Notes under the pieces: generated by a model
What the model was told of the DNA's origin: nothing
The model's database searches: none
What the model saw: the letters and a program-made list of their open reading frames with translations, nothing else
Program-made: the position numbers and the translations under genes
Assembly: GCF_024734665.1 (NCBI RefSeq)
Contig: NZ_CP102931.1
Location: forward strand, 186,001-250,000
DNA: 64,000 nt
Direction of reading: 5' to 3'
DNA from: Variovorax paradoxus
Lineage (GTDB): Bacteria > Pseudomonadota > Gammaproteobacteria > Burkholderiales > Burkholderiaceae_C
Shown: piece after piece, positions 1 to 64,000 of the stretch
How positions within the stretch are numbered: the stretch's first letter is position 1
How the letters are laid out: each line of letters opens with the position of its first letter

Positions 1-492
1 CGCCAAGGCACGCGCGCCCAGAAGGACCGCGAACAGGTCAAGCACTCGACCAAGAAGCCTTTCAAGCAAAAGGGAACGGGCCGCGCCCGTGCCGGTATGA
101 CGTCCTCGCCGCTGTGGCGCGGGGGTGGCCGGATTTTCCCGAACATGCCTGACGAAAACTTCTCGCAGAAGATCAACAAGAAGATGTATCGCGCCGGCAT
201 GGCGTCCATCTTCTCGCAGCTGGCTCGCGAAGGCCGTCTGGCCGTGGTCGATTCGATCAAGGTCGACTCGCCCAAGACCAAGCCGCTGGCAGCCCGTTTC
301 AAGGCGATGAATCTCGAGTCCGTGCTCGTGATCGCCGAAGAAGTCGACGAAAACCTGTACCTTGCCTCGCGCAATCTGGTCAACGTTCTCGTGGTCGAAC
401 CCCGCTACGCCGATCCGGTGTCGCTGGTTCACTACAAGAAGGTGCTGGTCACCAAGGGTGCCGTCGACAAGCTCAAGGAGATGTTCGCATGA
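1..492 (+). CDS. rplD: 50S ribosomal protein L4 (5' truncated by window edge)
   Basis: L4 binds 23S rRNA and lines the nascent-peptide tunnel; in E. coli it also represses its own S10 operon. The frame is open from base 1 and stops at TGA 490-492, giving 163 C-terminal residues; the start lies outside the window. The basic tunnel loop is visible near the beginning ([14 protein letters not shown]) followed by the conserved RGGGRIFPN region. Its stop overlaps the rplW start (ATGA), as expected inside an S10 operon. Identification is firm because of both sequence and gene order. Confidence 0.97.
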
Positions 493-824
493 GCCGCGTG
501 AACCCTACCGCCGCTGAACGTACGTTCGAAGAAGGCCGCCTGATGGCGGTGCTGGTCGCCCCGATCGTGTCCGAAAAGGCCACGATGGTCGGCGAGAAGT
601 CGAACGCTGTCACTTTCAAGGTGCTGCAAGACGCCACCAAGCCCGAGATCAAGGCCGCTGTCGAACTGATGTTCAAGGTCGAAGTCCAGGGCGTGTCGGT
701 GCTCAACACCAAGGGCAAGACCAAGCGCTTTGGCAAGTCCATCGGCCGCCGCGACAACGTTCGCAAGGCCTATGTGACGCTGAAGGCCGGTCAAGAGCTC
801 AACCTCGTCGGGGAAGGCGCTTAA
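489..824 (+). CDS. rplW: 50S ribosomal protein L23
   Basis: L23 sits at the tunnel exit of the large subunit, where it docks trigger factor and SRP. The product is 111 residues and carries the family core [10 protein letters not shown] and the C-terminal [10 protein letters not shown] region. I chose ATG 489 because AAGGAG (476-481) lies 7 bases upstream and the start overlaps the rplD stop by 4 bases; an internal ATG at 543 would give a protein 18 residues shorter, closer to the usual length of about 100. The next gene, rplB, starts 2 bases after the stop. Confidence 0.96.
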
Positions 825-826
825 TC

Positions 827-1651
827 ATGGCCGTCATCAAGATGAAACCCACTTCGCCGGGCCAACGCGGCGCGGTGAAGATCTCGCGTGACCACCTGTT
901 CAAGGGTGCTCCTCACGCGGCCCTGCTGGAACCCCAGTTCCAGAAGGCCGGCCGTAACAACAACGGTCACATCACGATCCGTCACCGTGGCGGTGGTTCC
1001 AAGCACCACTACCGTGTTGTCGACTTCGTGCGCAACAAGGACGGCATCCCGGCCAAGGTCGAACGCATCGAGTACGACCCGAACCGCACCGCCCACATCG
1101 CTCTGGTCTGCTACGCCGACGGCGAGCGCCGCTACATCATCGCTCCGCGCGGTCTTGAAGCTGGTGCAACGCTGCTGTCGGGCGCCGAAGCCCCGATCCG
1201 CGCCGGCAACACCCTGCCGATCCGCAACATCCCGGTCGGCTCGACGATCCACTGCATCGAACTGCAACCCGGCAAGGGCGCGCAGATCGCACGTTCGGCC
1301 GGTACGTCGGCTACGCTGCTGGCCCGTGAAGGCGTTTACGCTCAGGTCCGCATGCGTTCGGGCGAAGTCCGCCGCATTCACATCGAATGCCGCGCGACCA
1401 TCGGCGAAGTGGCCAACGAAGAGCACAGCCTGCGCCAACTCGGCAAGGCAGGCGCCAAGCGCTGGAAGGGCATTCGCCCGACCGTTCGCGGCGTCGTGAT
1501 GAACCCGGTCGACCACCCGCACGGTGGCGGCGAAGGCAAGACTGGCGAAGGCCGCCATCCTGTCGACCCATGGGGCAATCTGACCAAGGGCTATCGCACC
1601 CGTAACAACAAGCGCACGCAGGTCTTCATCGTGTCGCGTCGCAAGAAGTAA
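827..1651 (+). CDS. rplB: 50S ribosomal protein L2
   Basis: L2 is a primary 23S rRNA-binding protein needed for subunit joining and peptidyl-transferase activity. The 274-residue product is standard length. It has the hallmark HPHGGGEG motif near residue 227, where the conserved histidine lies close to the catalytic centre, and the basic C-terminal end [14 protein letters not shown]. It lies 2 bases after rplW and 10 bases before rpsS, with no room for a separate promoter, so it is co-transcribed in the S10 operon. Confidence 0.98.
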
Positions 1652-1661
1652 GGGATAGCCA

Positions 1662-1940
1662 ATGACTCGCTCTCTCAAAAAGGGTCCTTTCGTCGACCAC
1701 CACCTCGTGGCCAAGGCCGACAAGGCCGTGACGACCAAGGACAAGAAGCCGATCAAGACCTGGTCGCGCCGCTCGATGGTCCTGCCCGAATTCATCGGTC
1801 TGACCATCGCTGTGCACAACGGCAAGCAACACGTGCCCGTGTACATCACCGACCAGATGGTCGGCCACAAGCTCGGCGAATTTGCGCTCACGCGCACGTT
1901 CAAGGGGCACCCCGCGGACAAAAAAGTCCAGAAGAAGTAA
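1662..1940 (+). CDS. rpsS: 30S ribosomal protein S19
   Basis: S19 binds 16S rRNA in the head of the small subunit and contacts S13 and the A-site tRNA. The 92-residue product begins [15 protein letters not shown] and ends with the basic [11 protein letters not shown] tail, both typical. A ribosome-binding site (AAGGGA) precedes the ATG. The order L2-S19-L22 is the conserved S10 order. Confidence 0.97.
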
Positions 1941-1949
1941 GGAACGACC

Positions 1950-2282
1950 ATGTCTGAAACACGTGCAGTCCTCCGCGGTGTCCGCCTGTCGGTCGACAAG
2001 GGCCGTCTGGTCGCGGATCTCATCCGCGGCAAGAAGGTCGATCAAGCGCTCAACGTTCTGCAGTTCACGCAGAAAAAGGCCGCTGTGATCATCAAGAAGG
2101 TGCTGGAGTCGGCTATCGCCAACGCCGAGCACAACGACGGTGCCGACATCGACGAGCTGAAGGTCAAGACCATCTACGTCGAGCAAGGTGCAACGCTCAA
2201 GCGCTTCACGGCGCGGGCCAAGGGTCGCGGCAATCGCATCAGCAAGCCCACGTGCCATGTGTACGTGACGGTTGGCAACTAA
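1950..2282 (+). CDS. rplV: 50S ribosomal protein L22
   Basis: L22 contacts all 23S rRNA domains and contributes a beta-hairpin to the exit tunnel near the macrolide site. The 110-residue product shows the family features: [12 protein letters not shown], the SAIANAEHN segment, and the tunnel-loop region [18 protein letters not shown] near the C-terminus. It follows rpsS by 9 bases with an AAGGA ribosome-binding site. Confidence 0.97.
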
Positions 2283-2299
2283 GAAGGCCTGGAAGAAAT

Positions 2300-3214
2300 A
2301 TGGGACAGAAAATCCACCCAACCGGGTTCCGCCTTGCGGTCACCCGTAACTGGTCCAGCCGTTGGTACGCAAGCGACCGCGATTTCGCGGGCATGCTGGC
2401 CGAAGACATCAAGGTTCGCGAATACCTGAAGAAGAAGCTGAAGAACGCTTCGGTGTCGCGCGTCATGATCGAGCGTCCCGCCAAGAACGCACGCATCACG
2501 ATCTACTCGGCACGTCCGGGCGTCGTGATCGGCAAGAAGGGCGAAGACATCGAGAACCTCAAGCGCGAACTGGGCAAGCAGCTCGGCGTGCCGGTTGCGG
2601 TCAACATCGAAGAAGTGCGCAAGCCCGAAATCGATGCGCAGCTGATCGCCGACAGCATCACGCAGCAGCTCGAAAAGCGGATCATGTTCCGCCGCGCCAT
2701 GAAGCGCGCCATGCAAAACGCCATGCGTCTGGGTGCCCTGGGCATCAAGATCATGTCGGCTGGCCGCCTGAACGGCATCGAAATCGCACGTACCGAGTGG
2801 TACCGCGAAGGCCGCGTGCCGCTTCACACCCTGCGCGCCGACATCGACTACGGCACCTCGGAAGCCAAGACCACCTACGGCGTCATCGGCGTCAAGGTCT
2901 GGGTCTACAAGGGCGACACGCTGGGTCGTAACGACCTGCCGGCCGTCGAAACGCCGCGTCCTGAAGAAGAACGTCGTCCGCGCGGTCCGCGCCGTGATGG
3001 CCGCCCTGGTGGCGACCGTCCGGGTAGCGACCGTCGTGGTCCCGGCCCGCGTGCCGGTGCCCGTGGCCCGATCGGTGGCAACACCGCCCCGGCCGATGGC
3101 AGCGACAAGCCCGCAGAAGCAACCGGCGGTGCCGGTGCAGACTCGAAACCCGCCGTTAAGCGCGTCCGCAAAGCCGCGCCCGCTGCAGCAGCGGACGGTG
3201 CCAAGACCGAGTAA
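2300..3214 (+). CDS. rpsC: 30S ribosomal protein S3 with long C-terminal extension
   Basis: S3 forms part of the mRNA entry channel and helicase site of the small subunit. The start is ATG 2300 ([12 protein letters not shown]), not the longer upstream frame, because it matches the universal S3 N-terminus and has GGAAG just upstream. The KH domain ([11 protein letters not shown]) and the S3 C-domain ([17 protein letters not shown]) are present up to about residue 215. The product is 304 residues, well above the roughly 210-235 of most S3 proteins: the last ~85 residues are a low-complexity tail rich in Arg, Gly and Pro, then Ala and Lys. The tail is in frame and uses the same codon style, so it is real rather than a frameshift. 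Confidence 0.96.
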
Positions 3215-3266
3215 TCGGTCGCTCCCGGGCACGCAAGTGCCTGGGGCCCTCACGGAGTAACAAAAC

Positions 3267-3683
3267 ATGCTGCAACCTGCACGCAGAAAGTTCCGCAAGG
3301 AACAAAAGGGCCGCAACACCGGCATCGCAACCACGGGTAACTCGGTTGCGTTCGGTGATTTCGGTCTCAAATGCACCGACCGCGGCCGCCTCACGGCGCG
3401 CCAGATCGAAGCCGCTCGTCGCGCGATTTCGCGTCACGTGAAGCGCGGTGGCCGTATCTGGATCCGCGTGTTCCCGGACAAGCCAATCTCTACCAAGCCC
3501 GCTGAAGTGCGGATGGGTAACGGTAAGGGCAACCCCGAGTACTACGTCGCTGAAATCCAGCCTGGCAAGATCGTGTTCGAGATCGTCGGCGTGCCCGAAG
3601 AGCTCGCCCGCGAAGCGTTCCGCCTGGCCGCCGCCAAGCTTCCGCTGCGTACGACGTTCGTCGCTCGCCAGCTCGGCGCCTGA
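3267..3683 (+). CDS. rplP: 50S ribosomal protein L16
   Basis: L16 organises the A-site region of the 50S subunit. The 138-residue product starts [16 protein letters not shown] and contains the conserved segments [12 protein letters not shown] and [14 protein letters not shown], at normal length. It lies 52 bases after rpsC in the conserved S10 order. Confidence 0.97.
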
Positions 3684-3696
3684 GAGGAGAACATCC

Positions 3697-3948
3697 ATGG
3701 CAACACGTAAGAAAAAAGAAACCGCGGCTCCGGCCAAGGTGACGAAGGCTGCAACCCTGCGCACGAAGGACGTCGTGGGCCTGCAAGCCGAAATCAAGGA
3801 TCTGCAGAAGGCCCATTTCGGCCTGCGCATGCAGAAAGCCACGCAACAGCTGTCGAACACCTCGACGCTGCGCGTGACGCGTCGCGACATCGCACGCGCC
3901 AAGACCATTCTTGCTCAGAAGCAGCAAGAAACCCCCGCCGCCAAGTAA
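3697..3948 (+). CDS. rpmC: 50S ribosomal protein L29 with basic N-terminal extension
   Basis: L29 is a small two-helix protein at the tunnel exit, next to L23. ATG 3697 is preceded by GAGAGGAG, a good ribosome-binding site. The product is 83 residues, whereas most L29 proteins have about 63-67. The extra residues are at the N-terminus ([17 protein letters not shown]), a Lys/Ala-rich segment before the family core [20 protein letters not shown]. The C-terminus shows the conserved [11 protein letters not shown]. It lies 13 bases after rplP. Confidence 0.94.
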
Positions 3949-3957
3949 GGAGTGAAC

Positions 3958-4227
3958 ATGACGGAAGCTAAAAAATCCCTCAAGCGCACCTTGATCGGCA
4001 AGGTGGTCAGCGACAAGCGTGCAAAGACCGTGACCGTGCTGGTCGAGCGCCGTGTGAAGCACGAGCTCTACGGCAAGATCGTGGCCAAGACGAGCAAGTA
4101 CCACGCCCATGACGAAAAGGGCGAGTACAAGCTGGGCGACACCATCGAGATCACGGAAAGCCGTCCGATCTCGAAGACCAAGAACTGGGTCGTGACCCGT
4201 CTGGTCGAGAAGGCCGTTCTGGTCTGA
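3958..4227 (+). CDS. rpsQ: 30S ribosomal protein S17
   Basis: S17 is a primary 16S rRNA-binding OB-fold protein. I chose ATG 3958 because AAGGAG (3946-3951) lies 6 bases before it, while an in-frame GTG at 3952 abuts that site and is too close. The 89-residue product has the expected [20 protein letters not shown] core and [11 protein letters not shown]. It is the last gene of the classical S10 operon, and a strong terminator follows directly. Confidence 0.96.
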
Positions 4228-4256
4228 TCATCCCCGGCTCGATACAGCCCATCTGG

Positions 4257-4290
4257 AAACGGCCCACAATGTGGGCCGTTTTTCTTTTTC
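4257..4290 (+). terminator. Intrinsic terminator of the S10 operon
   Basis: A perfect 11-bp stem (AAACGGCCCAC, 4257-4267, with GTGGGCCGTTT, 4271-4281) and a 3-base loop are followed by TTCTTTTT. It lies 29 bases after the rpsQ stop. The next gene starts only 14 bases after its T-run. Confidence 0.92.
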
Positions 4291-4303
4291 AGGAGCACAT
4301 TCA

Positions 4304-4810
4304 ATGATCAAAGTCGGCGACACCCTTCCTTCGGCCACCCTGCAGGAATATTCCGAGGTCGAAGGCGAAGGCTGCAGCATCGGCCCGAACGCTGTGGACG
4401 TGAGCAAGGCTTCGGCGGGCAAGACCATCGCGCTGTTCGCGCTGCCCGGTGCCTTCACGCCCACCTGCTCGGCCAAGCATGTGCCGGGCTACGTGCAGCA
4501 TTTCGACGACTTCAAGGCCGCCGGCGTGGACGAGATCTGGTGCGTGAGCGTGAACGACGCCTTCGTGATGGGCGCTTGGGCGCGCGACCAGAAGACCGGC
4601 GCCAAGGTGCGCATGCTGGCCGACGGCAGCGCCGACTTTGCCAAGGCCACCGGCCTCACGCTCGATTTGACCGGCCGTGGCATGGGCCTGCGCAGTAACC
4701 GCTATTCGATGCTCGTGAAGGACGGCAAGGTCGCGACGCTGAACGTCGAGGCGCCGGGCAAGTTCGAAGTCAGCGACGCCGATACGCTGCTGGCCCAGGC
4801 CCGCGGCTGA
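4304..4810 (+). CDS. Peroxiredoxin, Prx5/AhpE-like redoxin family
   Basis: Thiol peroxidase of the Prx5 type, which reduces H2O2 and alkyl hydroperoxides in the cytosol, usually with glutathione or thioredoxin as reductant. The 168-residue product has the peroxidatic motif PGAFTPTCS with Cys55 as the expected catalytic residue; Cys24 and Cys80 are possible resolving residues. Thr52 and the later MGLRSNRYSML arginine complete the active-site pattern. ATG 4304 has AGGAG (4291-4295) 8 bases upstream, and the upstream in-frame GTG inside the terminator is rejected. No promoter fits between the terminator and this start, so transcription must come through the hairpin. Confidence 0.93.
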   Translation: MIKVGDTLPSATLQEYSEVEGEGCSIGPNAVDVSKASAGKTIALFALPGAFTPTCSAKHVPGYVQHFDDFKAAGVDEIWCVSVNDAFVMGAWARDQKTGAKVRMLADGSADFAKATGLTLDLTGRGMGLRSNRYSMLVKDGKVATLNVEAPGKFEVSDADTLLAQARG

Positions 4811-4826
4811 TCGGCTACCCCGGTCA

Positions 4827-5414
4827 TCAGAGATCCACTTTGAGGTAGTGGGCCCCGGCGACGGGGTTGTGATAGTAGGGCGGCACCTCCGCGAAGCCCA
4901 GGTCTTCGTAGAGAGCCCGCGCCGACTCCATGTCGTCGAGCGTGTCGAGCAGCACGCAACCGTATCCCGCGCTGCGTGCGGCATCGATGATCGCCTCGGC
5001 CAGCTGACGGCCCAGGCCAAGGCCGCGAAAGCCGGGGCGTACGTACAGGCGCTTCATTTCCGCAGCGTTCACGTAGTCCGCGCTGTCGAGCGGGCGCAGC
5101 GCGCAGCACCCCGCCACATGCGCCAGCGTGCCGTCGGCGCGCTGCAGCGTCGGCGCCTGGCGCCCGGCGTCTTCCGAGACATTGACCGGATCGACCAGCG
5201 CGAGCAACAGCGTGCCGCGTGGCTCGGCGTACTCGCCCGGCAGCTGGGCCAGCTCGCTGTCGAAATCCTGAAAGTCCAGATCGATGCCCAGCGAACCCGC
5301 GTAGTCGCTGAAGATCGCGCGCGCGGCCTCGATCTCGTGCGCTTCTTCGGGAGTGAGCAGCACGACGGCCGGCATCGCCGACAGCGGCAGGGGGCGTGAC
5401 ACGGAAAAGCTCAT
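4827..5414 (-). CDS. GNAT-family N-acetyltransferase
   Basis: Predicted acyl-CoA-dependent N-acetyltransferase of about 195 residues. The acetyl-CoA-binding motif is clear in the C-terminal half (RPGFRGLGLGRQL), preceded by the beta-4 strand EMKRLYV and followed by YGCVLLDTLDDM and ARALYEDLGF, typical of the fold. Substrate is unknown. The ATG at 5414 overlaps the stop of the upstream cytochrome b561 gene by 4 bases (ATGA), so the two are translationally coupled. It converges with the peroxiredoxin gene, leaving 16 bases between the two stops. Confidence 0.88.
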   Translation of the reverse strand: MSFSVSRPLPLSAMPAVVLLTPEEAHEIEAARAIFSDYAGSLGIDLDFQDFDSELAQLPGEYAEPRGTLLLALVDPVNVSEDAGRQAPTLQRADGTLAHVAGCCALRPLDSADYVNAAEMKRLYVRPGFRGLGLGRQLAEAIIDAARSAGYGCVLLDTLDDMESARALYEDLGFAEVPPYYHNPVAGAHYLKVDL

Positions 5415-6121
5415 ACGCGCAACGAAGAAACCCAGTAAGCCACGCCCGCGCACAGCGCGAACAACACCAGCGCAAGCCAGCGCGAGGCCGCATCGTCGCG
5501 GCTCGGCGCCACTTGGCCGCTCTCGGCGGAAACCAGCTTGTCGCCAGTCACCATCGGCCGCACCAGGCGATGCCGCTTGACGAGCACGTAGAACAGCACC
5601 GCCAGCACATGCAGGCTCACGAGCGCGATCACGGCCCACTTGCCCTGCGCCTTGTGCCAACTCGTGGCCAGGCTTACGACCTCGCCCGAGACAAAACGAG
5701 TGAGCGGCCCGGACGCCGAGATCTCGTCATCTGCCATTAGCCCGGTAGCGACCTGCAACGCCAGGATCGCCAGCACCGCGAACACCGACAGCGCACCCAA
5801 CGGCGTGTGCCCGATCAAGTGGTCCGGATGCGCCCGTCCGCGCAGGTAGGCCACGACCGACCCCGGCCCGTAGACGAAGGCCGCAAAGCGCGACCAGCGA
5901 CCGCCCACAAAACCCCAGAGCAACCGGAACAGCAGCAGCGAAAGCACCGTGTACCCAAGGCGGAAGTGCCATTCCATGACACCGCCCAAGCCGGTGCCGA
6001 TCATGCCGATGACGGCGATGGCCAGCGCCCAGTGAAAAAGGCGCGTCGGCAGGTCCCAGACCCGTGTGCGGGCACCGGAGCCGGAGGCCACGCGAAAGGC
6101 GGCCACGGAGGAGTCGGTCAT
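5411..6121 (-). CDS. Cytochrome b561-type membrane protein
   Basis: Di-heme b-type cytochrome of the b561/hydrogenase cytochrome-b superfamily, which passes electrons between quinol and periplasmic partners. The 236-residue product has about four to five hydrophobic segments with likely heme-ligand histidines in TRLFHWALAI, MEWHFRLG, TSWHKAQGKW and LVSLHVLAVL. I start at ATG 6121 (MTDSSVAAF) rather than a TTG 15 bases upstream. It is divergent from a cytochrome c' gene, a common pairing that suggests a redox partnership. The hydrophilic C-terminal stretch before the last helix is unremarkable. Confidence 0.85.
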   Translation of the reverse strand: MTDSSVAAFRVASGSGARTRVWDLPTRLFHWALAIAVIGMIGTGLGGVMEWHFRLGYTVLSLLLFRLLWGFVGGRWSRFAAFVYGPGSVVAYLRGRAHPDHLIGHTPLGALSVFAVLAILALQVATGLMADDEISASGPLTRFVSGEVVSLATSWHKAQGKWAVIALVSLHVLAVLFYVLVKRHRLVRPMVTGDKLVSAESGQVAPSRDDAASRWLALVLFALCAGVAYWVSSLRV

Positions 6122-6283
6122 CGGAGAAGGCGCCAAGGGGGCGCAATGCTGCGGAAGGCGCAGATTAGCAAAGTCCGGGCCCCAGTCTGCTTCGGGTTGT
6201 TGCTATGCGCCGGATACGGCCCGCCCCTACACTCGCCGGCAGTGCCGCATTCGACGGCGCTTTCCCCACAACGAGGACCCACG

Positions 6284-6730
6284 ATGACCAGACTAGCTTC
6301 GTTCGCCCTTGCAGCCGCCTGCGCTGCCATGTCCCTCCCCGCAGCGGCCCAGTTTGCCAAGCCCGAGGACTCCATCAAGTACCGCCAGAGCGCGCTGTTC
6401 GTGATGAGCCAGCATTTCGCTCGCCTCGGCGCCATGGCCAACGGCCGTGCGCCCTACGATGCAAGCGCCGCCGCGGCCAATGCCGAAGTGGTCGCCGACA
6501 TGGCGAAACTGCCCTGGGCGGGCTTCGGCGCCGGCACCGAGGGCGGCAAGGCCAAGCCTGACGTCTGGAAGGAAGACGCCAAGTTCAAGGAGCGCCAGCA
6601 GAAGCTGATGGAAGAGACCGGCAAGCTGGTGACCGCCGCCAAGGCTGGCAACCTCGACGCGCTCAAGGCCCAGTTCGGCCCGACCGCCGCGAGCTGCAAG
6701 GCCTGCCACGACAGCTTCCGTAACCAGTAA
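6284..6730 (+). CDS. Periplasmic cytochrome c'
   Basis: High-spin four-helix-bundle cytochrome c, a periplasmic NO-binding or electron-transfer protein. The 148-residue precursor has a Sec signal peptide (about residues 1-22, ending PAAA-Q) and a C-terminal heme site CKACH at 138-142, the characteristic location for cytochrome c'. The gene diverges from the b561 gene; the 162-base gap (6122-6283) must hold both promoters, but I could not identify convincing -35/-10 pairs. A strong terminator follows. Confidence 0.92.
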   Translation: MTRLASFALAAACAAMSLPAAAQFAKPEDSIKYRQSALFVMSQHFARLGAMANGRAPYDASAAAANAEVVADMAKLPWAGFGAGTEGGKAKPDVWKEDAKFKERQQKLMEETGKLVTAAKAGNLDALKAQFGPTAASCKACHDSFRNQ

Positions 6731-6756
6731 CCGGCTAACCGGCATCTCGCAAAAAC

Positions 6757-6785
6757 AAAAGGCGCTCTTTCGGGAGCGCCTTTTC
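6757..6785. terminator. Bidirectional terminator between cytochrome c' and thioredoxin-like genes
   Basis: A perfect 11-bp stem (AAAAGGCGCTC, 6757-6767, with GAGCGCCTTTT, 6774-6784) encloses loop TTTCGG. The A-run on one side and T-run on the other allow it to end both converging transcripts. Confidence 0.93.
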
Positions 6786-6802
6786 GTTGGGATGACCGGA
6801 GA

Positions 6803-7300
6803 TCAGGCTTCGGCCAGCAGCTTTTCGATCAATTTGTGCAGTTCGGCGAAGTCCGGTTCGCCCACATAGCGCTTCACGATCTCGCCGCGCTTGTTGACCA
6901 GGTAGGTGGTCGGCGTGAGCTTCACGTCGCCCCAGGCCTGCGCCACGCTGCCGGTGTTGTCGATCGCCACCTTGAAAGGCAGCTTGCGCGTCTGGGCGAA
7001 ATTGACGACGTAGCTCGGCGGGTCGTAGCTCATGGCCACGGCCAGGGTGTCGTAGCCCTGTGCCTTGTATTTGTCGTAGGTGGCGATGACCTTGGGCATC
7101 TCGCCGACGCAGGTCACGCAGCTCGTGGCCCAGAAGTTGACCAGGGTGACCTTGCCCTTCAGGTCCGCCGTGCTCTTTTGCGTGCCGTCGAGCAGCACGA
7201 AGGTCGAGGCCGGCGCGGCGGTGGCGCCTGAGCCGAGGTACACGCCCACGCCGGTGGCCAATGCGATGACGACGGCGGCAGCGGCGATGTATTTTTTCAT
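6803..7300 (-). CDS. TlpA-family thioredoxin-like protein
   Basis: Membrane-anchored or exported thiol-disulfide protein of the TlpA/ResA/peroxiredoxin-like type, probably acting in the periplasm in cytochrome c maturation or protein reduction. The 165-residue product has an N-terminal hydrophobic segment (residues 4-22) and the active site WATSCVTC with Cys61 and Cys64, plus the cis-proline region KLTPTTYLV. I start at ATG 7300 (MKKYIAAAA); an upstream TTG would add four residues. It faces the cytochrome c' gene across a shared terminator. Confidence 0.9.
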   Translation of the reverse strand: MKKYIAAAAVVIALATGVGVYLGSGATAAPASTFVLLDGTQKSTADLKGKVTLVNFWATSCVTCVGEMPKVIATYDKYKAQGYDTLAVAMSYDPPSYVVNFAQTRKLPFKVAIDNTGSVAQAWGDVKLTPTTYLVNKRGEIVKRYVGEPDFAELHKLIEKLLAEA

Positions 7301-7400
7301 GGCTTCAAGCAAGAGAAGGGCGGCGCGATTTTAGTTCCGCGTGCCGGATCGTGCTGGCGGCGTTCCGGCGGCCCTCGCGCGGTTCGATAATCGCTGCCCC

Positions 7401-7943
7401 ATGCCGTCGTCGCCCGCTTTCTCTTCTTCCTGGCTTGCGCTGACCGCGGCAGCCCTGCTCGCAGCCTGCAGCCCCACTTTCAACTGGCGCGAAGTACAGG
7501 TCGCCGAATCGGGCCTGATCGCGCTGCTGCCCTGCAAGCCCGACCGCGCAAACCGCGCCCTGCCATTGGGCGCCGAATCGGTGCAGGTCGACATGGCGGG
7601 CTGCGAAGCCGGCGGCGCGACCTTCGCCATCGCGCACGCCTCCGCCAAAGGCCCCGAACAGGCCGAGGCCTGGCTCAACGCATGGCACGCTGCCACGCGC
7701 GGCCAGCTGGGAGAAGCGCAGATGACGGAAGGCCCCGCCAGCGTGCAGCGCGCGACCGCCACGCCCGCCCCGCTGCGGCTCGACGCCCAGCCAAAGCAGC
7801 AGGGCGCCGCGCCGGTACAGGTGCTCTGGTTCGCCCAGTCGCAAAAAGACGGCAGCGTTGCGCTCTACCAGGCCACCGTACTGGGCAGGCCTTCCTCGGC
7901 CGAAGCGCCAAAGACGTTCTTCGAGGGCCTGCGGCTCCCATGA
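7401..7943 (+). CDS. Putative lipoprotein of unknown function
   Basis: A 180-residue exported protein with a lipoprotein signal: hydrophobic stretch WLALTAAALLAAC with a lipobox ending at the invariant Cys. The mature part begins SPTFNWREVQV and has the pattern of small Comamonadaceae lipoproteins that include the words LLPCKPDRA and VQVDMAGCEAGG, giving two further cysteines that could pair. No enzymatic motif is visible. It is divergent from the TlpA-like gene and is followed by the PTS genes after a 134-base gap, so it may have its own transcript. Confidence 0.75.
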   Translation: MPSSPAFSSSWLALTAAALLAACSPTFNWREVQVAESGLIALLPCKPDRANRALPLGAESVQVDMAGCEAGGATFAIAHASAKGPEQAEAWLNAWHAATRGQLGEAQMTEGPASVQRATATPAPLRLDAQPKQQGAAPVQVLWFAQSQKDGSVALYQATVLGRPSSAEAPKTFFEGLRLP

Positions 7944-7958
7944 GCGACGGTCGCGTTT

Positions 7959-7975
7959 GCTATCGTTTTGATAGT
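7959..7975. repeat. Short inverted repeat CTATC-N5-GATAG
   Basis: Small palindrome (CTATC GTTTT GATAG, 7960-7974) in the gap before the PTS genes. Similar GCTATC...GATAG words recur between genes in Comamonadaceae as I remember them; only this copy was noticed here, so repeat status is unproven. Confidence 0.3.
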
Positions 7976-8077
7976 GCCTCCCGCGGCGCTGTCTGTTTTT
8001 CGGGGCTGCTGCGTTATGTCATATATCTACTTCCCTTGGGCGCCCCCGCATAATCGACGAGTCGTCCTCCGTCCCGC

Positions 8078-8533
8078 ATGAACAGCATCCTCATCATCGC
8101 CCACTCACCGTTCGCACATGCGCTGCGGCAGTGCGCGCTGCATGTGTTTCCCGATTGCGAGCAGGCCATCGTCGCGCTCGACGTGCTGCCCAACGTGTCG
8201 CCCGAAGAAACGCTGGCGGCCGCGCGCATCACGCTTGCGCAGCAGCTGCACACGCCGCGCTCGCAGGTGCTGGTGCTGGCAGACGTGTTCGGCGCCACGC
8301 CCTGCAATGTGGCGCAGAAGCTGGTGGACGGCGTCCGGTCGCGGCTGGTGGCGGGGGTCAATCTTCCGATGCTGCTGCGCGCCGTCACCTACCGGCATGA
8401 GCCTCTGGAGACGCTGGTGCAGCGCGCCCTTGCGGGCGGCACCGCGGGCGTCATGCAGGTGGCGGTGGCGGCTCCCCAGAATCAGGCGAAAAGAAAGCAC
8501 AGTGATCAAGAAATCCGTGACCATCAGCAATAA
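8078..8533 (+). CDS. PTS EIIA component, mannose/fructose (EIIA-Man) family
   Basis: Phosphocarrier domain of the EIIA-Man fold, phosphorylated on a histidine by HPr. The 151-residue product starts MNSILIIAHSPFAHAL, where His9 is the predicted phosphorylation site, and has the family segment LVLADVFGATPCNVA. No EIIB or EIIC gene is nearby, so this EIIA probably acts in regulation rather than sugar uptake. Its 3' end overlaps the HPr gene by 32 bases. Confidence 0.92.
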   Translation: MNSILIIAHSPFAHALRQCALHVFPDCEQAIVALDVLPNVSPEETLAAARITLAQQLHTPRSQVLVLADVFGATPCNVAQKLVDGVRSRLVAGVNLPMLLRAVTYRHEPLETLVQRALAGGTAGVMQVAVAAPQNQAKRKHSDQEIRDHQQ

Positions 8534-8771
8534 GCTGGGCCTGCACGCACGCGCATCGGCCAAGCTGACCAAGCTCGCAGGCAGCTTTCCCTGCGAGGTG
8601 TGGCTCTCCCGCGGCGACCGCCGCATCAATGCCAAGAGCATCATGGGCGTGATGATGCTGGCCGCCGGCATCGGCTCGACCGTCGAGCTCGAAACCAATG
8701 GCCAGCAGGAAGAAGAAGCGATGAACGCCATCGTCCAGCTCATGGACGACAAGTTCGGCGAAGGCGAGTAA
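8502..8771 (+). CDS. ptsH: HPr phosphocarrier protein
   Basis: HPr relays phosphate from EI to EIIA on His15; in betaproteobacteria it is also a target of HPr kinase on Ser46. Both residues are present at exactly these positions (NKLGLHARAS with His15, INAKSIMGVM with Ser46). The 89-residue product is normal length. The GTG start at 8502 is required by the N-terminus MIKKSVTISNKLG and lies inside the EIIA gene, so the two are translationally coupled. The ptsI gene follows after 10 bases. Confidence 0.96.
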   Translation: MIKKSVTISNKLGLHARASAKLTKLAGSFPCEVWLSRGDRRINAKSIMGVMMLAAGIGSTVELETNGQQEEEAMNAIVQLMDDKFGEGE

Positions 8772-8781
8772 GGACCGTCCC

Positions 8782-10584
8782 ATGACCTTCGCAGTCCACG
8801 GCCTCCCTGTCGCCCGTGGCATTGCCATCGGGCGCGCTGTGATGGTGGTGTCGAGCCGCATCGACGTGGCCCACTACTTCATCAAGCCGGAAGAAATCGA
8901 GACCGAGATCGACCGCGTGCGCACCGCGCGCAATGCAGTGGCCGAAGAGCTCGCAAAGCTGCAGGCCAACGTCGCGCTGATGGGCCCCAACGACGCGCCG
9001 CACGAACTCGCGGCGCTGCTCGAGGTGCACCAGATGCTGCTGCAGGACGAGGCCTTGAGCGGCGGCGTCAAGCACTGGATCAGCGAGCGGCTCTACAACG
9101 CCGAATGGGCGCTGACCACGCAACTTGAAATCATCGCGCGCCAGTTCGACGAGATGGAGGACGAGTACCTGCGCGAGCGTAAGGCCGACCTCGAACAGGT
9201 GGTCGAGCGCCTGCTGCATCGCATGAAGGGCACGGCCGCCGTGCTGGCGCCGAGCCCGCCGCGTCGCAAGCGCGCCGCCGCCACGGACGACGACAACGAC
9301 GACCCCACCGCGGGCGACGGCATCGACGTGCCGCTGGTGCTCATCGCGCACGACCTCTCGCCGGCCGACATGCTGCAGTTCAAGAAGAGCGTGTTCGCCG
9401 GCTTCGTCACCGACGTGGGCGGGCGCACTTCGCACACTGCCATCGTCGCGCGCAGCATGGACATTCCGGCCGTGGTCGGCGCGCGCACCGCGAGCCAGCT
9501 GGTGCGCCAGGACGACTGGGTCATCATCGACGGCGACGCCGGCGTGGTGATCGTCGACCCGTCGCCGATCATCCTGGCCGAGTACGGCTTCAAACAGCGC
9601 CAGGGCGATCTCGAACGCGGCCGGCTCGCGCGGCTGCGCCACAAGCCGGCCATCACTCTCGACGGCCAGCGCATCGAGCTGCTCGCCAACATCGAGATGC
9701 CCGAAGACACCGTGGGCGCCGTCAAGGCCGGTGCGGTGGGCGTGGGCCTGTTCCGCAGCGAATTCCTCTTCATGGGCCGCGAGTCGACCACGCGCCAGAC
9801 CCGCCTGCCCGACGAAGAAGAGCAGTACCAGGCGTACAAGCGCGCGGTCGAGGGCATGCAGGGCATGCCCGTCACCATCCGCACCATCGACGTGGGGGCA
9901 GACAAGCCGCTCGACAGCAAGTCGGCCAACAAGCAGGAGCACCTGAACCCCGCGCTCGGCCTGCGCGCCATCCGCTGGAGCCTGGCCGATCCGGCGATGT
10001 TCCTCACACAGCTGCGCGCCATCCTGCGCGCGGCGGCGCACGGCGAGATTCATCTGCTGATCCCCATGCTCGCGCACGCGAGCGAGATTCGCCAGACGCT
10101 GTCGCTGATCGATTTCGCGCGCACCGAGCTCGACAACCGCGGCGCGGTGCACGGCCCGGTGAAGCTCGGCGCCATGATCGAGATTCCCGCGGCTGCGCTC
10201 ACGCTGCGCATCTTCCTGAAGCATTTCGACTTTCTGTCGATCGGCACCAACGACCTGATTCAGTACACGCTGGCCATCGACCGCGCCGACGAGTCGGTGG
10301 CGCATCTCTACGACCCCGCGCACCCGGCGGTGCTGCGTCTCGTGGCCGACACCATTGCCGAGTGCCGCCGCCAGGGCAAGGGCGTGGCCGTGTGCGGCGA
10401 GATGGCGGGCGACGTGGCCTTCACGCGCCTGCTGCTGGGCCTGGGCCTGCGCAGCTTCTCGATGCACCCCTCGCGCATTCTTGCCGTCAAGCAGGAAGTG
10501 CTGCGCGCCGACACCAGCAAGCTCGAGGCATGGGCCAAGAGCGTGCTCGAGTCCGACGACCCCGCTGCCATGATGGCGGGTTGA
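8782..10584 (+). CDS. ptsI: PTS enzyme I (phosphoenolpyruvate-protein phosphotransferase)
   Basis: EI autophosphorylates from PEP and passes the phosphate to HPr. The 600-residue product has the N-terminal HPr-binding domain, the phosphohistidine motif GGRTSHTAIVARS (His218), and the PEP-binding TIM barrel with FLSIGTNDLIQYTL and VCGEMAGD. Unlike the E. coli enzyme it has an insertion at about residues 157-182 that is first basic then acidic (RRKRAAATDDDNDDPTAGD), just before the swivel domain. Gene order EIIA-HPr-EI marks the regulatory carbon PTS of betaproteobacteria. Confidence 0.96.
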   Translation: MTFAVHGLPVARGIAIGRAVMVVSSRIDVAHYFIKPEEIETEIDRVRTARNAVAEELAKLQANVALMGPNDAPHELAALLEVHQMLLQDEALSGGVKHWISERLYNAEWALTTQLEIIARQFDEMEDEYLRERKADLEQVVERLLHRMKGTAAVLAPSPPRRKRAAATDDDNDDPTAGDGIDVPLVLIAHDLSPADMLQFKKSVFAGFVTDVGGRTSHTAIVARSMDIPAVVGARTASQLVRQDDWVIIDGDAGVVIVDPSPIILAEYGFKQRQGDLERGRLARLRHKPAITLDGQRIELLANIEMPEDTVGAVKAGAVGVGLFRSEFLFMGRESTTRQTRLPDEEEQYQAYKRAVEGMQGMPVTIRTIDVGADKPLDSKSANKQEHLNPALGLRAIRWSLADPAMFLTQLRAILRAAAHGEIHLLIPMLAHASEIRQTLSLIDFARTELDNRGAVHGPVKLGAMIEIPAAALTLRIFLKHFDFLSIGTNDLIQYTLAIDRADESVAHLYDPAHPAVLRLVADTIAECRRQGKGVAVCGEMAGDVAFTRLLLGLGLRSFSMHPSRILAVKQEVLRADTSKLEAWAKSVLESDDPAAMMAG

Positions 10585-10589
10585 GCGTA

Positions 10590-10621
10590 CTTTTCACCCA
10601 CCCTCGCGGGTGGGTGAAAAG
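10590..10621. other. Perfect 14-bp hairpin after ptsI
   Basis: Arms CTTTTCACCCACCC (10590-10603) and GGGTGGGTGAAAAG (10608-10621) enclose loop TCGC. No T-run follows on either strand, so it is not a standard intrinsic terminator, although it lies just after the ptsI stop. It touches the next regulatory element and could be transcript-end protection or a dispersed repeat. Confidence 0.8.
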
Positions 10622-10657
10622 AAACGATACACGCCGAAACTGCGGCGAAAGGACTTG
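10621..10657 (+). promoter_or_regulatory. 37-base regulatory element, copy 1
   Basis: This stretch matches 11131-11167 at 31 of 37 positions without gaps. It ends 60 bases before the start of the repeat-containing secreted protein; copy 2 ends 57 bases before the Spy-like gene. Both hold three CGAAAC-like hexamers spaced 10 and 11 bases apart (here CGATAC 10625, CGAAAC 10635, CGAAAG 10646), the helical spacing expected for OmpR-family regulators. Confidence 0.6.
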
Positions 10658-10717
10658 CGGGAACCCCGCAAGCACGATCAGGCCTTCTCTTCCAACCCCG
10701 AAAGAAAGGCCTGCATC

Positions 10718-11092
10718 ATGAAATCTCTCCCCCTGACCCAGATCATTGCCGTCGGCTCCTTCGCCATGCTCGCCGCAGCCGGCGCCAAGGCTGAAAGCTA
10801 CGAGGGCGTGCAGCCCGCCGTGTCGGCCAAGAGCCGCGCCGACGTCAGCGCCGAAGCCGTGAACACCGCATCGGCACCCAACCAGAACGTGGTGCGCGGT
10901 TCGCGCGGCGCCGAGACCATGGCCGTGTCGACCGAGCGCGGCCGCATCGTCGCCGAAGCCGTGCGCGCCACCGCTGCGCCCGACCAGAACGTGTCGGCCA
11001 GCTCGCGCGTGAACAGCCAGGTCATCTCGACGATGCAGAACCCCGTCGACGCGCGCGCCTCGGCTGCCAACGCCAAGAGCAGCCGCCTGTAA
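10718..11092 (+). CDS. Small secreted Ala-rich protein with internal repeat
   Basis: I do not recognise this family. The 124-residue product has a clear Sec signal peptide (residues 1-25, ending GAKA) and a mature part with no cysteine. Two 20-residue units repeat at 34-residue spacing: residues 39-58 and 73-92, identical at 10 of 20 positions, sharing R, AEAV, AP and QNV. The rest is Ala/Ser-rich. ATG 10718 is taken because the signal peptide starts there; upstream in-frame codons belong to the regulatory element. It shares that element with the Spy-like gene downstream, suggesting joint control. Confidence 0.72.
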   Translation: MKSLPLTQIIAVGSFAMLAAAGAKAESYEGVQPAVSAKSRADVSAEAVNTASAPNQNVVRGSRGAETMAVSTERGRIVAEAVRATAAPDQNVSASSRVNSQVISTMQNPVDARASAANAKSSRL

Positions 11093-11130
11093 GCAAACAG
11101 CCCCCGGCTTGCCGCCTCGCGCGTCGCAAT

Positions 11131-11167
11131 AAAACGAAACACGCCGCAACCGCAGCGAGAGGACTTG
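11131..11167 (+). promoter_or_regulatory. 37-base regulatory element, copy 2
   Basis: Second copy of the element at 10621-10657 (six mismatches). The three hexamers are CGAAAC at 11135, CGCAAC at 11145 and CGAGAG at 11156. It sits in the 132-base gap before the Spy-like lipoprotein gene, and GGACTTG at the 3' end is identical in both copies. Confidence 0.6.
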
Positions 11168-11224
11168 GCCCGGTGCAAATCGCACCATGGAGCTTCCTCC
11201 TCACAGACAACACAAGGAATCACC

Positions 11225-11692
11225 ATGAAATACTGGATCAAACGAACTCTCTTCGGTTTTGCGGGCGCCGCAATGGTTGCCGGCAGCATCGCCGGCTGTG
11301 CTGGTCAACGGCACGGCTGGGGCGGCGGCGACAGCGCCGAGTTCCGCGCGAAGATGATCGAGCGCGTGGGCAGCAAGCTCGAGCTCGACGCCACCCAGAA
11401 GCAGAAGCTCACCGTACTGGCCGAGAAGCTGCAGGCGCAGCGCGAAGCCATGCGCGGCGCCGGCGGCTCGGGCGATCCGCGCTCGCAGTTCAAGGCGCTG
11501 TTCGCGGGCAACAAGCTCGACCAGGCCGGCGCCACGCGCCTGGTCGAAGAGAAGACCGCCGCCGTGCGCAATGGCAGCCCCGAGATCATTGCCGCCGCTG
11601 CCGACTTCTACGACAACCTGAATGCCGCGCAGCAGCAGAAGGTGCGCGACTTCATGGACCGAGGTGGCCGCCGCTGGAGCCATCGTGGATAG
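11225..11692 (+). CDS. Spy/CpxP-like periplasmic lipoprotein (LTxxQ type)
   Basis: Predicted envelope-stress chaperone or sensor-inhibitor of the Spy/CpxP group. The 155-residue product has an N-terminal signal with lipobox SIAGC (Cys25), a Gly-rich spacer, then helices with two diverged LTxxQ motifs: LELDATQKQKL around residue 56 and LNAAQQQKV around residue 138. A ribosome-binding site (AAGGAA) precedes ATG 11225. Its closeness to an OmpR/CpxA-like pair (12616-14720) mirrors cpxP-cpxRA and supports an envelope-stress role; the link is inference. Confidence 0.8.
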   Translation: MKYWIKRTLFGFAGAAMVAGSIAGCAGQRHGWGGGDSAEFRAKMIERVGSKLELDATQKQKLTVLAEKLQAQREAMRGAGGSGDPRSQFKALFAGNKLDQAGATRLVEEKTAAVRNGSPEIIAAAADFYDNLNAAQQQKVRDFMDRGGRRWSHRG

Positions 11693-11790
11693 GCTCCACT
11701 CACCCCCAGGCTTCGCGCACTTCGTGTCGCTTCGCCTTCCCCCTCTCCGGGGGCGACAGCTGTGGACCGGCGAAGCCGGCTCCACCGTAT
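11693..11790. repeat. Probable dispersed intergenic repeat with hairpins
   Basis: Non-coding stretch between the Spy-like and DUF4260 genes. It contains CCCCC-TCTCC-GGGGG (11739-11753) and a 10-bp stem with one bulge around loop GAA (GTGGACCGGC, 11762-11771, with GCCGGCTCCAC, 11775-11785). The wording resembles an intergenic element common in Variovorax-type genomes, as I recall it; no second copy is in this window. Confidence 0.45.
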
Positions 11791-11819
11791 CTCCCGAACA
11801 GGCAGCGGTAGCCGGCGGG

Positions 11820-12182
11820 GTGCGCGCGCTGCTGCGGGTCGAAGGCGCCGTGGTGCTCGGCGTGGCACTCGCTGCTTACGCCCAGTTCGGCTTGGGCTGG
11901 GGCGTGTTCGCGCTCTGGCTGCTCGCGCCCGATCTCTCGCTGCTGGGCTACCTCGCGGGGCCGCGAGTGGGCGCGGCGCTCTACAACGCGGCGCACTCGT
12001 ACATCGGACCGGTGCTGCTGCTGGCGCTCGGCGTGCTTGCGGCCATGCCGTGGGCGGTGGCCGGCAGCCTGATCTGGCTGGTCCACATCGGCTTCGACCG
12101 CGCACTCGGCTACGGGCTCAAGTACGCGGCGGGCTTTGCCGCCACGCACCTGGGCCGCATCGGGAAGGCCGATCCATGGTGA
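11820..12182 (+). CDS. DUF4260 family membrane protein
   Basis: Small integral membrane protein of unknown function. The 120-residue product from GTG 11820 begins MRALLRVEGAVVLGVALAAY and contains the family words LWLLAPDLSLLGYLAGPRVGA and YNAAHSYIGPVLL, with four hydrophobic segments. The frame is open further upstream, but that part lies in the intergenic repeat, so I start at the GTG just before the conserved domain; the ribosome-binding site is poor. The last codons overlap the start of the next membrane protein. Confidence 0.72.
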   Translation: MRALLRVEGAVVLGVALAAYAQFGLGWGVFALWLLAPDLSLLGYLAGPRVGAALYNAAHSYIGPVLLLALGVLAAMPWAVAGSLIWLVHIGFDRALGYGLKYAAGFAATHLGRIGKADPW

Positions 12183-12565
12183 GCGCACGCGGCATGGTCC
12201 CCGTCATGCGCCCGCAGGCCGCGCGCGCATGGATGCTGGCCGAGGCGCTCGCGCTCGGCCTCGCATCGATGGTGCACGCCGGCCGCATCGTGCCGGGCTA
12301 TGCGCATGGGCACGCCCGCATCGCTGAAGCGGTGATCGCCACCGTGCTGGTGCTCGCCACGGTCGAAACCTGGCTGCGCCCAGAGGATGCGCGCCGCGCC
12401 GCCATCTTCGGCCAGGGCTTCGCGCTGCTGGGCACGCTGGTCGGGCTCGGCACCATCGTGGCGGGCATCGGTCCGCGCACCGTGCCCGACGTGGTCTACC
12501 ACGCGCTTTTGCTCTCACTCCTCGTGACGGGCCTGACCTGGGCGGTGCGATGCCGGCAGGTTTGA
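12176..12565 (+). CDS. Small hydrophobic membrane protein, unknown
   Basis: A 129-residue protein with about four predicted membrane helices (including ALALGLASMVHAG, AVIATVLVLATVETW, FALLGTLVGLGTIVAG and ALLLSLLVTGLTWAV). No domain recognised. ATG 12176 overlaps the DUF4260 stop by 7 bases; ATG 12194 is an alternative start. Coupled to DUF4260 and followed after 50 bases by a two-component pair, it may belong to the same envelope-related transcript. Function is not inferable. Confidence 0.65.
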   Translation: MVSARGMVPVMRPQAARAWMLAEALALGLASMVHAGRIVPGYAHGHARIAEAVIATVLVLATVETWLRPEDARRAAIFGQGFALLGTLVGLGTIVAGIGPRTVPDVVYHALLLSLLVTGLTWAVRCRQV

Positions 12566-12615
12566 TGGTCAGCGAGGTCATCCGCCATTTCCTTGCCAGG
12601 AGGCACAATCCCGCC

Positions 12616-13311
12616 ATGCCGCGCATCCTGCTGATCGACGACGACGAACACCTCGCCGCGCCGCTGACCACCTACTTCGCACGCTTCGGCTGCACGCTCG
12701 AGAGCGCAGTGCGCCCGAGCGAAGGCCTCGCCAAGCTGCGCGCCGGCACCTACGACGCGGCCATCCTCGACGTCATGCTGCCCGAGATGGACGGCTTCGC
12801 GCTGTGCCGCGAGATCCGCAAGGAAAGCGACATTCCCATCGTCATGCTCACCGCCCGCGGCGAGGTTATGGACCGCGTGGTCGGCCTTGAACTCGGCGCC
12901 GACGACTACGTGCCCAAGCCCTTCGAGCCGCGCGAGCTGGTGGCGCGCGTGCAGACCATCCTGCGCCGCCAGCGCAGCGTGCCGCAGGCGGTGGCCAACG
13001 GCACGCAGCACCGCGTGTTCGATGGCCTGTCGATCGACCTCGACCGGCGCCAGGTGCTGCGCCACGGCGAGCGCGTGGAGCTCACGGGCACCGAGTTCGA
13101 ACTGCTGGCGCTGCTGGCCGCCGAACCCGGCAAGGTGTTCAGCCGCGACGACATCCTCAACCGCCTGCGCGGTCACGAGGCCGAGCTCTACACCCGCGCG
13201 GTCGACATCGTGGTGAGTCGCCTGCGCAAGAAGCTCGAGCCGCTGGACTGCATCAAGACGCTGCGCAACGCCGGCTACGCATTGGCCGTCGCACGCAGCG
13301 AGCCTGCATGA
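12616..13311 (+). CDS. OmpR-family response regulator (CpxR/RstA-like)
   Basis: DNA-binding response regulator of 231 residues. The receiver domain (1-117) has the acid pocket IDDDE, phospho-acceptor Asp52 in AILDVMLPEMDG and the conserved KPF near residue 102. The C-terminal winged helix (about 135-227) shows LTGTEFELLALLA and the recognition segment YTRAVDIVVSRLRKKL. Its stop overlaps the kinase start by 4 bases. The nearby Spy-like gene and the twin 37-base elements are the natural candidate targets. Confidence 0.93.
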   Translation: MPRILLIDDDEHLAAPLTTYFARFGCTLESAVRPSEGLAKLRAGTYDAAILDVMLPEMDGFALCREIRKESDIPIVMLTARGEVMDRVVGLELGADDYVPKPFEPRELVARVQTILRRQRSVPQAVANGTQHRVFDGLSIDLDRRQVLRHGERVELTGTEFELLALLAAEPGKVFSRDDILNRLRGHEAELYTRAVDIVVSRLRKKLEPLDCIKTLRNAGYALAVARSEPA

Positions 13312-14720
13312 GTTTCGGCCGTCGGGAATCCCGCAGGATGAGGTGGCGCGGCGAGGAGTGCCGCGACGAGCAATCGCGCGAAGACTGGCACGCGAAGTGG
13401 CATGCGCGCTGGAACGAAAAAGTGCAAGGCAAGCGCCGCTGGCGCCGCTCCCTGCGCGTGCGGCTGGTGCTGATGTTCGTGGTGCTGGCCATGGTGATGG
13501 CGGCGGTGTTCATGGGCGGCATGAAGAAGGCTTTCTCCACCGGCTGGGCCGAAGCCGCCAAGCCGATGCTGACGGACTACGCCGACCGCCTGGTCTCGGA
13601 GATCGGCACGCCGCCCGACGTGGCGCGCGCACAGGCGCTGGTGGCACGGCTGCCCATCACCATCCGCATCGTCGGCCCCAAGGTCAACTGGGATTCCAAC
13701 CCCGGTGGAGCGAACAGCCCCGGCGGTTGGATGCACGACCGCGAAGACGTGTTCGGGGGTGACAAGTGGTTCATCCGCCCCACCGCAGACGGCCACCGCG
13801 TGATCTTCGGCTGGGCGCCCAAGCTCTGGCAGCTGGCGCCGCGTGCCACCGGTTGGGCCACGCTCGGCGTGCTGCTGTCGTGCGTGCTGCTGGGCTATGC
13901 CTACGTGAGCCGGTTGCTGCGGCCGCTGATCGACATTCGCGAAGGCGCGCAGCGCTTCGGCCGTGGCGAGTTCACGCAGCCCATTCCGGTGCGCCGCAAC
14001 GACGACCTCGGCGATCTCGCCGAACGCATCAACACCATGGCCGACGACATCCAGGCCATGCTCGACGCCAAGCGCGGGCTGCTGCTGGCCTTGAGCCATG
14101 AACTGCGCTCGCCGCTCACGCGCGCCCGGCTCAATGCCGAGCTGCTGCCGATCACGCCCGAAGGCCAGGCCGAGCGCGAGGCGCTGCTGCGCGACCTCAA
14201 CGAGATGCGCGACCTCATCAGCGACCTGCTCGAAAGCGAACGCCTGGCCAGTCCGCACGTGGCGCTGCAGCGCGAGCCGGTCGACCTGGCGGCGCTGATC
14301 CGCGAGATCGTGGCCGAGATGCCCGATGCGCAGCACGTGCATCTCGACCTGGCCGAAGGCCTGCCGCCGCATGCCGTCGACCGCATGCGCATCCGCCTGC
14401 TGGTGCGCAACCTGCTGGACAACGCGCTGCGCTACAGCGCCGACGCACCGCGGCCGCCCTGCGTGTCGCTGCGTGCGGTGCTCGACGGCAGGAAGCAGGG
14501 CATCGAGATCGAGGTGCGCGACCATGGCCCCGGCGTGGACGACGAGCAGCTCGAGCGGCTGACTGAGCCCTTCTACCGCACCGACGGCGCACGGGCGCGC
14601 GCCACCGGCGGTGTCGGCCTCGGCATGTACCTGTGCCGGCTGATCGCCGAGGCGCACGGCGGCGAGCTGACGGTGCGCAACGCCGGGCCGGGGCTGCAGA
14701 TCATCGTCAGACTGGCCTAG
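13308..14720 (+). CDS. Sensor histidine kinase (CpxA/RstB-like)
   Basis: Membrane sensor kinase of 470 residues, partner of the preceding regulator. Order: an unusual charged N-terminal tail rich in Arg, Trp and Glu (1-47), TM1 (about 51-70), a periplasmic domain of about 110 residues with a Gly/Asn-rich part, TM2 (about 181-200), HAMP, H-box LALSHELRSPL with His264, then the ATPase domain with N-box LVRNLLDNALRYS, G1 VRDHGPGV and G2 GGVGLGMYL. Starts at ATG 13308 overlapping the regulator stop. The signal sensed is unknown. Confidence 0.92.
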   Translation: MSFGRRESRRMRWRGEECRDEQSREDWHAKWHARWNEKVQGKRRWRRSLRVRLVLMFVVLAMVMAAVFMGGMKKAFSTGWAEAAKPMLTDYADRLVSEIGTPPDVARAQALVARLPITIRIVGPKVNWDSNPGGANSPGGWMHDREDVFGGDKWFIRPTADGHRVIFGWAPKLWQLAPRATGWATLGVLLSCVLLGYAYVSRLLRPLIDIREGAQRFGRGEFTQPIPVRRNDDLGDLAERINTMADDIQAMLDAKRGLLLALSHELRSPLTRARLNAELLPITPEGQAEREALLRDLNEMRDLISDLLESERLASPHVALQREPVDLAALIREIVAEMPDAQHVHLDLAEGLPPHAVDRMRIRLLVRNLLDNALRYSADAPRPPCVSLRAVLDGRKQGIEIEVRDHGPGVDDEQLERLTEPFYRTDGARARATGGVGLGMYLCRLIAEAHGGELTVRNAGPGLQIIVRLA

Positions 14721-14823
14721 AACGTCCGGCGGGCGCTGTCACCTGCGCTACCAGCCCGCCTGCAGGCCACGGCTACGATGCGCCTCCGTGCCAGCGTCCG
14801 GCATTCAAGGTCAAGGAGACACC

Positions 14824-15867
14824 ATGAGCAGCTCACTCACCAACCACCAGGTTCGCCTCGCCAAACGCCCCGAGGGCACGGCCACCCGCGAGAACTGGAA
14901 ATTCACCACCGAACCCGTCGGCGAGCCGGCCGAGGGCGGCGTGCTGGTCAAGACGCTGTCGCTGTCGCTCGACCCCGCCATGCGCGGCTGGCTCAACGAC
15001 GCCAAGAGCTACATCCCGCCCGTGGGCATCGACGAAGTGATGCGCGCCGGCGGTGTCGGCCGCGTCATCGCCTCGAAGAACCCGCAGTTCGCGGTGGGCG
15101 ACACCGTCTACGGCACGCTGGGCGTGCAGGAATACATCCTGATCCCCGAAGACCAGATCAAGCGCAACGGCCTGGTCAAGATCGACCTGCGCGTGGGCAC
15201 CATTACCCAGTGGCTCAACGTGCTGGGCATGCCCGGCATGACCGGCTACTTCGGCCTGATGGACGTGGGCATGCCCAAGGCGGGCGAAACGGTGGTGGTT
15301 TCCGGCGCGGCCGGCGCCGTGGGCCAGACCGTGGGTCAGCTGGCCAAGATCAAGGGCTGCCGCGTGGTCGGCATTGCCGGCGGCGCCGCCAAATGCGACT
15401 GGGTGGTGAAGGAGCTGGGTTTCGACGCCTGCATCGACTACAAGGCCGGCGCCGGCGCGGTGCGCGAAGGCCTCAAGACCCACTGCCCGAAGGGCGTGGA
15501 CATCTACTTCGACAACGTCGGCGGCGAGATCCTCGACATGGTGCTGGCGCGGCTCGCGCGCAAGGCCCGCATCATCATCTGCGGCGCCATCAGCCAGTAC
15601 AACAACGCCAACAGCATGCCCGCGGCCGGCCCCAAGAACTACCTGAGCCTGCTGGTGAACCGCGCGCGCATGGAAGGCATCGTGGTGTTCGACTACGCCG
15701 ACCGCTATCACATCGCCATCGCCGAGATGGCCGGCTACCTGAAAGACGGGCGCATGAAGAGCAAGGAAGACATCGTGCAGGGCCTGGACACCTTCCCCGA
15801 GTCGCTCAACAAGCTCTTTGCCGGAGAAAACTTCGGCAAGCTGGTGCTGCAGGTGGCGGAAGCCTGA
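14824..15867 (+). CDS. NADP-dependent medium-chain reductase (CurA/PTGR-like)
   Basis: Zinc-independent MDR-family oxidoreductase that reduces alpha,beta-unsaturated carbonyls with NADPH, like E. coli curcumin reductase. The 347-residue product has the N-terminal ALSLDPAMRGW motif, the nucleotide-binding GAAGAVGQTVGQLAK around residue 160, FDNVGGEILD and the C-terminal VDxx-type end KLVLQVAEA. AAGGAGA precedes ATG 14824. It stands alone on the plus strand and converges with a small hypothetical gene. Physiological substrate is unknown. Confidence 0.92.
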   Translation: MSSSLTNHQVRLAKRPEGTATRENWKFTTEPVGEPAEGGVLVKTLSLSLDPAMRGWLNDAKSYIPPVGIDEVMRAGGVGRVIASKNPQFAVGDTVYGTLGVQEYILIPEDQIKRNGLVKIDLRVGTITQWLNVLGMPGMTGYFGLMDVGMPKAGETVVVSGAAGAVGQTVGQLAKIKGCRVVGIAGGAAKCDWVVKELGFDACIDYKAGAGAVREGLKTHCPKGVDIYFDNVGGEILDMVLARLARKARIIICGAISQYNNANSMPAAGPKNYLSLLVNRARMEGIVVFDYADRYHIAIAEMAGYLKDGRMKSKEDIVQGLDTFPESLNKLFAGENFGKLVLQVAEA

Positions 15868-15889
15868 AAAAGAAGAAAAAGGCGCTTCT

Positions 15890-16207
15890 TCAGCTTTCGT
15901 CGGGCCGCATGGGAATGTCGCCCATCGCGTCGTCCTCGCGCAGGCCCCGCGCGGCCTTCAGCAGCTCGATCGACAGGCCGTCGCCATGGCCCGCGAAGCC
16001 CCTGGCGATGCCTTCGAGCACCGTCGACAGGCCGGTGTCGCCGTCGCCGCGGGCGTCCATGCTGATGTTCAGCACCCGGGCCGCCATCTGGCGGTAGGTG
16101 ACGGCGCCCGCGCCCTCCAGCGCGGCCACCAGATCGAGGTACAGCGCCAGGTTCAGGTCGAACACCAGCTTGGGCGTGATCTCGAAATCCCTGTTCTTGT
16201 CGTCCAT
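15890..16207 (-). CDS. Conserved-looking hypothetical protein
   Basis: A 105-residue acidic soluble protein that I cannot assign. It opens MDDKNRDFEITPKLVFDLNL, then has helical stretches (LVAALEGAGAVTYRQMAARV) and ends MGDIPMRPDES. The start is strongly supported by AAAAAGGAG ten bases before ATG 16207. It lies 86 bases downstream of the EamA exporter gene on the same strand, so it could share that transcript, or have its own promoter in that gap. It converges with the reductase gene over 22 bases. Confidence 0.68.
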   Translation of the reverse strand: MDDKNRDFEITPKLVFDLNLALYLDLVAALEGAGAVTYRQMAARVLNISMDARGDGDTGLSTVLEGIARGFAGHGDGLSIELLKAARGLREDDAMGDIPMRPDES

Positions 16208-16293
16208 GTGGGTTGGCTCCTTTTTTCCTGAGCCTCCACTCTAGCCAGAAAAGAAGACGCCGAGCCGTCGGATACAGCCTGATTCAGCGCGAA

Positions 16294-17142
16294 TCAACGG
16301 GCGCGTGTGCCCATGACTGCCGCCGAGACGATGAGCCAGGCCGCGATGGCGATGGTCCAGGTCAGCGGCCGGCCGGTGACGAGCAGCAGCAGCGCGGTCG
16401 AGCCCAGCGGCGTGAGGTAGCTCAGGATGCCGATCTGCCGCGCGTCGCCGCGCTTGAGTGCGATGTCCCACACGAAGAAAGCCGCGCCCAGCGGGCCGAG
16501 GCCGCAGAGCACGAGCAGCAGCCAGTCCCGGCCCGACAGCGCCACCGAAGGTTCGAGCACGGCATGGCAGGCCAGCGAGAGCACACCAGAGACCAGCCCG
16601 AACAGGCCGATGGCCGAGGTCGGGAAGGCCGCCACGCGCTTCGTCCAGAGCGAGTAGCTCGCCCAGACGAAGGCCGAGCCCAACGCCGGTATGAAGCCCC
16701 AGTACTCCTGCGCCCCCGTTGCCGCCGCGCCGCCGCCGCGCGCGCCGAGGATCGCGATCGCCGCGCCCGCGAACCCCAGCAGGGCAGCCACCACGTGCAG
16801 CGGCCGCAGCGACATGCCCGGCAGCAGCACCGGCGCCAGCACCACCATCAGCAGCGGCCACAGGTAGTTGACGAGGTTGGCCTCGACCGGCGGCGCGTGC
16901 CGCAGCGCGATGAACAGCAGGAAATGAAAGCCGAACAGCCCGTAGATGCCCAGCGCCAGCGTGCGCGGCGGCACCCGCCAGGCCGAGCGGTCGCGCAGCA
17001 CCAGCGGCCAGCTCGGCACGCTGCCGACGATCAGTGCGAGGCCGGTCAAGAGAAATGGCGGCAGGTGCGATAGCGCGGTGCCGAGCGAGGCGAGCGTGGC
17101 CCAGAGCGCGATGGCCAGCAGGGCGTAGACGGTGGACGACAT
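16294..17142 (-). CDS. EamA/DMT-superfamily exporter (YddG-like)
   Basis: Drug/metabolite transporter with ten predicted membrane helices arranged as two EamA repeats over 282 residues. The pattern LRHAPPVEANLVNYLWPLL in the first repeat and WDIALKRGDARQIGILSYLTPL in the second resembles YddG-type exporters of aromatic amino acids; the actual substrate is unknown. ATG 17142 has no clear ribosome-binding site, and a TTG three codons earlier is possible. A tandem operator sits 23 bases upstream, and the AraC-family regulator gene precedes it on the same strand. Confidence 0.88.
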   Translation of the reverse strand: MSSTVYALLAIALWATLASLGTALSHLPPFLLTGLALIVGSVPSWPLVLRDRSAWRVPPRTLALGIYGLFGFHFLLFIALRHAPPVEANLVNYLWPLLMVVLAPVLLPGMSLRPLHVVAALLGFAGAAIAILGARGGGAAATGAQEYWGFIPALGSAFVWASYSLWTKRVAAFPTSAIGLFGLVSGVLSLACHAVLEPSVALSGRDWLLLVLCGLGPLGAAFFVWDIALKRGDARQIGILSYLTPLGSTALLLLVTGRPLTWTIAIAAWLIVSAAVMGTRAR

Positions 17143-17165
17143 GGGCGGCAAGGCTAAGCGACGCG

Positions 17166-17205
17166 GTCGTCGCGCAATGACGGTCCGTCGTCGCGCAACG
17201 ACGGT
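17166..17205 (-). promoter_or_regulatory. Tandem 19-bp operator, 21-bp period (AraC-type)
   Basis: Two direct repeats, 17166-17184 and 17187-17205, match at 18 of 19 bases and share GTCGTCGCGCAA and GACGGT. Their centres are 21 bp apart, two helical turns, the classic arrangement for AraC-family regulators. They lie between the AraC-family gene and the exporter gene, ending 23 bases before the exporter ATG. Confidence 0.75.
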
Positions 17206-17226
17206 TTTGCGCCGGGGAAGGCGCAG

Positions 17227-17934
17227 TCAGCGGCGCAGCGCGGCGGTGAGTGCGGAGTGCGATCGGTAGCCCGTGCGCCGCGCCGTCTCAGCGACGCTCA
17301 TGCCGCCCAGCCGCAGCTCACGCGCATGCGCCAGCCGCAGCGAGCGCAGCCAGTGCATCGCGCTCACGCCCTGTTCGTCGCGGCAGCGCTGCGCGAACTG
17401 GCTCGGGCTCAGGCAGGCGACATCGGCCAGGTCGGCCACGCTCAAAGGTTCATGCCAGCGGGCTCGGGCCCAGTCGGCGAGCAGGGTCCAGTCGATGCGT
17501 CGGCGGCGCGAATCGGCAGATGCCGGTGCGGGGCTCCAGGCCTCCAGCAGCAGCGCGGGGCCGTGCTGCAAGGCCAGGGCCGAGGCCTGCGGTTGCTTCA
17601 TGCATTGCGCCAGGTAGCGCGCCAGCGTGTGCAGTTGCGGTGCGTCGGGCGGTGCGCGCTCGGCGCAGCGGGCCCATGCCGGCTGCGTGGTGTCGAGCAC
17701 CAGGCACAGGCTGCCGTGCTTGCGCGCGCTGAAGTCGTGCCGGTCGCCCGGGGCGACCACCTGCGCCTCGCCCACACCGATGCCGGCGCCCCGGCCTTCG
17801 ACCTCGATTTCCAGCACGCCGTCGAGGCCGATCAGCACCTGGAAGTGGTCGTGCGCGTGGCTGCCGTGCGAGTGGCCGTAGTCGCGCAGGGCGAGTTCAT
17901 GGTGGGGCAGCGGGGAGGAACCGAGGACAGGCAT
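17227..17934 (-). CDS. AraC-family transcriptional regulator with cupin domain
   Basis: Regulator of 235 residues: an N-terminal cupin-like sensor (about 1-90, with the His-rich HSHGSHAHDHFQVLIGL and GDRHDF) and a C-terminal AraC double helix-turn-helix (about 140-235) with LADWARARWHEPLSVADLA, LSPSQFAQRCRDEQGVS and the second helix MSVAETARRTGYRSHSAL. It ends close after the second helix, slightly shorter than usual. The exporter gene follows after 84 bases containing a tandem repeat operator, so the exporter is the likely target. Confidence 0.9.
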   Translation of the reverse strand: MPVLGSSPLPHHELALRDYGHSHGSHAHDHFQVLIGLDGVLEIEVEGRGAGIGVGEAQVVAPGDRHDFSARKHGSLCLVLDTTQPAWARCAERAPPDAPQLHTLARYLAQCMKQPQASALALQHGPALLLEAWSPAPASADSRRRRIDWTLLADWARARWHEPLSVADLADVACLSPSQFAQRCRDEQGVSAMHWLRSLRLAHARELRLGGMSVAETARRTGYRSHSALTAALRR

Positions 17935-17984
17935 GGGCTGTCATGGATTGTCCACGCAGCGCCTCGGCAATGCCACAAGCAGCA

Positions 17985-18536
17985 TCAGCCTCCGTCGGCG
18001 TCCTGCAGCGCCTGCCCGTTGACCCGCACCGCTTCGACCAAGCGCCCCTGGCCCGTCGCCAGCGGCTGTGAGCGGCCCTCGGCCCGCACCTTGTCGCCGA
18101 CCTTCAGGGCCAGCCGCGCGAGGCCGTCGGGCTTTGTGTGGACGAAGTCGCCAGTGTCCAGCACCACGCCGTTGGCCTGTCCGTGGCGCGCGTAGTTGAA
18201 GCGAACTACCGTGCCGTCGATGCGTTCACCGGCGTCCACCTGCCGCGGCGCCTTGCCGTCGACCGAGGCCAGCCGCTCGAAGCGGTAGACCGTGTGTTCG
18301 GTTTCGCCTTTGGGCGAGGGGTCTTGTTCGATGCCCTCGATCACCAGCGCCTGGCCGGCCTGCAGGCCGGCAAACGCGGGCGCGGCGCATTCGTCGTGGC
18401 GATCGAACACGAACTGCGTGGGCACGCCGTCGGTGTCGATTAGCACGCCTTCGATGCGGCCCTTGGGGCTGTAGACCAGGTGCTGGAAACGGCCTTCGAC
18501 CGACCAGACGTCGAGGGTGTCATGAGGATGTGGCAT
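17985..18536 (-). CDS. Soluble two-module protein of unknown function (OB-fold-like)
   Basis: A 183-residue cytosolic protein without signal peptide, not recognised. It contains two copies of a module of about 65 residues, starting at VEGRFQHLVYSPKGRIEGVL and IDGTVVRFNYARHGQANGVV; the pattern G-x-h-x2-h-x-Y-x2-G-x2-x-G-h-h-h-D suggests small beta-barrels. The same module occurs twice in the exported protein at 21018-21815, the first gene of this operon. ATG 18536 has AAAGGA upstream; a longer in-frame start is rejected. Last gene of a four-gene operon with two transporters. Confidence 0.7.
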   Translation of the reverse strand: MPHPHDTLDVWSVEGRFQHLVYSPKGRIEGVLIDTDGVPTQFVFDRHDECAAPAFAGLQAGQALVIEGIEQDPSPKGETEHTVYRFERLASVDGKAPRQVDAGERIDGTVVRFNYARHGQANGVVLDTGDFVHTKPDGLARLALKVGDKVRAEGRSQPLATGQGRLVEAVRVNGQALQDADGG

Positions 18537-18578
18537 GGGATGTCCTTTGTCAGTATGTTTGTGAAGCAGAAAGCGCAA

Positions 18579-19736
18579 TCAACCGAGCCGCAGCAGCACT
18601 GCGGATGCCGCGCACACGATCAGGAAGGGAATGCCGATGCGATGGAACTCGCGCAACCCGTGCGGCACCTTGGCCAGCCGCAGCGCGATGAGGTTGGCCA
18701 GCGAGCCCAGCACGCAGCCGAAGCCGCCCACGCTCACCCCTGCCGCCAGCGCGGGCAGGTCGTGCACGTAGCGGTCCAGCAGGATGGTGGCCGGCACGTT
18801 GCTGATGAACTGAGAGGTGACGATGGCCGCGAGGTACGCGCGCCAGCCCTCGGCAATCGGCCACTGGCCCACCAGCGTAGCCACGGCCGGCAGTTCGGCC
18901 AGCTGGCGCAGGTCGACGAACATCAGCGCGATGATCGCCAGCAGTGCCCAGTCGACACCCAGCAGCACGCGGCGCTGGAACAGCAGATAGGCGACGAACA
19001 CCACCACCAGGCCAGCCAGCAGCCAGTGCCGATCGAGCGCGACGACGAAACCCACGAACAGCACGCCCGACAGCGCCAGCAGCCTCGGCTGCACCGGTGC
19101 AGCCTCGGCGGCCGGCTTGAGCGCGATGGCCGTGCGCGGCACCAGCAGCCACACGGCCACGAACAGCCAGAACAGCATGACGAGCACGGTGGGCGCCATC
19201 ATGAGCATGAAGCCACCGAAGCTCTCCCCGGTGCGGTGCCACAGGTACAGGTTCTGTGGATTGCCGATGGGCGTGAGCGCGGAGCCCGCGTTCACCGCCA
19301 GTGCCTGGAGCACCACCAGCCGCGCCAGCGGCAGGTGCGCCTGCGTGGCCAGCACGCGCGTGAGAGGTACCAGCAGGAACAGGCTCACGTCGTTGGTGAC
19401 CAGTGCCGACAGCACGGCGGCCGTGGCGGTGAGCAGCAGCGCCAGTTGGCGCAGATTGGTGGTGCGCGCCAGCAGCCGCTGGGCGGCCGACTGCAGCATG
19501 CCGCTCTTTTCCACGCCCTGCGTGATGGCGAGCAGCCCGGCCAGGGCCCCCACAGTCTGCCAGTCGATCAGCTTGAGCCAGTCCATCGGCGCGCGCGGGC
19601 GCACAAAGGCGAACAGCACCGCCACCGCCACCAGCACCCAGAGCAGGCCGTTTCCGCCGCCTTCGTGGGTTGCGGGAGCGTCGGCCCCGGAAGCGGCGGA
19701 CGAAGAGGACAGGGTGGACACGGTGTCTTTGGTCAT
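18579..19736 (-). CDS. ArsB/NhaD/DASS-type (CitMHS superfamily) permease
   Basis: Ion-transporter-superfamily membrane protein of 385 residues with about ten helices. Diagnostic segments are TNDVSLFLLVPLTRVL, NAGSALTPIGNPQNLYLW in the first half and QFISNVPATILLDRY in the second, which form the two pseudo-symmetric substrate/ion sites. Substrates in the family range from dicarboxylates to arsenite and Na+. A Ser/Ala-rich hydrophilic N-terminus of about 27 residues precedes the first helix. ATG 19736 overlaps the MFS gene stop by 4 bases. A longer open frame continues upstream but only as a shadow of the MFS gene. Confidence 0.86.
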   Translation of the reverse strand: MTKDTVSTLSSSSAASGADAPATHEGGGNGLLWVLVAVAVLFAFVRPRAPMDWLKLIDWQTVGALAGLLAITQGVEKSGMLQSAAQRLLARTTNLRQLALLLTATAAVLSALVTNDVSLFLLVPLTRVLATQAHLPLARLVVLQALAVNAGSALTPIGNPQNLYLWHRTGESFGGFMLMMAPTVLVMLFWLFVAVWLLVPRTAIALKPAAEAAPVQPRLLALSGVLFVGFVVALDRHWLLAGLVVVFVAYLLFQRRVLLGVDWALLAIIALMFVDLRQLAELPAVATLVGQWPIAEGWRAYLAAIVTSQFISNVPATILLDRYVHDLPALAAGVSVGGFGCVLGSLANLIALRLAKVPHGLREFHRIGIPFLIVCAASAVLLRLG

Positions 19737-20998
19737 GGAGCGGCGGTGGTCAGTGCGGAGGCGGCCGGCGCGTTCGCCATCGAACGGCGCCGGTCGCGAG
19801 TTTCCGGCATTGCGAGCGCAAAGAGCGTCAGCGCAGCGGCCGCGATGCCCGCCAGCATCACGAAGGCCGTGCCATAGCCGGCCAGGTGCGCGACCGTGCC
19901 CGCCACCAGATTGCTGAGCGCTGCGCCCAGCCCCACGCAGGCTGCGCCGATGCCCAGCGCGAAGTTGAAGTGCCCGCTGCCGCGCGTGATGTCGCCGATC
20001 ATCAAGGTCAGCATCACGCCGAAGATGCCCGCGCCGATGCCGTCCAGCACCTGCAGCGACAGCAGTGCGGCCGGGCTGTCGGCCAGCAGGTACAGCAGCC
20101 CCCGCACCGGCAGCACCGCGAAGCCGGCCAGGAAGATGGGCTTGCGCGCCAGTCGCGGCGCCCAGCGCCCGACCGCCAGGGCAATCGGAATGGTGACCAG
20201 CTGCGTGACGATCACGCCGCCCGACAGCCACAGCGTGGCCGAGGTGCCGGCCCGCGTGCCGACCTTCTGCGCCACCAGCGTGAGCATGGCGGCGTTGGCC
20301 AGGTGGAACAGAAAGGCGCAGACCAGCAGCACGATGAAACGGCGGTCGTACCAGCGTGCGGTGGAACGCGGCGCGTCGGCTTCGTGATCGGCATCGGCAT
20401 CGGCGCCGCGCGCCAGTCGTGGATCGACGTCGCGCTTGCGGATCAGCATGGCCGCCGCGATGGTCGGCAGCGCCATCGCCACCGCGTAGAAGAACATGGC
20501 ATGCGGCCCGAACGCGTGGCCCACCCAGCCGGTGCCCAGCGCCCACAGCACCGTGCCCGCCGCAGTGATCGCGGCGTTGCGGCCGACGCGCGCATCCAGC
20601 CCGGCGCGGCCCACCATGCCCAGGCTGACGGCCGCGATGGCCGGCGCCACCAGCGTGCCCGCAGCGCCGATGAGCGACTGGCCCGCCAGGATCACACCGT
20701 AGCCCGGCCAGTTCGCCATGACCACGAGGCACGCAGCAATAAGTGCGATGGCCCCGGCGATCCAGCGCGGCTTGTGCCGCGCGCTGTCGATCAGCGCGCC
20801 GGCCGGCGCCTGCACCAGCAGCCCCACCAGCGCCGAGACGAACATCACGGTGCCGATGCGCTGCGGGTCCCAGGCCAGCGTGCCGGCCATGAAGACGATC
20901 AGGAACGGACCGACACCGCCCTGGATGTCGGGCGCGAAGAAGGCCAGTGCGTCGAGTGCGCGCAGGCTGCGGCGCGAAGGTGCGGCGGAGGAGGTCAT
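19733..20998 (-). CDS. MFS transporter
   Basis: Major facilitator superfamily protein of 421 residues with twelve hydrophobic segments and a charged central loop (about residues 196-215, rich in Asp and Ala). The N-terminus includes DALAFFAPDIQGGVGPFLIVF, typical of a subgroup annotated only as MFS transporters; the loop after helix 2 reads DSARHKPRW. Substrate is unknown. It begins 19 bases after the exported two-module protein gene and is coupled by ATGA to the permease gene behind it. Confidence 0.88.
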   Translation of the reverse strand: MTSSAAPSRRSLRALDALAFFAPDIQGGVGPFLIVFMAGTLAWDPQRIGTVMFVSALVGLLVQAPAGALIDSARHKPRWIAGAIALIAACLVVMANWPGYGVILAGQSLIGAAGTLVAPAIAAVSLGMVGRAGLDARVGRNAAITAAGTVLWALGTGWVGHAFGPHAMFFYAVAMALPTIAAAMLIRKRDVDPRLARGADADADHEADAPRSTARWYDRRFIVLLVCAFLFHLANAAMLTLVAQKVGTRAGTSATLWLSGGVIVTQLVTIPIALAVGRWAPRLARKPIFLAGFAVLPVRGLLYLLADSPAALLSLQVLDGIGAGIFGVMLTLMIGDITRGSGHFNFALGIGAACVGLGAALSNLVAGTVAHLAGYGTAFVMLAGIAAAALTLFALAMPETRDRRRSMANAPAASALTTAAP

Positions 20999-21017
20999 GG
21001 CAGGCTGGGCTGGAAGA

Positions 21018-21815
21018 TCAGGACGCCGGCATCGGGGTCGGTGGCGCCATCAGCGGTGCGTATGGCGCGGGGCCGGCGCCCCTCGGGCCGCGGGGACCGC
21101 CGGGGCCTCGGTGTGCAGGCTCCAGCCCCGGGCCCCCGAACACCTCGCGCACCGTGTCCGCGGTCGGACCCATGCTGGTGGCCTCCAGCGCCGTGCCCTG
21201 TGCGCCGCGCGTGCCCCAGCCGCGCGCATGGAACTGGGCGCCGGGCTGCAGCTGCGCGCCGTACATCGCGCCGATGTGCGGCGGAAAGCGCACGGTGGTC
21301 TTGTCCGCGAGAAGCACGCCGTGCACGTCGCCACGGTCGGTGTACAGCAGGCGATCGATGCGCCCGCCCGCCGACAGGGCAACGAGCGCGCCCGGCTCGC
21401 GCGGCGGCGGGGCCATGCCGGGCACCGGCGGCTCGTCGGTCACGCTGCGGCCGTTGGCGGCGAGCGACTGCATGCGCACCACCGGTACGCCAGGCGCGCG
21501 CCAGCCGCTGACCTGCACCGTATCGCCGGGCCTGAGTATCTGCATCACTGCAGCCGAGAGGTGCGGCGGAAATGCGACCTGCGTGCCGTCGGCCAGCAGC
21601 AGCCCGTCGGCCTCGCCGTTCGGGTTGAGCAGCCATTGCTGCACGCGGCCGCTGGCGACCGTGCCCGCTGTCGGCACGGCGTGTGGCAGTGGCGCGGTGG
21701 CGCCGGGCCGCTGCGGGGGGAGCGGTCCGCCCGATGGTGGGGGCGGCATCTGGGCGAAGGCGGCGCTGCCGGCCAGCAGGCAGGCGGCGGCGATGAAGGT
21801 GATACGGGGTGTCAT
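21018..21815 (-). CDS. Exported two-module protein of unknown function (OB-fold-like)
   Basis: First gene of the operon; 265 residues with a Sec signal peptide (1-21, ending AFA-Q). After a Pro-rich linker come two copies of the module also found in the 17985-18536 product: around residues 54-122 (GRVQQWLLNPNGEADGLLL, then VAFPPHL) and 150-215 (GRIDRLLYTDRGDVHGVLL, then VRFPPHI). Both carry FPPH, absent from the cytosolic protein. The tail is Gly/Pro-rich. AAGGAG lies 7 bases before ATG 21815. A sigma-54-type promoter lies about 26 bases upstream. Confidence 0.75.
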   Translation of the reverse strand: MTPRITFIAAACLLAGSAAFAQMPPPPSGGPLPPQRPGATAPLPHAVPTAGTVASGRVQQWLLNPNGEADGLLLADGTQVAFPPHLSAAVMQILRPGDTVQVSGWRAPGVPVVRMQSLAANGRSVTDEPPVPGMAPPPREPGALVALSAGGRIDRLLYTDRGDVHGVLLADKTTVRFPPHIGAMYGAQLQPGAQFHARGWGTRGAQGTALEATSMGPTADTVREVFGGPGLEPAHRGPGGPRGPRGAGPAPYAPLMAPPTPMPAS

Positions 21816-21850
21816 GGTCAGCTCCTTGTGTGGATGGATGCCCAAGGACA

Positions 21851-21868
21851 TCTCACACAACGTGCCAG
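21851..21868 (-). promoter_or_regulatory. Candidate sigma-54 promoter (-24/-12)
   Basis: On the minus strand the -24 box is a perfect TGGCACG (21867-21861), followed after four bases by GTGAG where TTGCW is expected, so the -12 GC reads GA. The predicted transcript start is near 21841, about 26 bases before ATG 21815. A consensus IHF site and inverted half-sites lie upstream at correct distances. Confidence 0.6.
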
Positions 21869-21884
21869 CGCATGAATCCTTTTA

Positions 21885-21897
21885 AATCAACAACTTG
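21885..21897. promoter_or_regulatory. Consensus IHF-binding site
   Basis: AATCAACAACTTG matches the IHF consensus WATCAANNNNTTR at every defined position. It sits at about -44 to -56 relative to the predicted sigma-54 start, between the -24 box and the inverted half-sites, where IHF bends DNA in NtrC-type promoters. Confidence 0.6.
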
Positions 21898-21932
21898 CGT
21901 GTGTTTGGCAGCTTGCCATCGCATGATCCGGA

Positions 21933-21960
21933 GACACCGGGTGTCCGGTTTGCGGACACC
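21933..21960. promoter_or_regulatory. Inverted half-site cluster (candidate NtrC-type enhancer)
   Basis: Three GGTGTC half-sites in alternating orientation: GACACC-G-GGTGTC (21933-21945) overlapping the perfect palindrome GGTGTCCG-N5-CGGACACC (21940-21960). It lies at about -92 to -119 of the predicted sigma-54 start and ends 6 bases from the stop of the NtrC-family regulator gene. Confidence 0.65.
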
Positions 21961-21966
21961 TGCGGC

Positions 21967-23337
21967 TCATTCGAGCCCGTACTGCGCCAGCTTTCGATAC
22001 AGCAGCTGCCGGTGAATGCCCAGCCGGCGCGCCGTTTCGGCGCGGTTGCCCTGCGTCTGCGCGAGCGCGTTGGCTATCAGCAGGCGCTCGAGCCTTTCGA
22101 CGGCGGCGGGCAGCTCGCCCTCGAGCCAGTCGGCAGGCAGCGTGTCGGGGGCTGCGCCGCGCGGCGAGGCACCGAGCGCGATGGCCAGGTCCGCGCCGCC
22201 GATCACGCGGTGCCGCACCAGCGCGTGGCAGCGCTCCATCACGTTGCGCAGTTCGCGCACGTTGCCCGGCCACGGGTGGCTCAGCAGTCGCTGCGCCGCC
22301 TCGGCCGACAGCGCCTTGGGCGCGTCCGGCGAATGGGACGCATCGGACATCGCCGCGCGGCTCAGGAAGTGCTCCGCCAGCGGAATGATGTCCGCCAGAC
22401 GCTCGCGCAGCGGCGGCATGCGGATCGACAGTACGTCGAGCCGGTACAGCAGGTCTTCCCGGAAGCGCCCCTCGCGCACGGCGGCGGCCAGGTCGCGGTG
22501 GGTCGCGGCGACCACGCGCACGTCGACCTTCACCGTCTTGTGGCTGCCCAGCGGCGTGACTTCGCCCTCCTGCAGCGCGCGCAATATCTTGGCCTGCACG
22601 TCCAGCGCCATGTCGCCGATCTCGTCGAGCAGCAGCACGCCGCCGTCGGCCGCGCGAAAGCAGCCGGGCCGCTCGCCGGTGGCACCGGTGAAGGCGCCGC
22701 GCACGTGGCCGAAGAGCTCGCTTTCGAGCAACTCCTTCGGAATGGCCGAGCAGTTGACGGCCACGAAGGGGCGTTCGGCGCGGGCCGAGTAGCGGTGCAA
22801 GGCGCGCGCCACCATTTCCTTGCCGGTGCCCGTCTCGCCGAGCACCAGCACCGGCATCGCGTTGGCCGCGGCCAGGCCGATGCGCTTGTGCACCTCGCGC
22901 ATCGCCTGGCTCGGACCGATCAGGTCGCCGTCGTCGTCGTCCCCGGTGTTGCTGGCGGACGGCGAGGCCGCCGTCTGCCGCTGCAGCGCGCGTTCCAGCA
23001 CCTCGCGCACCGCCTCGCGGCTGATCGGCTTGGCCAGGTGGTCGAAGGCGCCCAGCCGCATCGCCTCGATGGTGTTGCCCGCGCTCGAGAACGCGGTGAG
23101 CACGATCACCGGCGGCAGCCGCGCCATGCGCGCCTGCAGGGCCGCAAGCGTTTGCAGGCCGTCCATGCCGGGCATGCGGTGGTCGAGGAACACGGCATCG
23201 AAGCGCTCGCGCGACAGCGTCTCGATGGCCTCGTTGCCGCTGGCGACGGCGACCGTCTCGTGGCCCAGGCCCTGCAGCGTCTCGGCCAGCGTGTCGCGAA
23301 AGGCGTTGTCGTCGTCGACGATCAGGAGGTGCGCCAT
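21967..23337 (-). CDS. NtrC-family sigma-54-dependent response regulator
   Basis: Three-domain enhancer-binding protein of 456 residues. Receiver (1-120) with Asp52 in AVFLDHRMPGMDG and KPI near 103; AAA+ domain (about 139-365) with Walker A GETGTGKE (167-174), the sigma-54-contacting GAFTGA loop (214-219) and Walker B region GGVLLLDEIGDM; C-terminal Fis-type helix-turn-helix with GNRAETARRLGIHRQLLYRKL split across about 430-452. An Asp-rich linker joins receiver and AAA+ parts. It overlaps the kinase stop by 16 bases. The inverted repeats six bases beyond its stop are the likely target. Confidence 0.95.
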   Translation of the reverse strand: MAHLLIVDDDNAFRDTLAETLQGLGHETVAVASGNEAIETLSRERFDAVFLDHRMPGMDGLQTLAALQARMARLPPVIVLTAFSSAGNTIEAMRLGAFDHLAKPISREAVREVLERALQRQTAASPSASNTGDDDDGDLIGPSQAMREVHKRIGLAAANAMPVLVLGETGTGKEMVARALHRYSARAERPFVAVNCSAIPKELLESELFGHVRGAFTGATGERPGCFRAADGGVLLLDEIGDMALDVQAKILRALQEGEVTPLGSHKTVKVDVRVVAATHRDLAAAVREGRFREDLLYRLDVLSIRMPPLRERLADIIPLAEHFLSRAAMSDASHSPDAPKALSAEAAQRLLSHPWPGNVRELRNVMERCHALVRHRVIGGADLAIALGASPRGAAPDTLPADWLEGELPAAVERLERLLIANALAQTQGNRAETARRLGIHRQLLYRKLAQYGLE

Positions 23338-24782
23338 GGAAGTTCCAGTTCGAAGCGGGTGCCCGGTGTCAGCGGCACGTGATGCAAGTCACCGCCATGC
23401 GCCAGCGCCACTTCGCGTGCCAGCGCCAGTCCCAGCCCGGTGCCGTCGGCGCGGCCGGTGGCGAAGGGCTCGAACAGGCTGGCCTGCAGCGATTCGGGCA
23501 CGCCGGGGCCGTCGTCGTCCACGCGGATGGCCAGCGTGCGCGCATCGGGCTGAAGGGCCGAGAGCACGACGTGGCCGCCGCGCGGCGCGTGGCGCACCGC
23601 GTTGTCGAGCAGGTTGTCGACCGCGCGCGCCAGATGCACCGGGTCGAACACGGCCTGCGCAGGTCCGTCATGCCGCAACGCTACCTGCACGCTTGCCGCA
23701 CCGGACTTGTTGGCGACGGCCGCGACGCGCTCTTCGAGCCAGCGATGCAAGTCGACCTGCAGCGGTGCCAGCGTCACCGGCTGCACGAGCGCAAGAAGGC
23801 TCTGCACCAGCCCATCGAGCCGGTCGATCTGCCCGACGATCACGCGCAGTGCCTCGCCCTGCTTCTCGGGTGTGGCGGCCAGTGCGTTCTCGGCCTTCAG
23901 CCGCATGGTGGCGATGGGGTTGCGGATCTCGTGCGCGATGCCGCCCGTCATGCGGCCCAGCGCGGCCAGGCGCTGGTCGCGGCTGCGCTGCTGGGCGGCC
24001 ACGCGCAGGTGGGCGCGGGCCTCCTCGAAGCGCAGGCGGTAGTGGTTGAAGCCGTCGACGATGCGGTCGAGCTCGCGCACGCCGGTGCGCGGCAGCTCCG
24101 GCATGGCGCCGCCGACGGCATCGGCCTGCGCCAGCCGGTTTTCCAGGCGCTGCACGTGGCGCAGCCCGCGCAGCAGGATGAAGCCCAGCCACAGGCCCGA
24201 AGCCAGCACCAGCAGCAGCAACACGCCCAGCCCGGTGCGCAGGCTGTCCTGCGCAGCCAGCGCACCGCCGTTGGTACGGGTCATGGTCCAGGCCGCCAGG
24301 TCGTTGCCCGGCGCCGCCAGCGGGCAGGCCGCGACGATCAGCGCCTCGCGGCTGCCGCGCACCACGTCGGTCTGCGGCTGTTGCGTGCGGGCCGCGAGCT
24401 GCGCCATTTCGGCGATCAGCGGCTGCTCGGCGGCAGGCACGTCGCGCTTCACGCCGCTGCCTTCGTAGGTTGGGTAGGCGTAGGCCAGCTGGCCGCCGCC
24501 GGCCTGCCACACGCCGCCTTCGACGTGCGGCGCCTCGACCAGCACCAGCTGCAGCAGCACCTGCAGCAGGTCGACCTGGGGTTGTGCGGGGGCGGGCGCG
24601 GTGGCCGACCTGGCATAGCGCGCGGCGATGGCCCGGCACGACTGCTCGGTGGCCGTGCGCCCCGCCGCCACCTGCGCGCCCGCACTGCTGCGGTACAGCG
24701 TGAGCATCACCACCGCCAGCGCGGCGCACATGCCGAACAACAGCACCCAGAAGAACAGCAACTGACCGCGCAGGGATTTCAT
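23322..24782 (-). CDS. Sensor histidine kinase, partner of NtrC-type regulator
   Basis: Membrane kinase of 486 residues. TM1 (about 5-28) and TM2 (about 180-202) enclose a periplasmic domain of some 150 residues; then a helical linker, H-box TGGIAHEIRNPIATM, and an ATPase domain with AVDNLLDNAVRHA, VDDDGPGVPES and GTGLGLALAREV. I chose ATG 24782 (MKSLRGQLLFFW) because it starts at the membrane segment and has AGGA ten bases upstream; GTG 24833 would add 17 residues overlapping the ligase gene. Ligand unknown, presumably the cargo of the downstream transporters. Confidence 0.9.
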   Translation of the reverse strand: MKSLRGQLLFFWVLLFGMCAALAVVMLTLYRSSAGAQVAAGRTATEQSCRAIAARYARSATAPAPAQPQVDLLQVLLQLVLVEAPHVEGGVWQAGGGQLAYAYPTYEGSGVKRDVPAAEQPLIAEMAQLAARTQQPQTDVVRGSREALIVAACPLAAPGNDLAAWTMTRTNGGALAAQDSLRTGLGVLLLLVLASGLWLGFILLRGLRHVQRLENRLAQADAVGGAMPELPRTGVRELDRIVDGFNHYRLRFEEARAHLRVAAQQRSRDQRLAALGRMTGGIAHEIRNPIATMRLKAENALAATPEKQGEALRVIVGQIDRLDGLVQSLLALVQPVTLAPLQVDLHRWLEERVAAVANKSGAASVQVALRHDGPAQAVFDPVHLARAVDNLLDNAVRHAPRGGHVVLSALQPDARTLAIRVDDDGPGVPESLQASLFEPFATGRADGTGLGLALAREVALAHGGDLHHVPLTPGTRFELELPWRTS

Positions 24783-24819
24783 CTGCCGCGATCCTGCTCC
24801 GCCTTCGGGCCGCGGCGCA

Positions 24820-26376
24820 TCAGCCGTGGTCACGTTCGCGCAGTTCGCGCTTGAGCACCTTGCCGATGGCGCTGCGCGGCAGCTCGTCGATGAAGCTCAG
24901 CCGCGCCAGGCGCTGCGTCTTGCCGAGCTGCGCGTTGGTCCATTGCAGCAGCGCGTCTTCGCTCGTGGCGTCGCCCTCGCGGCGCACCACGAAGGCCACA
25001 GGCGTCTCGCCCCATTGCTCCGACGGCACGCCGACCACCGCCACGTCGGCCACCGCCGCATGGCCGCGCAGCACGGTCTCGAGGTCGCTCGGGTAGATGT
25101 TGAAGCCGCCGCTGATGATCATGTCCTTCTTGCGGTCGAACAGCGTGAGGAAGCCGTCGGCGTCGAAGCGGCCCACGTCGCCGGTGCGGATGAAGCGCTT
25201 GCCGGTGGCGTCGAACCACTCGGCCTCGCGCGTCTTCTCGGGCTGGCGGTGGTAGCCGGTCATCATGCCGCCCGAGTGGCCCACCACCTCGCCGGCCACC
25301 TCGGTGTTGCCGCGCGGCAGCTCGTTGCCTTCCTCGTCGATCAGGCGGATGTCGCTGCCCTCGGCGGGCTGGCCCACCGTGTGCAGCTTGGTCGGGTGCA
25401 GGTGAGCTTCCAGGATGCAGGTGCCGCCGCCCTCGGTCATCCCGTAGAACTCGATCAGCCCGCCGGGCCAGCGCTTGAGCACGTCGCCCTTGAGCGCGGC
25501 GTTGAAGGGCGCGCTGGTGCTGAACTTGAACTTGTAGGAAGACAGGTCGTGCTCGTCGAATCGCGGGTGCGCCATCAGCCGCTGGTACTGCACCGGCACG
25601 AGCATGGTGTGCGTCACGCGGCGCTGCTCGGCCAGCTGCAGGTAGCCGAGCGCGTCGAACTTGGGCATCAGCACCACGCAGCCGCCGAAGGCCAGGGTGG
25701 GGAAGAACACCACCAGCGTGGTGTTGGAGTAGAGCGGCGTCGACAGCAGCGTGACGGTGTCGGTGCTGTATTCGTACCTGGCGCCGCGCTGCACATGGGA
25801 CCAGCGCATGCCGTGGCCCTGCACGATGCCCTTGGGCTCGCCCGTGGTGCCAGACGAATAGATGATGTTGAAGGCCCACGCCGGCTGCACCTCGACGGCC
25901 TCGGGCTGCGAACCGGCCGGTGCCAGCCAGCCTTCGATGTCGCGGCCGACCTGCGAGCCGTCGAGCGCGACGCGTGCAATGCCACCGTCCTTCGCGGGGC
26001 CGATCACCTCGGCGGCCGAGGCGTCGCTGAACAGGATGCGCGCGTCGGCGTCCTCGATCATGCGGGCCAGGCTGGCGGGCGTGGAGCCAGGCGCCAACGG
26101 GGCCACCGCGACGCCCGCGCGCAGCGCGCCCAGGAACACGGCCGCGTAGTTCACCGACGACGAGGCGCAGATGGCGATGGCGTCGCCCGCCTTGAGCCCG
26201 TCGCGCTGCAGGCTTGCCGCGACGCGGTCCATCAGCGCGTCGAGCGCGCGGTAGTCCAGCGTGCGGCCGGCATCCGCCAGCGCGGCGTGGTCGGGTGTGT
26301 GTTGTGCGTGGAGGCGAACCAGGTCGGCAATGGCGCCGAAACTGCGTTCCATAGAGGCTTGAACAGCGGGGTGCAT
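24820..26376 (-). CDS. AMP-dependent acyl-CoA synthetase/ligase (ANL superfamily)
   Basis: Enzyme that activates a carboxylic acid with ATP and couples it to CoA. The 518-residue product has the P-loop-like motif IIYSSGTTGEPKGIV, the adenine motif FYGMTEGGG, the hinge/core GRFDADGFLTLFDRKKDMI and the C-terminal catalytic lysine in SAIGKVLKREL. The closest-looking families are long-chain and 4-coumarate-type ligases, but substrate cannot be read from sequence. It lies upstream of the kinase gene, with 37 bases between, so it may be co-transcribed with the two-component genes and hint at an organic acid signal. Confidence 0.9.
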   Translation of the reverse strand: MHPAVQASMERSFGAIADLVRLHAQHTPDHAALADAGRTLDYRALDALMDRVAASLQRDGLKAGDAIAICASSSVNYAAVFLGALRAGVAVAPLAPGSTPASLARMIEDADARILFSDASAAEVIGPAKDGGIARVALDGSQVGRDIEGWLAPAGSQPEAVEVQPAWAFNIIYSSGTTGEPKGIVQGHGMRWSHVQRGARYEYSTDTVTLLSTPLYSNTTLVVFFPTLAFGGCVVLMPKFDALGYLQLAEQRRVTHTMLVPVQYQRLMAHPRFDEHDLSSYKFKFSTSAPFNAALKGDVLKRWPGGLIEFYGMTEGGGTCILEAHLHPTKLHTVGQPAEGSDIRLIDEEGNELPRGNTEVAGEVVGHSGGMMTGYHRQPEKTREAEWFDATGKRFIRTGDVGRFDADGFLTLFDRKKDMIISGGFNIYPSDLETVLRGHAAVADVAVVGVPSEQWGETPVAFVVRREGDATSEDALLQWTNAQLGKTQRLARLSFIDELPRSAIGKVLKRELRERDHG

Positions 26377-26531
26377 GGGAGAGTCAGTCCTTCATCTTGG
26401 CCAGCCGGCAGGATAGCGGACCCGTCGCGCATGGCCAGCGCCTGGGCGACGCCTGCCGGTGCAGGACACAGCGCCGTCAGTTGCCGATCAGGAAGGCGGG
26501 GCCACGATGCCCGACCATCAAGGAGCTCACC

Positions 26532-27029
26532 ATGGGATTACTCGACATCCTCCAGCAGGCCATCGGCAACAACAGCAACAACGCCGAGGCCCACATCGAC
26601 CAGGTCGCGCAGCACGCCTCTCCCGGCGAGCTTGGCGCGGGGCTCGCCGCGGCCATGCGCTCGGACCAGACGCCGCCTTTCGGCGACATGGTCGGCAAGC
26701 TGTTCGGCCAGTCGTCGCCCGCGCAGCAGGCCGGTGTGCTCAACCAGATCCTGGCCACGCTGGGCCCGGCGGCAGCCTCGGCACTGGCCGGCGGCGTGCT
26801 CGGGCGCGTGCTGCAGCCGGGGCAGACGCAGGTCACGCCCGACCAGGCCTCGCAGTTGTCGCCCGCGCAGGTGACCGAGATCGCCACGCATGCCGAGCAG
26901 CAGCATGCGGGCGTCATCGACGAGGTGAGCCAGTTCTACGCGCAGCACTCGGGGCTGATCAAGACACTGGGCGGCGCGGCCATTGCCATCGCGCTGGCGA
27001 AGATGAAAGAGAACGCCACGCGCGGCTGA
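26532..27029 (+). CDS. YidB-like DUF937 family protein
   Basis: Cytosolic helical protein of unknown function. The 165-residue product begins MGLLDILQQAIGNN and has YidB/DUF937 features: GDMVGKLFGQSSPAQQAGVLNQIL, then SALAGGVLGRVL, SPAQVTEIATHAEQ and the C-terminal TLGGAAIAIALAKM. AAGGAG lies 6 bases before ATG 26532. It is divergent from the acyl-CoA ligase gene (155-base gap holding an 8-bp inverted repeat) and converges with the efflux operon. Confidence 0.82.
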   Translation: MGLLDILQQAIGNNSNNAEAHIDQVAQHASPGELGAGLAAAMRSDQTPPFGDMVGKLFGQSSPAQQAGVLNQILATLGPAAASALAGGVLGRVLQPGQTQVTPDQASQLSPAQVTEIATHAEQQHAGVIDEVSQFYAQHSGLIKTLGGAAIAIALAKMKENATRG

Positions 27030-27044
27030 CGGACTCCGGGGCGG

Positions 27045-28496
27045 TCAGCGTGCCGACGCTGTGGTCTCGGCCCGCACCGTGTCCCCACCGCCTATCACCT
27101 TGTAGAGCGTGATGCGGTTGCTCTGCTCCGACAGGCGCAGCGTGATCAGCGTCTGCTGCGCTGTGTACAGCGAGCGCTGCGCGTCCAGCACTTCGAGAAA
27201 GCTGTAGCTGCCGCTGCGGTAGAGCGCGTTCGACAGCGTGTAGCTCTTCTGCGTGGCATCGACCAGCGACTGCTGCGCCGCGATCTGCTCGCCGATCGAG
27301 CCGCGCGTGGCCAGCGCGTCGGCCACTTCCTTGAACGCGGTCTGCACGGTCTTCTCGTAGGTGGCGAGGTCGATCTCGCGCTGCGCCTTTGCCGAGTCGA
27401 GGCTGGCGCGGTTGCTGCCGGCGTTGAAGATCGGCAGGCTGACCGACGGCGCGAAGCTCCAGGTGCTGTTGCCGCCCTTGAACAAGCCCGACAGCGCCGT
27501 GCTCGACGAGCCTGAGCTCGCGGTCAGCGAGATGCTCGGAAAGAAGGCCGCGCGCGCCGCGCCGATGTCGGCGTTCGAGCCCTGCAGCGTGTGCTCGGCG
27601 GCCAGCACATCGGGCCGCTGCTGTAGCAGCGTCGAAGGCAGCCCCGCGGGCACGTCGACCAGTGCGCTGGCCGTAGCCATGCCAGCGGCCGGCAGCAGGT
27701 CGTCGGGCACGGTGGTGCCGGCCAGCAGGTCCAGCGCGTTGCGGTCGAGCGCCACCTGCGCGGTGTAGCTGGCCACGTCCACACGCGCGGAATCCACCGT
27801 CGTCTGCGCCTGGGCCAGCGACAGCGCCGAGCTGGCGCCCAGTTCATGCATGCGGCCGGTCAGCGCATAGGTGCGCTGCTGGCTGGCCAGCGTGTCCTGC
27901 GCGAGCTTCAGCCGTTCGTTGTCTGCGGCCAGCGTGAGCCAGGCCGAGGCGACTTCCGCCACCAGGCTGATCTGCGTGCTGCGGGTCGTGGCCTCGGTCG
28001 ACAGGTAGCTCTGCAGCGCCGCCTCGTTGAGGTTGCGCACGCGGCCGAACAGGTCGAGCTCGTAGCTGCTGAAGCCCAGCGACGCGCTGTAGGTCGAGCC
28101 GATGGACGATTCGCCGCTGCTGCTCGTTGCCGCCGAGGTGCGCGCGCGCGTGGCACCTGCCGTGGCCGAGACGCTGGGGAACAGCTCGGCGCGCTGCACG
28201 CCGTACTGCGCGCGCGCCTTCTCGATGTTCTGCACCGCCACGCGCAGGTCGCGGTTGTTGGCCAGCGCGAGCGCAATGGTGCGGCGCAGCCGGTCGTCGG
28301 TGATGAAGCTCTGCCAGCCGGTGGTGGCGGAGACGGTCGCGTCCTTGGCCTCCTTCGCACCCGTGGAGGCCGGCCAGGTGGCGGGCACCGGCGCTTCTGG
28401 CCGCGAGTACACGGGCGCGAGGTTGACGCAGCCGGCCAGCAGCGCGGCTGCAACGAGTGCGGAGAGTCTGAAATGAATTCGGGTCATGGCGTTCAT
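27045..28496 (-). CDS. RND efflux outer-membrane lipoprotein (OprM/NodT family)
   Basis: Outer-membrane channel of a tripartite efflux pump. The 483-residue product has a lipoprotein signal ending LLAGC (Cys23), then [18 protein letters not shown], the typical NodT start, and two repeated long helical/coiled-coil regions with [20 protein letters not shown] in the second repeat. ATG 28496 overlaps the RND gene stop by 4 bases, so it is the third gene of the operon. Length is normal. Confidence 0.94.
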
Positions 28497-31400
28497 GCCT
28501 CAGGCAGCGCGGTCAGCGTGGATGCCGCCGCGGGTTTTTTCTTTTGCGCGAAGAAGCGCCGGATCACGACGAAGAACAGCGGCACGAAGAAGATGCCCAG
28601 CGCGGTGGCGGTCGCGATGCCGCCCAGCACGCCCACGCCGATGGCGCGGCGGCTGCCCGAGCCCGCGCCGGTGCTCAGCGCCAGCGGCAGCACGCCGAAC
28701 ATGAAGGCCAGCGAGGTCATGAGAATGGGCCGCAGCCGCAGGCGCACCGCCTGCAGCGTGGCCTCGACCAGCGCAACGCCTTCGTCCTGAAGCTGTTTGG
28801 CGAATTCCACGATCAGGATCGCGTTCTTCGCCGACAGGCCCACCGTAGCAAGCAGCCCCACCTGGAAGTACACGTCGTTCGACAGCCCCGCCAGCTTCGT
28901 CGCCAGCACCGCGCCCAGAACGCCCAGCGGCACCACCAGCATCACCGAGAACGGCACCGACCAGCTTTCGTACAGCGCGGCCAGGCACAGGAACACGAAC
29001 AGGATCGACACCGCGTAGAGCAGCGGCGCCTGCGAGCCCGACAGGCGTTCCTGATACGAGCTGCCGGCCCATTCATAGCCGATGCCCTGCGGCAGCTGCT
29101 TCATGATGTTTTCCACCGCATCCATCGCCGCGCCCGAGCTCACGCCCGCGGCTGGGTCGCCGATCAGCTCGAACGACGACATGCCGTTGTAGCGCGACAG
29201 CTGCGGCGAGCCGTACGTCCAGCGGCTGCTGGCGAAGGCCGAGAACGGCACCATCTCGCTGCTGGCGTTGCGCACGTACCAGCTGTTCACGCTGTCGGGC
29301 TGCATGCGGAAGGGTGCGTCGGCCTGCACGTAGACCTTCTTCACGCGGCCGTTGTTGATGAAGTCGTTCACGTAGCTGCCGCCCATGGCGCTGGACAGCG
29401 TGTCGTTGATGTCCGAGGTCGACAGGCCCAGCGCAGAAGCCTTGCGGTCGTCGATGTCGATGGCGAACTGCGGCGTGTCGTCCAGGTTGTTGCTGCGCAC
29501 CTGGCTCAGCGCCGGGTCTTTCTTGGCCAGGGCCAGGAATTGCTCGCGCGCCTGCGCCAGCGCCTCGTGGCCGATGCCGCCCAGGTCCTGCAGCTGCACG
29601 TCGAAGCCCGCGTTCGAGCCCAGGCCGCGCACGGCCGGCGGCAGCATGACGAACACGTTGGCGTTGCTGGTGCGCGCGGCCATCTCCATCGTGAAGCGGC
29701 GCGACAGCGATGCGGCGTCCTGCGCCTTGCCGCCGCGCTCGCTCCAGTCCTTCAGCGTGATGAAGGCATTGCCGGTGGCCTGGTCGCCGCTCAGGCCGGT
29801 CAGCGTGATGAAGTGGGCAACCTCTTTCTGCGAGGACAGGTATTGCTCGAAGCTCTTCATGGTCTGCTGCAGCTGTTCGTCGGTGGCGCTGGCGGGCAGC
29901 TTCACCTGGGCCATCAGCGTGCCCTGGTCTTCGTCGGGCAGGAACGAGGTGGGCAGGCGCATGAAGGTCACGGCCAGCACGCCCACCAGCAGCGCGTACA
30001 CCAGCAGGCTGCGCTTGCCGCGCCGCAGCAGGCCGCCGACGCCCGAGCGGTAGCGGTCTGCATTGCGCTCGAAGTTGCGGTTGAACCAGCCGAAGAAGCC
30101 GCGTTTCTCGTGATGCTGGCCGGCCTCCACGGGCTTGAGCAGCGTGGCGCACAGCGCCGGCGACAGCGTGAGCGCCACCAGCACCGACAGCAGCATGGCC
30201 GCGACGATGGTCACCGAGAACTGGCGATAGATCACGCCCGTCGAGCCGCCGAAGAAAGCCATGGGAATGAACACCGCCGACAGCACCAGCGCGATGCCCA
30301 CCAGCGCGCCGGTGATCTCGCGCATCGACTTGCGCGTGGCTTCCTTCGGCGAGAGCCCTTCCTCGGTCATGAGCCGCTCGACGTTCTCCACCACCACGAT
30401 GGCGTCGTCCACCAGCAGGCCGATGGCCAGCACCATGCCGAACATGGTCAGCGTGTTGATCGAGTAGCCCAGCAGCGCCAGCACGCCGAAGGTGCCCAGC
30501 AGCACCACCGGTACCGCAATGGCGGGCACCAGCGTGGCGCGCAGGTTCTGCAAAAAGAGATACATGATCAGCACGACCAGCACCATCGCCTCGCCCAGCG
30601 TCTTGGCCACTTCCTCGATGGAGATGCGAACGAAGGGCGTGGTGTCGTAGCCGACCACGGCCTTCATCTGGTTGGGGAAGAAGGGCGACAGTTCCGCGAG
30701 CTTGGCCTTCACCGCGTTCGACACCGTGAGCGCATTGGCGCCGGTGGCCAGCTTCACGCCCATGCCGCCCGACGGCTTGCCGTCGAAGCGCGAGCTGACG
30801 GTGTAGCTCTCGCTGCCGAGCTCGATGCGCGCGACGTCGCCCAGCCGCACGATCGCGCCGCTGCTGCTGTCCGACTTGACGATCACCTCGCGGAACTGGT
30901 CGACGGTGCGCAGCTTGCTGCGCGCGGTGATGGTCGCGGTAAGCCGCTGACCCGCGGCCGCCGGCAGCGCGCCGAGCTGGCCGGCCGAGACCTCGGTGTT
31001 CTGGCTGGTGAGCGCGCTGGTCACGTCCGAGGGCATCAGCGAATACTTCTGCAGCTTGGCGGGGTCGAGCCAGATGCGCATGGCATAGCCCGAGCCCAGC
31101 GTCTGCACGTCGCCCACGCCGTCGATGCGGCTGAGCACGTCGAGCAGGCTGCTGGAGATGTAGTCGCCGATGTCGGTGGCCGAGGCGCTGCCGTCCTGCG
31201 AGACCAGCGAGACGATCATCAGGAAGTCGGTGCCCGACTTGGTGACCGTCACGCCCTGGCTCTGCACCGACTGCGGCAGTTGCGACTCGGCCTGCTGCAG
31301 CTTGTTCTGCACCTGCATCTGCGCCACGTCGGCGTTGGTGCCGGCTTCGAAGGTGAGCTCGATGCGCGCGGTGCCCGACGAGGTGCTGCTCGACGACATC

Positions 31401-31630
31401 GAGACGAGCCGGTCGAGGCCCTTCATCTTCTGCTCGATCACCTGCGTGACCGAGTCCTCGATGGTCTTGGCCGATGCGCCCGGGTAGGTCGCGTTGATGG
31501 AGACCTTGGTGGGTGCGATGTTGGGGTACTGCTCCAGCGAAAGCGTGGCGATGGACAGCCCGCCGGCAAGCATGATGACGATGGCGATGACCCACGCGAA
31601 GATGGGCCGGTCGATGAAGAAGCGTGCCAT
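28493..31630 (-). CDS. RND multidrug efflux transporter, inner-membrane pump (HAE1 type)
   Basis: Proton-driven trimeric pump of 1045 residues, like AcrB/MexB. It opens [21 protein letters not shown] and has the proton-relay aspartates in [19 protein letters not shown], the lysine in [19 protein letters not shown], and the usual two large periplasmic loops, each after a first helix of a six-helix repeat. The C-terminus is [17 protein letters not shown], cytosolic. It follows the adaptor gene by 13 bases. Divergent BaeSR-like regulators indicate induction by envelope or drug stress. Confidence 0.96.
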
Positions 31631-31643
31631 GTGCGTTGCTTCC

Positions 31644-32834
31644 TCAGCGGCTGGTGCCGACGCTTGCCGCGCTGGCCACCGTTGCGGTGGTATCGGCGGT
31701 CACGGGTTTCACTGTGTCGCCCACTTTGACTTTGAGCGAGCCCTCGACGATCACGCGCTCGCCCGCCTTCAGCCCGTCGGTCACTTGCCAGCGATTGCCG
31801 ACCGCGCGCGACACCTTCAGCGCGCGCTTCTCGACCTTGTTGTCGGCAGTGACCACCAGCGCCGATGCATCGCCGCTGGCCGTGCGCGTCACGCCCTGCT
31901 GCGGCACCAGCAGCGCCCGTTCGGCCACGCCCTCTTCGAGCACGGCGCGCACGTACATGCCGGGCAGCAGCGTGCGCTCGGGGTTCGGCACCAGGATGCG
32001 CAGCGTGACCGCGCCCGTGCCTTCGCTGACGGTGACGCTCGCGAACTGCAGGCGCCCGGTATGGGCGTAGACCGTGCCGTCTTCCAGCAGCAGCTTCACC
32101 GAGGCTTCGCTCTTGTCGCCGCTGCTCTTGAGCGTGCCGGCCGCCAGTTCGCGCTGCAGCCGCAGCAGCTCGGTGGTCGATTGCGTCACGTCGACATGGA
32201 TCGGGTCGAGCTGCTGCACCGTGGTGAGTGCGGTGGTCTGGCTGGCCGTGACCAGCGCGCCCGGCGTGACCGTCGAGGCTTCGATGCGCCCTGCGATCGG
32301 CGCGGTGATGCGCGTGAAGCCGAGGTTGATGCGCGCCGTGTCGAGCGAGGCGCGGGCCACGCCGAGCTCGGCTTCAGCTTGCTGCAGCGTGGCCTGGCTG
32401 TCTTCGCTGGTCTGCCTGCTCACGGCTTCGATCTTCGCGAGCTCGGCATTGCGGCGCGCGGTGACCTTCGCGGAGTTGACCGTGGCCTCGGCCTTGGCGA
32501 CGCTTGCCTGCGCGCTGGCGTAGGACGCCTTGTAGCTGGCAGGATCGAGCTGGTAGAGCACCTGCCCGGCCTTGACCAGCGCGCCCTCTTCGAACAGGCG
32601 CTGCTGCACGATGCCGCCGACCTGCGGGCGGATCTCGGCGCTCAGGCGGGCGCGGGTGCGGCCCGACAGCTCGGTGGTGATCGGCTGGTTCTCGGGCTGG
32701 ATGGTGACCACGCCGACTTGCGCGGCGGGGAGCTGGGGCGGTGCGGAAGAAGAGCCGGAGCATCCCGCGATCGCGCCCAGCAGGCCGATGGCCAGGGCGC
32801 ACGCGAGGCCGGTGCGGATGAAGCGGGAAGACAT
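31644..32834 (-). CDS. RND periplasmic adaptor (membrane fusion protein), lipoprotein
   Basis: Adaptor linking pump and outer-membrane channel. The 396-residue product has a lipobox LLGAIAGC (Cys25), the lipoyl half [25 protein letters not shown], an alpha-hairpin rich in Ala/Lys, the second lipoyl half [12 protein letters not shown], and beta-barrel/membrane-proximal parts. I start at ATG 32834 just before the lipoprotein signal; ATG 32864 would add ten residues and lies inside a palindrome. First gene of the efflux operon. Confidence 0.93.
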
Positions 32835-32839
32835 GTTCA

Positions 32840-32862
32840 GGATTCCAATCAGGTTGGAATCC
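32840..32862. promoter_or_regulatory. Perfect 9-bp-arm palindrome before the adaptor start
   Basis: GGATTCCAA (32840-32848) and TTGGAATCC (32854-32862) are separated by five bases. It ends 5 bases before the adaptor ATG, so in the mRNA it would form a hairpin covering the ribosome-binding region, or at DNA level it may bind a dimeric regulator. Confidence 0.6.
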
Positions 32863-32874
32863 ATGGTCTTCAGT

Positions 32875-32895
32875 GAATGTGGAGCGAATGTGGAG
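32875..32895. promoter_or_regulatory. Tandem 10-bp repeat, 11-bp period (OmpR-type operator)
   Basis: GAATGTGGAG occurs at 32875-32884 and exactly again at 32886-32895. An 11-bp period is typical for OmpR/PhoB-family tandem sites. It lies in the gap between the efflux operon and the BaeSR-like genes, 41-61 bases upstream of the adaptor start. Confidence 0.6.
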
Positions 32896-32906
32896 GTCCC
32901 TGCGGC

Positions 32907-34355
32907 ATGCACGGCCATGGGTACGGAGTACACCGCGCGGGCCTCATCTGGCTTATCTTGTGGCCCTTCATGAAGATCAGCATCACCACCAAGCTCTTTC
33001 TTGCCGTGCTGGCCACCGCCGTGCTGGCCGTGGTCGCGATGGGCGCCGCCTCGCGCTGGAACTTCGAGCGCGGCTTTGTCGGCTACCTCAACGAGCAGGG
33101 CGTAGAGCGGCTCGACGCCGTGCTACCGAATGCCGTTGCGGCCTACCGGCAGAACGGCAGCTGGGACTTCCTGCGAGACGACCCGCGCCCGTGGTTCGAG
33201 ATCATGCGGCCCGCGCCTTCCGCCACGGGCGAGCGCTTCGAGCCGGGGCGCACCCCGGCGCTGGTGTCCGACCTGACGGGCGCCGTGCTGCGCATCGCGC
33301 TGCTCGATACGGACAGGCGGGTGATCGTGGGCTTCAGGGAGATTCGCAAGGGTGCCATCGAACGCGCCGTGGTGGTCGACGGCAAGACCGTGGGCTGGGT
33401 CGCCATGATGCCGTTCCAGAGCGTGAGCGAGGCCGGCGACCAGCGCTTCCAGAAAAACCAGCTGCGCGCGAGCTGGATCATCGGCAGCCTGTGCGTGCTG
33501 CTGGCCGCGGGCATCGCGTGGTGGATCGCGCGGGTGCTGCTCGCGCCCGTCAAGCGCGTGGCGGCGGCCACGCATCGGCTGACATCGGGCGACTACGCGA
33601 GCCGCGTGGCAGTGGCATCGCACGATGAGGTGGGACAACTGGCGCGCGACTTCAATTCGCTGGCCTTCACCTTGCAGCGCAACGAGCGGATGCGCCGCGA
33701 GTTCATGGCCGACGTGTCGCACGAGCTGCGCACGCCGCTGGGCGTGCTGCACGGCGAGCTGGAGGCGATGGAAGACGGCGTGCGCCGCCTCGACGCGCAG
33801 GCCGTGCGCTCGCTGCAGCACGAGGTGGGCATGCTCAACAAGCTGGTGACCGACCTGTACGACCTGTCGATGGCCGACGTGGGTGCGCTCGCGTACCGCA
33901 AGGCCGACATCAACCTGCGCGAGCTGCTGGAGCTGAGCGTGGATTCGTTCCGCGAAAGGCTGGCTTCGGCTGGCCTGCGGCTGGAGCTGGTGCTGCCCGC
34001 GCAGCCGCTGATGATGTTTGCCGACGAACGGCGCATGCAGCAGCTGTTCAGCAACCTCGTGCTGAATAGCTGCCGCTACACCGACGCGGGCGGCGTGCTG
34101 CGTATCGAGGCGCGCGAGGACGGCAACGAGATCGCGATCGATCTCATGGATTCGGCGCCTGGCGTCGACGCGACGCTGCTGCCGCGCCTGTTCGAGCGCT
34201 TTTTCCGCGGCGAGGCTTCACGCAATCGCGCCAGCGGCGGCGCGGGGCTTGGCCTGGCCATCTGCCGCAGCATCGTGGAAGCGCATGGCGGCACCATCGA
34301 GGCCAAGGCTTCGCCGCTGGGCGGGCTGTGGATTGCGGTGCGGCTACCGCAATGA
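32907..34355 (+). CDS. Sensor histidine kinase, BaeS-like
   Basis: Membrane sensor for envelope stress, paired with the following regulator. From ATG 32907 the product has 482 residues. TM1 (ISITTKLFLAVLATAVLAVV) is followed by RWNFERGFVGYLNEQG, very like BaeS, a periplasmic domain, TM2 (IIGSLCVLLAAGIAWWIA), HAMP, H-box MADVSHELRTPLGVL and the ATPase end GGAGLGLAICRSIVEAHGG. ATG 32907 has GGAGG 10 bases upstream and adds a His/Gly-rich stretch; ATG 32970, with no ribosome-binding site, would match BaeS length more closely. Confidence 0.9.
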   Translation: MHGHGYGVHRAGLIWLILWPFMKISITTKLFLAVLATAVLAVVAMGAASRWNFERGFVGYLNEQGVERLDAVLPNAVAAYRQNGSWDFLRDDPRPWFEIMRPAPSATGERFEPGRTPALVSDLTGAVLRIALLDTDRRVIVGFREIRKGAIERAVVVDGKTVGWVAMMPFQSVSEAGDQRFQKNQLRASWIIGSLCVLLAAGIAWWIARVLLAPVKRVAAATHRLTSGDYASRVAVASHDEVGQLARDFNSLAFTLQRNERMRREFMADVSHELRTPLGVLHGELEAMEDGVRRLDAQAVRSLQHEVGMLNKLVTDLYDLSMADVGALAYRKADINLRELLELSVDSFRERLASAGLRLELVLPAQPLMMFADERRMQQLFSNLVLNSCRYTDAGGVLRIEAREDGNEIAIDLMDSAPGVDATLLPRLFERFFRGEASRNRASGGAGLGLAICRSIVEAHGGTIEAKASPLGGLWIAVRLPQ

Positions 34356-35053
34356 ACGACACGACCATGGCAACTGCTTCTTCACCCGCACACATCCTGA
34401 TCGTCGAGGACGAGCCGCGCATGGCGGCGCTGCTCGCCGACTACCTCCAGGCCTCGGGCTACACCTCGCAATGGATCGCCAACGGGCTGGAGGTTGTGCC
34501 CTCCGTGAAGACCCGCCGGCCCGACCTTGTGCTGCTCGACCTGATGCTGCCCGGCCAGGACGGCATGAGCGTGTGCCGCGAACTGCGGTTGTTCAGCGAG
34601 GTGCCCGTCATCATGCTCACGGCGCGCGTCGAGGAGGCCGACCGCCTGATGGGCCTCGAGATCGGCGCTGACGACTACATCTGCAAGACGCCCTTCAGCC
34701 CGCGCGAGGTGGTGGCGCGCGTGAAGGCGCTGCTGCGCCGCAGCGGCTATGCGTCGCGCGAGGCATCGCCCCTGCAGATCGACGAGCAGACGTACAAGGC
34801 GACGCTGCACGGCACCCCGCTGGGGCTGACGCCCATCGAGTTTCGCCTGCTGAAGGCGCTGGCCGATGCACGCGGCCGCGTGCTGTCGCGCGACAAGCTG
34901 CTCGACCATGTGCATGCAGACCAGCGCGCAGTGACCGATCGGGCGGTCGACAGCCATGTGAAGAACCTGCGCCGCAAGCTCGACGCGGCGAGCCAGGGGC
35001 AGGAGTTGATACGGTCGATCTACGGGGTGGGGTACCGGCTCGACCTGCCTTGA
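34352..35053 (+). CDS. OmpR-family response regulator, BaeR-like
   Basis: DNA-binding regulator of 233 residues. Receiver with VEDEPRMAALLADYLQASGY, phospho-acceptor Asp in LVLLDLMLPGQDG, and the winged helix with LTPIEFRLLKALADA and TDRAVDSHVKNLRRKL. Compared with BaeR's ICKPYSPREV, the sequence here is ICKTPFSPREV: a Thr lies between the conserved Lys and Pro of the receiver. ATG 34352 overlaps the kinase stop by 4 bases. Its expected target is the divergent efflux operon. Confidence 0.93.
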   Translation: MNDTTMATASSPAHILIVEDEPRMAALLADYLQASGYTSQWIANGLEVVPSVKTRRPDLVLLDLMLPGQDGMSVCRELRLFSEVPVIMLTARVEEADRLMGLEIGADDYICKTPFSPREVVARVKALLRRSGYASREASPLQIDEQTYKATLHGTPLGLTPIEFRLLKALADARGRVLSRDKLLDHVHADQRAVTDRAVDSHVKNLRRKLDAASQGQELIRSIYGVGYRLDLP

Positions 35054-35071
35054 TCGCCGCGCTCGCCCGTA

Positions 35072-36208
35072 TCAAGCGCCAGTCGCAGCAGCTTGCCGCA
35101 CGGCACCGATGATGTACTCGATTTCCTCGTCGTCGAGCATCGGGTAGAGCGGCAACGCGAGCGAACAGCCGGCCAGCGTCTCGCTGTGCGGCAGGGCGCC
35201 GTTGCCGTGCCAGGGCTGGAGTGCCTCGTGCCGGTGCAGCGGCTGCTCGTAGTAGATGCGGGTGGCGATGCCGGATGTGGCCAGTCGGGCCGCAAAGGTT
35301 TCGCGTTCGCGCGGGCCGGGCAGCCGGATGACGAAGTAGTTCCACGCGTGGCCGGGCGAGTCTGGCGGCAAGCGAATCGGCAAGTCCGCCCAGGCCGACA
35401 GGTAGCGTGCGGCGATGGCGCGCCGTCGCGCGATGTGGGCCGGGAAATCGTCCAGGGCGGCATTGAGCAGGCAGGCTTGCAGTTCGTCCATGCGGCTGTT
35501 GTGCCCGAGGCAGTGGTGCTGGCCGTCGTGGTAGCCATGGTTGCGCAACAGCCGGGCCTTGCCGGCGTGGAGCGGGTCCCTGAAGGCCAGCGCACCGGCG
35601 TCGCCGGCAGCACCGAGGGTCTTGGTCGGATAGAAGCTCATCGCCGCGGCGTCGCCCCATGTGCCGGCGTTGCCCGCCGCGGTGCCGTCACTGGCCCGGG
35701 CGCCGAGGCACTGGGCCACGTCCTCGACCAGCAGCAGTTTTTCGTCGCGGCAATATGCGGCCAGCTCGGGCAGGCCGCTCGGGTCGCCAAAGAGGCCGAC
35801 CGCGAGGATCGCGCGGGTCCGGGGCGTGCGGGCGTTGCGGAAATGCGCGAGCGTTGGCAGGAAGTCGTCTGGCGCGCTGTCGACGAAGACCGGCCGCGCG
35901 CCGGCGCCGAGCACTGCTTCCGCGCACGCGACGAAGGTGTAGGTCGGCATCAGGACCTCGTCGAGCGCATCTCCTCCACCCGCGCTTCCGATGCCGAGGC
36001 TCTTGAAGGCCAGCAGCAGTGCTTCGGAGCCCGACCCCACGGCCACGGTCTCGCGGCCGTGCAGCAGGGTCGACAGCCGAGCCTCCAGAGCCTGGACCTG
36101 CGGGCCGAGGATGTACGTGCCGCTGCGCAGCACGGCGGCGAGGGCCTGGGCCAGGCGCGTCGCCATCGGTTCGGCGGAAGCCGCCGGCCGGAACAGCGGG
36201 ATCTTCAT
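35072..36208 (-). CDS. DegT/DnrJ/EryC1/StrS-family sugar aminotransferase
   Basis: PLP enzyme that transaminates a nucleotide-linked keto sugar. The 378-residue product has the family N-terminus IPLFRPAAS, the PLP aspartate in LLVEDVAQCLGA (Asp163), the Schiff-base lysine in SFYPTKTLGAAGDAG (Lys196) and the GHNSRMDELQACLL segment. It overlaps the dehydrogenase stop by 4 bases. An oxidoreductase plus such an aminotransferase is the standard route to amino sugars for surface glycans. Last gene of the glycan group, converging with the BaeR-like gene. Confidence 0.91.
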   Translation of the reverse strand: MKIPLFRPAASAEPMATRLAQALAAVLRSGTYILGPQVQALEARLSTLLHGRETVAVGSGSEALLLAFKSLGIGSAGGGDALDEVLMPTYTFVACAEAVLGAGARPVFVDSAPDDFLPTLAHFRNARTPRTRAILAVGLFGDPSGLPELAAYCRDEKLLLVEDVAQCLGARASDGTAAGNAGTWGDAAAMSFYPTKTLGAAGDAGALAFRDPLHAGKARLLRNHGYHDGQHHCLGHNSRMDELQACLLNAALDDFPAHIARRRAIAARYLSAWADLPIRLPPDSPGHAWNYFVIRLPGPRERETFAARLATSGIATRIYYEQPLHRHEALQPWHGNGALPHSETLAGCSLALPLYPMLDDEEIEYIIGAVRQAAATGA

Positions 36209-37173
36209 GCGTGCAGTATCTGGCAGGCCCGGGTGACGGCCACAAGGCCGTCGGCACCCGACGCGACGCGGCTGGCCTGGCCCAGGATGGCGCGCCGGAA
36301 GCCCTGGTACTGCCGTGCCAGGGCATCGTCGCCGGTCGCCGTCGCTGTCGAACCGCGCAGATCCAGCAGCTGCTCACGGTGGCCGTCGCACACGTGCAAC
36401 CGGGCGCTGGCCGGCATGCTGCCGTAGCCGCTCTCGAATTCGGCGACCAGTTCGCCCAGCCGCACGCGGGCGCGGACGCCTTGTTCGCCGATGTGCCGCG
36501 CGAGCACTTCCAGTGGTGCTTCCACGGGAATCGCGCACAGCCAGGCGAACAGGTCGATGTCGTGCACCATCAGGTCGAGCACGCTGTCCCTGGCCGTGGC
36601 CGTGCGGGTCGAATAGCGGCGAAACCGCATGAAGGGACGCCGGCCCTGCTGGCCCTGGCCGTGGCTCGCCGCCGCGTTCCGAAGCCGGTCGAGCATGGCT
36701 TCGTCGAACACCGGGTTGAAGCGCTCGATGTGCCCGGTGCTCAGGGTGACGCCGCATTGCCGCGCGGTGTGGATCATCAGGGCGCCTTCGTGCCGGTCGA
36801 TGCAAAGCGGCTTCTCGACCAGCACGTGGCAGCCGCGCCGCATCAATGCCATCGCGACTTCGGCGTGCGCGTCGTCGCTGGTGGCGACTGTGACCGACGC
36901 AATGCCCGGCGGCAGATCGTCCAGGCTTGGCAAAAGCGGCAGCGCCGCGAGTTCGCTGGCAGCGCGGGCCGACGACGAGCAATCCACCAGGGCACGCAGA
37001 TGGAAGCCGCTCAGGGCGAGGAGCTTTCGGGCGTGGACGCAGCCGAAGCGGCCGAGGCCCACGACTGCATGGGCCAGCGGAGCGTCGAACGGGGGCGGAG
37101 CCGTGGAGGTGGCTATGGGGTCGGCGACGATGGCCGTGCTGTCGTCGTCGATGGCAGGCGTCGTGAAGGACAT
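36205..37173 (-). CDS. Gfo/Idh/MocA-family dehydrogenase (nucleotide-sugar type)
   Basis: NAD(P)-dependent oxidoreductase of 322 residues. The Rossmann motif VVGLGRFGCVHARKL begins only about 36 residues in, after an unusual Asp/Thr/Pro-rich N-terminus; the catalytic EKP is in CHVLVEKPLCIDRHEG, and STGHIERFNPVF matches dehydrogenases of bacterial amino-sugar pathways such as WlbA/WbpB. I use ATG 37173; the longer frame to 37245 would overlap the upstream gene. Coupled to the aminotransferase gene behind it. Confidence 0.87.
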   Translation of the reverse strand: MSFTTPAIDDDSTAIVADPIATSTAPPPFDAPLAHAVVGLGRFGCVHARKLLALSGFHLRALVDCSSSARAASELAALPLLPSLDDLPPGIASVTVATSDDAHAEVAMALMRRGCHVLVEKPLCIDRHEGALMIHTARQCGVTLSTGHIERFNPVFDEAMLDRLRNAAASHGQGQQGRRPFMRFRRYSTRTATARDSVLDLMVHDIDLFAWLCAIPVEAPLEVLARHIGEQGVRARVRLGELVAEFESGYGSMPASARLHVCDGHREQLLDLRGSTATATGDDALARQYQGFRRAILGQASRVASGADGLVAVTRACQILHA

Positions 37174-37192
37174 CGCGGCGTCGATGACTGTG

Positions 37193-37969
37193 TCAGCGCA
37201 TGGCGTCGCGCAGCCGGTCGGCCACGGCTTGCAGATGGGCGCCACGGATCACGTGCTTGTACACGCCGGCCGCGACGCGCTCTTCGCCGATGATTTCGAA
37301 AGAGGGCTTGGTTGCGGGCGCTTCCGCCAGTTCGTAGCGCGTGGGCTGTGCGGCGAAGAGGCATTCGCGCCCATAGGCCTGGGCGCCGAACTCAGCGATG
37401 AAGCCCGCCAGCTCCCGCTCCAGCTGGCCGCCGAAGCTGCGCGCATAGCCGTGCATGTCGTCAAGCTTGGCTTGCAGCTCGTGCTCGTCGAGCTGCACCA
37501 TGACATGGTGCTCGGAAGCCAGCCGCGCCAGCGGGCTGGGATGGCCCACGGTGGGATAGCCGAGCGAGACGACCTCGCGGCCGCGCGCTGCGGCGTGCGC
37601 GGCGACCTGGTTGGCCAGCAGGCGACACAGGTCGTGCGAAGGGTTGTAGTCCTCCGCTTCGTCGGCGACGATGCAGTCGATGCCTTGTTCGACGACATGC
37701 GTGGTCAAGGCACTGACCCACTGTGTGAACAGGCGCGTGTCGCCTTCGAGCAGTGCCCGGTAGATGTCGGCATCGGCGACCGGTTGCACAACCGTTGGAA
37801 TCCAGTTGGCACCAGCTTGCGCCAGGTTGTCGATCGTCGGCTCGAGCCGAGGCACACCGGTCGATCCAGCGCCGTTGGTCAGCACCACGAAGTCCGGCCG
37901 CTCGTTGCGCAGCCATTTCCAGAGCAGCAGTTCGTGCCCCGAATGAGCGGCGATCACCAGCGGCTTCAT
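37193..37969 (-). CDS. Unknown protein, distantly PIG-L/LmbE-like
   Basis: A 258-residue soluble protein not recognised with confidence. The first strand [20 protein letters not shown] sits where PIG-L deacetylases have AHPDDE, and DEAEDYNPSHDLCRLLANQ resembles their second metal-binding region with its HxxH or NPDH pattern; the key Pro-Asp-Asp is missing. If related, metal binding must differ or be lost. ATG 37969 overlaps the glycosyltransferase stop by 4 bases, and the dehydrogenase starts 19 bases after its stop. The context implies work on a glycan or its precursor. Confidence 0.62.
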   Translation of the reverse strand: MKPLVIAAHSGHELLLWKWLRNERPDFVVLTNGAGSTGVPRLEPTIDNLAQAGANWIPTVVQPVADADIYRALLEGDTRLFTQWVSALTTHVVEQGIDCIVADEAEDYNPSHDLCRLLANQVAAHAAARGREVVSLGYPTVGHPSPLARLASEHHVMVQLDEHELQAKLDDMHGYARSFGGQLERELAGFIAEFGAQAYGRECLFAAQPTRYELAEAPATKPSFEIIGEERVAAGVYKHVIRGAHLQAVADRLRDAMR

Positions 37970-39378
37970 GCGCTTGGGCCGCCCGGTCGGACGAGGGTCG
38001 AAATACGGCGCAGCGGACCGGTCACGCGCCATGAGTGACTGGCATAGACCTCGCGCAGTTGGGCCTGGAGCAGGGCGAGTTCGGCGCGCGCCTGGCGAGC
38101 CTGCTGCTCGGCTTCGGCCAGCCGTGCATTCCAGTCGGCGTTCGATTGCGTGGCCTGCGCGGCCTGCGCGGCGGCATGGTCCGCCTGCCGCTGTGTCTCG
38201 GCTTGCAGCGCGTCGATCCGGGCTTGATATATGCGCTGATGGTCGTTGAAGGATTGCTGCAGCCCCGCGATGTGCTGATGCAAGGACGCAATATTCAGAT
38301 GCGCCGCCGAAGGGCTGCCGCGCCGGATCCAGTCCTGCATGTAGCGGGACATCTCGTCCGCCCGCCGGCTCGCGGGCACCTCGACCACCGGATGCTGCAG
38401 GACCATGCGCTGCACGCAACTCTCGAGCGCACCGAGCGTGGCGTCGAGGCTGCCATGCGCGCGCATCCATTCGCCGGCCTTGCCTGCATCGTCGGCGTCA
38501 TAGCGGTCGAGTTCGGCGCCCACGCTCTCCCGAGTGATCGGCCGGATCAGCAATGCCCGGCCGAAATTCCAGCGTCGTGCGTGGGCCACGGTCTGCGCCG
38601 TCACCATCTCGCCCATGCCCCAGACCGGATCGAGCACCACCACCGAGTTGCCAGTGCACAGCGCCTCGGTGGCGCAGCGGCCCTTGCCGAAGACGATGTC
38701 GTAGCGGCCAAGTGCCTCGGCCGGGTCGGGCAGGTGGTTGCCCGTGCCGCTGCCGATCACGTCCAGCGACAGTCCGCGCTGCACGCAGGCGGCGCGGATC
38801 TCCTCGAGTTGCGCGTCGTGCGAGGCGTAGTTGCTGAAGACCAGCGCGGTGCGGGGCCGCGCCGGCAGCTCGCCGCGCCGGGGAAAGCGCGAAAGGTCGA
38901 TACCGTTCTGGATCAGCTCGATGCGTTCGCGCGCGATGCCGAACTCGTGCACCAGGCGCTGCGCGCAGTTCTCGTCGACGGCCACATGGCATACGACCTG
39001 TGCGAACTGCGCCGGGCGCCCGTGATCGTCGCTGCGGTCATGGCATATCGTGAGGACCGGCACGTCGTGGAAATGCAGCAGCGCGCGAACCGTCTCGTGG
39101 TGCGTGTTGCCGACGATCACGTCCGGTCGCGCAGCCATGTCGGCCAGGTCGGTAACGCAGGCGATGGAGGCGAAGCGCAATTCGTTCGCCATGTCGCCGA
39201 AGGCCGTCGCGAAGATGGTGACGGCATGCCCGCGGCGGCGCAGCCACATTGCCAGGTCGCGCGTGAACATTTCGGCGCCTGTGCGATGCAGCAGGTAGCA
39301 CATCGCCAGCAGGATGTGCAGGGGCCTGCCGGACGGCGGCGCGTCCACAGCAGGGGCCGTCGCCGTGTCGTTGTTCAA
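37966..39378 (-). CDS. Glycosyltransferase with C-terminal coiled coil
   Basis: GT-B-fold glycosyltransferase (GT4-like) of 470 residues. The N-terminal domain shows [24 protein letters not shown] and [15 protein letters not shown]; a donor-side region follows with VIGSGTGN and [15 protein letters not shown]. The last about 110 residues are helical coiled coil rich in Gln and Ala, ending [16 protein letters not shown], a motif often terminating surface-glycan glycosyltransferases. The likely start is TTG 39378, overlapping the lipA stop by 3 bases; no ATG precedes the conserved domain, and no ribosome-binding site is seen, so translation is probably coupled to lipA. Confidence 0.83.
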
Positions 39379-40376
39379 TCGAGCGACGGCGCGCCGGCCA
39401 GAACGTGTCCTGCCTGCTGGTCTGCGTGATAGCTGGACCGCACCATCGCACCCACCGCCGCATGGCTGAAGCCCATCTTGTAGGCCTCTTCCTCGAACAT
39501 CTTGAAAGTGTCGGGGTGCACGTAGCGGCGCACCGGCAGGTGCGAGCCCGACGGCGACAGGTACTGGCCGATGGTCAGCATGTCGATGTCGTGGGCGCGC
39601 ATGTCACGCATGACCTGCAGGATTTCTTCGTCGGTCTCGCCCAGGCCGACCATGATGCCGCTCTTGGTCGGCACATTGGGGTGCAGCGCCTTGAACTTCT
39701 TCAGCAGGTTCAGGCTGAACTGGTAGTCGCTGCCGGGGCGCGCTTCCTTGTAGAGGCGCGGCGCGGTTTCGAGGTTGTGGTTCATCACGTCCGGCGGGGC
39801 GGCCTTGAGGATTTCAAGGGCGCGGTCGTCGCGGCCGCGGAAGTCGGGCACCAGGATCTCGATCTGCGTCATCGGCGAGAGCTCGCGGATGTTCCTGATG
39901 CAGTCGACGAAGTGCTGGCTGCCGCCGTCGCGCAGGTCGTCGCGGTCGACGCTGGTGATCACCACGTACTTCAGGCGCAGCTTGGCGATGGTCTTGGCGA
40001 GGTTGAGCGGCTCGTCCTTGTCCAGCGGGTCGGGGCGGCCGTGGCCCACGTCGCAGAACGGGCAGCGGCGCGTGCACTTGTCGCCCATGATCATGAAGGT
40101 GGCCGTGCCGTTGCCGAAGCATTCGCCGATGTTCGGGCACGAAGCCTCTTCGCAGACGGTGTGCAGGTTGCTCTCGCGCAGGATCTGCTTGATTTCGTAG
40201 AAGCGCGTGGTGGGGCTGCCGGCCTTGACGCGGATCCACTCGGGCTTCTTGAGCACTTCGCCGGTCTGCACCACCTTGACGGGAATGCGCGAGAGCTTGG
40301 CCGCCGCTTTCTGCTTGGCCAGGGGGTTGTAGGTTTCGGCGCTCTGGGCGTCGCGGACGACTTCTGTGGTGCTCAT
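39375..40376 (-). CDS. lipA: Lipoyl synthase
   Basis: Radical SAM enzyme that inserts two sulfurs into protein-bound octanoate to make lipoate. The 333-residue product has the auxiliary cluster motif [12 protein letters not shown], the radical SAM CX3CX2C in [13 protein letters not shown], and the conserved C-terminal [11 protein letters not shown]. It starts 7 bases after lipB. Unusually, its stop overlaps the start of a glycosyltransferase gene. Confidence 0.97.
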
Positions 40377-40383
40377 TGGTATG

Positions 40384-41079
40384 TCAAGGCGCCAGGTAGG
40401 CGGTGAGCTTCTGGCTCAGCACCGTGGCGGCTTCTTCCCATGTGGTTTGGATGCCGATTGTAGAAAGGTCGACCGTTTGCAGCCCTGCATAGCCGCAAGG
40501 GTTGATGCGGGAGAAGGGTTCGAGGTCCATCTGCACGTTGAGCGCCACACCGTGATAAGTGGCATGGCGGCTCACCTTGATGCCCAGCGCGGCGATCTTG
40601 CCGAGGCCGCGGAACGGGTCGGCGGCGGGCATTGGGCCGGTCAGCGCGGCGTGCGAGAACGGGTCGTCCTGGCGCACGTAGATGCCCGGCGCGCCGGGCA
40701 CGCGGTGGCCGGTCACGCCGAAGTGGGCGAGCGTGCGCAGCACCGATTCCTCGATGCGGTAGACGTATTCCTTGACGAAGTAGCCCGCCCGGCGCAGATC
40801 GATCAGCGGGTATGCCACCACTTGGCCGGGGCCATGGAAGGTGACCTGGCCGCCGCGGTCGGTCTGCACGACCGGGATGGCGCCGGGGTTCAGGATGTGG
40901 TCCTGCTTGCCCGCGATGCCTTGCGTGAACACCGGGGCGTGCTCGCAAATCCATAGCGCATCGGGCGTGTCGGGCGTGCGTTCCATCGTGAACTGTTTCA
41001 TCGCCGCGAAGGTATCGGCGTAGTCGACGCGGCCCAGCGGGTGCAGCTCGATGGCGGGAACGGTGGCGGTGTCTGTCAT
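40384..41079 (-). CDS. lipB: Octanoyltransferase
   Basis: Transfers octanoyl from ACP to lipoate-dependent enzymes. The 231-residue product has [20 protein letters not shown], the lysine in [15 protein letters not shown] and the acyl-accepting cysteine in INPCGYAG. The N-terminal part before GRVDYADTF is slightly longer than in E. coli. Third in the conserved order dat, ybeD-like, lipB, lipA; it lies 31 bases after the ybeD-like gene. Confidence 0.96.
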
Positions 41080-41110
41080 GGCGTGGTCCGCCGCGCGGGC
41101 CGCTTATGGG

Positions 41111-41419
41111 TCAAAGCACGACCTTGACCATCGGGTGCGCGGACAGCGCGCGATACAGGTCGTCGAGTTGCTCGCGGCTGGTGGCCGTGACGGTGATGGT
41201 CACGCCGAGGTAGTTGCCGGCCTTGCTGTCGCGCAGCTCGATGGTGGTGGCGTCGAAGGTCGGGTCGAATTGCTCGGCGATCTGCGTGACGGCATGCACG
41301 AAGCCGTCGACCTTGGCGCCCATCACCTTGATCGGAAACTGCGAGGGGTACTCGATCAGCGATTCCTTGCGCGGGTCGGGGATTGCGTTGGTGTCGGTGG
41401 TGGTCGTGTTGTCGGTCAT
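41111..41419 (-). CDS. YbeD-like DUF493 family protein
   Basis: Small ferredoxin-like-fold protein of 102 residues with family words ESLIEYPSQFPIKVMG and YLGVTITVTATSREQLDDLYRAL, ending HPMVKVVL. The function is unknown; it is regularly found next to lipB. ATG 41419 overlaps the aminotransferase stop by 4 bases. The first 17 residues are a Thr/Asn-rich extension. Confidence 0.92.
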   Translation of the reverse strand: MTDNTTTTDTNAIPDPRKESLIEYPSQFPIKVMGAKVDGFVHAVTQIAEQFDPTFDATTIELRDSKAGNYLGVTITVTATSREQLDDLYRALSAHPMVKVVL

Positions 41420-42309
41420 GCCAGGGCTCCGTGCTTCTGTGCGTTGTGTTGCTTGGCCTGCTGGTAGGCCGCATACAAGCTCTTGTAAATGGGGCCGGGG
41501 AGGCCGTTGCCAATAGCCTGCCCGTCGAGCGTGACGACGGGTAGCAGCTCCTTGCTGGCCGAGGAGATCAGCAACTCGTCGGCGGCGAACACCTCGTCGC
41601 GCGAGATGGGGCGCAGCGCAAAGGGAATGCCGAGCGCCTTGCACAGGCGCTCGAACAAGCTGTAGCGGATGCCGGTCAGCACGAGGTTGTTCTTGGGCGG
41701 GCCCATCAGCTTGCCGTCCTTCACGATCCACACGTTGCTCGACGAGGCCTCGCTGAGCCATTCGTCGCGGAACATGATGGTCTCGGCCGCGCCGGCCTCC
41801 ACGCTGATCTGCCGCGCGAGCACGGCGCCCAGCAGGCTGGTGCTCTTGATGTGGGCCTTCTGCCAGCGGAAGTCGGCCGCGGTGACGCAGGCCACGCCCT
41901 TGGCGCGGATGGCGTCGGAGATGGGGGGCAGCGGGTTCACCATCACGAACACCGTCGGGCGCAGGCCGCGCACCATTGCGTGGTCGCGCGGAGCCACGCC
42001 GCGCGTCACCTGAAAGTACACTGACTGGGGTTCGTCGCCGCCGGGCTCGACCAGGCGCATCACGATCTCGCGCCATTGCTCGAGCGAAAGCGGGTTTTCT
42101 ATCTGCAACTCGGCGAGCGAGCGGTCGAGGCGGGCCATGTGCTCCTCGAAGCAGAAGGGCTGGCCGAAGTAGACGGGGACGTATTCGTAGATGCCGTCGC
42201 CGAAAATGAAGCCACGGTCGAGGACGCTGATCTTCGCGTCGCGCAGGGCGGTGTACTCGCCGTCGAGGTAACAAAGCGTGGCGGGCAGGGCGTCGGTGAT
42301 AGGGTGCAT
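41416..42309 (-). CDS. dat: D-amino acid aminotransferase (class IV PLP)
   Basis: Fold-type IV transaminase, probably interconverting D-alanine and D-glutamate for cell wall supply. The 297-residue product has LDRGFIFGDGIYEYVPVY, the Schiff-base lysine in WQKAHIKSTSLL (Lys155), the glutamate in WLSEASSSNVWIV and ELLISSASKELLPV. The start ATG 42309 begins at MHPITDAL; a longer frame is rejected. First gene of the lip transcript, divergent from atpI across 158 bases. Confidence 0.92.
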   Translation of the reverse strand: MHPITDALPATLCYLDGEYTALRDAKISVLDRGFIFGDGIYEYVPVYFGQPFCFEEHMARLDRSLAELQIENPLSLEQWREIVMRLVEPGGDEPQSVYFQVTRGVAPRDHAMVRGLRPTVFVMVNPLPPISDAIRAKGVACVTAADFRWQKAHIKSTSLLGAVLARQISVEAGAAETIMFRDEWLSEASSSNVWIVKDGKLMGPPKNNLVLTGIRYSLFERLCKALGIPFALRPISRDEVFAADELLISSASKELLPVVTLDGQAIGNGLPGPIYKSLYAAYQQAKQHNAQKHGALA

Positions 42310-42414
42310 GAAGGAATTATGGTTGTGTGCGCCGCGTCGGGTTCGCGTCAGGGAATGCAGCGTCGATTTGCATGCGCGACAGCGCGGGGTGGCGGGACCG
42401 GCTGGGTTTTTACT

Positions 42415-42420
42415 TATAAT
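42415..42420 (+). promoter_or_regulatory. Candidate -10 box of the atp operon
   Basis: A perfect TATAAT stands in GC-rich DNA 48 bases before atpI. No convincing -35 lies 16-18 bases upstream. The predicted start near 42427 leaves a leader of about 40 bases. Confidence 0.45.
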
Positions 42421-42467
42421 CAATGGCTTTGTAGAAATTCTGGGTCGTCATCCGGGCTTCATTCGAA

Positions 42468-42953
42468 ATGAAAACAATCGCCCGTCAAGACTCGGAGGTC
42501 GCTGAAGACCTCGATGCAGAATTCAAGCCGTTGACCGCCGATGAGGCGCGTGAACTGCGAGCAAAGAACCCTTCGGTCTCCCCATGGCGGGTGATCGCGG
42601 GTCAGTTGGTTGTCGGTCTGGTGGTGGCTCTGGCCGCCTGGGGACTGACGGGGAGGCAAAATCTGGGTTGGTCCGCCGCTTACGGTGCGATCGCGGTGGT
42701 TGTTCCATCAGCGGTTTTCGCGCGCGGGCTGACCGGTCGGTTTTCTTCCTTGAATCCGGGCACTGCGGTGTTCGGATTCTTCCTGTGGGAAATGGTCAAG
42801 ATGGCCTTGTCCGTGGCGATGCTGATCGCCGCGCCAAGGCTGATAACGGCGCTGAGCTGGCCAGCAATGCTGATCGGCCTGGTGGTGACAATGAAGGCGG
42901 CCTGGTTGGCGGTGATGTTCTCGCCCCGGCGCCGGCAACAGAGAGACGAGTAA
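42468..42953 (+). CDS. atpI: ATP synthase subunit I
   Basis: Small membrane protein at the head of F-type ATP synthase operons, thought to assist c-ring assembly. The 161-residue product has four hydrophobic segments ([75 protein letters not shown]) after a 45-residue hydrophilic N-terminus, longer than in E. coli. It is poorly conserved in sequence, so the call rests also on position 4 bases before atpB. Confidence 0.9.
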
Positions 42954-42957
42954 CGGA

Positions 42958-43827
42958 ATGGCTGCTGAAAACGCTGCGGAACATGGTCAGACCGCGGGTG
43001 AATACATCGTTCACCACTTGACGCACCTGCAAAGCTCCAAGCCCGGAGGTGTTGCTGACTTCTCGGTTTTCAATTTCGACTCGCTCTTTTTCTCGATCAC
43101 GCTCGGCATCCTGGGTTGCTGGCTGCTCTGGCTGGCTGCCCGCAAGGCCACTTCGGGTGTTCCCGGCCGTTTTCAAGCGGCTGTCGAACTGCTCGTCGAA
43201 ATGGTCGACCAGCAGGCCAAGGGCATCGTCCACAACGCCACGAGCCGCAAGTTCGTCGCGCCGCTGGCCCTCACGATCTTCGTGTGGATCTTCCTGCTGA
43301 ACGCAATGGACCTGTTCCCGGTCGATTTGTTCCCGGCAATTTGGGCCAAGATCTTCCACATCGCCGGCGAAGACCCGCACCACGCCTACCTGCGTGTCGT
43401 GCCCACCGCCGACCTCTCGGTGACCATGGGCATGTCGGTGGCCGTGCTGCTGATCTGTATCTACTACAACATCAAGATCAAGGGCGCCGGCGGCTGGATC
43501 CACGAGCTGTTCACCGCACCCTTCGGCAACCACTGGGCGCTGTACCCCTTCAACTTCGCCATGCAGATGATCGAGTTCGTCGCCAAGACGGTCTCGCACG
43601 GCATGCGGTTGTTCGGCAACATGTACGCCGGTGAACTGATCTTCCTGCTGATCGCCCTGATGGGTGGTGCCTGGTCCATGTCGGCCACCGGCATCGGCCT
43701 GGCCATCGGCCACATCATCGCGGGCACGGCCTGGGCCATCTTCCACATCCTGATCATCACGCTGCAAGCCTTCGTGTTCATGATGCTGACGCTGGTCTAC
43801 ATCGGCCAGGCTCACGAGCACCACTGA
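42958..43827 (+). CDS. atpB: ATP synthase F0 subunit a
   Basis: Forms the proton half-channels against the c-ring. The 289-residue product has a His-rich N-terminus ([20 protein letters not shown]) and the essential arginine in [17 protein letters not shown], with the C-terminal [21 protein letters not shown]. Starts 4 bases after atpI. Confidence 0.97.
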
Positions 43828-44151
<324 letters not shown>

Positions 44152-44239
44152 GTCTTTCTCGTCGGACCTGCGTCGTCGTTCCCTAGTCCTCTGGCGTCTA
44201 GCGAATGGCTTCGATTCAATCCCAAAGAGAGGGTGAAAA

Positions 44240-44710
44240 GTGAGCATTACCGGTACCCTGATCGTTCAGATGATCGTGTTCCTGATCCTGGTCGGGTTCA
44301 CGATGAAGTACGTGTGGCCGCCGATCGCGAAAGCGCTGGACGACCGCGCTGCGAAGATCGCCGAAGGCCTCGCTGCCGCCGACAAGGCCAAGTCCGAGCT
44401 GTCCGCCGCCAACAAGCGCGTGGAAGCCGAACTGGGTCAGGCACGCAACGAGTCCGCACAACGTCTTGCCGACGCCGAACGTCGCGCCCAGGCCATCGTT
44501 GAAGAGGCCAAGGCCCGCGCGACCGAGGAAGGCAACAAGATCGTTGCAGCCGCACGCGTCGAAGCCGACCAGCAGGCACTGAAGGCCCGTGAAGCACTGC
44601 GCGAGCAGGTTGCCGCACTGGCCGTCAAGGGCGCAGAGCAGATTCTGCGCAAGGAAGTGAATGCAGGCGTTCACGCCGATTTGCTCGCCCGTCTGCAGAC
44701 CGAACTCTGA
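44240..44710 (+). CDS. atpF: ATP synthase F0 subunit b
   Basis: Peripheral stalk subunit of 156 residues: one N-terminal membrane helix ([20 protein letters not shown]) followed by [19 protein letters not shown] and a long charged coiled coil. The start is GTG 44240 with GAGGG upstream. It lies 88 bases after atpE; the gap shows no hairpin or promoter I could support. Confidence 0.96.
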
Positions 44711-44718
44711 TAGAAGCC

Positions 44719-45249
44719 ATGGCAGAACTCGCCACCATTGCACGCCCCTACGCCGAGGCGCTCTTCAAGGCGTCGTCGTCCGACGTCGCCGGTACCAGCG
44801 CCTGGCTCGAAAAGATTGCCGCCATCGCGGCCAATCCGGAGCTCCAGCAGTTCGCCGACAACCCGAAGGCCACGGCCGAACAGGTGATCGGCGTGGTCGC
44901 CGGTGCATTCGGTGCACCGTTGGCCGCTCCTGCCCAGAACTTCCTGGGTGCGCTCCTCGAGAACGGGCGCTTTTCGGTGCTGCCGGAAATTGCGAAGCAG
45001 TTCCGGGCACTGGCCAACGCGAAGAGCGGTTCGTCCGACGCCGTGGTCTACAGCGCCTTCCCGATCGACGGCCCGGCGCTGGCCAATGTGTCGGCCGCGC
45101 TCGAAAAGCGTTTCGGTCGCAAGCTCCAGGTCACGGTCCAGCAAGAGCCGGAACTGATCGGCGGCATTCGTGTGGTGGTCGGCGACGAGGTGCTCGACAC
45201 CTCCGTCAAAGCGCGCCTTGAACAAATGAAAGTTGCGCTGGCAGCCTGA
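44719..45249 (+). CDS. atpH: ATP synthase F1 subunit delta
   Basis: Connects the F1 head to the b stalk. The 176-residue product opens [14 protein letters not shown] and ends with the conserved [23 protein letters not shown] 44719 lies 8 bases after atpF. Confidence 0.96.
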
Positions 45250-45297
45250 CGGTTTCCAGCCCTCTACTTGTAGCCTCAAAGAAAGAAGGAAAGAGTC

Positions 45298-46851
<1,554 letters not shown>

Positions 46852-46884
46852 TCGACCCCTTGATCGACGCAAGAAGGAGCTCTC

Positions 46885-47760
46885 ATGGCAGCTGGTAAGG
46901 AAATCCGCGGCAAGATCAAATCGGTGGAAAACACCAAGAAGATCACCAAGGCCATGGAAATGGTCTCGGTTTCCAAGATGCGCAAGGCGCAGGAACGCAT
47001 GCGCGCCGCTCGCCCCTACAGCGAAAAGATCCGCAACATCGCAGCCAACCTCGGCAAGGCGAACCCGGAGTACACCCACGCGTTCATGAAGACGACCGAT
47101 GCCAAGGGCGTCGGCTTCATCATCGTGACCAGCGACAAGGGCCTGTGCGGCGGCTTGAACACCAACTTGCTGCGCGCCGTCACCGGCAAGCTGCGCGAAG
47201 CGCAGGCAGCGGGCAACGTGGTCGAGTCGGTCGCCATCGGCAACAAGGGCCTGGGTTTCCTGAATCGCATCGGCGCCCGCGTGGTGGCCCATGTGACGCA
47301 GCTGGGCGACACGCCGCATCTGGACAAGCTCATCGGGCCGGTCAAGACGCTGCTGGACGCCTATGCCGAAGGCAAGCTGTCGGCGGTGTACCTGTGCTAC
47401 ACGAAGTTCATCAACACCATCAAGCAAGAGCCGATGGTGGAGCAACTGCTGCCGCTGAAGGCCGAGACGCTGCAAACCGAGTCGGGTCATCATTCGTGGG
47501 ACTACATCTACGAACCCGACGCGCAAAGCGTGATCGACGAGCTGCTGGTGCGCTACGTGGAATCGCTGGTGTACCAGGCCGTGGCCGAAAACATGGCGTC
47601 CGAACACTCGGCGCGCATGGTGGCCATGAAGGCTGCGACCGACAACGCGGGCAACGTGATCAGCGAACTGAAGCTGGTCTACAACAAGACCCGTCAGGCA
47701 GGCATCACCAAAGAGCTGTCCGAAATCGTGTCCGGCGCGGCCGCGGCCGCAGGCGTTTGA
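46885..47760 (+). CDS. atpG: ATP synthase F1 subunit gamma
   Basis: Central rotor shaft, 291 residues. N-terminal helix [21 protein letters not shown], the conserved [13 protein letters not shown] and the C-terminal [19 protein letters not shown] with a coiled-coil end are present. AAGGAG precedes ATG 46885. In most bacteria atpD would follow directly; here a lipoprotein gene intervenes. Confidence 0.97.
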
Positions 47761-47850
47761 TTGAGGCAATGCAACAGGCCGCGTTGCTGATCGGATGCGC
47801 TCTGCGCGCCCGGTAACCCAAGGCCTTTATTTAAGGGGACTCTGCGCAAA

Positions 47851-48237
47851 ATGAAGAAGATTCTTGCTCTGGTGGCGATTGCTGCCGCTCTGACTGCCTG
47901 CTCCAAGAAGGAAGAGGCGCCCGCGCCTGCACCGGCTCCCGCTGCTGCACCCGCCGCGCCCGCTCCGGCTCCTGCGCCCGCAGCAGCACCGGCAGCTCCC
48001 GCTGCAGCCCCGACGGCATCGGCCGCCGACCTGCCGCAGGAGTGCAACGACTACCTGGCCAAGGTGCAGACCTGCGTTGGTTCGCAAAGCGGCGCCGCTG
48101 CTGACGCGATGAAGGCCAGCCTCGACCAGACGAAGGCCACCTGGGCTTCAATGGGTGCCGACAAGGCTGCGTTGGGTCAGGCCTGCAAGGCTGCTTCGGA
48201 CGCCTTCGCTGCGCAAGCGACGGCCATGAAGTGCTGA
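47851..48237 (+). CDS. Small Cys-rich lipoprotein inserted between atpG and atpD
   Basis: A 128-residue exported protein. The signal MKKILALVAIAAALTAC ends in a lipobox at Cys17; Lys19/Lys20 follow, then a Pro/Ala linker (about 24-54), and a C-terminal helical domain with four cysteines (65, 75, 112, 128) that could form two disulfides. It recalls small lipoproteins of the DUF5339 kind, but I am not certain. A ribosome-binding site (AAGGGG) lies 10 bases before ATG 47851. It is co-oriented with atp genes, 90 bases after atpG and 137 before atpD. A direct role in ATP synthase is not implied by sequence. Confidence 0.78.
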   Translation: MKKILALVAIAAALTACSKKEEAPAPAPAPAAAPAAPAPAPAPAAAPAAPAAAPTASAADLPQECNDYLAKVQTCVGSQSGAAADAMKASLDQTKATWASMGADKAALGQACKAASDAFAAQATAMKC

Positions 48238-48245
48238 TGAACTGA

Positions 48246-49775
<1,530 letters not shown>

Positions 49776-49793
49776 GGCGGCATAGGAACTCAG

Positions 49794-50213
49794 ATGGCAA
49801 ACACCATTCACGTCGACGTGGTCAGCGCGGAAGAGTCGATCTTCTCGGGCGAAGCCAGGTTCGTCGCGCTGCCCGGTGAAGCCGGTGAGCTCGGCATCTA
49901 TCCGCGCCACACTCCGCTGATCACGCGCATCCGCCCTGGTGCAGTGCGCATCGAAACGGCCGACGGCAAGGAAGAGTTCGTCTTCGTGGCCGGCGGCATT
50001 CTCGAAGTGCAGCCCAACGCCGTTACCGTGCTGTCCGACACCGCGATCCGCGGCAAGGACCTCGATGACGAGAAGGCCAACCAGGCCAAGGCCGCCGCCG
50101 AGGAAGCGCTGAAGAACGCGAAGAGCGACATCGACATCGCGATGGCGCAATCGGAGCTGGCTGTTATGGCCGCCCAGATCGCAGCACTGCGCAAGTACCG
50201 CCAGAAGAAGTAA
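49794..50213 (+). CDS. atpC: ATP synthase F1 subunit epsilon
   Basis: Regulatory rotor subunit of 139 residues: beta-sandwich N-domain with [25 protein letters not shown] split by typical loops (first ~85 residues) and a helical hairpin C-domain ([17 protein letters not shown]) that can inhibit hydrolysis. Starts 18 bases after atpD; an intrinsic terminator follows. Confidence 0.97.
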
Positions 50214-50239
50214 TCGGCCTTTCCGATTGCTCCGACAAG

Positions 50240-50264
50240 AAGCCGCCTTCGGGCGGCTTTTTTG
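50240..50264 (+). terminator. Intrinsic terminator of the atp operon
   Basis: An 8-bp stem (AAGCCGCC with GGCGGCTT) around the stable tetraloop TTCG is followed by a T-run, 26 bases after the atpC stop. Confidence 0.95.
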
Positions 50265-50410
50265 CGTCTGTACGCTTTCATTCGATCATCTTCGGCTGAA
50301 ACATGGTCGAAGTTCGGCCTTGTCTGGCTGAAGAGCGCCGCCTAGTATTCGCCTTCGTCCAGCAGCCGGGGCTGCGGGCGCAAAGCAAAAGAACACCGGA
50401 GACAAAGCGC

Positions 50411-51613
50411 GTGGCACCCTGGAGTGGCATCACTGCGGACGAAATGCGGCTGCTGGAAACGACCTTCTGGTCGGCCGGCGGTTCGCGCCATGCCATGGCC
50501 GAGCAACTTGGCTTCTCCAAGAGCAAGGCCAACGGGCTGATCGCCGGCCTCGTCGACCAGGGCCTGCTCGCCGAAGCTGGCCTGCAACGCTCATCGGGCG
50601 GCCGTCGCGCCGAAAACCTCCAGCTGCATGCCGGACTCGGCGTGCTCATCGGCATCGACATCGGCGCCACCAGCCTCGACGTGGCCGTGCTTCGGCCCGA
50701 CCTCACCGTGCTCGCTCAGCACGACGAACCCGCCGACGTGCGCGAAGGCCCGGCCGTGGTGCTGGCTCGGGTGCGCACGCTCATGCGCGAGCTGCTGGCC
50801 CGCTGCAACGCGAGCGCCAAGGACGTGCTCGGCATCGGCATCGGCGTGCCCGGCCCCGTCAACTTCGAGATCGGCCAGCTCGTGAATCCGCCGCTGATGC
50901 CCGCATGGGACAGCTTCTCGATCCGCGACTACCTGCGCGAGGACTACGCGGCGCCCGTCTTCGTCGACAACGACGTGAACCTCATGGCGCTCGGCGAACT
51001 GTGGCGCCTCAAGCGTTCGCTGACCAACTTCCTCGTCATCAAGATCGGCACCGGCATTGGCTGCGGCATCGTCTGCCACGGCGAGGTGTACCGTGGCGCG
51101 GCAGGCTCGGCCGGCGACGTGGGCCACATCTGCGTCGACCAGGAAGGCCCGCGCTGCCATTGCGGCAACCTCGGCTGCGTCGAGGCCATGGCCGCCGGCC
51201 CTGCGATCACGCGCATGGCGATGCAGGCCGCCGAGGCCGGTGAAAGCGCGACGCTGGCCGAATGCCTGCGCGTGCACGGGCGCATCGACGCCATCGATGT
51301 GGGCCAGGCCAGCCGCGGCGGCGACACGGCCGCCAACGCCATCATCCAGCGCGCGGGAAGCCTGATCGGGCAGATGCTCGCGTCGGTCGTCAACTTCTTC
51401 AATCCGTCGCATGTGTTCATCGGCGGCGGCATCACGCGCATCGGCCCGCTGTTTCTCGCGGCCGTGCGGCAGAGCGTGTACCAGCGCTCGCTGGCGCTCT
51501 CCACGCGACATCTCGAAATTCAGTACACCCCGCTGGGCATGCAGGGCGGCCTGATCGGTGCCGGCGTGCTTGCGATGCAAGAGACCCTGAAGGCCCGCGG
51601 AGTGGCGCCATGA
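50411..51613 (+). CDS. ROK-family transcriptional regulator (NagC/XylR type)
   Basis: Sugar-responsive repressor of 400 residues. The N-terminal winged helix (about 9-70) with MAEQLGFSKSKANGLIAGLV is followed by an ROK sugar-kinase-like domain: GIDIGATSLDVAVL, GIGVPGPVNF, VDNDVNLMALGEL, and the zinc motif CHCGNLGCVE. I choose GTG 50411 because GGAGAC lies 7 bases upstream; ATG 50303 has no ribosome-binding site and adds 36 untypical residues. Overlaps the ABC ATPase start by 4 bases, so regulator and importer are one operon. Confidence 0.9.
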   Translation: MAPWSGITADEMRLLETTFWSAGGSRHAMAEQLGFSKSKANGLIAGLVDQGLLAEAGLQRSSGGRRAENLQLHAGLGVLIGIDIGATSLDVAVLRPDLTVLAQHDEPADVREGPAVVLARVRTLMRELLARCNASAKDVLGIGIGVPGPVNFEIGQLVNPPLMPAWDSFSIRDYLREDYAAPVFVDNDVNLMALGELWRLKRSLTNFLVIKIGTGIGCGIVCHGEVYRGAAGSAGDVGHICVDQEGPRCHCGNLGCVEAMAAGPAITRMAMQAAEAGESATLAECLRVHGRIDAIDVGQASRGGDTAANAIIQRAGSLIGQMLASVVNFFNPSHVFIGGGITRIGPLFLAAVRQSVYQRSLALSTRHLEIQYTPLGMQGGLIGAGVLAMQETLKARGVAP

Positions 51614-53148
51614 ACGCGGCTGAGAACATCAAGGGCAGCGTCGCTGTCGAGTTCGATGGCGTGGTGAAGGCCTTCGGCCCCGTGCAGGTGCTGCACGGCG
51701 TGAGCTTTGCGCTCGCGCCAGGCCACGTCTACGGACTGCTCGGCGAGAACGGCGCGGGCAAGTCAACACTGATGAAGATCCTGGCTGGCTACGAGCCGCT
51801 GAGCGGTGGCACGCTGAGCGTCAACGCGCAGCCGCAGCAGTTCGCGAGTTCGCGTGATGCCGAAGCGCTGGGCATCGTGCTGATCCACCAGGAGTTCAAT
51901 CTCGCCGAAGACCTGAGCGTGGCGCAGAACATCTTCCTCGGCCACGAGAAGAAGAAAGGCTGGCTGCTCGATGACGCATCGATGGAGCGCGACGCCGCCA
52001 CCGCACTTGCAGCAGTGGGCCTGAACATCGACCCCCGCACCAAGGTGCGAAAGCTCATCGTCGCCGAGAAGCAGCTCGTCGAGATCGCAAAAGCCATCGC
52101 CCGCCGAGCGCGCCTGCTCATCATGGACGAGCCCACCGCCACGTTGACGCCGGGCGAGACCGAGCGCCTGTTCAAGCTCATTGCCCAGCTGCGCGCCGAT
52201 GGCGTGACCATCGTCTACATCTCGCACAAGCTCGACGAAGTGGAGCAGGTGACGGACGAAGTGATCGTCATGCGCGACGGCCGCTTCGTCGCGCGCGCAC
52301 CTACGTCCGAGGTCACACGCCAGCAGATGGCCAACCTCATGGTGGGCCGCGAACTGGCCGACCTGTACCCGCCGCGCGACGTGGTCGTCGCGGCCGACGC
52401 ACCCGCCATGCGCGTGCGCAACTTCAGCGTGCCCAGCTGGGCGCAGGACGCGAGCTTCGAAGTGCGCCCCGGCGAGATCCTCGGCTTCGCGGGCCTCGTC
52501 GGCGCGGGCCGCACCGAGCTCTTCGAAGGCCTGCTCGGCCTGCGCCCCGCGAGCGGCAGCGTCGAGATGCTCGGCAAGCCCGTGCCCCACAACAAGGGCT
52601 GGCGCAACCCGCGCGATGCCGCGAAGCACGGCCTCACCTACCTCAGTGAAGACCGCAAGGGCAAGGGCCTGCACGTCAACTTCGGCCTGCGCCAGAACCT
52701 CACGCTGATGGCGCTCGAACGCTATGCCCAGCCCTGGCTCAAGCCCGATGCCGAGCGCGGCGCGCTGGCCGAGGCAGTGAAGGACTACGGCATCCGCACC
52801 GGTTCGCTCGACGTCAAGGCATCGTCGCTGTCGGGCGGCAACCAGCAGAAGCTCGCGCTTGCAAAAGTGCTTCAGCCGCAGCCCAAGGTGGTGGTGCTCG
52901 ACGAGCCTACGCGTGGCGTCGATGTGGGCGCCAAGCGCGACATCTATTTCCTGATCCAGCGACTCGCCCGCGAAGGGCTCGCGGTGATCGTCGTCTCGTC
53001 GGAGTTGATGGAGCTGATCGGCCTGTGCCACCGCGTCGCGGTGATGCGCGCGGGCCGCCTCGTTGCCACGCTCGACGCGGACCATCTGACTGAAGAGGAG
53101 CTCATCGCTCATGCCACCGGAACAGCCAACACCACCGCAGACGCTTGA
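51610..53148 (+). CDS. Sugar ABC transporter ATPase with two nucleotide-binding domains (RbsA-like)
   Basis: Energises a CUT2-type sugar importer. The 512-residue product has two ABC domains: the first with Walker [16 protein letters not shown] and Walker [13 protein letters not shown]; the second with the degenerate [13 protein letters not shown] and signature [15 protein letters not shown] plus [13 protein letters not shown]. This duplicated, half-degenerate layout is specific to ribose/xylose/arabinose-type systems. Translationally coupled to the ROK gene. Confidence 0.95.
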
Positions 53149-54142
53149 AGCCGCGCAGCAGCAGCACCGCAGCGAGGCCAAGCCGGGCTGGGTGCAGCGC
53201 CTGCACGGGCTCGGCCCGGTCATCGGCCTCGTGCTGCTGTGCATCGCCGGCACGCTGCTGAACGGCGACTTCGCGACCCTCGACAACGCAATGAACGTGC
53301 TCACGCGCACAGCCTTCATCGGCATCATCGCGGTGGGCATGTGCTTCGTGATCATCTCGGGCGGCATCGACCTGTCGGTGGGCTCGATGGCCGCGCTCAT
53401 CGCGGGCAGCGTGATCATGTTCATCAACTGGGCCGGGCCGGCCTCGGGCTCGCCGCTGCTCGCGGTGGTGATGGGGGCGGTGCTGGCGGTGGTGCTCGGT
53501 GCGGTGTTCGGCCTTGCGCATGGCCTGCTCATCACCAAGGGCCGCATCGAGCCCTTCATCGTGACGCTGGGCACGCTCGGCATCTTCCGCGCGTACCTCA
53601 CGTACTTTGCCGACGGCGGCGCGCTCACGCTCGACAACGACCTGTCGGACCTCTATGCACCGGTGTACTACGCGAGCCTTGCGGGCATCCCGGTGCCGGT
53701 TTGGGTGTTCGTGATCGTCGCGGTCATCGGCGGCGTGATCCTCAACCGCACGGCCTACGGGCGCTACGTGCAGGCCATCGGCTCGAACGAACAGGTTGCG
53801 CGCTATGCGGCCGTGGACGTCGACCGCGTGAAGATCCTCACCTACGTGCTGCTCGGTGTGTGCGTGGGCATTGCCACGCTGCTGTACGTGCCGCGCCTGG
53901 GCTCGGCCTCTCCGACCACCGGCCTGCTGTGGGAGCTCGAAGCTATCGCCGCGGTGATCGTCGGCGGCACCGCGCTCAAGGGCGGCGCGGGCAGCATCAC
54001 GGGCACCGTGGTGGGCGCGATCCTGCTCTCGGTCATCAGCAACATCCTGAACCTCACCAGCATCATCAGCGTGTACCTGAATGCTGCCGTGCAGGGCTTC
54101 GTGATCATCATCGTCGCGTTCCTTCAGCGAGGACGCCGCTAA
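53111..54142 (+). CDS. Sugar ABC transporter permease (RbsC-like)
   Basis: Membrane component of the importer, 343 residues with about nine to ten helices. The family motif [19 protein letters not shown] and the EAA-like loop [19 protein letters not shown] are clear, along with [18 protein letters not shown]. Its start overlaps the ATPase gene by 38 bases, with GAGGAG upstream. The N-terminal 25 residues are hydrophilic and Gln-rich. Confidence 0.95.
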
Positions 54143-54185
54143 TCCCTTTCCCGTTCGTTCCATCAACCACAAGGAGACACCCAGC

Positions 54186-55148
54186 ATGACGACTTTCACC
54201 CGACGCCTCGCACTCACGGCAGTTGCCGCCGCAGCGTTCGCCAGCCTGCCTGCGCTTGCCGCGGAAAAGGTCAACCTCGGCGTTTCGATTCCCGCGGCCA
54301 CGCACAGCTTCATGGGCGGCATCAACTACTGGGCCAACCAGGCGAAGAAAGACCTGGAGAAGGAACACAAGGACCTGAAGATCACGATCAAGACAGCTGC
54401 CAACGCGCCAGAGCAGGCCAACCAGCTGCAAGACCTGTCGACCGTCACCAAGATCAACGCGCTGGTCGTGTTCCCCTTCGAATCGGCTGCGCTGACCAAG
54501 CCTGTCGCGCAGGTCAAGGCCAAGGGCGCCTACGTCACTGTGGTCGACCGCGGCCTCACCGACACCAGTGCACAAGATGCCTACGTGGCCGGCGACAACA
54601 CGGCGTTCGGCAAGATCCCGGCCGAGTACATCGTGAAGCAGCTGAACGGCAAGGGCAACGTGGTGGCGCTGCGCGGCATCGCGACCACGCTCGACAACGA
54701 GCGCATGGACGCCTTCAACGCCGTGCTCAAGGGAAGCCCCGACATCAAGCTGCTCGATGCCAAGTACGCCAACTGGAACCGCGACGACGCCTTCAAGGTC
54801 ACGCAGGACTACCTGACGCGCTTCAAGAGCATCGACGCCATCTGGGCCGCCGACGACGACATGGCCGTGGGCGTGCTCAAGGCCATCGAGCAGGCCAAGC
54901 GCGACGATATCAAGATCATCTTCGGCGGCGCGGGCGCCAAGGGCATGGTCAAGACCATCATGGACGGCAAGGACAAGCGCATCACGGCCGACGTGAGCTA
55001 CTCGCCGAAGTTCATCTACGACGCGATCAAGCTGACGGCCGAGGCACGCCTGAAGGGCGAGAAGCTGCCGGCGACGACGATCATTCCTTCGGTGCTGATC
55101 ACGAAGGACAACGCCAAGGACTTCTACCACCCGAACTCGCCGTTCTGA
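54186..55148 (+). CDS. Sugar ABC transporter substrate-binding protein (RbsB-like)
   Basis: Periplasmic binding protein of 320 residues with signal peptide (1-25, ending LPALA-A). The mature part [21 protein letters not shown] fits the periplasmic binding protein type 1 fold; ligand-site words include [20 protein letters not shown] and [25 protein letters not shown] precedes ATG 54186. Ligand unknown; pentose, polyol or similar is plausible. Confidence 0.94.
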
Positions 55149-55166
55149 CGGTCGCCTTGCCTTGCT

Positions 55167-55200
55167 CCCTCTCCCCTCGGGGAGAGGGTTGGGGTGAGGG
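55167..55200 (+). repeat. REP-like element, left copy
   Basis: Starts CCCTCTCCCC and ends GGGGTGAGGG, with an internal short stem CTCTCCCC-TC-GGGGAGAG. It resembles a widespread proteobacterial intergenic repeat. An inverted copy lies at 55243-55275. Confidence 0.75.
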
Positions 55201-55242
55201 CCGACGGCGATGGCAAAGGCTGTGCGCGCGCAAGCGCCGATG

Positions 55243-55275
55243 CCCTCACCCTAGCCCTCTCCCAGAGGGAGAGGG
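55243..55275 (-). repeat. REP-like element, right copy (inverted)
   Basis: Starts CCCTCACCCT and ends AGGGAGAGGG; its reverse complement aligns along the whole length with 55167-55200 (one-base length difference, a few substitutions). The pair with a 42-base spacer would fold into a long hairpin between the binding-protein and dehydrogenase genes. Confidence 0.75.
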
Positions 55276-55304
55276 AACAGTTTCAGGAAATACCGAGACG
55301 ATTG

Positions 55305-56468
55305 ATGACCGACACACCTCTGCGCAAGCTCCGCTACGCTATGGTCGGCGGTGGCCGCGACGCCTTCATCGGCGGCGTGCACCGCAAGGCCATGGCGCTC
55401 GACGGCCAGATCGAGCTCGTGGCCGGCGCGCTGTCGTCGAGCCCGGACAAGGCGCGCGCCTCGGGCCGCGACCTCGGCCTGGCCGACGACCGCAACTACG
55501 GCGACTGGCAGGCGCTGCTGTCCGACGAGCTGAAGCGCCCGGCGGGCGAGCGCATCGACTTCGTGTCGATCGTCACGCCCAACCATGTGCACTTTCCGGT
55601 GGCACAGGCCTTTGCCGAAGCGGGCTTCCACGTGGTGTGCGACAAGCCGCTGGTGCACACCCGCGAGCAGGCCGATGCGCTGGTCGCGACCGTGGCGAAG
55701 CAGGGCACGGTGTTCGGCGTTACCTACAACTACACCGGCTATCCGATGGTGCGGCAGGCGCGCGAGATGGTGCGCTCGGGCCAGATCGGCGAGGTGCGCA
55801 AGGTCGTCGTCGAATACAACCAGGGCTGGCTTGCGAGCCATGTCGAAGGTGGCACCAACAAGCAGGCCGACTGGCGCACCGACCCCGCACGCAGCGGCGC
55901 GGCCGGTGCCGTCGGCGACATCGGCTCGCACGCCGAGAACCTCGTGGCCACCGTCACCGGACTGCAGATCGAAAGCCTGTGCGCCGACCTCGGCGCGCTG
56001 GTGCCGGGACGCATGCTCGACGACGACGGCAGCCTGCTGCTGCGCTTCGAGGGCGGTGCGCGCGGCGTGCTCATCGCTTCGCAGATCAACACCGGGCTGG
56101 AGAACGACCTGCGCCTGCGCGTGTCGGGCACGCTGGGCACGCTCGAATGGCGCCAGGAGCAGCCGAGCCGGCTGGTGCATCTGCCGCATGACGGGCCCCT
56201 GCGCGTGCTGACGCGCGGCGCGTCGTGGCTGTGCGAATCGGCGCAGCGTGCGAGCCGGCTGCCGGCGGGGCATCCTGAAGGCTTCATCGAGGCTTTTGCG
56301 AATGTTTATATGGGCGTGGCGGCGGACATCCGCGCCCGGCTCGCGGGCCAGCCGGCCGATCCGCTGGATGCCGACTACCCGCGCGTGGAAGACGGCGCGC
56401 GTGGGGTGCGCTTCATCGAACGCACGGTGGCTTCGTCGAAAAGCGAATTAAAGTGGACGCCCTGGTAG
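55305..56468 (+). CDS. Gfo/Idh/MocA-family sugar dehydrogenase
   Basis: NAD(P)-dependent oxidoreductase of 387 residues. Rossmann motif [19 protein letters not shown], catalytic lysine in [31 protein letters not shown] and [12 protein letters not shown] are typical of the subgroup often found with CUT2 sugar importers (for example ThuB-like). ATG 55305 lies just after the REP pair, which separates it from the importer genes by 156 bases; read-through would be needed for co-expression. Substrate unknown, probably the imported sugar. Confidence 0.88.
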
Positions 56469-56493
56469 CGCGCAGCGCGCTGCACAGGCCTCC

Positions 56494-57201
56494 ATGACAC
56501 CTTCCGCATCCGACGCTTCTTCTTCATCACCGGCAACGCAGCCCTGGCTCGCCGCCCTCTGGCGCCGCTGCATCACGCTGTTCCCCCTGAAGCTGGTCGG
56601 CAACACCGTCGCCACCCTCGGCTTCTTCCCGCTGTACTTCTGGATCATGAAGAACGCCGGTCAGGCCTGGGTGCTGCCGCTCACGCCCGTCGACCGGCTG
56701 ATTGCCTTCTGGCCGATGCTGCTGCCGGTGTACCTCTCGCTCTGGGGCTATATCGCGCTGCCGGTGCTGCTGGCCAAAGACAGGCGCGAGCTGCTGGGCT
56801 TTTCCTTCGGCTGCGCGGCCATGACGGCGCTGGCGCTGCTCGTGTTCTGGTTCATGCCCACGGCGATTCCCAACTTCGCGGTCGAGGCCGCGCCGGGCAC
56901 CTCGCTGCAGTTCCTCAAGATGGTCGATTCGGCTGGCAATGCCTTTCCCTCGCTGCATGTCTCGTTCTCGGTGTTCGCCTGCGTCATGCTGGCGCGGCAG
57001 TTGCGCGATGTGGGGGCGCCGGTGTGGCTTCGCGTCGTTAACGTGGCCTGGGCCGTGGGTATCGTCTATTCGACGATGGCGGTGCGCCAGCACGTTCTGA
57101 TCGATGTGCTGGGTGGCCTTGCGCTGGGCGTGGCCCTCGGTGTCGCCACGCGGCAGCGCGGCCCGGTGCTCGCGCCGGCGCAGCAGGCGCGTCCGGCTTA
57201 G
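56494..57201 (+). CDS. PAP2-family membrane phosphatase
   Basis: Phosphatidic-acid-phosphatase-like protein of 235 residues with about six helices. The second and third PAP2 motifs are visible: FPSLHVSFSVFAC (histidine replacing the usual PSGH form) and AVRQHVLIDVLGGLALG, giving the catalytic His/Asp pair. Likely acts on lipid or isoprenoid phosphates at the membrane. The N-terminus is Ser-rich. It starts 25 bases after the dehydrogenase. Confidence 0.88.
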   Translation: MTPSASDASSSSPATQPWLAALWRRCITLFPLKLVGNTVATLGFFPLYFWIMKNAGQAWVLPLTPVDRLIAFWPMLLPVYLSLWGYIALPVLLAKDRRELLGFSFGCAAMTALALLVFWFMPTAIPNFAVEAAPGTSLQFLKMVDSAGNAFPSLHVSFSVFACVMLARQLRDVGAPVWLRVVNVAWAVGIVYSTMAVRQHVLIDVLGGLALGVALGVATRQRGPVLAPAQQARPA

Positions 57202-57278
57202 GCCGATTGCGCTATTCCGCCGCCGCGGTGCGCGCGGTACAACCCGGGGATCGTCGTCCACCGATGCGGGAGCCCGTC

Positions 57279-57806
57279 ATGAAGATCCGTTTGTCCGCCG
57301 TCGCTGCCTGCATGGCGGCCAGTGCCACCGCGTGTCCCGCGTTCGCGCTCGATTTTCCATCGCGCAAGCCCGGCCTGTGGGAAATCCAGACCGGCGACCC
57401 CACGGGCAAGGGCGCCGGCGCTGGTCACACCATGCAGCAGTGCATCGACGCGGCCAGCGACAAGGCCTTGCGCGACATGGGCCAGGGCATGGGCAAGGAC
57501 ATGTGCTCCAAGCAGGAGCTGCGTGCCGACGGCGGCAAGCTGGTGATGGACTCGGTCTGCAAGATCGGCAACACCGTCGCCACCTCGCATGCGGTGATGA
57601 GCGGCGACTTCAGCACCGCCTACCGCATGGAAAGCAAGTCGACCTACAACCCGCCGCTGATGGGCCGCGCCGAAGGCGCGAGCGTCATGGAAGCCAAGTG
57701 GATCGGCCCCTGCAAGGCCGACCAGAAGCCGGGCGACATGGTCATGTCCAACGGCATGAAGATGAACGTGCTCGACATGATGAAGAACCGGCCGCAAAAA
57801 CCATAG
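57279..57806 (+). CDS. DUF3617 family exported protein
   Basis: Periplasmic protein of 175 residues with a signal peptide (about 1-23, ending AFA-L). The family opening FPSRKPGLWEIQTGD and later QCIDAASDKALRDMGQ, MCSKQELRADGGKLVMDSVC match DUF3617; four cysteines suggest two disulfides. Function is unknown. ATG 57279 is used; MREPV 15 bases earlier is an alternative. The stop is 39 bases before the DNA-repair group. Confidence 0.83.
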   Translation: MKIRLSAVAACMAASATACPAFALDFPSRKPGLWEIQTGDPTGKGAGAGHTMQQCIDAASDKALRDMGQGMGKDMCSKQELRADGGKLVMDSVCKIGNTVATSHAVMSGDFSTAYRMESKSTYNPPLMGRAEGASVMEAKWIGPCKADQKPGDMVMSNGMKMNVLDMMKNRPQKP

Positions 57807-57845
57807 CCTGTCGCGCAAGCCCGGCTGCGCCTACCATGGCGTGCC

Positions 57846-58874
57846 ATGCCCGCAAAGCAGGAAGAAGATCTCCTCGTTGTCGCCCGGCCCGAGGGCCTGT
57901 ACTGCCCGCCCGGCGATTTCTACATCGACCCGTGGCGGCCGGTGGCGCGCGCCGTCATCACGCACGCGCACTCTGACCACGCGCGCCCCGGGCATGCGCA
58001 CTACCTGGCCCACACCGACAGCGCCGGCACGCTGCGCGCGCGGCTCGGCCCTGACATCGACCTGCAGACGCTGCCCTACGGCGAAGCCATCGAGCACCAC
58101 GGCGTGCGCGTCTCGCTGCATCCTGCCGGCCATGTATTGGGCTCGGCGCAGGTGCGGCTCGAGCACGGTGGGCGCGTGTGGGTGGCCTCGGGCGACTACA
58201 AGACCGAGCCCGACGGCACCTGCACGCCCTTCGAGCCCGTGCCTTGCGACACCTTCATCACCGAGTCGACCTTCGGCCTGCCGATCTACCGCTGGCCAAC
58301 GCAGGCCGTGCTGTTCGCGGAGATCGATGCATGGTGGCGCGCCAATGCGGAAGCAGGGCGCGCGTCGGTGCTGTTCTGCTACGCCTTCGGCAAGGCGCAG
58401 CGCATCCTGCATGGGGTGGACGCGAGCATCGGGCCGATCGTCGTGCACGGGGCGGTGGAGCCGCTCAACGCCGTGTACCGGGCGGCGGGCGTGGCATTGC
58501 CGCCTACCTTGCGCGTGAGCGATGAAGGCGTCGATGCCGCATTGCTGAAGCGCGCGCTGGTGCTCGCGCCGCCATCTGCACAGGGCTCGCCGTGGATGAA
58601 GCGCTTCGGCAACTACGCAGACGCTTTCGCGAGCGGATGGATGCAACTGCGCGGCACCCGGCGGCGGCGCGGCGTGGACCGCGGCTTCGTGATGTCCGAC
58701 CATGCCGACTGGCCTGGACTGCAGCAGGCAATTGCAGGCACCGGCGCGGAGCGCGTGTTCGTCACGCACGGCAGCGTGCAGGTGATGGTGCGATGGCTCA
58801 CCGAGAACGGACTCGACGCGCAGGGCTTCAAGACCGAGTACGGCGACGAGGACGATCAGGAGGCAGAGGCATGA
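57846..58874 (+). CDS. Ligase-associated exonuclease, metallo-beta-lactamase fold
   Basis: Predicted nuclease of the beta-CASP/CPSF-like group found with ATP-dependent DNA ligases. The 342-residue product has the metal-binding motif VITHAHSDHARPGH, further histidines in HPAGHVLGSAQ, the SGDYK and TESTFGLPIYRW segments, and MSDHADWPGL near the end. It overlaps the ligase start by 4 bases. First gene of a four-gene DNA-damage-response set. Confidence 0.92.
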   Translation: MPAKQEEDLLVVARPEGLYCPPGDFYIDPWRPVARAVITHAHSDHARPGHAHYLAHTDSAGTLRARLGPDIDLQTLPYGEAIEHHGVRVSLHPAGHVLGSAQVRLEHGGRVWVASGDYKTEPDGTCTPFEPVPCDTFITESTFGLPIYRWPTQAVLFAEIDAWWRANAEAGRASVLFCYAFGKAQRILHGVDASIGPIVVHGAVEPLNAVYRAAGVALPPTLRVSDEGVDAALLKRALVLAPPSAQGSPWMKRFGNYADAFASGWMQLRGTRRRRGVDRGFVMSDHADWPGLQQAIAGTGAERVFVTHGSVQVMVRWLTENGLDAQGFKTEYGDEDDQEAEA

Positions 58875-60526
58875 AAGCCTTCGCCGCCCTCTACCGCGAC
58901 CTCGACGCCAGCACGTCGAGCCTCGCCAAGCAGGCGGCACTGCAGCGCTACCTGCGTGAGGCCGATGCAGCCGATGCCGCATGGGCCGTCTACTTCCTCG
59001 CCGGCGGCAAGCCGCGCCAGCTCGTGCCCACCAAGCTGCTGCGACTGCTTGCACAGGAAGCGGCGGGCCTGCCCGAATGGCTGTTCGACGAAAGCTACGA
59101 CGCCGTGGGCGATCTCGCCGAAACCATTGCGCTGCTGTTGCCGCCACCGAGCGAGGCGCATGAGCTCGGCCTCGCGGGCTGGGTCGAGCAGCATCTGCTG
59201 CCGCTGCGCGAAGCCGCAAAGACCTCGCCCGAGCAGCTTGCAGACCGCCTGCGCGCACAGTGGCGGCAGCTCGCTGCCGAAGAGCGACTGGTGTACTTCA
59301 AGCTCATCACCGGTGCGTTCCGCGTCGGCGTGTCGAAGCTGCAGGTCACGCAGGCGCTCGCCGCGGTCGGTGGCATCGATGCCAAGCGCGTCGCGCAGCG
59401 GCTCATGGGCTACACGCACATCGGCGCGCGGCCAAGGGCCGACGACTACCGCACGCTCATCGCCCCCGAGTCGGGCGCCGAGCAGGTGCAGAAGACCAGC
59501 GGCCAGCCGTACCCCTTCTTCCTCGCGCATCCGTTCAACCTGTCGCTCGAACAGTTCGATGCCGCGCTGGGCCCACCTTCCGACTGGATCGTGGAGTGGA
59601 AGTGGGACGGCATCCGTGCGCAGCTCATCAAGCGCGCGGGCGTCGTGTGGCTGTGGTCGCGTGGCGAAGAACTGGTGACAGAGCGCTTCCCCGAGCTCGC
59701 CGTCCTCGGCGAGGCTCTGCCCGATGGCACCGTGCTCGACGGCGAGATTGCCGTTTGGCGCGACGACCGCGTGCAGCCCTTCGCCGAGCTGCAGAAGCGC
59801 ATCGGCCGCAAGACGCTGGGCGCGAAGCTGCTGCGCGACATTCCCGTGGTGCTGCTGGCCTACGACATCCTCGAATGGGAAGGGCGCGACCTGCGCACGC
59901 TGCCGCAGTCGCAGCGCCGCACGCTGCTCGACGATCTGGTCACGCGCATGCAGCATCCCTCAATGCTGCCGAGCCCGATGCTCACGGGCATTGACTGGAG
60001 TGACCTCGCACGCCAGCGCGAAGCGGCACGCACCATGGGCGTCGAAGGCATGATGCTCAAGCGCCGCGACGCGCAGTACGGCGTGGGCCGCACCAAGGAC
60101 GTCGGCGTGTGGTGGAAGTGGAAGATCGACCCGCTCAGCGTCGATGCGGTGCTGATCTACGCGCAGCGCGGCCACGGCCGGCGCGCGAGCCTCTTCAGCG
60201 ACTACACCTTCGCCGTGTGGGACGGCCCGCCCGGGCAGGAAGACCGCAAGCTCGTGCCTTTCGCCAAGGCCTACTCGGGCCTCACCGATGCCGAAATGGC
60301 GCGCGTGGACGCAATCATCCGCAAGACCACGGTGGAAAGCTTCGGACCTGTGAAGAGCGTGAAGCCGACGCTGGTGTTCGAGCTGGGCTTCGAAGGTATC
60401 GCGCGCAGCATGCGGCACAAGAGCGGCATCGCCGTGCGTTTCCCGCGGATGCTGCGGTGGCGCGAAGACAAGCCGGTGGAAGAGGCGGACACCCTGCAGA
60501 CGCTGGCGGCGTTGTTGCCCGTATGA
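58871..60526 (+). CDS. ATP-dependent DNA ligase (cisplatin/damage-response type)
   Basis: Seals DNA nicks using ATP. The 551-residue product has an N-terminal DNA-binding domain (about 1-210, with [15 protein letters not shown]) and a nucleotidyl-transferase core: motif I EWKWDGIR with adenylated Lys244, motif III region LDGEIAVW, motif [17 protein letters not shown], and motif [16 protein letters not shown], then an OB domain. Overlaps the helicase gene by 4 bases. No Ku or polymerase domain is attached, so this is not the NHEJ LigD system. Confidence 0.95.
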
Positions 60527-63135
60527 AAAAGGCCGTCAAGCAGGCGCTCGATGCGTGGTTCGCCGCGCGCGGCTGGAAGCCCTTCAAATTCCAGCGCGAG
60601 GTCTGGAAGGCCATCGGCGAAGGCAGGTCCGGCCTGCTGCATGCCACTACCGGCGCGGGCAAGACCTACGCGGTGTGGCTCGGCGCGCTACAAGCCTTAT
60701 CGCAGGCTCGCAAGGCAAGCGCGCGGCCTGCGGCCCCGCCGCTCACCGTGCTGTGGCTCACACCCATGCGCGCGCTTGCGGCCGACACGCTGCGCGCCCT
60801 GCAGCAACCACTCGAAGCCCTTGGCGCCGAAGTGCATCCGTGGAGCGCGGGCGCGCGCAGTGGCGACACCACGTCTGCCGAACGCAGCGCGCAGAACCAG
60901 CGCCTGCCCACGGTGCTCGTCACCACGCCCGAAAGCCTTTCGCTGCTGCTCGCGCGTGCCGATGCCCGCGAGGTGCTCGGCCACGTGCAGATGGCGGTGG
61001 TCGACGAATGGCACGAGCTGCTCGGCAACAAGCGCGGCGTGCAGGTGCAGCTCGCGCTCGCGCGGCTGAAGCGCTGGAACCCGGGTCTTGCGATCTGGGG
61101 CATGTCGGCCACGCTGGGCAATCTGCATGAGGCGATGCATGCGTTGCTGGGCCGTGAAGACGGTGTGCTGGTGCAAGGCCAGGTGCCGAAGAAACTCGTC
61201 ATCGATTCGCTGCTGCCCGGCACCGCCGAGCGCTTTCCGTGGGGCGGGCACCTCGGCCTTACGATGCTGCCGCAGGTGATCGCAGAGATAGCTGCGAGCA
61301 AGACTGCGCTGGTCTTCACCAACACCCGCTCGCAGGCCGAGATCTGGTATCAGGCCGTGCTGGAGGCCAAGCCCGAGTGGGCCGGCCTCATCGCGCTGCA
61401 CCACGGCTCGCTCGACCGCGAAGTGCGCGAGTGGGTCGAGCTGGGCCTGAAGAGTGGTGAGCTGAAGGCCGTGGTCTGCACGTCGAGCCTGGACCTGGGC
61501 GTGGACTTTTTGCCGGTCGAACGCGTGCTGCAGATCGGCTCGCCCAAGGGCGTGGCACGGCTGCTGCAGCGCGCGGGCCGTTCGGGCCATGCGCCGGGGC
61601 GGCCGTCGCGCATCACGCTCGTGCCCACGCACAGCGTGGAAATGGTGGAGGGCTCGGCTGCGCGCACGGCCATTGCGGCGGGCCACATCGAGGCGCGGCA
61701 ATCACCCGACCAGCCGCTCGACGTGCTGGTGCAGCACTTGGTGACTGTGGCGCTCGGCGGTGGCTTCGTGCCCGACGAGCTGTATGACGAGGTACGCGGC
61801 ACGGCTGCGTACGAAGGCCTTTCGCGCGAGAGCTGGCAGTGGTGCCTCGACTTCGTCTCGCAAGGCGGCCCCTCGCTCGCGGCCTACCCGGACTACAGGC
61901 GCGCCGTGCCCGATGCGGAAGGTGTCTGGCGCGTGCCCGATGCGCGGCTCGCGCGGCGGCATCGCATGAACATCGGCACCATCGTGAGCGATGCGAGCAT
62001 GTCGGTGCAGTACCTCGGTGGCTCGAAGATCGGCAACGTCGAAGAGAGCTTCGTCGCGCGCATGAAGGCCGGCGACTGTTTCCTGTTCGGCGGCCGGCTG
62101 CTCGAACTCGTGCGTATCCATGACATGACGGCCTGGGTGCGGCGCGCGAGTGGCAAGCGCCCTGCGGTGCCGCGTTGGAGCGGCGGGCGCATGCCGCTGT
62201 CGAACACGCTGGCCGATGCGGTGGTGCAGCAGCTGGCGCTGGCCGGCGAGGGGCACTACGACTCGCCCGAGCTGCAATGCGTGCGCCCGCTGCTCGAAAT
62301 ACAGCAGCAGTGGTCGGCACTGCCGACACCGCAGACGCTGCTGGCCGAGACGCTGAGCACGCGCGAGGGCTCGCACCTGTTCCTCTATCCGTTCGCGGGC
62401 CGGCATGTGCACCTCGGGCTTGCGAGCCTGCTGGCCTGGCGCGTTGCGCAGCACGAGGCGCGCACTTTCTCGATCGCGGTCAACGACTACGGTTTCGAGT
62501 TGCTGAGTGCGACAGAGGTCGATTGGGCCGCGCTGCTGCCGCAGGTGCTGAAGCTGCCGGAAGGCAACGACGCGCATGCGGCGTTGCTGCACGAAGTGCT
62601 GGCGTCGCTCAACGCGAGCGAACTCGCGCAGCGGCGCTTTCGCGAGATCGCGCGCGTGTCGGGGCTCATCTACCAGGGCTACCCGGGCGAGAAGCGCAGC
62701 AGCAAGCAGCTGCAGGCCTCGTCCTCGCTGTTCTGGGAGGTGTTCCGCAAGTACGACCCCGGCAACAGGCTGCTGCAGCAGGCCGAGCAGGAGCTGCTCT
62801 CTCAGGAACTCGAAATCGGCCGCCTGCGCGCCAGCCTGGAGCGCATGGCGACGCAGCAGCTCGTGCTGAAGCCGCTTGCGCGGCCGACGCCGTTCTCGTT
62901 TCCGTTGATGGTCGAGCTGTTCCGCGAGAAGCTGTCGAATGAGAGCGTGGCCGACCGCATCGCACGCATGGTCGAGCAGCTGGAGAAGGCTGCGGGCGGA
63001 GCGGTCACGGCCGGCGGCGTGGAGCGCGTGAAGGGCACGCTGGCCTTTGGGCAGGAGGGGTTGGGCAAGCCGGCGAGGCCTTCAAGCGCCCGACGCGAGC
63101 GCAGGCGGCCTTCGCGTCCGTTGCCGCCCCTGTGA
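60523..63135 (+). CDS. Ligase-associated Lhr-like DEXH-box helicase
   Basis: Superfamily 2 helicase of 870 residues. Domain 1 has Walker A ATTGAGKT (41-48), [17 protein letters not shown] and the box [14 protein letters not shown] (DEWH); domain 2 has [23 protein letters not shown] and [16 protein letters not shown] long Lhr-type C-terminal region follows, ending in a basic, Arg/Pro-rich tail. It is the third coupled gene of the repair group. A trxC gene lies 5 bases after the stop on the other strand. Confidence 0.95.
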
Positions 63136-63140
63136 GCAGA

Positions 63141-63590
63141 TCAGCCGGCGCCGTGCGCCTTCACCCATCGCACGATGTCCGCCGCACTCATCGCGCCTGC
63201 TTGTCGCGCCACTTCGCGGCCACCGCGGAACAGGGCCAGCGTCGGGATGCTGCGGATGTTGAAGCGCGCGCCCAGGGCAGGCACGGCCTCGGTGTCGACC
63301 TTGGCCAGCCGCACCCGTGGTTCGAGCTGGGCCGCGGCCTGCTCGTAGCCTGGCGCCATCTGGCGGCAGGGGCCGCACCAGGGCGCCCAGAAATCGACCA
63401 GCACCGGGATTTCGTTGCGCGAGATGTGGCGATCGAAGGTAGCTTCGTCCGGCAGCGCGGTCGAATGGGCAGTGAAAAGCGGCTGGTGGCAGCTGCCGCA
63501 GTCGGGCGCGCTGCCCAGCTGCGCCGCGCGCACGCGGTTGGTCGTGTGGCAGTGCGGGCAGACGATGTGCAGCGGGGGCGATTCGGTCAT
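63141..63590 (-). CDS. trxC: Thioredoxin 2 (zinc-binding)
   Basis: Oxidative-stress thioredoxin of 149 residues. An N-terminal zinc finger with two CXXC pairs (Cys11/Cys14 in VCPHCHTTNRV; Cys31/Cys34 in DCGSCHQPL) precedes a thioredoxin domain with active site WCGPC (Cys72, Cys75) and the cis-Pro region IRSIPTLALF. ATG 63590 is used; ATG 63620 would add ten residues. It sits between the helicase and PdeM genes in opposite orientation. Confidence 0.95.
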   Translation of the reverse strand: MTESPPLHIVCPHCHTTNRVRAAQLGSAPDCGSCHQPLFTAHSTALPDEATFDRHISRNEIPVLVDFWAPWCGPCRQMAPGYEQAAAQLEPRVRLAKVDTEAVPALGARFNIRSIPTLALFRGGREVARQAGAMSAADIVRWVKAHGAG

Positions 63591-63667
63591 CTGCAGAAAC
63601 TGGGGGCTGCTGGAGCCCATTGCAAGACGGTCGCCTGCCGGAGCGTCTTTTGCGACACTTCCAGTCC

Positions 63668-64000
63668 GTGACCTCCCCAGACTCCTCCGCATCGCCGCTC
63701 CCTGTCCATTGGGCGGGCGAACTGCTGCACCTGCTGCCCGAGCGGGCACTGTGGTGGCCCGATGCGCGCGTGCTGTTCGTGGCCGACCTGCATCTGGGCA
63801 AGGCTGCGACCTACCGCGCGCTCGGCCAGCCGGTGCCGGGCGGCACCACGCAGGAAAACCTGGCGCGGCTCGATGTGCTGATCGAACGGCATGCTCCGCA
63901 GCGCATCGTGTTCCTTGGCGATTTCCTGCACGCGGCGCAGGCACGCACGGTGCTCGCCACGGTGGAGGCCTGGCGCGTGGGCCATACAGCCGTCGCAATG
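63668..64000 (+). CDS. pdeM: Ligase-associated metallophosphoesterase PdeM (3' truncated by window edge)
   Basis: Calcineurin-like phosphoesterase/endonuclease that completes the ligase-associated set. The window holds 111 codons from GTG 63668. Motifs: VADLHLGKAATYRALGQPVP (metal ligands Asp40 and His42) and VFLGDFLHAA. The words GQPVPGGTTQENLARLD are characteristic of this family. The start is divergent from trxC with a 77-base gap. The C-terminal half lies outside the window. Confidence 0.9.
   Translation, partial: MTSPDSSASPLPVHWAGELLHLLPERALWWPDARVLFVADLHLGKAATYRALGQPVPGGTTQENLARLDVLIERHAPQRIVFLGDFLHAAQARTVLATVEAWRVGHTAVAM

Follow-up and report, generated by a model that had tools for sequence, protein, structure and literature searches.

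What controls the transport operon that follows a two-component system in Variovorax paradoxus, and is the short gap in front of it (21816–21966 of the window, the whole 64,000-nucleotide stretch of DNA analyzed here) the place where that control acts? The genes concerned all lie on the minus strand. A sensor histidine kinase gene (HK, 23322–24833; Pfam HisKA and HATPase_c) precedes that of an NtrC-type response regulator (RR, 21967–23337), and beyond the gap follow OB1 (21018–21815), the first operon gene, with two predicted OB-fold domains in its AlphaFold model, an MFS transporter (19733–20998; Pfam MFS_1), a CitMHS-type transporter (18579–19733; Pfam CitMHS) whose start overlaps the MFS stop, and OB2 (17985–18578), an OB1-like protein recognized by weak cross-matches to OB1, with a start possibly further downstream than given here. 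OB1 is probably an exported protein, judging by inspection for a signal peptide; its model (mean pLDDT 79, most core blocks 91–97) folds like the OB folds of SSB and PriB. No Pfam or NCBIfam family was found for OB1 at an E-value of 0.001, nor for OB2. At its other end, the HK frame overlaps an acyl-CoA ligase-like gene (24820–26376) at 24820–24833, so the HK-RR pair may be read from upstream. An AraC-type regulator lies after OB2 at 17227–17934 and occupies the same place in 4 of 40 related loci (L063–L066).

An earlier note on this DNA had read the gap as a complete sigma-54 regulatory region, and a letter-by-letter check of the minus strand located every element it listed. The RR gene, with a loop that reads GAFTGA as claimed, ends with its stop codon at 21967, and six bases separate it from the first half-site. 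What had been described as three alternating GGTGTC half-sites resolves into one dyad plus a third half-site: GGTGTC at 21960–21955 and GACACC at 21945–21940 are the outer ends of an inverted repeat, GGTGTCCG-N5-CGGACACC (21940–21960; perfect over 8 bp, in full GGTGTCCG-CAAAC-CGGACACC), a putative upstream activating sequence (UAS), and a second GGTGTC (21933–21938) follows 22 bp after the first. A full match to WATCARNNNNTTR, which we take to be the IHF consensus, is read on the plus strand at 21885–21897, 30 bp before the -24 box. The perfect -24 element TGGCACG (21861–21867) is followed by a -12 element (21853–21856) reading GTGA in place of the canonical TTGC, and -24/-12 geometry predicts a transcription start at 21841. 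The Shine-Dalgarno sequence AAGGAG (21822–21827) and the OB1 start codon ATG (21815–21813) complete the arrangement. A CATGCG-TGGCA stretch also occurs twice in imperfect form (83% over 18 nt), once around the -24 box (21858–21875) and once 51 bp upstream (21909–21926), the upstream copy lacking a -12 match.

The neighboring regulator is of the kind that such a promoter would call for. Pfam and alignment identify a receiver, an AAA+ domain with GAFTGA and a Fis-type HTH, and the acceptor site is intact, with D8, D9, D10, D52 (the phospho-acceptor Asp among them) and K103 invariant in the RR alignment. The protein is a member of the NtrC family of enhancer-binding proteins, but by the NCBIfam equivalog cut-offs it is not NtrC (437 of 558.6 bits), AtoC (406 of 714), ZraR (369 of 760) or GlrR (372 of 763). 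HK lies directly before RR in 35 of 41 loci, the remaining six showing neither gene, and the window's genome has one match to RpoN. By analogy with this family, HK would sense a signal, probably periplasmic, and phosphorylate RR, which would bind in the region of about -119 to -92, at the TGTC...GACA dyad and the third half-site; IHF would bend the DNA at about -50, and the AAA+ ring would remodel the RNA polymerase-sigma-54 complex held at TGGCACG-N4-GTGA, with transcription starting near 21841.

How much of this arrangement could arise by chance was assessed in the window's own genome. Among 100,000 dinucleotide shuffles of the upstream region, a -24-like motif appeared in 7,190 and the motif plus dyad in 38, and neither the motif plus IHF match nor all parts together appeared in any. 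In the 7.29-Mb genome there is a single perfect copy of the dyad TGTCCG-N5-CGGACA, and with at most one mismatch it is found at 9 places, compared to 27 for the reversed control pattern. The -24/-12 element alone, searched with a loose pattern, was not enriched genome-wide (30 hits per strand versus 27 for the control). It is thus the combination of elements, together with its conservation, that carries the case, and a -24/-12 element by itself proves nothing. The eight one-mismatch dyads elsewhere in the genome were read as candidates for a wider regulon, and none is claimed: one (L098) has a -24/-12-like site scoring 9 of 11, equal to the window's own, but its dyad-promoter distance is 150 bp, not 91, and it lacks an IHF match; the rest have promoter scores of 8 of 11 or less, including one (L093) with an IHF match and no good promoter.

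For conservation, OB1 was searched in overlapping genome samples that include the window's genome. Matches were found in 28 of 399 genomes of the family sample, 27 of 101 of the genus, 7 of 399 of the order, 9 of 398 of the phylum and 1 of 369 of the class, this last being the window's own genome. A scan of named genomes listed at least 80 loci, mostly paralogues, from which only those of Bradyrhizobium vignae (L100) and Methylobacterium ajmalii (L101) were used. One further locus, L099, is probably on the same contig as L078. Upstream of OB1, a -24/-12-like element was present in 53 of the 58 loci read; a 54th locus, L212, was read separately and added to these. Among the five without a promoter, three are weak OB1-like matches lacking RR (L060, L061 and L088), one is cut by a contig end (L074) and one has lost the front part of OB1 (L087). 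In the last (G376, at 7484), where HK and RR match in part, a dyad and an IHF match are present, and soon after the IHF match the sequence continues as CTGGC and then becomes unrelated. Weak or second OB1 matches were kept outside the count (L032, L033, L048, L191 and L199–L203), and L071, which has no DNA where the dyad would lie, was left out of the tree described below.

The 53 loci were chosen by their -24-like motif and not by the other elements. A dyad of the form [T/C]GTC-N9-GAC[A/G] lies 89–92 bp before TGGCAC in 51 of them, a third half-site [T/C]GTC at about -66 to -70 from TGGCAC in 52, and a strict IHF match at -29 or -30 in 45, the exceptions being L049, L052, L076, L188, L197, L198, L100 and L101. 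All three occur together in 42 of the 53 loci versus 0 of 10,600 shuffles, leaving 11 in which at least one strict element is missing. Loss of the half-sites from orthologous gaps had been named in the earlier note as grounds for giving up its reading; they are instead kept in position, spacing and sequence, as are the IHF match and the -24 box, across genera, and in a looser form the set extends to other families, orders and classes. Two dyads 22–24 bp apart are found in 11 of the 53 loci, comprising 7 of 10 more distant loci (L059, L084, L085, L086, L197, L100 and L101) and four of the main clade (L065, L066, L075 and L188), so that a pair of dyads may lie behind the three half-sites of the window, the fourth half being worn.

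The combination is also specific within the DNA scanned. A both-strand scan of 48 loci covered 1.415 million strand-bases (some 0.7 Mb of DNA) and gave 174 -24/-12-like sites. Dyad and IHF match accompany 34 of them, of which 33 precede OB1; the remaining one precedes an MFS gene split off from OB1 (L222 at 4370, G481), which is equipped with a dyad and an IHF match of its own in addition to a CTGGCATGGCGCGTGA promoter reading GTGA at -12.

Rearranged loci bear on a different explanation for the dyad, namely that it acts in RNA, as a hairpin by which the regulator transcript is ended or protected, and that the promoter lies elsewhere; the perfect 8-bp inverted repeat six bases after the RR stop codon speaks for this. 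The dyad was absent from our terminator scan, however, and in nine loci where CitMHS lies between RR and OB1 (L049–L053, L072, L077, L079 and L190) the dyad and -24/-12 element are still found before OB1, the dyad about 90 bp ahead of the -24 box, with a strict IHF match in seven of the nine. The same holds for G407, in which the promoter stands at OB1 (L067) and RR, 83% identical, is on another contig (L225). Because these loci keep the set at OB1, it belongs to the target genes and not to the regulator's end, and we regard a transcript-end hairpin as extremely improbable.

The preferred reading, a UAS bound by the adjacent regulator, also agrees with the distribution of RR. Three tested genomes of the same genus that lack OB1 (G122, G400 and G432) have no orthologous RR, the best-scoring match reaching 44%. 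Where an OB1 relative occurs in distant small genomes (three cases), RR is matched at only 36–37%, and no such promoter was seen by eye before the OB1 relative in these three, nor in the both-strand scan of two of them (L220 and L221). In the distant small genomes, the OB1 relative (L213, L214, L215; L220, L221) has neither a neighboring kinase-regulator pair nor the promoter. From its fixed distance and its co-occurrence with RR, the dyad is probably the enhancer of this regulator, and the conserved WATCARNNNNTTR match between UAS and promoter is a good candidate for an IHF site. After these comparisons we strongly infer that the gap is a sigma-54 switch, and we are highly confident that it serves as the enhancer-dependent sigma-54 promoter of the operon OB1-MFS-CitMHS-OB2, run by the adjacent two-component regulator.

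The one departure from consensus is at -12, where the window has A instead of the C that is usual for, yet not strictly defining of, sigma-54 promoters. Of the 54 loci, 36 have A at this position, 8 have G and 10 have C. A purine is found in all 42 loci of the main clade (A in 35, G in 7), with five inferred changes, all between A and G. Of the 11 loci that are more distant, 10 have C. The window has GG at -25/-24 and G at -13, correctly spaced, and so do 54 of 54 loci, 53 of which were picked by a pattern requiring these bases.

Such a deviation might mean that another sigma factor drives the operon and that the -24-like box is the site of some other DNA-binding protein. We judge this very unlikely: a scan of 17200–25000 returned no sigma-70-like match, and the box adjoins the gene of a sigma-54 activator. 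Within the 42 clade loci, moreover, there is no variation in GG at -25/-24, in TG at -14/-13 or in the distance between them, and TGGCACG has changed once (a single C-to-T exception), compared to 7–12 changes for the spacer at -19 to -16 and 13–19 for positions -9 to -3, nearly all of which use all four bases. At the corresponding position, TTGC stands in nine of the 11 distant loci and CTGC in one.

The -12 purine recurs at secondary promoters. A -24-like site is present in six of nine RR-to-CitMHS gaps examined (L223 being outside this count), reading TTGA at -12 in L050, L051, L077 and L079 and TCGA in L049 and L053; there is no real gap in L052 and L072 and no site in L087, and none of the nine gaps has a strict IHF match. 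As a weak control in this GC-rich genome, the seven TGGCACG-N4-TTG sites of the window's genome comprise three TTGC, three TTGA and one TTGG, the TTGA and TTGG sites (4) lying in open frames of 478–702 nt and the TTGC ones in frames of 376–518 nt. The earlier note was right that A replaces C, but what it described as a weak -12 is no defect: a purine kept in 42 of 42 clade loci and at secondary promoters is a retained state and no sign of decay.

On a tree of 53 regulators, the C or non-C state at -12 needs two changes, one separating the main clade of 42 and the other being M. ajmalii; this tree does not tell loss of C from gain. An apparent trade-off between the two boxes, with perfect TGGCACG in 2 of the 10 loci with -12 C versus 43 of the 44 without (Fisher 4e-7 on a naive count), was rejected because the tree offers only two changes of -12 C and two independent pairs; it is also contradicted by the RR-to-CitMHS promoters of L050, L051, L077 and L079, which combine GGGCACG with TTGA.

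What the purine does can be considered in two ways. According to PMC4551910, 96% of bacterial sigma-54 promoters have C at -12, and this base has been reported to restrain basal sigma-54 transcription. A site without it could therefore be substantially leaky, with the operon partly constitutive and RR only boosting it, and the fixed purine across the clade fits such behavior. Against this, those loci also keep the dyad, the IHF match and the -24 box, which hints at a need for activation, and the in vivo bypass data reported in this connection concern sigma-54 lacking Region I in E. coli; we find a leaky promoter unlikely, if less so than the two alternatives above. With the activator-dependent promoter retained as the preferred reading, a tentative and somewhat doubtful extension is that -12 C was lost in the clade ancestor, a direction taken from the general consensus and not from the tree, and that the purine kept at the main and seven secondary promoters (six RR-to-CitMHS gaps and one split-off MFS) reflects selection for an altered -12 'lock' suited to one activator. 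Such an alteration would either loosen the fork junction and so provide basal transport capacity, or form a promoter code near -12 that is specific to the activator. According to a review (PMC7057263), the GAFTGA loops of the activator lie against Region I of sigma-54 and the DNA that surrounds -12 and continues downstream of it.

Taken together, the operon is very probably switched on by the two-component regulator through this gap. The result is a sigma-54 switch, laid out in full and backed by evolutionary comparison, for an operon with an uncharacterized substrate; it provides a testable UAS consensus (TGTCCG-N5-CGGACA), and a clade that lacks -12 C and keeps a purine offers a natural experiment on the purpose of that base.

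Two-component NtrC-family regulons with a sigma-54 promoter, a UAS and an IHF site are known from the NtrBC, ZraSR, AtoSC and PilSR types. The window presumably shares with them the regulator domain order, GAFTGA, a UAS about 100 bp upstream, a bend site between UAS and promoter, and a -24/-12 promoter, so the mechanism would be textbook NtrC-type activation of sigma-54 polymerase. Unlike in those types, the half-site is TGTCCG, and we know of no regulon whose targets match this set of two OB-fold-like proteins, an MFS and a CitMHS transporter. The half-site does resemble what we take to be the [C/G]TGTC motif of PilR, a motif that our searches of open-licence PMC literature did not return. 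The same literature yielded no publication on this system: TGTCCG in the retrieved part of PMC10162802 stands within a primer list, and the retrieved parts of PMC3162934, PMC4641369, PMC3844500 and PMC3333781 hold nothing decisive for this switch. As far as open-licence PMC literature goes, what is new is the uncharacterized regulon itself, along with the clade-wide -12 purine. The psp promoters, which also lack -12 C, have PspF as their activator, unlike the window's regulator. Table 1 of PMC4591121 lists pspA and pspG as confirmed sigma-54 promoters with TTGT at -12, thus differing from the window in having T and not a purine; by our hand count, the 42 intergenic sense sites of that table have C in 38, T in 3 and A in 1. 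An intergenic RpoN site of Y. pseudotuberculosis reads TTGGCACGACTCTTGATT in Table 1 of PMC7657599. A precedent is the experimentally confirmed sigma-54 promoter of E. coli hydN (CTGGCATGATTTGTGAA; PMC4591121 Table 1), which has the same GTGA at -12 and makes this element compatible with function; hydN is one promoter in that table, whereas the window's -12 purine holds across a clade and at secondary promoters.
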